Assembly: GCF_010692325.1 (NCBI RefSeq)
Contig: NZ_JAAHHW010000016.1
Span: 23,065 to 58,316, forward strand
From: Moorena sp. SIO3I8
GTDB lineage: Bacteria > Cyanobacteriota > Cyanobacteriia > Cyanobacteriales > Coleofasciculaceae
Direction of reading: 5' to 3'
Length of the DNA stretch: 35,252 nt
Position numbers and translations under genes: made by a program. Shown here one piece after another: positions 1 to 35,252 of this stretch. The notes beneath the pieces were generated by a model that made no database searches, was not told where the DNA came from, and saw only the letters and a list, made by a program, of their open reading frames with translations. How positions within the stretch are numbered: position 1 is the stretch's first letter; each line of letters opens with the position of its first letter.

Positions 1-415
1 TGTCAGATTTTAATGACTAAATTGGCGGATTTTTCGGGAAATTTTAGTTGATTTCCCTATCCCCCTATCCCCCTATCCCCCTATCTCCAATAATCGTTAA
101 CTTATTAAAGTTTGAAACAGCCCTGCCTTATTAAGGGGGGTTAGGAGGGATCCCTTTTCTGACTTCCCGACTCCCGACTCCCGACTCCCGACTCCCATTA
201 ACCCTGCAACTGTCTACCTGACCGATTTGAGAAATGCTAGATCATACCGGTGGTCGGCACACTACTCCCAGACAAAACCCATGCCAATCATCTAGTCCAA
301 TGGCATGAGCTGCTTCTTGATTGACCTTTGTAGGTTTCTGCTGAACACTTAACTTTCTAAACTTGATATAAGCCAACAATTAACAGCCGACAACCAAAGA
401 GAGGTCTTCTGTCTG
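1..415. other. Intergenic leader of ccmO with two short tandem arrays
   Basis: No gene is visible. An octamer array (unit CCCCCTAT, about 4 copies) lies at about 54-85 and a heptamer array (unit CGACTCC, about 5 copies) at about 161-197. The last 100 bases lead into ccmO, with a purine-rich AGAGAGG about 10 bases before its ATG as a likely ribosome binding site. In many cyanobacteria ccmO follows other ccm genes; none lies in the 415 bases shown. Confidence 0.6.
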
Positions 416-1183
416 ATGGAGTTATACAAACCTGGGCTTGTCCCTGACGATCCCTTGACAAAAAGAAAACGGTTTAACCAAGCCTCCCTAGGTTTAGTCT
501 CTACTCTAAGTTTTCCAGTAATTGTTAGTACTGCTGACGCCATGCTCAAGTCAGCAGAAGTTACCCTTGTGGGTTATGAAAAAACTGGTAGTGGTCACTG
601 CACTGCCATTGTGCGGGGAGCGATCGCTGAGGTCAGAATTGCTGTCGAATCGGGTAAGGATTATGCTCAACGAGAGGGTGAGTTGCTGTCCTCGACCATC
701 ATTGCGCGACCACTTCCCAACCTGGAAGTGATATTTCCCATCGGTGTTCACCTACTCGATCAAGTTAACCAAAATCATCGTAGCCGGGTCAGTAATCATG
801 CCCTAGGTCTTTTAGAGACGAGGGGATTGCCAGCAATGGTTGGGGCCTCGGATGCCATGCTCAAAGCTGCCAATGTACAGCTTACTGCCTACGAAACCAT
901 TGGGGCGGGTTTATGTACTGCCATTATTCGGGGTCGTGTGGCAGATGTAGCAGTTGCTTTACAAGTTGGAATGGCTGAAGCCCAGCGTATTGGTGAACTA
1001 ACCGCTGTGACAGTGATTCCTAGACCTCTTGAAGATTTAGAGAAAAGCTTGCCAGTAGCGAGTTGCCTGATCGAGGAGCAACCACAACCGTTGAGAATAC
1101 CAGTTAAGGTAAAGGAAGCAGAAAAAGAGCTAGTAGAACTACCAGATTTAAGAAACTTACCCATACGTACCAAAGATTCATAA
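416..1183 (+). CDS. ccmO: CcmO carboxysome shell protein, tandem BMC domains
   Basis: Structural protein of the beta-carboxysome shell, which encloses Rubisco and carbonic anhydrase. The 255 residues hold two bacterial-microcompartment (BMC) domains, about 23-103 and 129-208. Each has the DAMLKxA..V helix (DAMLKSAEV at 41, DAMLKAANV at 146), a CTAI(V/I)RG strand and a P-(R)-PL end. The two-domain layout separates CcmO (a trimer-forming, hexagon-like shell protein) from single-domain CcmK. A charged tail of about 45 residues follows. Next gene downstream on the same strand is a LysR regulator of the carbon-responsive group, 126 bases away, which fits a carbon-concentrating neighbourhood. Start chosen at the first ATG after a purine-rich site. 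The family call is firm. Confidence 0.93.
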   Translation: MELYKPGLVPDDPLTKRKRFNQASLGLVSTLSFPVIVSTADAMLKSAEVTLVGYEKTGSGHCTAIVRGAIAEVRIAVESGKDYAQREGELLSSTIIARPLPNLEVIFPIGVHLLDQVNQNHRSRVSNHALGLLETRGLPAMVGASDAMLKAANVQLTAYETIGAGLCTAIIRGRVADVAVALQVGMAEAQRIGELTAVTVIPRPLEDLEKSLPVASCLIEEQPQPLRIPVKVKEAEKELVELPDLRNLPIRTKDS

Positions 1184-1309
1184 TAGCTACCATGGAAAAA
1201 AGTCCACCATGAACACCATGAAATTCCCTTTTCCCCATTTCCCACTCCCTACTCCTGACTTTCAAGACTGTCAAAGACTAAGATCTATATCCTCATAGGA
1301 GTAATATCA

Positions 1310-2215
1310 TTGAAGCAAGCCACATTGCATCAGTTAAGGGTCTTTGAAGCAGTCGCTCGGCACCACAGCTTTACACGAGCTGCAGAAGAACTGTTTCTCA
1401 CCCAACCCACTGTCTCTATGCAGGTGAAGCAGCTAACCAAAGTTGTTGGTATGCCTCTGTTTGACCAGGTAGGTAAGCGAATCTACCTGACCCAGGTTGG
1501 TGAGGCACTAGTTAAAACCTGCCGCGATATCTTTGAGAATTTAGACCAGTTTGAGATGAAAGTGGCAGATCTCAAAGGTTTAAAACAGGGGCGTCTGCGC
1601 TTAGCAGTGATTACAACTGCGAAATATTTTATTCCTCGTTTACTAGGTCCGTTTTGCCAGCGTTATCCAGGCATTGATATTTCTCTCCAAGTCACCAACC
1701 ACGAATACATCCTTGGTCGTCTCAGTGAGAATCTAGATGACTTATACATTATGAGTCAGCTTCCGGAAAACCAGGAGACCTGCTATAAACCAGTGCAAGA
1801 AAACCCCCTGGTTGTGATCGCACGGGTCGATCATCCTCTAGCTCAGGAAAAAAATATCCCCCTTAAACGTCTAGCTCAAGAAACCTTTATTATGAGGGAG
1901 CCTGGTTCGGGAACACGCAAAGCTGTACAAAAACTGTTCGATCACCACCAGATTTCCCCAAAGGTGCGGCTGGATTTGGGGAGTAATGAGGCAATTAAGC
2001 AAGCGATCGCAGGGGGTTTAGGAATTTCTGTATTATCTCGTCATACCTTAGTTATGGAAGGGGTTAACTCTGAGCTGGTGGTTTTGGATGTAGAACACTT
2101 TCCGATCGAGCGTTACTGGTATGCTGTCTATCCGCGTAGCAAACAACTATCGATTGTTGCTGGTACTTTTCTAGATTATCTATTGACTTCAGAGCCACTG
2201 ATTTGCCAAAAATAA
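1310..2215 (+). CDS. LysR-family carbon-metabolism regulator (CmpR/CcmR/RbcR group)
   Basis: DNA-binding transcription factor of 301 residues. The N-terminal winged helix-turn-helix (about 5-63) has the LysR pattern: LHQLRVFEAVA, then HSFTRAAEELFLTQPTVS. A long linker helix and a periplasmic-binding-protein-like effector domain (about 92-295) follow. The sequence is typical of the cyanobacterial CbbR-like set (CmpR, CcmR/NdhR, RbcR), which sense 2-phosphoglycolate, 2-oxoglutarate or RuBP and control bicarbonate uptake, NDH-1 or Rubisco genes. I cannot tell which paralogue it is. The start is TTG: AGGAG lies 8 bases upstream (1297-1301) and MKQATLHQLRVFEA is the conserved N-terminus. Its position after ccmO supports a carbon-related role (inference). 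Confidence 0.88.
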   Translation: MKQATLHQLRVFEAVARHHSFTRAAEELFLTQPTVSMQVKQLTKVVGMPLFDQVGKRIYLTQVGEALVKTCRDIFENLDQFEMKVADLKGLKQGRLRLAVITTAKYFIPRLLGPFCQRYPGIDISLQVTNHEYILGRLSENLDDLYIMSQLPENQETCYKPVQENPLVVIARVDHPLAQEKNIPLKRLAQETFIMREPGSGTRKAVQKLFDHHQISPKVRLDLGSNEAIKQAIAGGLGISVLSRHTLVMEGVNSELVVLDVEHFPIERYWYAVYPRSKQLSIVAGTFLDYLLTSEPLICQK

Positions 2216-2325
2216 GATTGGTCAATAGCTCAAGCAAACCAGCTGTATCCTCCTTTTGACGGAACAGCTGGCTATTGTGCTTTTGTGCAAAGCTACTATT
2301 GCTCAATTCGTTGACGCGCGATTTA

Positions 2326-2442
2326 TTAAGATTTATTCAAATAATTTTGAGCTTGCTTGATAGCGATCGCACCAATATTGTAAGCTACCCAGCCTAGTGC
2401 TAGGAGTAAAGGCAATAAGACTATTAATAGACGTAAATCCAT
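2326..2442 (-). CDS. psbY: Photosystem II protein PsbY
   Basis: A 38-codon gene starting MDLRLLIVLLPLLLALGW and ending NYLNKS. PsbY is a single-pass thylakoid membrane subunit at the edge of photosystem II near cytochrome b559. The N-terminal MD(W/L)R, the hydrophobic segment (about 4-24) containing the LLPxLLAxGW pattern, and the polar tail AIKQAQNYLNKS match cyanobacterial PsbY as I recall it (about 36-42 residues). A strong GGAGG lies about 11 bases before the ATG on the minus strand (around 2453-2458). It converges with the LysR gene, with a 110-base gap. A HIP1 site lies within the coding sequence. Confidence 0.82.
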   Translation of the reverse strand: MDLRLLIVLLPLLLALGWVAYNIGAIAIKQAQNYLNKS

Positions 2443-2877
2443 GGTTCTAGTATCCTCCCTATAATGCTTGAAGTATTTTTACCCTCCCACCCCTAGAAGA
2501 AGTGGGGTTATTGGTTGAACAAGTTGCCGTGACTCAGTAATCAAATAACTCTTACCAAGCTAGATGGGTAACCTCCCTCAGCTTGATATGCCTTGTACCG
2601 GACGGTACTTAGTTGTTTATATATATAGTCGCACCTAATGGGTCAATTTTTTTTAGTTAATTTTTCAGTAAGCTGATCACCCATTTGTTCAAGACGTTGC
2701 ACGCTTCTTGGGAAAAACTTAATCAAAGTCAATCAAAGTTACCCACAGTTTACTAATTGGGAAGGAATCGGTAAAACGCGATGCAGCGCTGTTCTGATGG
2801 TGTTTTTCTCAATTATTGTCCACTGTTCCCTGATCGGAAGTTCCCTGTTCCGGGTTCCGGGCAACGGCAGCGAAGTA
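2443..2877. other. Intergenic region upstream of psbY
   Basis: No further gene is supported. It should carry the psbY promoter (reading leftwards). A short hairpin (ACCCC/GGGGT arms) lies at about 2488-2506 and a small inverted repeat TACCGGACGGTA near 2595-2606. The end contains degenerate TTCCCTG repeats (about 2822-2853). Confidence 0.45.
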
Positions 2878-3429
2878 TTATGTTAGACTAAACCCTAAAT
2901 CTGTGCCTTTACCTGCATGAACTAGAGCCAACTTTTCATAGTGCCGTGCATGTTCAATCAGTTCAGCGGCTTGAGCCTCCGAAACATCCCGTAATTTTTT
3001 GGCAGGGACACCGACTACCAGGGACAGGGGAGGAACGTCTTTACTAACCACAGCTCCAGCGCCCACGATACTACCATGACCGACACGAACCCCATCGAGT
3101 ACCACTGCTCCAATACCAATCAAGCTACCCTGTTCAATATATGCTGAATGAATGACAGCGCGATGACCAACAGTGACATGGTCTTCTAAAACTGTTGGCT
3201 TGCCGGGATCTCCGTGTAAAATTGCGCCATCTTGAATATTAGTGCGATCGCCAATCTCGATGCGCTCCACATCACCTCTGACTACAGCACCATACCAAAT
3301 GCTAACTCCTGCAGCTACGGACACCTGACCCATAACTACAGCATTAGGGGCGACAAAGGCAGCAAGAGAAAGATCTGGGGGAGGCCAAAAAGATGTCAGT
3401 ATTGGGGTTTGAGGTAAGGGATAATCCAC
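2878..3429 (-). CDS. Gamma-carbonic-anhydrase-like hexapeptide protein
   Basis: Left-handed beta-helix protein of 183 residues, the YrdA/gamma-carbonic-anhydrase-like group (often named ferripyochelin-binding protein). It has about eight hexapeptide turns between residues 23 and 130, an early RGD (51-53) and NIQDGAILHG. The three zinc histidines expected for the family fall at H72 (ILHG), H89 (VGH) and H94 (VIH). A C-terminal helix (about 150-172) packs on the trimer. All metal ligands are present, so hydration of CO2 or a related metal function is possible, but many members have no measured activity. It lacks the Rubisco-small-subunit-like repeats of CcmM, so it is a stand-alone homologue. 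Proximity to ccmO is suggestive only. Confidence 0.85.
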   Translation of the reverse strand: MDYPLPQTPILTSFWPPPDLSLAAFVAPNAVVMGQVSVAAGVSIWYGAVVRGDVERIEIGDRTNIQDGAILHGDPGKPTVLEDHVTVGHRAVIHSAYIEQGSLIGIGAVVLDGVRVGHGSIVGAGAVVSKDVPPLSLVVGVPAKKLRDVSEAQAAELIEHARHYEKLALVHAGKGTDLGFSLT

Positions 3430-3584
3430 AATTAATCACAATAGGGAGATAATGGTAATTAATACCTTAGGTTTTACATAGGTTTTACAGTGGGGTCACT
3501 GAGACCAACACCACTAAATACCCAGTTATAATGATGGAGCCATTAGGTAATAGCATATACCTCTAAGGCACTCCCTAGCATTTA

Positions 3585-4091
3585 ATGATTGATTCTAGCT
3601 TGCAGTACCCGATATTCGGTTCAGAAATTAAATGTCCTCACTGCCGTCAGATAATTCCGGCATTGACGTTGACTGACACTTACTTGTGTCCACGTCATGG
3701 TGCGTTTGAAGCCAACCCAAAAACTGGGGAACTGATTCATTTACAATCTGGGCGTCACTGGCGTCTATGGCAAGATAAATGGTACCGACAGCACACTCAT
3801 CCTGATGGAATTCGCTTTGAGATTCACGAAGCCCTAGACAAGCTATACACTGAAGGATATCGGGCAACACGGGTGATTATTGCCAGTCGTTATCGGGATT
3901 TAGTGAGTGCCTACCTAGAGCGCAGTACCCCCTGGCGAGGGAACTCAGAGTCAGGCAAACCCAGGTTGTATGGCTTGCCGGTAGAATTTAGCCCAGAACC
4001 TGAGGAAGAACCTTGTTGGGCAGTGATCAATTTTGATTTGGAAAAAGAACCTGGAGTACCTGTGCGCTACCCTTATTTCCGATTGTTTTAG
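3585..4091 (+). CDS. Cyanobacterial conserved protein with zinc-ribbon motif (TIGR02652-like)
   Basis: A 168-residue soluble protein that I recognise as a cyanobacteria-restricted family (TIGR02652-like) without a known function. A CPHC pair (17-20) followed by CPRH (35-38) makes a likely four-ligand zinc site. The rest is rich in aromatic and charged residues (SGRHWRLWQDKWYRQ near 55-70) and ends in VPVRYPYFRLF. No signal peptide or membrane segment is seen. Start is the ATG at 3585. It stands alone: the gamma-CA gene diverges upstream and a heptamer array follows the stop. Function unknown. Confidence 0.8.
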   Translation: MIDSSLQYPIFGSEIKCPHCRQIIPALTLTDTYLCPRHGAFEANPKTGELIHLQSGRHWRLWQDKWYRQHTHPDGIRFEIHEALDKLYTEGYRATRVIIASRYRDLVSAYLERSTPWRGNSESGKPRLYGLPVEFSPEPEEEPCWAVINFDLEKEPGVPVRYPYFRLF

Positions 4092-4092
4092 T

Positions 4093-4139
4093 TATTGGTG
4101 ATTGGTGATTAGTGATTGGTGATTGGTGATTGGTGATTT
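4093..4139. repeat. Heptamer array TGATTGG
   Basis: About six copies of a 7-bp unit (GGTGATT), one with a GGT-to-AGT change, just after a stop codon. It belongs to the class of short tandemly repeated heptamers common between cyanobacterial genes. Confidence 0.85.
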
Positions 4140-4203
4140 CACTACACCTGTTGTTGGTTAGAAAGGAAAAAGGGTAAAGGAAAAAGGCCAAAGGACAAAA
4201 CCC

Positions 4204-4641
4204 ATGCATCATGCTTCGATTCGCACAGCCAATATTCATCGCGCGATCGCATTTTATGAGAAGTTGGGATTCACGGTATCTGAACGCTTCACTACTGGCA
4301 TGACTCTAGCGTGTTGGATGAAGGGACTGGGTGGACGCTTGGAACTAATCCAAATTCCTGAACCATTACCAGCACCGGATGCCTTTGGGGATGAGCATTA
4401 TGTGGGGTATTACCACGTGTCTTTTGACCTAACTGATAGCGCTACTGATTTGCCCAGTTGGTTAGAGTCCTTGAAAGAAAGTTTTAAAGAGGCTTCTGAG
4501 CAGAACCCAGAGCAGTTTCAACCGTTGAAGGTTCTATTGGAACCTACCCAACAGATGATCGGTAATCGTGTTTATGAGGTAGCGTTTATCGCTGATACTG
4601 ATGGTTTACCGTTGGAGTTTTTGTATCTCCTAAAAACCTAG
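4204..4641 (+). CDS. VOC (glyoxalase/bleomycin-resistance fold) family protein
   Basis: A 145-residue single-chain member of the vicinal oxygen chelate superfamily. It opens with the family hallmark MHHASIRTANIHRAIAFYEKLGFTVSERF: the metal-side His at 2 or 3, then the helix and FYxxLGF. The second beta-alpha-beta-beta-beta half carries YYHVSFDL (about 70-77) and ends with the strand DTDGLPLEFLYLL, whose Glu is the usual last ligand. The substrate cannot be assigned; lactoylglutathione lyase, dioxygenase-like or antibiotic-binding roles are all known in this fold. An A/G-rich stretch containing AAAGG precedes the ATG at 4204. It overlaps nothing. Confidence 0.78.
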   Translation: MHHASIRTANIHRAIAFYEKLGFTVSERFTTGMTLACWMKGLGGRLELIQIPEPLPAPDAFGDEHYVGYYHVSFDLTDSATDLPSWLESLKESFKEASEQNPEQFQPLKVLLEPTQQMIGNRVYEVAFIADTDGLPLEFLYLLKT

Positions 4642-4689
4642 ACATAGCTAGACACCGGTTTTAGGGAGTCGGGAGCGGTGCGACCCGAA

Positions 4690-4740
4690 GGTGCGACCCA
4701 AGGGCGCGAGCAATCCCTCGCGCCCTTGGAGGCGCGCACC
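4690..4740. repeat. Long GC-rich hairpin
   Basis: Interrupted palindrome: outer arms GGTGCG (4690-4695) and CGCACC (4735-4740), and perfect 13-bp inner arms (4698-4710 and 4717-4729, CCAAGGGCGCGAG type). The half GGTGCGACCCAAGGGCG recurs in the 42-bp array at 21340-21486, so this is a dispersed repeat family rather than only a terminator. Confidence 0.75.
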
Positions 4741-4852
4741 TTGAGCGAATTTAATTACGGGTCAAGCGCACCGAGGGAGTCGGAATGCCCTGAAAAAAAA
4801 ATTACTGGTCTGTATAGCGGTTTTTCCCCTAATGAGGTAGACAGAATTTTTG

Positions 4853-4947
4853 CCCTGTTCCCTGTTCCCTGTTCCCTGTTCCCTGTTCCCTGTTCCCTGT
4901 TCCCTGTTCCCTGTTCCCTGTTCCCTGTTCCCTGTTCCCTGTTCCCT
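4853..4947. repeat. Heptamer array CCCTGTT
   Basis: About 13.5 perfect copies of a 7-bp unit between the VOC gene and the 3' end of ftsW. The unit is not a multiple of three in a single codon phase over fewer than three copies, so any ORF through it is an artefact. Confidence 0.92.
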
Positions 4948-5000
4948 AAAACCAGAAACTCTGTATCTCACCAAATTGAAAACCGCTATATTGCTCACTT

Positions 5001-6209
5001 TTACCTTTTAGCTTTTACCTTGTGCCTTCTTTGCCGTCGTTCTGCTATATACTGGCGGCGACTTTGTATAGACACAACTTTCGCCTCACTACTCTCTCGT
5101 GCCACCCGAATCAACAACCCAGCGGAACACAAACTGGAAATCATCGAACTTCCCCCATAACTAAAGAATGGGAAGGGTAAACCAGTAGTGGGAAGAGCCC
5201 CAGAAGCAACACCAATATTTAACAGAGACTGTCCGACAATAAACAGCATTGCCCCAATCGCGATTAACTGATAGACTCGGTTTCTGGCCTTAATAGCTAC
5301 AATCACCGCTAGGGTCATGTATGTCATCAACAATAACATTAGCGCTATACTACCAGCAAAGCCAAATTCCTCAGCAAAGACAGAAAAGATAAAATCAGTG
5401 TGTTGAATGGGTAAATAGAATAACTTTTGTTGGGATAACCCAAAGCCAGAGCCCCAAGTCCCACCCGAACCAATAGCCAGAAGACTTTGAACCAATTGGT
5501 ATCCATCTCGCATCGGATCAGCCCAAGGATTTAGGAATGACATCACCCGACGCCGTTGGTAATCCTTGATGCTGATACTGAGTACTGCCAGCAGGACACC
5601 ACCAAATGCTGTACCTCCCAAGTAAGAAAACGGTAACCCTGCTGCTAGAGCAACTAGCCACAAGGTCATCCCACAAAGTGCTGTTGTACTCAGATTAGGC
5701 TGTAACAAAATTCCCACCAACACCACCATAAAAATCCCCAGCCACGTGAAACGGGTCCGCCACCTAAGCCGGTCCCACTGCCCAAATACCCGAGCTGCTT
5801 GTAACACTAGAAACGGCTTCATTAACTCTGAAGGTTGCAGGGGAACCGAACCGAAAGATAACCAGCGAGTTGCCCCATTAACCGTTGTTCCCACACCAGG
5901 AATTAACGTCAATAAGAGCAGCACCAAGAGCACCAAGACCAACCAATGGCTGATTTTTAGCAAATAACGCAACGGTGATCGCACCAATAGGTTAAATCCC
6001 ACTAAACCCAAGACTACCCACATCAGCTGTCGCTTGACGTAGTATGTTCCATCCCCTAACTCGACATCTGCGATCGCATAAGAAGCTGAGAACAGAATTA
6101 CTATTCCGATCAACAGCCATAGAAACGTTAACCACTTCAGTAACCGAGCAGTTACTGCCCAGTCTGTAGTGGAGGGATTAAATAATAGAATCAGGTTACG
6201 TAGAGCCAC
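5001..6209 (-). CDS. ftsW: FtsW, peptidoglycan glycosyltransferase of division (SEDS family)
   Basis: SEDS-family integral membrane protein of 402 residues that polymerises lipid II at the division septum with its partner class B PBP. About ten hydrophobic segments are visible. Family signatures: NGATRWLSFGSVPLQPSE (111-128), the GGTWGSGFGLSQQKLFYLP loop (249-267), HTDFIFSVFAEEFGF (270-284), and the C-terminal TTGLPFPFFSYGGSSM. A basic tail (RRQYIAERRQRRHKVKAKR) is cytoplasmic. FtsW rather than RodA is favoured by length and the QKLFYLP..HTDF spacing, but the two are close. The start is GTG at 6209; the nearer ATG is out of frame and stops at once. The gene stands alone between repeat arrays. 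Confidence 0.88.
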   Translation of the reverse strand: MALRNLILLFNPSTTDWAVTARLLKWLTFLWLLIGIVILFSASYAIADVELGDGTYYVKRQLMWVVLGLVGFNLLVRSPLRYLLKISHWLVLVLLVLLLLTLIPGVGTTVNGATRWLSFGSVPLQPSELMKPFLVLQAARVFGQWDRLRWRTRFTWLGIFMVVLVGILLQPNLSTTALCGMTLWLVALAAGLPFSYLGGTAFGGVLLAVLSISIKDYQRRRVMSFLNPWADPMRDGYQLVQSLLAIGSGGTWGSGFGLSQQKLFYLPIQHTDFIFSVFAEEFGFAGSIALMLLLMTYMTLAVIVAIKARNRVYQLIAIGAMLFIVGQSLLNIGVASGALPTTGLPFPFFSYGGSSMISSLCSAGLLIRVARESSEAKVVSIQSRRQYIAERRQRRHKVKAKR

Positions 6210-6227
6210 GTTTCATCAGGTTGGTTA

Positions 6228-6512
6228 AAGGTTATGTGGTTGAACGCGATCCCGTGGCCAAACGCGCCCCGCGTGGCCAATAGGCCAAGGCCAAGGTTAT
6301 GTGGTTGAAGGTTATGTGGTTGAAGGTTATGTGGTTGAAGGTTATGTGGTTGAAGGTTATGTGGTTGAAGGTTATGTGGTTGAAGGTTATGTGGTTGAAG
6401 GTTATGTGGTTGAAGGTTATGTGGTTGAAAGTTATGTGGTTGAAGGTTATGTGGTTGAACGCGATGGACGAAGTCCCGCTTTCAGCGATCGCGTGGCCTT
6501 TTGGCCAAGGTT
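6228..6512. repeat. 15-bp tandem array framed by GGCC/HIP1 palindromes
   Basis: Unit GGTTATGTGGTTGAA, about 11 copies at about 6294-6460 (one copy with G-to-A), preceded by a single copy at about 6230. On both sides sit GGCC-palindrome segments: 6253-6296 (GTGGCCAATAGGCCAAGG) and 6484-6510 (a HIP1 octamer followed by GTGGCCTTTTGGCCAAGG). Because 15 is a multiple of 3, open frames run through it, but they encode only a monotonous VEGYV or WLKVM repeat with no gene support. Confidence 0.9.
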
Positions 6513-6583
6513 ATTTGGTTATGTAGTTGTTGGCCCTCTCTTGCTTCTGTTTCCATCCCCCCATTTTGAACCAAAAATCACAA

Positions 6584-6604
6584 AGGGGTCCTAGTAGACC
6601 CCCT
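6584..6604. terminator. Terminator at the 3' end of the apc operon
   Basis: Hairpin with arms AGGGGTC (6584-6590) and GACCCCCT, loop CTAGTA. On the plus strand a run of ten T follows; on the minus strand a T-rich stretch follows after TTTGTG. It lies 41 bases past the apcC stop, so it probably ends the apc transcript and may work in both directions. Confidence 0.75.
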
Positions 6605-6644
6605 GAAATTTTTTTTTTGATAAACAGCTATTATCGAAAAATCC

Positions 6645-6845
6645 TTACAAACCGGTGTTTGTACCTTGCTTACCAGTTGCCAGCTTAACTTTAATAATTT
6701 TGCCACCCATTTTCTGGATGCGCTGCTGCTCACGGAACCAGTTGTCGTAGGAAACGAGCTTGGTAAAAAAAGTATTCTGTAACTCCCGTTGTGTCCTAAT
6801 TCTGCTTTGGCTTGGCACACAAGCAGTTATTTCAAACGTCCGCAT
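6645..6845 (-). CDS. apcC: Allophycocyanin core linker ApcC (Lc 7.8)
   Basis: Small phycobilisome linker of 66 residues with one CpcD-type domain. It sits inside the allophycocyanin trimer and adjusts its spectrum and stability. The chain reads MRTFEITACVPSQSRIRTQR, then ELQNTFFTKLVSYDNWFREQ and a KMGGKIIKVKLATGKQGTNTGL end, which is near-invariant among cyanobacteria. The open frame extends nine codons further upstream, but the family N-terminus and an AGGAG about 10 bases before this ATG fix the start at 6845. Last gene of apcE-A-B-C; 286 bases separate it from apcB, a spacer that may allow separate expression of apcC. Confidence 0.96.
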   Translation of the reverse strand: MRTFEITACVPSQSRIRTQRELQNTFFTKLVSYDNWFREQQRIQKMGGKIIKVKLATGKQGTNTGL

Positions 6846-7131
6846 GAGCTTATTTCTCCTAGTAAAATTCAAGAAAATTTTAATTCTGGTTTGATTCCAA
6901 GATGGCTAAAAAACTGCCTATCGCCTAAAGCGAGGGAATAAATTGGTTAATCAAATATCTCAAGTATTCCAAAGTCTGGGAGTTAATTGTCAATACTAGA
7001 CTGTCAAAACTCCTCTGCTTGACTTACGTGAGCCAGATTCGCCTTTAACAAGCTAGCACTCACAATCAACTTCCCAGACCTTAATTACACAGACAACTAC
7101 AGGCTGGCGAATTCCATCAACACTAGCTAAC

Positions 7132-7617
7132 TTAGCTTAAGCCAGAGCAGATGTAGTCAAAGTATACACCCATTTCCTTACCAGCATCAGGACCAACTAA
7201 GCTAGCGGTAACTTCCTTCATGCCTTGGATGGAATTGGTGGTATTGCCAATGGGAACACCAAGGGAGTTGTAGGTTTCCTTCAAGCCATTGAGTACGCGC
7301 TCATCAAGGATAGATGGGTCACCGGCCAACATCGCATAGGTAGCATAACGCAAGAAGTAATCCATGTCACGGATACAAGCTGCGTAGCGGCGAGTGGTGT
7401 ACATATTGCCACCAGGACGAGTGCTGTCGGAATACAACAGGGTTTTAGCAACTGCTTCCTTAACGATGGTAGCAGCATTAGCACTAATGGCAGTTGCTGC
7501 ACGTACCCGCAGCTCACCAGTTTGGAAATAGCCCTTGAGCTTTTCCATAGCGGAGTCGTCTAGATATTTACCTTGGACGTCCGCAGAGTTGATAACAGCA
7601 GTAATTGCGTCTTGCAT
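7132..7617 (-). CDS. apcB: Allophycocyanin beta subunit
   Basis: Light-harvesting pigment protein of the phycobilisome core, 161 residues as usual. The phycocyanobilin-binding cysteine is C81 in [21 protein letters not shown]. The asparagine normally methylated in beta subunits is N71 (GGNMYTTRR). It pairs with ApcA to form (alpha-beta)3 discs. It lies 90 bases downstream of apcA on the same strand. AAGGAA precedes the ATG as ribosome binding site. Confidence 0.97.
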
Positions 7618-7707
7618 GATTCTATTTCCTTATTTAAGTCAAGTTGTGATTATCGGTTCTACAGACAGACTTGCCTCAGAACACTAGGCCAAGGGGTATT
7701 TATTGCC

Positions 7708-8193
7708 CTACAACAATCCACCAATCACATAGTCGAAGTAAGAGCCAGCTTCAGCAGCATCGTCTCCAGACATCATGCCAGTAGCGATACCCTTCATGCA
7801 ACGGACGCTTTCGGCAACAGCATCAATGGAGGTACCTAAAGACTTGTACATTTCCTTAGCACCTACTAGACCAATTTCTTCAATTGGTGTGGTATCACCA
7901 GCCACAATACCGTAGGTAATCAAGCGTAGGTAGTAATCCATGTCCCGCAGGCAAGTAGCGGTCATTTCCGGACCGTAGGCGTTACCACCAGGAGAGACAA
8001 CATCTGGACGCTTTTGGAATAGTTGGTCTCCAGCTTGCTTAACAATTGTCTCACGGGAGCCTGTTAAGGTTTGAGCGATACGTAAGCGCTGCTCACCAGA
8101 AGTAACAAAGCTTTTGATACCGTCTAATTCACTAGGGCTCAGATAGCGAGCCTCAGCATCTGCATTCACGATGGATTTCGTGACAATACTCAT
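7708..8193 (-). CDS. apcA: Allophycocyanin alpha subunit
   Basis: Partner of ApcB in the core cylinders, 161 residues. The bilin cysteine is C81 in [23 protein letters not shown], and the protein ends [12 protein letters not shown] strong GGAGGA lies about 9 bases before the ATG. The 747 bases to apcE upstream contain a long potential leader plus two repeat arrays, so apcA may have its own promoter in addition to readthrough from apcE, as described in other cyanobacteria (inference). Confidence 0.97.
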
Positions 8194-8594
8194 AGATGGA
8201 TTCCTCCAGAAAAAAATATCACCAGGTTTGTGTAAACCGGCATTTCCAAAAATGAACGCTCTCTAACTAACCTTGCGGTGTAATTAGAGCTTCTGTCCCA
8301 TTGCAGTTACTCGCAATGTGCCGGGTAAATCGCCGTTCTCGATACGCCGTCAGCACAGAGCGCCGACGCACGTCCCAGCAAAACTTGGTTTGGCTAACCC
8401 TGCCTAAATTAAAGGCCTAAATCAAAGCCTAAATCAAAGCAGGTTAATCATAAACCTAGCTTCCGGGAATATTTTGCTACAGATTGTTGACATTTTTCCC
8501 AGCTTCGCAACACATCGTAACATTTTCCCTAATCAAGTATGAAGTATTAAGTATTAAGTATGAAGGGTGAGTTACAGGTTAGTGGCCTTAGTTA

Positions 8595-8632
8595 AGGGAG
8601 TAGGGAGTAGGGAGTAGGGAGTAGGGAGTAGG
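8595..8632. repeat. Heptamer array GGGAGTA
   Basis: Five perfect copies of a 7-bp unit in the apcE-apcA spacer. Confidence 0.88.
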
Positions 8633-8759
8633 GGTTGCGAAAATTGACTGTACCTCAGTGATGGCAAAGTAATTTTAGTTTGGGGTTGCTATTCCGGCTT
8701 GATCAGGTTTGGGGGTTGAAAGTTGAACCTTTAAGGCTAGTCCAACCTACGGACAGCCT

Positions 8760-8911
8760 TTAAACCTCCAAACCTCCAAACCTTTAATTTTAAACCTTCA
8801 ACCTTCAACCTTCAACCTTCAACCTTTAATTTTAAACCTTCAACCTTCAACCTTCAACCTTCAACCTTCAACCTCCCAACCTTGGCCAATAGGCCACGCG
8901 ATCGCGTTCAA
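8760..8911. repeat. CCTTCAA heptamer array joined to a GGCC/HIP1 palindrome
   Basis: About ten copies of a 7-bp unit (reverse strand GGTTGAA) in two blocks separated by TTTAATTTTAAACC, then TTGGCCAATAGGCCACGCG with an overlapping HIP1 octamer. The reverse strand shares GGTTGAACGCGAT with the 15-bp array near 6.3 kb. Confidence 0.85.
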
Positions 8912-8940
8912 CTTCCAACCTTCATAATTCAGACTTTTTG

Positions 8941-12871
<3,931 letters not shown>

Positions 12872-14089
12872 GTGATGAAAACCTCTCAAGAAACCGCTGC
12901 TGCCGTTGAGCGCCTCTACGATACCTACCCTTTTCCCCCAGAACCCTTACTCGATGAGCCACCTCCTGGATACAACTGGCGCTGGAATTGGCGAGCTGCT
13001 TATAGTTTTTGTACTGGGCAAACACCCCAAAGAGAGGAGATTCGGATTCTAGATGCTGGTTGTGGAACAGGGGTAGGCACAGAGTATCTGGTTCACCTCA
13101 ATCCCCAAGCCTCAGTAGTGGGGATTGATATTAGTGCTGGGGCCTTGAAGGTAGCCCAGGAACGCTGTCGCCGCTCAGGTGCTGATCGGGTCGAGTTTCA
13201 TCACTTGAGCTTGTATGATGTTGACCAAATCGAGGGTCAGTTCGATCTAATTAACTGTGTAGGAGTGTTACATCACTTGCCAGACCCGATCCGTGGGATT
13301 CAATCGATAGCTAAGAAACTAGCACCGGGAGGCTTATTTCATATCTTTGTCTATGCTGAATTAGGACGCTGGGAAATCCAGTTGATGCAGCAAGCGATCG
13401 CACTTTTGCAGGGTCAAAACCAGGGAGACTACCAGGATGGGGTCAAGGTAGGTCGTCAATTATTTGAAGCATTACCAGAAAAGAACCGAATTGTCAAGCG
13501 AGACCGGGAACGCTGGGCTTTGGAAAACCATCAGGATGAATGCTTCGCGGATATGTACGTTCATCCCCAAGAGATTGACTATAACATTGAAACCCTATTT
13601 GAACTAATCGATGCTGCTGGCTTAGAGTTTCTTGGGTTTTCCAATCCCCGCTACTGGCAGAAAGAGCGCTTATTTGGCAAGAATCCAGAGTTAATGGCAC
13701 GCTCAGAAGGTCTGAGTGAACGGGAGCTATATCGGTTAATTGAATTATTAGATCCCGAACTGACTCATTATGAGTTTTTCCTGACCCGTCCTCCCTTAGA
13801 GCGGGTAGATTGGTCAGAAGATAACGACATGTTAGCAGCAATTCCAGAACGGCACCCTTGTATGACTGGTTGGCCAAGTAAGTCCCTATTTGACTATGAT
13901 TACCAGCTGGTTAAGCTATCAGACGAAGAATTTAAGTTTCTCGAAGCCTGTGACCAGAATGGTAACTCAGCCGACAACTCATCCCAATCCCAAACTGTAG
14001 CAGAAATTATCAAGCATGTTAACTTCGATTTAGATGGAGTGCGATCGCTACTTCAACGCCAGTTGATTATGCTCAACATTGATAATTGA
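12872..14089 (+). CDS. Class I SAM-dependent methyltransferase
   Basis: A 405-residue protein with an N-terminal Rossmann methyltransferase domain. Motif I is ILDAGCGTGVGTEYL (59-73), the SAM-ribose acidic residue is D86 (VVGIDIS), and the motif IV region reads FDLINCVGVLHHLPDP. A proline-rich RLYDTYPFPPEP stretch precedes the domain and a poorly conserved C-terminal half of about 230 residues follows, so the enzyme is larger than simple methyltransferases. The substrate cannot be deduced. The frame opens at GTG 12872, immediately followed by ATG 12875; either could be used and no clear ribosome binding site decides. It is divergent from apcE, which need not imply a pigment role. Confidence 0.85.
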   Translation: MMKTSQETAAAVERLYDTYPFPPEPLLDEPPPGYNWRWNWRAAYSFCTGQTPQREEIRILDAGCGTGVGTEYLVHLNPQASVVGIDISAGALKVAQERCRRSGADRVEFHHLSLYDVDQIEGQFDLINCVGVLHHLPDPIRGIQSIAKKLAPGGLFHIFVYAELGRWEIQLMQQAIALLQGQNQGDYQDGVKVGRQLFEALPEKNRIVKRDRERWALENHQDECFADMYVHPQEIDYNIETLFELIDAAGLEFLGFSNPRYWQKERLFGKNPELMARSEGLSERELYRLIELLDPELTHYEFFLTRPPLERVDWSEDNDMLAAIPERHPCMTGWPSKSLFDYDYQLVKLSDEEFKFLEACDQNGNSADNSSQSQTVAEIIKHVNFDLDGVRSLLQRQLIMLNIDN

Positions 14090-14106
14090 TAATTCAAGCA
14101 GTCAGC

Positions 14107-14199
<93 letters not shown>

Positions 14200-14310
14200 C
14201 CTAAGCGAACAGCTTTGTGGCACAGGCTTCAAGCCTGTGACTTCACTCAGATTAAACCAATGCTTACCTGTTTTATTCAAAAGCTGATAGCTGATAACTG
14301 ATAGCTGATA

Positions 14311-14393
14311 CCTCTATCCCGATTCCCGATTCCCGATTCCCGATTCCCAATTCCCGATTCCCGATTCCCGATTCCCGATTCCCGATTCCCTGT
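14311..14393. repeat. Heptamer array CGATTCC
   Basis: About eleven copies of a 7-bp unit, one with a G-to-A change, just upstream of the glycosyltransferase gene. The same unit recurs at about 15397-15452 just after that gene. Confidence 0.9.
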
Positions 14394-14422
14394 TCAACAC
14401 TTCTGCCATTAGCCATTACCCG

Positions 14423-15388
14423 ATGACAAATGACAAATGTTTGCCCAAGGTTTCAGTAGTTGTACCAATCTACAACGGTGAAGCAGATTTACCAGACTTA
14501 GTCCGTTGTTTACAGGCACAGACCTATCCCACTGACCAAGTAGAGTATCTGTTAGTGGATAATAATAGCCGCGATCGCACAGCCTCACTCATCGAAACTG
14601 CTGTTACTGAGGGAGCATCTGAGGGCATAACCTTCCACTACATCCTAGAAGACCAGATTCAAAGCTCCTATGCCGCCCGTAACAAAGGAATTCGAGCTGC
14701 TAAGGGGGAAATAATTGCTTTTACTGATGCAGACTGTCGTCCCCAACCCCATTGGTTAGCAGACCTGGTCTCACCCTTTGCTAAGGTTAGTATTGGTATT
14801 GTTGCTGGTCAAATCATCGGGTTGCCCGGTAAAACCTGGCTAGAAAAACACGCTGAGTACCATAATGTTCTATCTCAGGAACATACCTTAAACCATTCCT
14901 ATTGTCCCTACGGTCAAACCGCTAACCTAGCAATCCGACGGCAAGCATTAGAGGAAGTGGGATTGTTCCGTCCTTACCTGACCACTGGTGGTGATGCTGA
15001 TATCTGCTGGCGTATTCAAAAGCAAAGCAAGTGGCAATTACACCTTGCCCCAACTGCCATAGTTGAGCACCGACACCGTTCCACCTTTCGGGAGTATCAC
15101 AGTCAATGGCATCGCTATGGTCGCTCTAACCGTTACTTACATCAGCTCCATGGTGTGCCCTTGATGCGGGATATTCCACCAAGGGAATATCTGTATCGGA
15201 TCAGTCGTTGGTTGCTGAAAGAACTACCGCGCAATAGTATTAAGGCGATCGCAGGCAAAACCGATCCGATTGAGTTAATCAGCACACCGATTGGTCTATT
15301 TGGAACTTGGGCAAGGGCAAAGGGACAACAGGAAGCCCGGCTGCCAGACAAAGCCGATCAGATAGAGTGGTTTTCCCATGGAAGCTGA
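14423..15388 (+). CDS. Glycosyltransferase family 2
   Basis: A 321-residue GT-A fold enzyme that transfers a sugar from a nucleotide-sugar donor. Motifs: VSVVVPIYNGEADLPDLV at the start (10-27), VDNNSRDRT (46-53), the metal-binding DAD in FTDADCRPQPHW (102-104), and GGDADICWR, which corresponds to the acceptor-side ED region. There is no membrane segment apart from possible peripheral contacts. It probably builds a polysaccharide or glycolipid; the acceptor cannot be inferred. The gene is bracketed by identical CGATTCC heptamer arrays on both sides. Confidence 0.87.
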   Translation: MTNDKCLPKVSVVVPIYNGEADLPDLVRCLQAQTYPTDQVEYLLVDNNSRDRTASLIETAVTEGASEGITFHYILEDQIQSSYAARNKGIRAAKGEIIAFTDADCRPQPHWLADLVSPFAKVSIGIVAGQIIGLPGKTWLEKHAEYHNVLSQEHTLNHSYCPYGQTANLAIRRQALEEVGLFRPYLTTGGDADICWRIQKQSKWQLHLAPTAIVEHRHRSTFREYHSQWHRYGRSNRYLHQLHGVPLMRDIPPREYLYRISRWLLKELPRNSIKAIAGKTDPIELISTPIGLFGTWARAKGQQEARLPDKADQIEWFSHGS

Positions 15389-15396
15389 TAGCTGCA

Positions 15397-15452
15397 TCCC
15401 GATTCTCGATTCCCGATTCCCGATTCCCGATTCCCGATTCCCGATTCCCGAT
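15397..15452. repeat. Heptamer array CGATTCC (second copy)
   Basis: About eight copies, first unit CGATTCT. Same unit and orientation as the array upstream of the glycosyltransferase gene. Confidence 0.9.
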
Positions 15453-15479
15453 TAATCACAAATCACTTATTAGGTTCAT

Positions 15480-15549
15480 GTAGGGTGGGCAGTGCACCAG
15501 ACAGATAATGAAGCTTGCAAAGCCCGTTGGTAGGCACTGCCCACCCTAC
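15480..15549. repeat. Inverted repeat with 16-bp perfect arms
   Basis: Arms GTAGGGTGGGCAGTGC (15480-15495) and its exact reverse complement (15534-15549), with 38 bases between that include a partial internal repeat. Size and form fit a small non-autonomous palindromic element (MITE- or REP-like). It sits 73 bases before the response regulator gene. Confidence 0.88.
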
Positions 15550-15622
15550 GATTAATGACAATGGTGCAAGATCTCAGTCTAAATTGCGCTACACTAAGGC
15601 TAGTAGGGGTTAAGGAATTATC

Positions 15623-16309
15623 ATGTCAGCAAAACTCTTATTGGTAGACGACGAACCAGGAGTAAGGGAAGCAGTCAAAGAGTATTTGGCAGAATTTGGT
15701 TTTACCGTAGATGTTGCCAGCAATGCTAATGATGCTTGGCAGATGTTACAGCAGAGCACACCCGAACTAGTAATTTCTGACATCATGATGCCTAAAGTGG
15801 ATGGGTATCAATTCCTACAGCAGCTTCGAGATGACCCCCGTTTTAAAGCACTGCCAGTGGTGTTTCTGACCGCCCGTGGCATGACCTCAGATCGAATTCA
15901 GGGTTATCAGGCCGGTTGTGATGCGTACCTACCGAAGCCCTTTGATCCAGATGAATTAGTCGCTATTGTTCAAAACCTCTTGGAGCGTCGCGCTGCTAAC
16001 TCGGAAGATAGTGTAGGGAGTACAGAGCTTGAAAAGATAGCCAAGCAAGTGGCTGAAATTCGCGCAATGTTAGACCAAAAGAATGGAATTGTCCAAACTC
16101 CACCACCCTTGCGCATTGATTTTACAGCTAGAGAGCAGAGTGTTTTAGATTTGGTTGCCCAAGGGCTAATGAATAAAGAAATTGCCAGACGTTTAGAGAC
16201 TAGTGTTCGTAATGTTGAAAAATACGTTAGTCGTTTGTTTAGCAAAACGGGAACCAATAGTCGTACCGAGTTAGTTCGCTATGCTTTGGAACATGGTTTA
16301 ACGAAATAG
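15623..16309 (+). CDS. rre1: NarL/LuxR-type response regulator, Rre1/Ycf29-like
   Basis: Two-component transcription factor of 228 residues. The receiver domain (about 3-125) has the acidic pair D9-D10, phospho-acceptor D53 (VISDIMMPKVDGYQFL), T82 (FLTARG) and K104 (PKPF). A linker helix precedes a LuxR-type helix-turn-helix (about 165-228: FTAREQSVLDLVAQGLMNKE, then TSVRNVEKYVSRLFSKTGT). The whole chain is close to the cyanobacterial/plastid Rre1 (Ycf29) regulator as I recall it. In Synechocystis Rre1 is linked to heat and osmotic stress responses with Hik34 or Hik2; that role is transferred, not shown. Start ATG with AGGAATT upstream. No kinase gene is adjacent. Confidence 0.85.
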   Translation: MSAKLLLVDDEPGVREAVKEYLAEFGFTVDVASNANDAWQMLQQSTPELVISDIMMPKVDGYQFLQQLRDDPRFKALPVVFLTARGMTSDRIQGYQAGCDAYLPKPFDPDELVAIVQNLLERRAANSEDSVGSTELEKIAKQVAEIRAMLDQKNGIVQTPPPLRIDFTAREQSVLDLVAQGLMNKEIARRLETSVRNVEKYVSRLFSKTGTNSRTELVRYALEHGLTK

Positions 16310-16633
16310 AGGATAAAGCATTTATAGCAATTCTCATAATCATGAGGTACAAAGTTCTGGCTTTTAGGGAGCAGGGAGCAGGGAGCAGGGAAGAGGGAAG
16401 TCGGAAGTCGGAAGTGGAGAAACAATGTGTACCTAACAGTTATGCAAACCGCCGTAAGCAACGCCATTAGCAATGCCGAAAATTTAGATGTACCTGACTA
16501 GACTAGGAAACGCTATCCTATCCGTCAGGTTTTGTAAATTTATGTTACAAAAAACCGCTCCCTGCATAAAAAGTACCAATCACTCAGAGTAATAATTAAA
16601 CCCACAAATATTTAGCCAATATCGCAGGAAACG
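16310..16633. other. Intergenic region after the response regulator
   Basis: No gene is supported. It contains a GGGAGCA heptamer array (about 16367-16390) followed by degenerate GGAAGTC repeats to about 16417, then unique sequence leading to the caspase-like stub. Confidence 0.5.
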
Positions 16634-16792
16634 ATGGTTAATAGGATTTATGCCTTGCTAGTGGGGATCGATCACTACCCACCGGATTCAGTTCTTAAAG
16701 TGGATCCATTACAAGGCTCTGCTAACGACATTACAGCAATATAAGAGTATCTTAACGAACGCGATGAGTTATTGCATAAACTAACCTACTGA
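16634..16792 (+). pseudogene. Caspase-like (peptidase C14) protein, N-terminal remnant with in-frame stop
   Basis: The first 36 codons read MVNRIYALLVGIDHYPPDS, then VLKVDPLQGSANDITAI. This is the typical opening of cyanobacterial caspase-like proteases: a VGI(D/N)xY strand followed by LxGxxNDI. A TAA then interrupts, and the same frame continues EYLNERDELLHKLTY before a TGA. The continuation fits the expected helix after NDITAI, so the first stop looks like a nonsense mutation and the rest of the gene, including the catalytic His and Cys, is missing. It lies 115 bases upstream of the GTPase operon, where an effector protease would be expected in related conflict systems. Confidence 0.7.
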
Positions 16793-16907
16793 AGTTGGTT
16801 GACAAAATTTAGGTGCAGCGATCGCAATTTTGATGTGATATTTCCCAGAGTAACTGGATAACACTCGGTAGCTAAACTTGGACTGTAATTAATTGGATAT
16901 ATAACCT

Positions 16908-19097
16908 ATGGACAGAACTGCTAAAATTGCCTATATTCTTGAAAAGCGCCAACCTTTGGCTAATAGAATTGAAGAGGTCGGAGTAAATTTAAACTCTCTT
17001 TATTCTAAACTTAGCTACCTCGACAATTATCGCCAACAGCTACTGGAAAAGGTTGATGAACCAAGCATAAATGGACGCTTGAAGGAAATCGATTTTTCCA
17101 AGATTCAGCAGGATATTGTATCTGAGTTACAAGCACTGGCTAAACTCAAAACTCGTTTCTCGCGAGATACTCTTAACATCGGTGTGATTGGACGAGCAAG
17201 ACAGGGTAAGAGTCGTTTATTACAAAGTTTAACTGGATTGACCGCAGCAGAAATTCCTGATGGCAGCGGTCAACACTGCACCGGGGTTCGCAGCAAGATT
17301 CACCATAACCCAAATGTTGAAACATATGGTGAGGTCTTGTTCTATACAGACCGTACTTTTATGGATGAGGTTATTGCTCCTTACTATGAGCAGTTAAAAT
17401 TGGGAACTAAACCAATTGATATCGATGATTTTGCCAGAAAAGACTTGCCTTCGCTACCGAAGGACCTTCAGGGTGCAGAGGTTAATGCCAAATATGAACA
17501 TCTACGCCAATATCATGAGAATGTAGATAAATATCGTCTCCTGTTGCAAGCCCCTTCCCCACGCCAGATCAAGAAAGAAGAGATTCGAGAATATGTAGCC
17601 CAAGACAACCTCCAAGGGGAGCGTATTTATTTCAACTATCTGGCAGTTCGAGAGGTCAGAATTATTTGCAACTTTCCCAAGGATGATCTTGGAAAGATTG
17701 CTTTAGTTGATATGCCGGGATTAGGAGATACAGGAATTGGTGATGAAAAGAGGATGGTAAAAACCATTGGTGAGGATATTGATGCGGTGCTATTTGTCCG
17801 GATGCCAAAGAGTACAGGGGACTTTTGGGGGGACGTTGATGTGCAACTGTACGACACAGCCTATAGAGCTTTGAATGATCTGCCCCTCCCACTATGGTCT
17901 TTTATGGTTCTCAACAAACTGAGTGATGAGAGTAACTTACAACTCTGCCAACAACTGAAAACCGACATTACCAACAAACACATCAATGTTGCAGACTGTG
18001 TCATAGCTAACTGCGCTGAAGCTCAAGAGGCTAACGATCAGGTTTTAGATCCCATTCTTAACTACTTAGCTAAAACAATTACTGACCTAGATCAGCAATA
18101 TGCCTCTGCTTGTCAGGATCGAATCAAGCAAATCCAAACATCAGTGGTGGCTGAGTTAGATAAAGCCCGTCAAGCATTAGGACAAGGAAAAATTTCAGGA
18201 GAGATGGTTGAATTCATCCCATTGTTTAATGGGCTTTGGGACGATTTGACCAGCGGTCTTGAAAAACTCCTTAAACAACTTAGTAACCAAATTAATGAGC
18301 AAGACCGAGACTTTAAACAATCTGTAGAAGAAGCTATCCAAAATTGCTATAACGATACCAAAATTCCCTCATCTTTGGAAGAAATTGAAAGAAGGCGTGA
18401 TAGTAAAGGGGGTTACCCAAGTGCCTATAGCGATTACCTCAATGAAATTCGCGCTCACCTATCACAACATTTTCTATCTCTAGATACTGGTTTAAAAAAA
18501 TCTTTGGATAGGGTAAAATATCTAGTAGTAGAGGTATTAATTGGAAAGGCACATTTAGGAGGAATCACAGAAGCACAAGGGTCTGATTTTCTTGGAGAGC
18601 TCGCTAACCTACTGCCTGATCAAATTTTAGACGGGCAACCCAGTAGACTAAAATTTGGATTCCAAATGCTCTCTGAATTTCAGCTTTCTTATCGAGGTAC
18701 TATCCAACACCGAATTCGCCAGTGTCTTAATGGATTAACTCCTGATAGGACTGATCTGCATCTGTCTGGGAAGTCTCCCAATGCAGAGCAAATCAAGAGC
18801 AATCTCGAATCACTTCATGCAGCAGCTGTTTTTCAATGCGAAACAGCCTTAGAAGATTTTCTTTGTGAACCTTCCCAAGCTGCTTTTGCCATAGTAGAAG
18901 AATTTCTTGACCGTGTACTCCGTGCTGAAGCAGTCAAGGATGAATGGCAAATTTTTCTTTACCAGGAACGCGCTTCTATCTGGCCTAAGGAATTTGAGTT
19001 ATTGGGTGAACGCTCGAGGGTACGCCAAGAGTGGCTAGAGGCAGTAGAACAGGCAACAAACCTAAATCAGCAAGAGTTGATGTCATTATTCAAGTAA
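16908..19097 (+). CDS. Dynamin-like large GTPase, first gene of a two-GTPase operon
   Basis: A 729-residue GTP-binding protein. An N-terminal helical stretch (about 1-88) precedes the G domain: P-loop GRARQGKS (95-102), DxxG in VDMPGLGD (268-271), and the guanine-specificity motif NKLSD (336-340). Between G1 and G3 a 140-residue insertion carries charged helices. The C-terminal half (about 395-729) is predominantly helical and resembles the stalk of dynamin-like proteins, without an obvious membrane-spanning segment. It opens an operon: 18 bases separate it from the next gene. Tandem distinct GTPases resemble the double-GTPase conflict systems described by comparative genomics. A membrane-remodelling or signalling role in defence is inferred, not shown. 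There is no strong ribosome binding site before the ATG. Confidence 0.82.
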   Translation: MDRTAKIAYILEKRQPLANRIEEVGVNLNSLYSKLSYLDNYRQQLLEKVDEPSINGRLKEIDFSKIQQDIVSELQALAKLKTRFSRDTLNIGVIGRARQGKSRLLQSLTGLTAAEIPDGSGQHCTGVRSKIHHNPNVETYGEVLFYTDRTFMDEVIAPYYEQLKLGTKPIDIDDFARKDLPSLPKDLQGAEVNAKYEHLRQYHENVDKYRLLLQAPSPRQIKKEEIREYVAQDNLQGERIYFNYLAVREVRIICNFPKDDLGKIALVDMPGLGDTGIGDEKRMVKTIGEDIDAVLFVRMPKSTGDFWGDVDVQLYDTAYRALNDLPLPLWSFMVLNKLSDESNLQLCQQLKTDITNKHINVADCVIANCAEAQEANDQVLDPILNYLAKTITDLDQQYASACQDRIKQIQTSVVAELDKARQALGQGKISGEMVEFIPLFNGLWDDLTSGLEKLLKQLSNQINEQDRDFKQSVEEAIQNCYNDTKIPSSLEEIERRRDSKGGYPSAYSDYLNEIRAHLSQHFLSLDTGLKKSLDRVKYLVVEVLIGKAHLGGITEAQGSDFLGELANLLPDQILDGQPSRLKFGFQMLSEFQLSYRGTIQHRIRQCLNGLTPDRTDLHLSGKSPNAEQIKSNLESLHAAAVFQCETALEDFLCEPSQAAFAIVEEFLDRVLRAEAVKDEWQIFLYQERASIWPKEFELLGERSRVRQEWLEAVEQATNLNQQELMSLFK

Positions 19098-19115
19098 CAC
19101 AACAAGGAGAATCAA

Positions 19116-20069
19116 ATGCCCAAAGAACTTAAAGTCACAATGCTAGGACATAGAGGTGTAGGCAAGACAAGTGTTTTAACTGCCATGTATGAGCAGTTCT
19201 CTGATACGTTTAAGGAAGCCGATTTGCAACTGACTCCCGATCCTGAAAGTTCCGCACTTCTCCAACAGCGTTTAGGAGAGCTAAAAGGTCTGCTGGATGA
19301 TTTTGAAGCGACGGGAGGATTGGAAGGAGATCAGAATCCCCAATCTTTTAAGTTTGGTCTAGGGAAGATTGGTGACAAACCATCTTTACAACTGACTTTT
19401 CAAGATTTTCCCGGTGGCTACCTGGATGATAAGGATGGGGAATTTGTCAAAAAGATAATGCATGAATGTGTTGCAGTTCTGATTGCTATTGACGCTCCTG
19501 CACTCATGGAAGCCAACGGCAAATGGCATCATTTGATGAACAGACCCAAGCAGATTTGCGATATTTTTAGCAGAAGCTATGGAGATTTAAAAGAACCTAG
19601 GCTCGTTATCCTTGTTCCTGTTCGTTGTGAAAAATATTTGCAAAATGAAGAAGATGCCACAAAGTTACTACACTGCATCAAAGATAAATATGCTGAATTA
19701 TTGAGGTTATTCAAGAGCGAAAATTTGCTGACTAAGATTGCGTGCGTAATTACACCTATTCAAACTGTAGGAACTGTGATATTCAATAATATTAGAGTAG
19801 TGAATCAAAGACCGCGTTTTTACTTTCGCAAAATTAGTCATGATGCTGGATATAGTCCCAAAGATAGCGATCAGCCGTTACGGTATCTTTTGAGTTTCCT
19901 ACTCAAACTTCATTACGATACGAAATGGGGCTGGTTTAATCCTATTCGTCATTGGCTAGGTTGGGATAAATTTCTTTTAAAAGCTGCGAAAAAGTCTGCT
20001 GATAAATGTAAATCAGCTCATGGTTTTGCTATTATACAAGGTAAAGATAAATTTTATATTAATAAATAG
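19116..20069 (+). CDS. Small GTPase of the double-GTPase (TRAFAC-like) type
   Basis: A 317-residue protein with an N-terminal G domain: P-loop GHRGVGKTS (11-19), DxxG in FQDFPGG (97-100), and VPVRCEKYL (167-175) in the position of the G4 motif, where NKxD is replaced by a (K/R)CEK form. A helical insertion between G1 and G3 (about 40-80) is charged. The C-terminal part (about 240-317) is basic and aromatic (WGWFNPIRHWLGWDKF), possibly a membrane- or partner-contact segment. AGGAG precedes the ATG by 8 bases. It is sandwiched between the dynamin-like gene (18-base gap) and the WD40 gene (9-base gap), so co-expression is nearly certain. Likely related to the DO-GTPase families; exact function unknown. 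Confidence 0.8.
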   Translation: MPKELKVTMLGHRGVGKTSVLTAMYEQFSDTFKEADLQLTPDPESSALLQQRLGELKGLLDDFEATGGLEGDQNPQSFKFGLGKIGDKPSLQLTFQDFPGGYLDDKDGEFVKKIMHECVAVLIAIDAPALMEANGKWHHLMNRPKQICDIFSRSYGDLKEPRLVILVPVRCEKYLQNEEDATKLLHCIKDKYAELLRLFKSENLLTKIACVITPIQTVGTVIFNNIRVVNQRPRFYFRKISHDAGYSPKDSDQPLRYLLSFLLKLHYDTKWGWFNPIRHWLGWDKFLLKAAKKSADKCKSAHGFAIIQGKDKFYINK

Positions 20070-20078
20070 GAGTTAGCC

Positions 20079-21305
20079 ATGAAACTTTATGTTCAAAGTG
20101 CTGGTTTGTCTCAAGATCAGGATTACTTTTGGCAAGAAATTACAAAGCATGAACAAAAGCCAATAGATGAACCAGATTTGGTTAAAAAATATAAACTATT
20201 GCTTGAAACCCAAGCGTATTCGATTTTTATAGGGCGTGAGAGTGGTAACTTAATTTTGCTTGTCACAGGCATGAAAGCAAGCAAACGCAAAGATTATCGA
20301 GGTCGCACTATACGCAACTCTATAGCGTTGATTGCTCAAGATAATGAACAGAATGAGCAACAAATACGAGGAATCGCTGTGCTTGCATTAGAGGGAAAAT
20401 TACAAAATGACATTGACAGTGCTATTAAGGAAGGAGGGGAATACGGATTTGAAGTTTCTTATGAACAAATCGAGCATGCCATCAAAGCATCGCTTCAAAC
20501 CAAGAACTCCACTGGAACGAAGCATCTGATGATAGGGAAAAACTCAGACGATAATAGAAAAATTATTGCTGATGAACTTAAAGAATACCGTCTACCTCAG
20601 AAAAGCAATGCTTCGGATTCAGAAGCATTAGTAGTTGTCACTGGAATTAAGAAACAAGACGATATCAAAAAAGCAGGAGTTTGGCGGGGATTATCGAATC
20701 TTGGAGATAACGAAGACCTTTCTCCCTATGAGCCACCGAATTCAGATCAAAATTTTTTTCCAAGCTTTAACGAAACTACAAAATCAAATCAGCAATTGGG
20801 AATTAGATTGATAATCTCCCTTGGCGTGATTGGGCTAATTGCTCTATGGTTTTTGGGGTTTTTTGGGCATCCTCCTATAGGACAAAAGCCAACCACTGTT
20901 GTTTTAGCTGATATTAGCCGAGGTGGTGAGTATTTTGTAACTGCTGATCCTCATGGTAAAGTGCTAGTGCAGGATACCCAAGACAAAACTAATAATACCA
21001 TTAAAAATAAGGCTGCGGTCAAATCAGTTGCCCTTAGCTCTGATGGAAGTTATGTCGTTACTGGCGATGAGACTGGAAAGGTGCAATTGTGGGATGTAAC
21101 TAACAAAAAAAACATTGAGCTAAGACGTAATGCCAATTTAAAACATGAAAAAGCAGTTTTGTCACTGGCGATCAATTCTAATTCTTCTAGGGATAAAGTA
21201 AAAATAGTTAGTGGTGGTGCTGATGGGCAAGTGCTGTTGTGGAACGTAAATGTTAATGTTAACCAAGGTAAGGGCGAAGCTAACATCGAACGTTATATTC
21301 CATGA
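20079..21305 (+). CDS. Membrane-anchored protein with short C-terminal WD40 segment, third gene of the GTPase operon
   Basis: A 408-residue protein in three parts. Residues 1-200 form a soluble alpha/beta domain that I do not recognise (MKLYVQSAGLSQDQDYFW; SIFIGRESGNLILLVTGMKA). A single membrane segment lies at about 241-262, so the N-terminal domain and WD40 part are on opposite sides of a membrane. Residues 272-400 hold three WD40 repeats: FVTADPHGKVLVQD, VVTGDETGKVQLWD and IVSGGADGQVLLWN. Three blades cannot close a propeller, so the protein either pairs with another chain or has lost its end; a 42-bp repeat array starts 35 bases after the stop. AGGAG lies before the ATG. It probably acts as sensor or adaptor for the two upstream GTPases (inference). 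Confidence 0.75.
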   Translation: MKLYVQSAGLSQDQDYFWQEITKHEQKPIDEPDLVKKYKLLLETQAYSIFIGRESGNLILLVTGMKASKRKDYRGRTIRNSIALIAQDNEQNEQQIRGIAVLALEGKLQNDIDSAIKEGGEYGFEVSYEQIEHAIKASLQTKNSTGTKHLMIGKNSDDNRKIIADELKEYRLPQKSNASDSEALVVVTGIKKQDDIKKAGVWRGLSNLGDNEDLSPYEPPNSDQNFFPSFNETTKSNQQLGIRLIISLGVIGLIALWFLGFFGHPPIGQKPTTVVLADISRGGEYFVTADPHGKVLVQDTQDKTNNTIKNKAAVKSVALSSDGSYVVTGDETGKVQLWDVTNKKNIELRRNANLKHEKAVLSLAINSNSSRDKVKIVSGGADGQVLLWNVNVNVNQGKGEANIERYIP

Positions 21306-21861
21306 TTAAGTAATCAGGTTGGGTCCCACCGTCACAAATGGGCAAGATGCCCATTCCACAGGTGCGACCCAAGGGCGGAACGGGCAAGATGCCCATTCCA
21401 CAGGTGCGACCCAAGGGCGGAACGGGCAAGATGCCCATTCCACAGGTGCGACCCAAGGGCGGAACGGGCAAGATGCCCATTCCACAAAACTTTTAAAATC
21501 ATTCCATTATTAGGCAACGCCCATTACTAAGGCCGAAACATAAATGTCGATATTGTGAATTGATGTCTATGCCAGGTCAGGCCATATGGGCAGGTCGTGC
21601 ATACCAAAATATCTAGGGGTCGTATGGGGTAAAAATCCTAGGTACGGTATGACACCAGAGGTGCCCCAGATAATACTCGGTATCGACTCTAACTCTATTA
21701 AATCATGTTCCCTTAGGCTAAAGAGCAAGCTAGATCACACTTTAGTCAGTATTAACTTATGTAAAGTTACGTTAAGATACGTTGCAGTTTCTTATCAAGC
21801 TTGTCAAAAGTTTGTTATCGTTCATTATCGGCATACATAAATTTAACAAAGAAAAAGAGAT
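21306..21861. other. Intergenic region after the GTPase operon
   Basis: It holds the 42-bp array (21340-21486), then about 375 bases of unique, A/T-rich sequence that should contain the promoter of the small membrane peptide gene. No other gene is supported. Confidence 0.55.
21340..21486. repeat. 42-bp tandem array, 3.5 copies
   Basis: Copies start at 21340, 21382, 21424 and 21466 (the last is 21 bases). Each begins with the inverted repeat GGGCAAGATGCCC, continues ATTCCACA and ends GGTGCGACCCAAGGGCGGAA plus C. The copies are identical, so the array is recent. 42 is a multiple of 3, which explains the open frames on both strands. The second half matches part of the hairpin at 4690-4740. Confidence 0.93.
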
Positions 21862-21984
21862 ATGAAGACTTCTCAAACTCCCAACCATTTGGGTCAATCA
21901 GTGGCTCTAGGTCTGGTTTTAGTGGTAGCCAGTGTTGGTATTTTCATCCTGATGATGGTCCAAAGTGGTGCTTTGCAATCCTAG
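21862..21984 (+). CDS. Small single-pass membrane protein, 40 residues
   Basis: A 40-codon frame opening MKTSQTPNHLGQSVALG and ending MMVQSGALQS, with a clear hydrophobic span at about residues 14-33. The pattern (polar N-terminus, one helix, short polar tail) is that of cyanobacterial low-mass photosynthetic or respiratory subunits, but I cannot match it to a named Psb, Psa, Pet or Ndh subunit. Only a weak purine stretch (AAAGAAAAAGAGA) precedes the ATG. A perfect 24-base palindrome 65 bases past the stop could be its terminator. Supported by length, start, hydrophobicity and downstream hairpin; function unknown. Confidence 0.55.
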   Translation: MKTSQTPNHLGQSVALGLVLVVASVGIFILMMVQSGALQS

Positions 21985-22040
21985 TTATCGTTGTGAATAT
22001 GGATCAGGTTTGCTATACCTGGTTCAACTTTTCGTGAAAC

Positions 22041-22078
22041 TCAAGAAGCCCACCTATAGCGCTATAGGTGGGTCTTGA
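22041..22078. terminator. Perfect 24-bp palindrome with extended stem
   Basis: 12-bp arms meet without a loop (22049-22072, left arm CCCACCTATAGC). A further 6-bp stem (TCAAGA/TCTTGA) flanks it with a two-base bulge. No T-run follows. It directly abuts the right end of the TnpB element, so it may be a terminator of the small membrane peptide gene, the insertion target, or both. Confidence 0.6.
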
Positions 22079-22079
22079 C

Positions 22080-22250
22080 ACTCCCCGGTCTAAAGACGCG
22101 GGGATTCTTCGCTCAACGACTCGGCTTGCTGATCCTGGCCGGAACCAAGAACAGTAGAGGCCAAATCTCCCGAAGCGTTTGGATCGAGGATCCAGGTTCC
22201 GGTGTGCCCCACCGTACCCAAGGCTCGTTTTAGGATGTTGATTGCAGCGT
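22080..22250 (-). ncRNA. Predicted omegaRNA overlapping the 3' end of tnpB
   Basis: TnpB nucleases use a guide RNA made from the 3' end of tnpB and the element's right end. Here the last ~150 bases of tnpB run into a stable hairpin (CCCCG...CGGGG) ending GTGTCAA, after which a guide would start. The first guide bases would come from the adjacent palindrome. Position and extent are inferred from family knowledge, not shown by the sequence. Confidence 0.35.
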
Positions 22251-23304
22251 TGTGATCACGATCTAATTTACAGCCACATTTACAGACGTGAGTCCTAGTG
22301 GATAGTGACTTCTTGACCACTTCACCGCATTCAGAACAGTTTTGGCTTGTATAGGCAGGATTAACCGCAATTGTGACCCGACCAAACTTAGTGCCAAAAT
22401 GCTCCAACCATTTCCTGAATTGATACCAACCTGCATCATTAATAGACTTAGCCAGACAGTGATTTTTAACTAAATTTTTTACTCTTAAATCTTCATAGGC
22501 GACCAGGTCGTTAGACCGGATTACGCAGCGCGCCAGTCTCTTGGCGTGCTCTTCACGTTGCCTACTTATTTTAAGGTGCTGTCTACCTAATCTATTGATC
22601 GCTTTCTTGCGGTTAGCAGAGCCTTTCTTTCTCCGGGAAACCCGGCGTTGATAAAACTTTAATCGCTTTTCCCCAACTCTATAAAACCTGGGGTTGGGTT
22701 CAGACTTACCATCAGAATCAGTGTAGAACTCTTTTAGTCCTACATCTAGTCCAACAGTGTTTTTAGATGGTTCTAATTCTTCAGTCACATCAACTGAGAC
22801 GCAGAATTGAACGTAGTAACCATCTGCTCTTTTGACTATACGGACTCGTTTTATCTGCTTCTTATCAAAGCGCCACAAGTCCCAGGTTCCCTTGAGCTTT
22901 AGCTTTCCGATTCCTTTTTTATCACTGAATGTGATTGACTTCTTATCAGGGGACAACTTCCATCCCGACTGTTTGTACTCAACCGATCTACAGTGCTTTT
23001 GAAAGCGTGGGAAACCTTTCTTTCCAGGTACTTTTTTCTTGCAGTTGTCAAAGAACCGAATAATTGATGACCAGGCTCTTTCAGCGCTAGACTGACGAGC
23101 GGTAGAGTTTAATTCACTAGCGAAAGGGAACTTTTTAGCCAGCACTGCACTATACTTGTTGAGGTCAAACTTGTTAACCCCTTTATTGTCCATCCAATAC
23201 CTAAGACAGCTATTCCGGATGAATTTAACCGTCCGAATGGCTTCATCAATAGCCGAGTACTGGTTCTTTTTTCCTTTAACTTTAAACTCTAAAACAATCA
23301 TCAC
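22090..23304 (-). CDS. tnpB: TnpB RNA-guided nuclease (IS200/IS605 group), apparently intact
   Basis: A 404-residue relative of Cas12. It has an N-terminal helix-turn-helix/OB part, the OrfB central domain (about 150-300), and a RuvC-like nuclease split into VGLDVGLKEF (catalytic Asp), AYEDLRVKNL (Glu) and KLDRDHNAAINIL (final Asp). All three acidic residues are present. A zinc ribbon lies between the last two (CSECGEVV...CKCGCKL). A ~45-residue tail (GTVGHTGTWILDPNASGDLAS...) is typical of cyanobacterial members. TnpB cuts DNA matching its guide at the emptied donor site and so keeps the element in place. No frameshift or stop is seen, so it could be active. Start ATG 23304. Confidence 0.92.
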   Translation of the reverse strand: MMIVLEFKVKGKKNQYSAIDEAIRTVKFIRNSCLRYWMDNKGVNKFDLNKYSAVLAKKFPFASELNSTARQSSAERAWSSIIRFFDNCKKKVPGKKGFPRFQKHCRSVEYKQSGWKLSPDKKSITFSDKKGIGKLKLKGTWDLWRFDKKQIKRVRIVKRADGYYVQFCVSVDVTEELEPSKNTVGLDVGLKEFYTDSDGKSEPNPRFYRVGEKRLKFYQRRVSRRKKGSANRKKAINRLGRQHLKISRQREEHAKRLARCVIRSNDLVAYEDLRVKNLVKNHCLAKSINDAGWYQFRKWLEHFGTKFGRVTIAVNPAYTSQNCSECGEVVKKSLSTRTHVCKCGCKLDRDHNAAINILKRALGTVGHTGTWILDPNASGDLASTVLGSGQDQQAESLSEESPRL

Positions 23305-23682
23305 TTTCGACCCTCTCTGTGACTATTTTAGTCTAGCATCTCCAGACTAAAATAGTAAACTCTAACCTGTTTTTTTTGTAGGCGGCTTTAGCCGCTATTC
23401 GCTTTCATCCCCGCTCTAAAGAGACGGGGTTTTCAGCGTTTCGATCTTTATAAATAAAGACATCTAAAAGACATCTACTACATACATCTAAAAGAGGATT
23501 GTTAAGTTATATAAATTTAACCTTCACATCCTCCAACAACACTAACCCTTCCGGTCTAGGCCGGAAGGGTTATTATCATAAGTTGACCCCAAACAATCCT
23601 GTAGCTTAACAAAACTTAACCAAAATTTATCCCGGCTAACCCTTCCCGATTAGCGGGTGTTCATGGTAAAACTCATCAGTAA
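23305..23682. other. TnpB 5' end and intergenic region
   Basis: Contains the three 5' stem-loops of the TnpB element up to 23430, then a 12-base sequence ACATCTAAAAGA present in two full copies and one partial (about 23460-23495), and the palindrome at 23543-23572. No gene is supported. Confidence 0.6.
23543..23572. terminator. Strong hairpin, terminator-like
   Basis: 12-bp perfect arms (TAACCCTTCCGG and its complement) around the loop TCTAGG, followed by a short T/A stretch (TTATTATC) rather than a T-run. No gene ends immediately before it; it may originally have served the small membrane gene now separated by the TnpB element (inference). Confidence 0.55.
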
Positions 23683-24834
23683 GTGAACCTCCCAAAGTAC
23701 ACGAGCCTGATGACTATGAAAACATTGACCTTGCTACAGCAAACTTTGTTCCTCCTTGTTAGCTTATTTTTTTCCGTAGTGGCAACCCCCCTGCCAGAAA
23801 TTGCTGAAGCAATGCCAACTCTGGTATCTAGCCGACAGCAGTATAATCAACAGCTCAATGACCTTCTCCATCAAGCACGAGAGTTGGTAGATGCGGGGGA
23901 CTATGAGGGAGCTGTTGCGGTTTATAAAGAAGCAGCTAAGCTGGAGCAGAGAAACCCTAAGATTTTTTCGGGCATTGGCTATTTAAAGGCAAGTTTGGGC
24001 AAATTCCAAGACGCTGCCGCCGCTTACAAAAAAGCGATCGCACTAGAGCCAGAAAATGCTAATTTCCATTACGCACTGGGTTACAGTCTCGCCAATGCTG
24101 GGGACAATGCTGGTGCTGCTACGGCCTATCGTCGTGCCACTAGACTGAACCGAGAGAATATTAACGCCTATTTTGGTTTGGCCATTACCCTGCTACGTCA
24201 AAAGGACTATCAAGGGGCAATAGAAACCTATGAAAAAATCCTGGAAATTGAGCCAGACAACCTAACAGTATACCAGTTAATCGGTGCAGCCTGGTTAGAG
24301 CAGGAAAATTCCGAAGAAGCCATTAAAGTGTTCCAAAAAGCAGCGGAAATTGCTCCGAACGAAACCCGTATCCAACTAAGTTTGGGCACAGCTTGGTTGA
24401 TACATGGAGATGAGATGGCTGGACTGGCGGCTTTTGAAAAAGCGGTGAAATTAGCCCCTCGTAATCCTGAAATTCACCTCCAAATCGGTCAAATTCTGGA
24501 ATCGAGAGGGAATTTATCCAGGGCCCTCAAAGCATTTCGGCGAGCAGCTTCTGCCCAACCTGATTTAGTAGAAGCACAGGAGTACATCGGGAAAATTCTT
24601 CTCACCCAAGAACAATATGTACCAGCAGTAGTGACCTATAGACGTTTGATTGAACTGGCTCCAGAAAATGCCCAAGCTCACTATAACCTAGGAGTAGCCT
24701 TAAAAAAACGTTCTCGCGTCACCGAAGCCCTCACTGCTGTGGAAAAAGCCCTAGAACTTTACCAGACTCAACGGGATAACGAAGGGATTGAGCAGACCGA
24801 GTCTCTGCTTAAGCAACTGCAAGAGTTTCTTTAA
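23683..24834 (+). CDS. Exported tetratricopeptide-repeat protein, nine TPRs
   Basis: A 383-residue protein with an N-terminal signal peptide (MKTLTLLQQTLFLLVSLFFS...) and nine consecutive 34-residue TPR units from about residue 58 to 365. Each shows the W/L-G-Y-A-F-A-P pattern (for example FHYALGYSLANAGDNAGAAT). TPR arrays scaffold protein complexes; nothing identifies the partner. The open frame starts at GTG 23683, but MTMKTLTLL at ATG 23710 or MKTLTLL at 23716 gives a cleaner signal peptide, and no ribosome binding site decides. It converges with the Uma2-like gene, with only 3 bases between the stops. Confidence 0.83.
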   Translation: MNLPKYTSLMTMKTLTLLQQTLFLLVSLFFSVVATPLPEIAEAMPTLVSSRQQYNQQLNDLLHQARELVDAGDYEGAVAVYKEAAKLEQRNPKIFSGIGYLKASLGKFQDAAAAYKKAIALEPENANFHYALGYSLANAGDNAGAATAYRRATRLNRENINAYFGLAITLLRQKDYQGAIETYEKILEIEPDNLTVYQLIGAAWLEQENSEEAIKVFQKAAEIAPNETRIQLSLGTAWLIHGDEMAGLAAFEKAVKLAPRNPEIHLQIGQILESRGNLSRALKAFRRAASAQPDLVEAQEYIGKILLTQEQYVPAVVTYRRLIELAPENAQAHYNLGVALKKRSRVTEALTAVEKALELYQTQRDNEGIEQTESLLKQLQEFL

Positions 24835-24837
24835 GGA

Positions 24838-25605
24838 TCAGCACAGATCCAAATCTTTTGGATCTATCCCTTTAGCTTTTAATTGCGACCGCAATGCTTT
24901 CATACGACTTCTTTCTTGGGCCAAGGTTTTTTGAGCTTGGTTTAAAGCTTCCTGTGCTTCTTCTAAAGCTTCCTCTGCTTGCTCTGCCCGTTGACGTTCT
25001 TGTTCTGCCTGTTGTTGAGCCCTATCTTTGAGCTCACTAATTTCCAAATAGCTAGCAAACCGCTGTCCATTTGGAGAATAAAGCACTAATTCCGACTCTA
25101 CTAACTCAAAGGTAATTGCTAAACGGGGACTAACCCAACCTACCATCTGAGGGATGGGTTCTAAGGTTTCTCCTGAACGCAACCAGCCTTTTAGTTTTAT
25201 CCGATTTGGGTCAAAAAGATAGTACTCTTCTACTTCATGGCTCTGATAAAACTTGAGTTTATCCTCTTCTAATTCTTTGATAGTGTTAGTTTCTGATGCA
25301 ATTTCAAACACCACCTGGGGATTAAGATTATCTTCAACCCAGGTCTTGTAGGAACGCCGATGCCCTTTGGGTCTACCGACAACCACCATCACATCCGGTG
25401 CTTGGTTAATTTTTGGTTTTCCTTGTACTGGATACCACAACAAATCTCCAGCGACGAACACATTGGGGTCATCCTTGAATAGGACTTCTAGGCCATACTT
25501 AATGGTGGTAATTAGTTCAAATTGAAGGGTATTGTCCACCAAAGGTTTGCCGTCACTTTCCGGATATAAGATGTCATCGGTGGTCGGCTCGAGCTGCTGA
25601 ACCAT
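24838..25605 (-). CDS. Uma2-family (DUF820) predicted PD-(D/E)XK nuclease with coiled-coil tail
   Basis: A 255-residue member of the Uma2 family, which is greatly expanded in cyanobacteria. Key restriction-nuclease-like residues are D71 in QAPDVMVVVG and E101 in VVFEIASET, followed by K-rich KLKFYQSHEVEEYYLFD (116-132). Residues about 194-245 form a Glu/Gln/Ala-rich coiled coil (QQQAEQERQRAEQAEEALEE). The biological role of Uma2 proteins is not established; links to mobile DNA have been suggested. Start ATG 25605. Tail-to-tail with the TPR gene. Confidence 0.85.
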   Translation of the reverse strand: MVQQLEPTTDDILYPESDGKPLVDNTLQFELITTIKYGLEVLFKDDPNVFVAGDLLWYPVQGKPKINQAPDVMVVVGRPKGHRRSYKTWVEDNLNPQVVFEIASETNTIKELEEDKLKFYQSHEVEEYYLFDPNRIKLKGWLRSGETLEPIPQMVGWVSPRLAITFELVESELVLYSPNGQRFASYLEISELKDRAQQQAEQERQRAEQAEEALEEAQEALNQAQKTLAQERSRMKALRSQLKAKGIDPKDLDLC

Positions 25606-25968
25606 TGGAAAAACTGTTACCTGAGCTGATAAGCCTATTTTATCTTATCTAGGGTTTGTATATGGGTTGTAAACACAGGAATTGCCATAAAAGGCAAAAG
25701 GCAAAAGGCAAAAAGCAAGAGGGGCAAGAGCTCCGGAGTTTTCTTGGATAATAAAAAAAAACCTGATAAGTTTACATCTCATTTATAATGCCTATACCAA
25801 CGGTTTCAGATATCAAAAACCGAAACTATCAATCCGTACCACTTGGGGAAATTTTTGTTAAAGATAACCTAAAAATTCCGTAAACTGCCTGGCTTTCCCA
25901 GGAAAATAATAATAATATATAGGTCAAGTTACTTGACTGCTATCGGTACTCCAGACAACTAGCTAGTT
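25606..25968. other. Intergenic region before the adhesin gene
   Basis: Divergent promoter region for the Uma2-like and adhesin genes. It contains a short AAAGGCA heptamer array (about 25687-25715) and an A/T-rich segment (about 25905-25925). No gene is supported. Confidence 0.5.
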
Positions 25969-28900
25969 GTGCAGTGGCAAAACATGACTAATCGGCAAAG
26001 TAAGTCCTCAACCAGAGGGCTAGGGATATTGCCCTTAACTGAGGGAGCCATAACCCTAATCGGATGGGTGGTTATTGCTTTTTCTGGGAACTATGCCCTA
26101 GCCCAGATTACCCCTGATCAAACCTTGGGTAATGAATCTTCAGTGGTAACACCAAATCTAACTATCACCGGAGAGCCCGGGGACTTGATTGAAGGGGGAG
26201 CAGCGCGAGGTAGTAACCTGTTCCACAGCTTTCAAGATTTTAATGTTGGTCAGCTACAGCGGGTTTACTTTGCCAATCCAGTCGGAATCGATAACATTCT
26301 CTCTCGGGTGACCGGGAGTAATATCTCCAACATTCTAGGAACTCTTGGTGTCGATGGTGGAGCGAATCTGTTTTTACTCAATCCCAATGGCATCGTGTTT
26401 GGCCAGAATGCCAGGTTAGATGTGGCAGGTTCCTTTGTCGCCAGTACAGCCAATAGTTTAGTGTTCAACAACGGTACAGAATTCAGTGCCACCAATCCAC
26501 AAGCCCCCCCTTTATTGAGTATTAATATTACTCCCGGATTGCAGTATGGCTTGAATCACCCCAAACCCAGCCAAATCACGAACGCTGGTTATTTAGTAGT
26601 CGGGCAAGACCTCACCCTAGCTGCTGGTCAGCTTGACTTACAAGGTCAACTAATTGCTGGGGGAGATGTGACACTCCATGGAGAAGATACAGTTCAAATA
26701 CGCGATAGTATCGGGCGACCATTTATTGCCGCTGCTGGCGGTAAGTTATTGATTCAGGGCAATCAAGGGGTGGATATATTTGCCTTGAACCATCCAGACA
26801 GTGGTCTGTTTTCCGGTGGGGATCTGGTTTTGCGATCGCAAAATACTGTCGCAGGTGATGCCCACTATTGGACTGGTGGCAGTTTCCGGATTGAACAGCT
26901 CGATGGCAGTCTCGGAGATTTATTTAGTCCCGATGACCCGATTATTCGCTCAGTTGGGGATGTTAGTTTCAACAGCTATCTAGGCACCTCCCTACATATT
27001 GTGGCAGGGGGAGCGGTAGAGATCGGCTCTGTGATCATTACAGGCTCAGAAACAGGTACAGAAGGAATAGACTTTATTTCCGAAGCCATTACCTTATCTA
27101 ATGGCACAGTAGTGAATATTAACGGTCAGACTGAACCGACTCTTGATATTCGTGCTGGAGTAGATCCGAATCAAGTTGATCCCCGTGGACTTACAGGCAA
27201 GCAATTCCGTGACATTTTCAATGGGAATATCTTTTTTGGCAGACCCACTATTACAGATAGTGCTACGAGTGCAGATATTAAAATCGGCACTATCGCTTTT
27301 ACTAATCTCAATGATCTGTTGGCAGGAACCGTTTTACTAACCAATCAGTACAAGCCTAATCCCTTACTAGCAGGAGATATTGAAGTTTCAGCTACTCTAG
27401 ATTTTTTAGCGCCAAATCTAGCCATTCAGAACGGCGAAGTATCCAAGGGAGGATCAGTTACTATCGATTCTCGCGGTAGCATTACTCTCAACGGTATAGT
27501 AAATACCATTGCTATTCCAAATAATGATGCGTCTAACCCTTTCTCTGGCAATGGCGGTGATGTTACGTTTTTGGCCAATGAGAACATCACCCTTAATCCA
27601 GGTTCTTTCATTGCTTCTGCTGGAATAGAGGGAGGTAAGATCACCCTCAACAGCGGTAGCAACTTTTTGCTGGATGACGCTGGTGTTGTTACTGTTACAA
27701 CTGGGGCAGGTGTAGGAGGAAATTTAATTGTCAATGCCCCTGAGTCAGTGACATTAATTAATAGAGAAGGGTCAGGCTTCAAAAATTTAGGGAATTTGGT
27801 CAACGAGTTTACCAATTCAGACTTGGTAGAACAGCTCCTAGGTTTCGAGGGGTCTGGCTTGGCAACGGTTACAATTGGACCAGGGAATTCTGGGGACTTA
27901 ACTATTGACACCAGAACTTTGAGTATCCAAAACCAAGCATCACAGAATCAAGAATCACCTAGTTATGCTGGAGCTACTACTATCGCTTTAGGTGGTAGTC
28001 GTGGCAAGAGTGGAAATTTAACTGTTAACGCTGAGTCGGTAGAAATTGTTGGCAACGAAACGGGTCCATTTACCCCTACTCCTAACGAACGGTTAGCCTT
28101 GGCTATCAGAGATATTCCCACGGGGTTGACGACTGCTACTGTAGGTAGTGGTCAGGGAGGGGACTTAACCATTAATACCCAACGTTTAACAATTCAGAAT
28201 GGAGCTGGAGTAACCACAGGAACTGTTGCCAGAAGCCTAGAAAACCCAGGGGATGGGGGAAATTTAACCATAAATGCTACTGAGTCAGTGACATTGTCTG
28301 GTAAGGCGGCTTTGGCTACCGGTACCTTGAACTCATCTCAGGCAGGTAAGTTGGAGGTCAAAACACCCACATTGACTCTCGGGGATGGAGCGGTGATTGC
28401 TTCTGATACCATTGGTTCAGGGAATGCTGGGGACTTAACGATTAACACCGAGCAACTGTTAGTACGTGATGGCTCCAGAATTGGCGCAGCAACAGGAAAT
28501 AGTGGTACGGGAGCCAATATAACCATTGCTTCGGACTTAGTCGAGTTAGTTGGTACTGCTGTCGATGATCAGAATACTGTAGTTCCTAGTGGTATATTCG
28601 CTAACTCTCAATTCATTGACATTGAAAATTTTACAAATGAACTTGGCGATGCTGGGAATATTAACATTGATACAGAAAATTTGATTGTTGGGGATGGGGC
28701 AGTTGTATTGAGTTCTACCGAAGGTCAAGGCATCGGTGGAACGATAACTATTGATGTTAATACTCTCGAAATTACTACTGGTGGACAACTTCGCACCACT
28801 GCCTTTGGGGAAGGTGGGGCTGGTGACATTACCCTGAATATCGATAACAGGGTGCTGATCGCAAATCTCAATAGCGGACTGTTAGCAGAGACTGAAGGCG

Positions 28901-31900
28901 CTGGGGCTGGTGGAACGATCACGATTAATACTCCAGAGCTGACACTCCAGGATCAAGGACAGATTTCTGCATTTACCTCTGGTACAGGAACTTCTGGAAG
29001 CATTGTTGTTGAGAATGCTGACTCTGTCGAGCTTGCCGACAACAGCTCAATTTCAACGGAGGTAAGGGCTGGTGCAAAGGTAAACCCTAGCCCAGGGGAG
29101 GAAGTGGGTAAGATTGATATTAAAACGCGATCGCTTACTTTAAACAATGACTCTCAAATAACTGCCAGCACATCTGGGCTTGGGAATGCAGGTAGTATCT
29201 TTATAAAAGATGCTCAACAGGTTAACCTTGATCTCAATAGTTCGATATCCACAGCAGTAAACCCTGGTGCAGTTGGCAATGGTGGGGATGTCGATATTGA
29301 AACCAAGTCTCTATCTCTAGATAACACCTCGGAAATTGAAGCAAGTACTGCCGGTACCGGAGATGCAGGTAGTATCACAATCCCAGATGCCCAGGAGGTT
29401 AACCTTGATCGGAATAGTTCGATATCCACAGCAGTAAATACTGGTGCAGTTGCCCAAAAAGACAGCAATATTGCGATTAAAACGCGATCGCTTACTTTAA
29501 ACAATGACTCTGACATAACTGCCAGCACCTCTGGGATAGGGAATGCCGGTAGTATCACCATACAAGAGGCTCAACAGGTTGACCTGAATCGGAATAGTTC
29601 CATATCGACAGCAGTAAACTTTGGTGCAGAGGGCAATGGTGGGAATGTCGAGATTGAAACCAAGTCTCTATCCCTGGACAATCAGTCGCAAATTGAAGCG
29701 AGTACTGCCGGTAACGGAAATGCCGGTAGTATCAAAATCCCAGACGCAGAGGAAGTTTCCCTTAATCGGAATAGTTCGATCTCTACAGAGGTGAAGAAAG
29801 GTGCAATTGTCCAAAAAGACAACAATATTGATATTGACAGCAATATTGATATTAAAACGCGATCGCTTACTTTAAACAATGACTCTGACATAACTGCCAG
29901 CACCTCTGGGATAGGGAATGCCGGTAGTATCACCATACAAGAGGCTCAACAGGTTGACCTGAATCGGAATAGTTCCATATCCACAGCAGTAAATACTGGA
30001 GCAGAGGGCAATGGTGGGAATGTCGAGATTGAAACCAAGTCTCTATCCCTGGACAATCAGTCGCAAATTGAAGCGAGTACTGCCGGTAACGGAAATGCAG
30101 GTAGTATCACCATCCCAGATGCCGAGGAGGTTAACCTTAATCGGAATAGTTCGATATCTACAGAGATTAAGGAAGGTGCAGTTGCCGAAAAAGCTAGCAA
30201 TATTGATCTAAAAACGCGATCGCTTACTTTAACCAATGACTCTGACATAACTGCCAGCACCTCTGGGATAGGGAATGCCGGTAGTATCACCATACAAGAG
30301 GCTCAACAGGTTAACCTTGATCGGAACAGTTCCATATCCACAGCAGTCAATACTGGAGCAGTTGGCAATGGTGGGAATGTCGAGATTGAAACCAAGTCTT
30401 TATCCCTGGACAATCAGTCGCAAATTGAAGCGAGTACTGCCGGTACCGGAGATGCCGGTAGTATCACCATCCCAGACGCAGAGGAGGTTAACCTTAATCG
30501 GAAGAGTTCGATATCCACAGCAGTAAACCCTGGTGCAGTTGGCGATGGTGGGAATATTGATCTAAAAACGCGGACGCTAAAATTAAATCAATCTCAAATA
30601 ACTGCTGCTAGTACTGATGCTCAGGGCGATGCCGGTCAAGTCCAAGTGCGGGATGCTCAACAGGTTGACCTTAATCGGAATAGTTCGATATCTACAGAGA
30701 TTAAGGAAGGTGCAGTTGCCGAAAAAGCTAGCAATATTGATCTAAAAACGCGATCGCTTACCTTAAACAATGACTCTAACATAACTGCCAGCACCTCTGG
30801 GATAGGGGATGCCGGTAGTATCACAATACAAGAGGCTGAACAGGTTAACCTTGATCGGAAGAGTTCGATATCCACAGCAGTAAACCCTGGTGCAGTTGGT
30901 AATGGTGGGGATATTGATCTAAAAACGCGGACGCTAAAATTAAATCAATCTCAAATAACTGCTAGTACTGATGCTCAGGGCGATGCTGGTAGTATCTTCA
31001 TACAAGAGGCTCAACAGGTTAACCTTAATCGGAATAGTTCCATATCCACAGCAGTAAACTCTGGAGCAGATGCTGAAAAAGCCGGTAATATTGATCTAAA
31101 AACGCGATCGCTTACCTTAACTAATGACTCTCAAATAACTGCCAGCACTTCTGGGAAAGGGGATGCCGGTCAAATCAAAATACAAGAGGCTCAACAGGTT
31201 GACCTTAATCGGAATAGTTCCATATCCACAGCAGTAAACCCTGGTGCAGTTGGTAATGGTGGGGATATTGATCTAAAAACGCGATCGCTTACCTTAACCA
31301 ATGAATCTGAAATAACTTCCAGCACTGCTGGTGATGGAGATGCCGGTAACATCACCCTTCAGGCTAAGCAAGTGACCATCCAGGGAGACTCACAGGTGTC
31401 AGCCACTACAACTTCTGGTGGTAAGGGTGGCAACATTGAAATAATTGAGGCCAATCGGTTTGAGGCTACCGACGGTGGCAACGTCAGAACCACCACCGAA
31501 GGTACTAACCAGGCTGGTGATATTACTCTGGAAGTACGAGATGATATTACTTTAGCTGGAACTGGAAGTGGGCTGTTTGCCAACACCACGTCCGGTTCTA
31601 GCGGCGATGGTGGCAATATTTTCGTTGACCCCAGAACTGTCACCATTCGGGATGGAGCCAAGATAGCTGTAGATAGCCAAGGCACCGGAAAAGGGGGCAA
31701 TATTGAGCTTCAGGCAGGCACACTCACCCTTAATAATCAAGCAGAGCTATCCGCAGAAACGGCTAGCAACCAAGGGGGCAATATTACCTTAACCATTGAC
31801 GAGTTGTTGTTCTTGCGACGGGAGAGTAAAATATCCACTACCGCAGGTACTGCTCAAGCTGGTGGAAACGGCGGCAATATTACGATTAATGCTCCCTTTA

Positions 31901-32508
31901 TCATAGGCATTCGTCAAGAAAATAGCGACATTACTGCTAATGCTTTTGAAGGCAATGGCGGCAATATCAACATCACCACCCAAGGTATCATTGGGCTAGA
32001 GTTCCGAGAAAACCTCACTCCCCTCAGTGACATTACCGCTAGCTCTGAGTTTGGTGTAGATGGTACCGTCAACATCAATGCACCTCAAATTGACCCCAGC
32101 CGAGGGTTGTCGGAATTGCCAAGCGATGTCATTGATGTCTCTCAACTAATTGAAAAAAACCTCTGTGCTGCCGGTGAGGGCAGTGAATTTATTGCCACAG
32201 GTCGTGGTGGCTTACCGATTTCTCCTAACGAAACCCTGAACCCCAATGCTACATGGGACGATTGGCGTATCACTGAGCAACCTCAAACTAGGATCAGAAA
32301 ACGTCGGTCAAGGTCAAGGCAGCATCAACTACAGATTAATCAACCACAGACCAATAACCCTAAACCTAAACAAATTGTAGAAGCCCAAGGCTGGGTTATC
32401 GGTGCCAACGGGGAGGTAATTCTCACCGCCCATCCAGTCATAGTGACTCCGAAGGGTACGTGGTTACATCAAGTAGATTGTCCGATGCTTCACCAAACCT
32501 TTAAGTAG
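25969..32508 (+). CDS. Giant two-partner-secretion adhesin (filamentous haemagglutinin N-terminal domain)
   Basis: A 2179-residue secreted beta-helix protein. A signal region (about 20-47, ending YALAQ) leads into the TPS/haemagglutination domain (about 48-190: NLFHSFQDFNVGQLQRVYF, NLFLLNPNGIVFGQNARLDV), which directs export by a TpsB outer-membrane partner not found in this window. The long body is beta-helical repeats rich in G/N/T/S. From about residue 1020 to 1790 it becomes a regular alternation of ~59-residue units: one with KTRSLTLNNDSxITASTSG, one with ETKSLSLDNxSxIEASTAG. The end has a cysteine (NLCAAGEGSEF) and GRGGLPISPNETL..W, typical of cyanobacterial members. The frame opens at GTG, but ATG 25984 (MTNRQSKSS) is the more likely start. 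Confidence 0.9.
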   Translation: MQWQNMTNRQSKSSTRGLGILPLTEGAITLIGWVVIAFSGNYALAQITPDQTLGNESSVVTPNLTITGEPGDLIEGGAARGSNLFHSFQDFNVGQLQRVYFANPVGIDNILSRVTGSNISNILGTLGVDGGANLFLLNPNGIVFGQNARLDVAGSFVASTANSLVFNNGTEFSATNPQAPPLLSINITPGLQYGLNHPKPSQITNAGYLVVGQDLTLAAGQLDLQGQLIAGGDVTLHGEDTVQIRDSIGRPFIAAAGGKLLIQGNQGVDIFALNHPDSGLFSGGDLVLRSQNTVAGDAHYWTGGSFRIEQLDGSLGDLFSPDDPIIRSVGDVSFNSYLGTSLHIVAGGAVEIGSVIITGSETGTEGIDFISEAITLSNGTVVNINGQTEPTLDIRAGVDPNQVDPRGLTGKQFRDIFNGNIFFGRPTITDSATSADIKIGTIAFTNLNDLLAGTVLLTNQYKPNPLLAGDIEVSATLDFLAPNLAIQNGEVSKGGSVTIDSRGSITLNGIVNTIAIPNNDASNPFSGNGGDVTFLANENITLNPGSFIASAGIEGGKITLNSGSNFLLDDAGVVTVTTGAGVGGNLIVNAPESVTLINREGSGFKNLGNLVNEFTNSDLVEQLLGFEGSGLATVTIGPGNSGDLTIDTRTLSIQNQASQNQESPSYAGATTIALGGSRGKSGNLTVNAESVEIVGNETGPFTPTPNERLALAIRDIPTGLTTATVGSGQGGDLTINTQRLTIQNGAGVTTGTVARSLENPGDGGNLTINATESVTLSGKAALATGTLNSSQAGKLEVKTPTLTLGDGAVIASDTIGSGNAGDLTINTEQLLVRDGSRIGAATGNSGTGANITIASDLVELVGTAVDDQNTVVPSGIFANSQFIDIENFTNELGDAGNINIDTENLIVGDGAVVLSSTEGQGIGGTITIDVNTLEITTGGQLRTTAFGEGGAGDITLNIDNRVLIANLNSGLLAETEGAGAGGTITINTPELTLQDQGQISAFTSGTGTSGSIVVENADSVELADNSSISTEVRAGAKVNPSPGEEVGKIDIKTRSLTLNNDSQITASTSGLGNAGSIFIKDAQQVNLDLNSSISTAVNPGAVGNGGDVDIETKSLSLDNTSEIEASTAGTGDAGSITIPDAQEVNLDRNSSISTAVNTGAVAQKDSNIAIKTRSLTLNNDSDITASTSGIGNAGSITIQEAQQVDLNRNSSISTAVNFGAEGNGGNVEIETKSLSLDNQSQIEASTAGNGNAGSIKIPDAEEVSLNRNSSISTEVKKGAIVQKDNNIDIDSNIDIKTRSLTLNNDSDITASTSGIGNAGSITIQEAQQVDLNRNSSISTAVNTGAEGNGGNVEIETKSLSLDNQSQIEASTAGNGNAGSITIPDAEEVNLNRNSSISTEIKEGAVAEKASNIDLKTRSLTLTNDSDITASTSGIGNAGSITIQEAQQVNLDRNSSISTAVNTGAVGNGGNVEIETKSLSLDNQSQIEASTAGTGDAGSITIPDAEEVNLNRKSSISTAVNPGAVGDGGNIDLKTRTLKLNQSQITAASTDAQGDAGQVQVRDAQQVDLNRNSSISTEIKEGAVAEKASNIDLKTRSLTLNNDSNITASTSGIGDAGSITIQEAEQVNLDRKSSISTAVNPGAVGNGGDIDLKTRTLKLNQSQITASTDAQGDAGSIFIQEAQQVNLNRNSSISTAVNSGADAEKAGNIDLKTRSLTLTNDSQITASTSGKGDAGQIKIQEAQQVDLNRNSSISTAVNPGAVGNGGDIDLKTRSLTLTNESEITSSTAGDGDAGNITLQAKQVTIQGDSQVSATTTSGGKGGNIEIIEANRFEATDGGNVRTTTEGTNQAGDITLEVRDDITLAGTGSGLFANTTSGSSGDGGNIFVDPRTVTIRDGAKIAVDSQGTGKGGNIELQAGTLTLNNQAELSAETASNQGGNITLTIDELLFLRRESKISTTAGTAQAGGNGGNITINAPFIIGIRQENSDITANAFEGNGGNINITTQGIIGLEFRENLTPLSDITASSEFGVDGTVNINAPQIDPSRGLSELPSDVIDVSQLIEKNLCAAGEGSEFIATGRGGLPISPNETLNPNATWDDWRITEQPQTRIRKRRSRSRQHQLQINQPQTNNPKPKQIVEAQGWVIGANGEVILTAHPVIVTPKGTWLHQVDCPMLHQTFK
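29041..31340 (+). repeat. In-gene repeats of the adhesin, HIP1 in one repeat type
   Basis: About thirteen units of ~177 bp. HIP1 octamers sit at the same codons (Lys-Thr-Arg-Ser-Leu) at 29127, 29484, 29859, 30216, 30750, 31104 and 31281. The spacings are 357, 375, 357, 534, 354 and 177 bases, close to 2, 2, 2, 3, 2 and 1 units. The 375 spacing exceeds 357 by 18 bases, matching an in-frame duplication of six residues near 29822-29855. Confidence 0.88.
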
Positions 32509-32874
32509 CTGCGGTGAGTTTTCTGGGGAAGCCAGAGGATAGATCCTCCTCCCGTCCCCCTTAACAAGGGGGAAGCCAGAGGATAGATCCTCCTCCCGTC
32601 CCTCTTAACAAGATAGATCCCCCTCCCGTCCCCCTTAACAAGGGGGAAGCCAGAGGATAGATCCTCCTCCCGTCCCTCTTAACAAGATAGATCCCCCTCC
32701 CGTCCCCCTTAACAAGATAGATCCCCCTCCCGTCCCCCTTAACAAGGGGGAAGCTGTGCGATCGCTTTTCCCTGCTCCCTGCTCCCTGCTCCCTGCTCCC
32801 TGTTCCCTGTTCCCTGTTCCCTGTTCCCTAAAAACCCGGGACTGTGTACCTAACCGAATTGAGAACTGCCATAA
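32509..32874. repeat. Tandem repeats between the adhesin and CHAT genes
   Basis: 32524-32751 holds about six irregular copies of a unit built from GATAGATCC(C/T)CCTCCCGTCC plus CCCTTAACAAG, some extended by GGGGAAGCCAGAG. A heptamer array CCCTGCT/CCCTGTT (about eight copies) follows at about 32769-32829. There is no room for a gene; the promoter of the CHAT gene must be within or just after the array. Confidence 0.85.
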
Positions 32875-35133
32875 ATGAAGCGCCTAATTCAGTTTATTTT
32901 AATGACCTTGTTGGGGCTAATCTTAAGCCGTGGTGTACACGCACTACCCTTCTATGCTGCCCATCAGCACTCAGTCATCAGCACTCAGCCATCAGCAGTC
33001 AGCCATCAGCACTCAACTATCAGCACTGACCTATTAGCACTCAATAACAGTGAGCAGAACGCAACAGTAAGCAAGACACAACAGCAAGCAGGAAGCACGA
33101 AGCACTACCTGCTGCTGGAAAAAGGCAAACAATATTACGATGCTGGACAATATTCTGATGCTGCACGAGTATTGCAGCAGGCGGCACAAGCTTATCAAGC
33201 CACAGGAGATATCCTCAACCAAGCCCAAGCCCTGTGTTTGCTGTCCTTAGTCACTCAGCAACTTGGGGAATGGGATAAAGCCCAAGCAGCCATTGACTCC
33301 AGTTTGTCGTTGCTAGAAACTGTATCCAGGGGCGGTGAGGGAGTATTGGCTAAAGTGTTGAACACTCAAGGGCGTTTGCAATTGGTACAGGGAAATGCTG
33401 AAGCTGCCCTGAACACCTGGCAAAATGCTGAAGCACTGTATGCTAAAGCCAATGATCGGGTTGGTGTGCTTGGTAGCCAGATTAATCAAGCCCAAGCGAT
33501 GCAGTCTTTGGGACTTTACCGTCGAGCCAAGAAGCTATTGACTCAGGTAAGACAAACCCTGCTGGCACAACCGGATTCTCCTCTAAAAGCTATTGGCTTA
33601 CACAATCTTGGTAATGTGTTTCGACAAGCAGGGGATTTAAAGCAATCTAAACAGACCTTAACCAAAAGTTGGACAGTCGCACAACGAATAAAATCTCCAG
33701 AATCCCAGAGTCAAGTGTTACTGAGTTTAGGTAATACTGAGCGAGCCTTAGCCACAAGAGCAAAAGACTTGAATAATAACAAAGCATTCCAGCAGCATAT
33801 CCAAGAGGCGATAACTCACTATCAACAAGCAGCAGCAACCACCACCTCACCTATCACCCAAATTCAAGCACAATTGAATCAGCTAAGTTTACTCATCGAA
33901 ACAGACCAGGAGAAATCTGTTCAAGCGTTGTTGCCACAAATCCAGACATTGCTAACTAAATTACCATCCAGTAGAGCATCAGTTTACGCCCACGTAAATT
34001 TCGCTCAAAGTCTGATCAAGATCAGAAATCGAAAATTGCGTACGCAAATTACCAAACCAATTCCCACACCAATTCCCAATTCCCAAGACATTGCTCAACT
34101 ACTCAACACAGCCATTGAGCAAGCTAAAACCCTAGAAGACAAACGAGCAGAATCCTATGCCCTGGGCACCCTTGGTAACTGGTTTGAACAAACTAAAGAT
34201 TCGTCAAATGCCATAACCTTTACCAAGTCAGCGCTTCTGATTGCCCAAGGGATTAATGCACCAGATATTGCTTATCAGTGGCAGTGGCAAATGGGACGTA
34301 TACTTAAGGCTGAAGCCGAACAAGCCACTAAAACCAGAAATGGTGATAGTGAAACAGTAAGCGACCTGATCCAGAATGCGATCGCTTATTATACCCAAGC
34401 CTCTAATACCTTAACGAATTTACGGAGTGATTTAGTTACTCTCAATCCTGACATCCAGTTTTCCTTCCGAGAACAAGTAGAACCGGTTTATCGACAGTTA
34501 GTTGATTTACTATTGCGTTCTCCTCAACCAAGTAACGATAATCTCAAACAAGCCCGTGATGCTATTGAAGCACTCCAGCTTGCTGAAATCGACAACTTCT
34601 TTCGAGACGCCTGCGCCAAGCCAGAAAAGGTCAACATTGATAATTTAGACCCTACAGCAGCGGTCATTTACCCGATTATCTTAAAAGACGGCTTAGCGGT
34701 AATCCTCAAATTGCCTGAACCAGATAACTTGCGTTACTATATCCATCATAACATATCAGAAGCTCAAGTAGACGAAGCGGTCAAAAAGTTCAGGAATTTC
34801 CTAAGAAGACGTAGCACTAGTATTAGCAAAGTCAAAAAAGAATCCCAACAAATTTATGACTGGCTAATCAGACCCTTTGAAGAAGAACTAGAGAGTAACC
34901 CTGAGGCAGACCAAAGCCCAATAAAAACCCTAGTATTTGTTCTAGATGGGTCATTACGAAATGTTCCTGTAGCAGCCCTTTATGATGGCAAACAGTATTT
35001 AATAGAACGGTATGCTGTAGCTGTGACCCCTGGCTTACAGTTAGTGGACCCCAAACCATTGCCACGGCAACAGCTAACAGCCCTAATTGCTGGAGCTACT
35101 AACGCTCCCAGCTTTAAAAAAGAAGCAGGGTAA
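32875..35133 (+). CDS. Exported TPR-CHAT protein, truncated in the CHAT domain
   Basis: A 752-residue protein with a signal peptide (MKRLIQFILMTLLGLILSRG). A low-complexity stretch rich in His, Ser and Gln follows (about 29-53). TPR-like helices occupy about 70-560 (LLEKGKQYYDAGQYSDAARVL and others). The CHAT (caspase-HetF-associated) peptidase domain begins near 600; its FVLDGSLRNVPVAALYDGKQ strand-turn is clear. The frame stops at LIAGATNAPSFKKEAG, about 150 residues before the expected catalytic His (HxxTHG) and Cys (SACxT). The other two frames after the A6 run at about 35116 also stop quickly and do not restore the domain. Such proteins commonly accompany TPS adhesins in cyanobacteria. 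Probably a catalytically dead or broken gene. Confidence 0.82.
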   Translation: MKRLIQFILMTLLGLILSRGVHALPFYAAHQHSVISTQPSAVSHQHSTISTDLLALNNSEQNATVSKTQQQAGSTKHYLLLEKGKQYYDAGQYSDAARVLQQAAQAYQATGDILNQAQALCLLSLVTQQLGEWDKAQAAIDSSLSLLETVSRGGEGVLAKVLNTQGRLQLVQGNAEAALNTWQNAEALYAKANDRVGVLGSQINQAQAMQSLGLYRRAKKLLTQVRQTLLAQPDSPLKAIGLHNLGNVFRQAGDLKQSKQTLTKSWTVAQRIKSPESQSQVLLSLGNTERALATRAKDLNNNKAFQQHIQEAITHYQQAAATTTSPITQIQAQLNQLSLLIETDQEKSVQALLPQIQTLLTKLPSSRASVYAHVNFAQSLIKIRNRKLRTQITKPIPTPIPNSQDIAQLLNTAIEQAKTLEDKRAESYALGTLGNWFEQTKDSSNAITFTKSALLIAQGINAPDIAYQWQWQMGRILKAEAEQATKTRNGDSETVSDLIQNAIAYYTQASNTLTNLRSDLVTLNPDIQFSFREQVEPVYRQLVDLLLRSPQPSNDNLKQARDAIEALQLAEIDNFFRDACAKPEKVNIDNLDPTAAVIYPIILKDGLAVILKLPEPDNLRYYIHHNISEAQVDEAVKKFRNFLRRRSTSISKVKKESQQIYDWLIRPFEEELESNPEADQSPIKTLVFVLDGSLRNVPVAALYDGKQYLIERYAVAVTPGLQLVDPKPLPRQQLTALIAGATNAPSFKKEAG

Positions 35134-35252
35134 TCGCATTGAATTTGGTATAAATTGTACTTGACAAAAGAAATAAAGAGGATAATCAAACTCGGCCTTG
35201 GCAACAATCGAAGCAGTTTTGGAGGATCTTATCAAGTTATCATCAGAGAAAT

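Follow-up and report, generated by a model that had tools for sequence, protein, structure and literature searches.

A conserved accessory three-gene cassette encoding a dynamin-like GTPase, a DO-GTPase-like protein and a putative membrane-anchored partner in Moorena and other bacteria

Introduction

GTPase-centric conflict systems, as described by Kaur et al. (2020; PMC7159879), are defined by a DO-GTPase encoded together with GAP1. That description gives a conserved Walker B glutamate as a trait of the DO-GTPase family and reports that the systems are nearly completely absent in cyanobacteria. A role in membrane-related stress has also been predicted for DO-GTPases (PMC11237479). Bacterial dynamin-like proteins, such as Nostoc BDLP, LeoABC and B. 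subtilis DynA, form a second point of reference. Nearly all cyanobacterial dynamins (cBDLP) are reported to carry an extended P-loop, GxxxxGK[ST]x[LI]NAL[LI], and members of a dynamin 'HSR1 clade' have an HSR1 GTPase encoded downstream (PMC5827413). DynA of B. subtilis postpones lysis after phage infection (PMC8844932), which sets a precedent for a dynamin functioning during infection by phage.

Here we describe three adjacent genes, D1, G2 and W3, in a 35,252-nucleotide stretch of the genome of Moorena sp. SIO3I8 (the window), and compare them with these systems, with longin/roadblock regulators and with cyanobacterial WD40-caspase proteins.

Results

D1, G2 and W3 were called as neighboring open reading frames on the same strand, with intergenic gaps of 18 and 9 bases (Table 1), in agreement with the coordinates in a preliminary description of this DNA. 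We searched a sample of 386 genomes of the phylum using D1, G2 and the W3 N-domain as queries and found matches in 30, 25 and 24 genomes, respectively. All 25 genomes with G2 also contained D1, and in the sole G2 genome without a W3 match (G091) a profile found W3 split into two pieces. Among the five genomes with D1 and no G2, D1 was a contig-end fragment in G360 and broken in G346, the contig stopped after D1 in G305, and D1 was followed by a LysM gene in G042 and by a DO-GTPase1 gene in G320.

Table 1. Positions of the genes, domains and surrounding block in the window
Feature	Position	Strand	Description
Accessory block (trio and remnant)	16323..21693		Missing at the matching site in same-genus genome G386
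Caspase (Peptidase_C14) N-terminal remnant	16634..16741	+	36 codons, then an in-frame stop; judged to lie outside the system
D1	16908..19097	+	Dynamin-superfamily GTPase by Dynamin_N profile, motifs and hydropathy; 729 aa
G2	19116..20069	+	DO-GTPase-family switch GTPase by DO-GTPase2 (PF19993) profile and motifs; 317 aa
W3	20079..21305	+	Putative membrane-anchored partner; 408 aa
W3 N-domain	20079..20732	+	Residues 1-218; nothing over cut-off in Pfam; resembles longin in a single predicted model
W3 single membrane helix	20808..20864	+	Residues 244-262; predicted from hydropathy and K+R counts
W3 WD40-like blades	20916..21278	+	PF00400, beyond the helix; absent from most W3 proteins

We called ORFs in 36 D1-centered loci (L032 to L067, 4.7 to 20 kb each, some sharing one genome), and 26 of them held all three ORFs in the same order, more than chance would give, with median gaps of 20.5 and 14.5 bases. 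L036 was an outlier in which 4,578 bases separated D1 from G2, and Lyngbya locus L034 carried D1 without a recognizable G2 or W3. The order persisted among 21 loci whose mean identity was as low as 34 to 49%. The distances among D1, G2 and W3-N were correlated in 21 loci, a pattern that fits a cassette moving as a unit but that common ancestry alone could also produce. The trio is a conserved operon: as had been proposed earlier, two different GTPases share it, and a neighborhood comparison found the three genes conserved together in exchangeable surroundings.

Both GTPases have their own P-loop and DxxG motif, as previously noted. In D1 these are GRARQGKS (residues 95-102) and DMPG (residues 268-271). 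A profile search with Dynamin_N matched all 28 D1 relatives at E-values up to 1 (best 1.6e-11), in line with the dynamin match that had been expected; D1 of the window itself scored 26.1 bits (E 1e-5), just under the cut-off of 27. The LeoBC profile matched D1 weakly. Hydropathy analysis found no transmembrane segment in D1. The G4 region reads NKLSD and its Asn alone is invariant across the 28 relatives, so the earlier statement that the first GTPase keeps NKxD was not borne out. The extended P-loop of cyanobacterial dynamins was found in none of the 28 D1 proteins. By profile and motif, D1 is a dynamin-like GTPase of the dynamin superfamily.

G2 has the P-loop GHRGVGKT (residues 11-18) and the G3 motif DFPG (residues 97-100). 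Its G4 stretch, PVRCEKY, contains an unusual [KR]CE at residues 170-172, matching the RCEK-type G4 seen before; among relatives the stretch takes the form P[VI][KR]CE, with no change of the Cys or Glu in any of the 28. The residue after DxxG was G in 16, E in 8, D in 3 and R in 1 of the 28, on the assumption that this is the Walker B glutamate position meant in PMC7159879. DO-GTPase2 (PF19993) matched 28 of 28 G2 relatives at E-values up to 1 (best 8.4e-13), and DO-GTPase1 (PF19975) matched 11 of 28; a DO-GTPase match had likewise been anticipated. G2 of the window alone misses the PF19993 cut-off (20.7 bits vs 27). A whole-genome search found some DO-GTPase2 match over the cut-off in 33 of 386 genomes, and, counted by position, these matches included G2 of the trio in at least 15 of the 25 genomes with a trio; G2 of the window was not one of them. 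These profile matches place G2 as DO-GTPase-like.

The preliminary description had presented the third protein as an unfamiliar N-domain followed by one membrane segment and WD40 repeats, and this architecture was confirmed for W3 of the window, where PF00400 matched two stretches (E 1.4e-11). The N-domain gave nothing over the cut-off against Pfam and no useful match against PDB sequences. Six positions (W18, P32, L60, R76, W202 and R203) were invariant in 26 W3 N-domains. When its predicted structure, a single model of moderate confidence, was compared with known structures, a longin chain ranked first with a weak structural score in one second-look alignment, suggesting that the W3 N-domain may resemble longin domains. 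Longin domains are usual partners of small GTPases.

A membrane helix was predicted after the N-domain in 21 of 26 W3 proteins. Within the 15 residues flanking the helix, K+R counts were higher on the N-domain side in 13 of the 21, equal in 6 and lower in 2. Since Lys and Arg are more often enriched on the N-domain side, a cytoplasmic N-domain is favored. Five of the 21 helix-bearing proteins stop no more than 10 residues past the helix, like tail-anchored proteins. WD40 blades were found in just 3 of 26 W3 proteins, the window's included, and the other tails after the helix were short or, judged by eye, coiled-coil-like. WD40 as a sensor component, which had been suggested, is therefore not a defining part of the system.

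The trio was present in one of four genomes of the genus. In same-genus genome G386 the matching site was empty, with 328 unrelated bases in place of the block, and the trio is therefore an accessory insert; the site in G387 was taken by other genes. D1 or the trio was also carried on plasmids. Outside the phylum, we found the full trio in Nonomuraea and a divergent one on a Streptomyces plasmid. A TnpB-type gene adjoins the trio region in the window (22090-23304). The trio thus has an accessory, mobile distribution.

The flanking genes varied, and no neighbor family was seen more than three times on the upstream side of 25 loci or on the downstream side of 24. An AAA_35 ATPase was fused to the D1 N-terminus in L036 and L056, where the gene just upstream of D1 was AAA_35 or its cluster-mate, respectively. 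After W3, L035 had a vWA gene (E 1.4e-6), L056 an AAA-type gene under the cut-offs and L063 an AAA_35 gene that also matched vWA weakly. The Nonomuraea trio was directly preceded by a TPR-CHAT gene (CHAT E 2.2e-52) that ended where D1 starts; CHAT is a caspase-like domain. On the Nostoc plasmid pNsp_h, D1 lay beside opposite-strand genes that included DO-GTPase-like ORFs and one annotated vWA. The partners of the trio are thus exchangeable, being AAA_35 (STAND-type), vWA and, in one actinobacterium, TPR-CHAT.

We also matched 103 neighboring ORFs against Pfam and PADLOC. Among the 25 of 175 Pfam families listed, Uma2 occurred 6 times, AAA_35 4 times and the rest 3 times or fewer, and GASH, FNIII and EAD-coupled effectors were absent. 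Among the 25 of 90 PADLOC families listed were PDC-S03 with 5 matches, mad2 with 3, and PD-T4-6, mad6 and MkoA with 2 each. The Pfam and PADLOC matches listed for these 103 ORFs gave no clear defense-island signal, and RuvA, Mur ligases and other ordinary metabolic genes were also among the neighbors.

A caspase-like N-terminus had been noted just upstream of the trio, and we recovered it as a short remnant (Table 1) that matched a caspase locus in this genome by tblastn (E 1.3e-4; 11 loci searched) and Peptidase_C14 below the cut-off (E 0.089). The genome itself has 17 Peptidase_C14 matches. A search for intact caspase genes beside the trio found none: the 24 relatives with a trio gave 112 Peptidase_C14 matches, of which 0 lay nearby, a count in which several contigs were short and a remnant of the window's size would escape, and the nearest match on a trio contig was about 57 kb off (G074). 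In the closest relative, L032, whose D1 is 86% identical, we found no similarity to the remnant stretch, and the DNA upstream of D1 resembled the window only from about 16859 onward. The earlier idea of a caspase that was lost or is supplied in trans was not supported by these searches, and the remnant seems to be an incidental scrap inside the inserted block.

Discussion

Like the systems of Kaur et al., the trio combines a DO-GTPase-family switch with a constant downstream partner gene, membrane helices and exchangeable modules, and its way of working, a switch with a partner, may be similar. Unlike them, it has W3 and not GAP1 as the partner and counts a dynamin-like GTPase among its constant genes; the main text of PMC7159879 does not use the word 'dynamin'. 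In addition, most of the trio loci that we found are cyanobacterial. GAP1-M (PF20014) matched in 0 of 25 trio genomes, while the control matched in C. glutamicum, and no GAP1 model was among the Pfam matches of six W3 N-terminal stretches. Because GAP1-M, tested genome-wide, is absent and dynamin and W3 are added, we set the trio apart from the class of Kaur et al.

The Dynamin_N matches and the weaker LeoBC match liken D1 to BDLP, LeoABC and DynA, from which it differs in the missing NALL-type P-loop extension and in its pairing with a DO-GTPase and W3. The D1-G2 pair may already have been glimpsed in part as the HSR1-dynamin clade of PMC5827413. The longin chain ranked first for W3-N and the adjoining small GTPase gene recall longin/roadblock regulators (Rag-GATOR1/FLCN, TRAPP, Asgard roadblock-longin and bacterial MglA-MglB), but the structural score is weak with no sequence match, W3 is predicted to be membrane-anchored, and G2 is DO-GTPase-like and not of the Ras, Rag or MglA type. 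The WD40 blades of W3 and the caspase fragment nearby resemble cyanobacterial WD40-caspase proteins, except that neither is conserved with the trio. No earlier description of the trio was among the open-license literature matches listed (titles and abstract starts), and the trio seems to be a mobile device for membrane response or defense that has not been described before.

We propose, with about even confidence, that the three genes form a self-contained membrane GTPase relay that moves horizontally, works with interchangeable partners and has a role in defense or membrane stress, which we infer to be its most likely role. W3 would be anchored in the membrane by its single helix with the N-domain in the cytoplasm, where the longin-like N-domain would recruit G2 and set or read its nucleotide state. 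Activated G2 would then control the assembly of D1 at that membrane. D1 would be the mechanical output, sealing, remodeling or permeabilizing the membrane, or alternatively a scaffold through which an attached partner is triggered. The partners plugged in would be the AAA_35 ATPases fused to or adjoining D1, the vWA proteins and TPR-CHAT. A bolder form of this proposal, which we regard as tentative and somewhat doubtful, is a bacterial relay with eukaryotic Rab/Rag logic: a longin-type anchor, a switch GTPase and a dynamin mechanoenzyme in one mobile operon, serving innate immunity or membrane repair in Cyanobacteria and Actinomycetota with STAND, vWA and CHAT plug-ins.

A housekeeping role, in which the trio remodels the thylakoid, septal or plasma membrane during normal growth and takes no part in conflict, like the Streptomyces division proteins DynA/DynB or Nostoc BDLP, appears rather unlikely to us. 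Cyanobacteria commonly have dynamin-like proteins, which are discussed in connection with membrane dynamics (PMC5827413), the trio lacks any universal attached effector, and neighbors such as RuvA and Mur ligases would suit such a role. The patchy occurrence of D1 (30 of 386 genomes), the empty site and the presence of the trio in a single genome out of four in the genus, its occurrence on plasmids and in a second phylum, and the P-loop without the extension all argue against it. Selfish persistence is still harder to accept, and we consider it very improbable that the trio serves mobile-element or plasmid maintenance, or is cargo retained by drift after transfer, with no defined host role. 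Its carriage on plasmids, the TnpB-type gene and the site taken up by other genes in G387 are what such cargo might show; however, the gene order persists at low identity and in Nonomuraea, and the GTPase motifs are invariant, which indicates selection for function.

Improbable as well is the view that the trio belongs to the published GTPase/caspase/WD40 conflict systems, or is a degenerate form of them, and either has lost its protease or relies on one working in trans. The relationship of G2 to DO-GTPases, the caspase start upstream, the TPR-CHAT gene adjoining the Nonomuraea trio and the 17 Peptidase_C14 matches of the genome, whose products might work in trans, speak for it. They are set against 24 relatives in which no caspase match lay close to the trio, an L032 in which the remnant was not seen, the failure of GAP1-M to match in any of the 25 trio genomes and the scarcity of WD40 among W3 proteins (3 of 26).

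If the membrane relay reading is right, the DO-GTPase systems would gain a dynamin-type mechanoenzyme and a membrane-anchored partner domain not yet catalogued, and this in a phylum from which such systems are said to be almost entirely missing. The W3 profile and the CE pair, invariant in the G4 region of G2, offer a means of finding further members. The trio would also open a test of small-GTPase control over a membrane dynamin in bacteria, for phage defense or membrane repair.

Surroundings of the trio

The site after the response-regulator gene differs in content within the genus (window 16322-21694, with loci L141 and L142). It is near-empty in the same-genus genome G386 and is filled in the window by the trio of D1 (dynamin-like GTPase), G2 (DO-GTPase family) and the membrane-anchored W3, while in genome G387 it holds ~7 kb of other genes, among which two transporters, an HNH-type gene and a methyltransferase were recognized by eye. 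Further along the window, both the TPS-secretion/haemagglutinin gene and the TPR-CHAT gene have counterparts in G386. The CHAT match of the TPR-CHAT protein ends at position 86 of the 289 in the profile.

Coordinates of features around and outside the trio
Feature	Location	Remark
Tandem repeat, unit ~42 bases, copies near-identical	window 21330-21490	a short way 3' of W3; found by eye
IS605 OrfB/TnpB-type gene with Cas12f1-like TNB domain	window 22090-23304	minus strand
TPS-secretion/haemagglutinin protein (2179 aa), then TPR-CHAT protein (752 aa)	window 25969-35133
W3 of genome G091, in two pieces	L051 4756-7417	other ORFs in between
Second D1-like gene of the window's own genome, broken	G000:C46:29379-30488 (L066)	outside the window
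Gene group beside D1 homologue, Nostoc plasmid pNsp_h	L134 1-6689	opposite strand to D1 homologue
Further CHAT-like stretch	L128 4262-5200	upstream of TPR-CHAT gene adjoining Nonomuraea trio
DO-GTPase2 gene pair, G091	G091:C2:118-2656	neighbouring genes
DO-GTPase2 gene pair, G111	G111:C70:21673-24098	neighbouring genes

A broken D1-like gene and DO-GTPase genes outside the trio

The broken D1-like gene showed 46% identity across query residues 128-502. In the pNsp_h group, DO-GTPase matches occurred in three ORFs, one of them over the cut-off; the group also codes for a protein of 812 aa and for another that carries a vWA annotation. DO-GTPase systems are termed nearly absent from cyanobacteria in PMC7159879; in our sample, neighbouring DO-GTPase2 genes apart from the trio were found in the cyanobacterial genomes G091 and G111.
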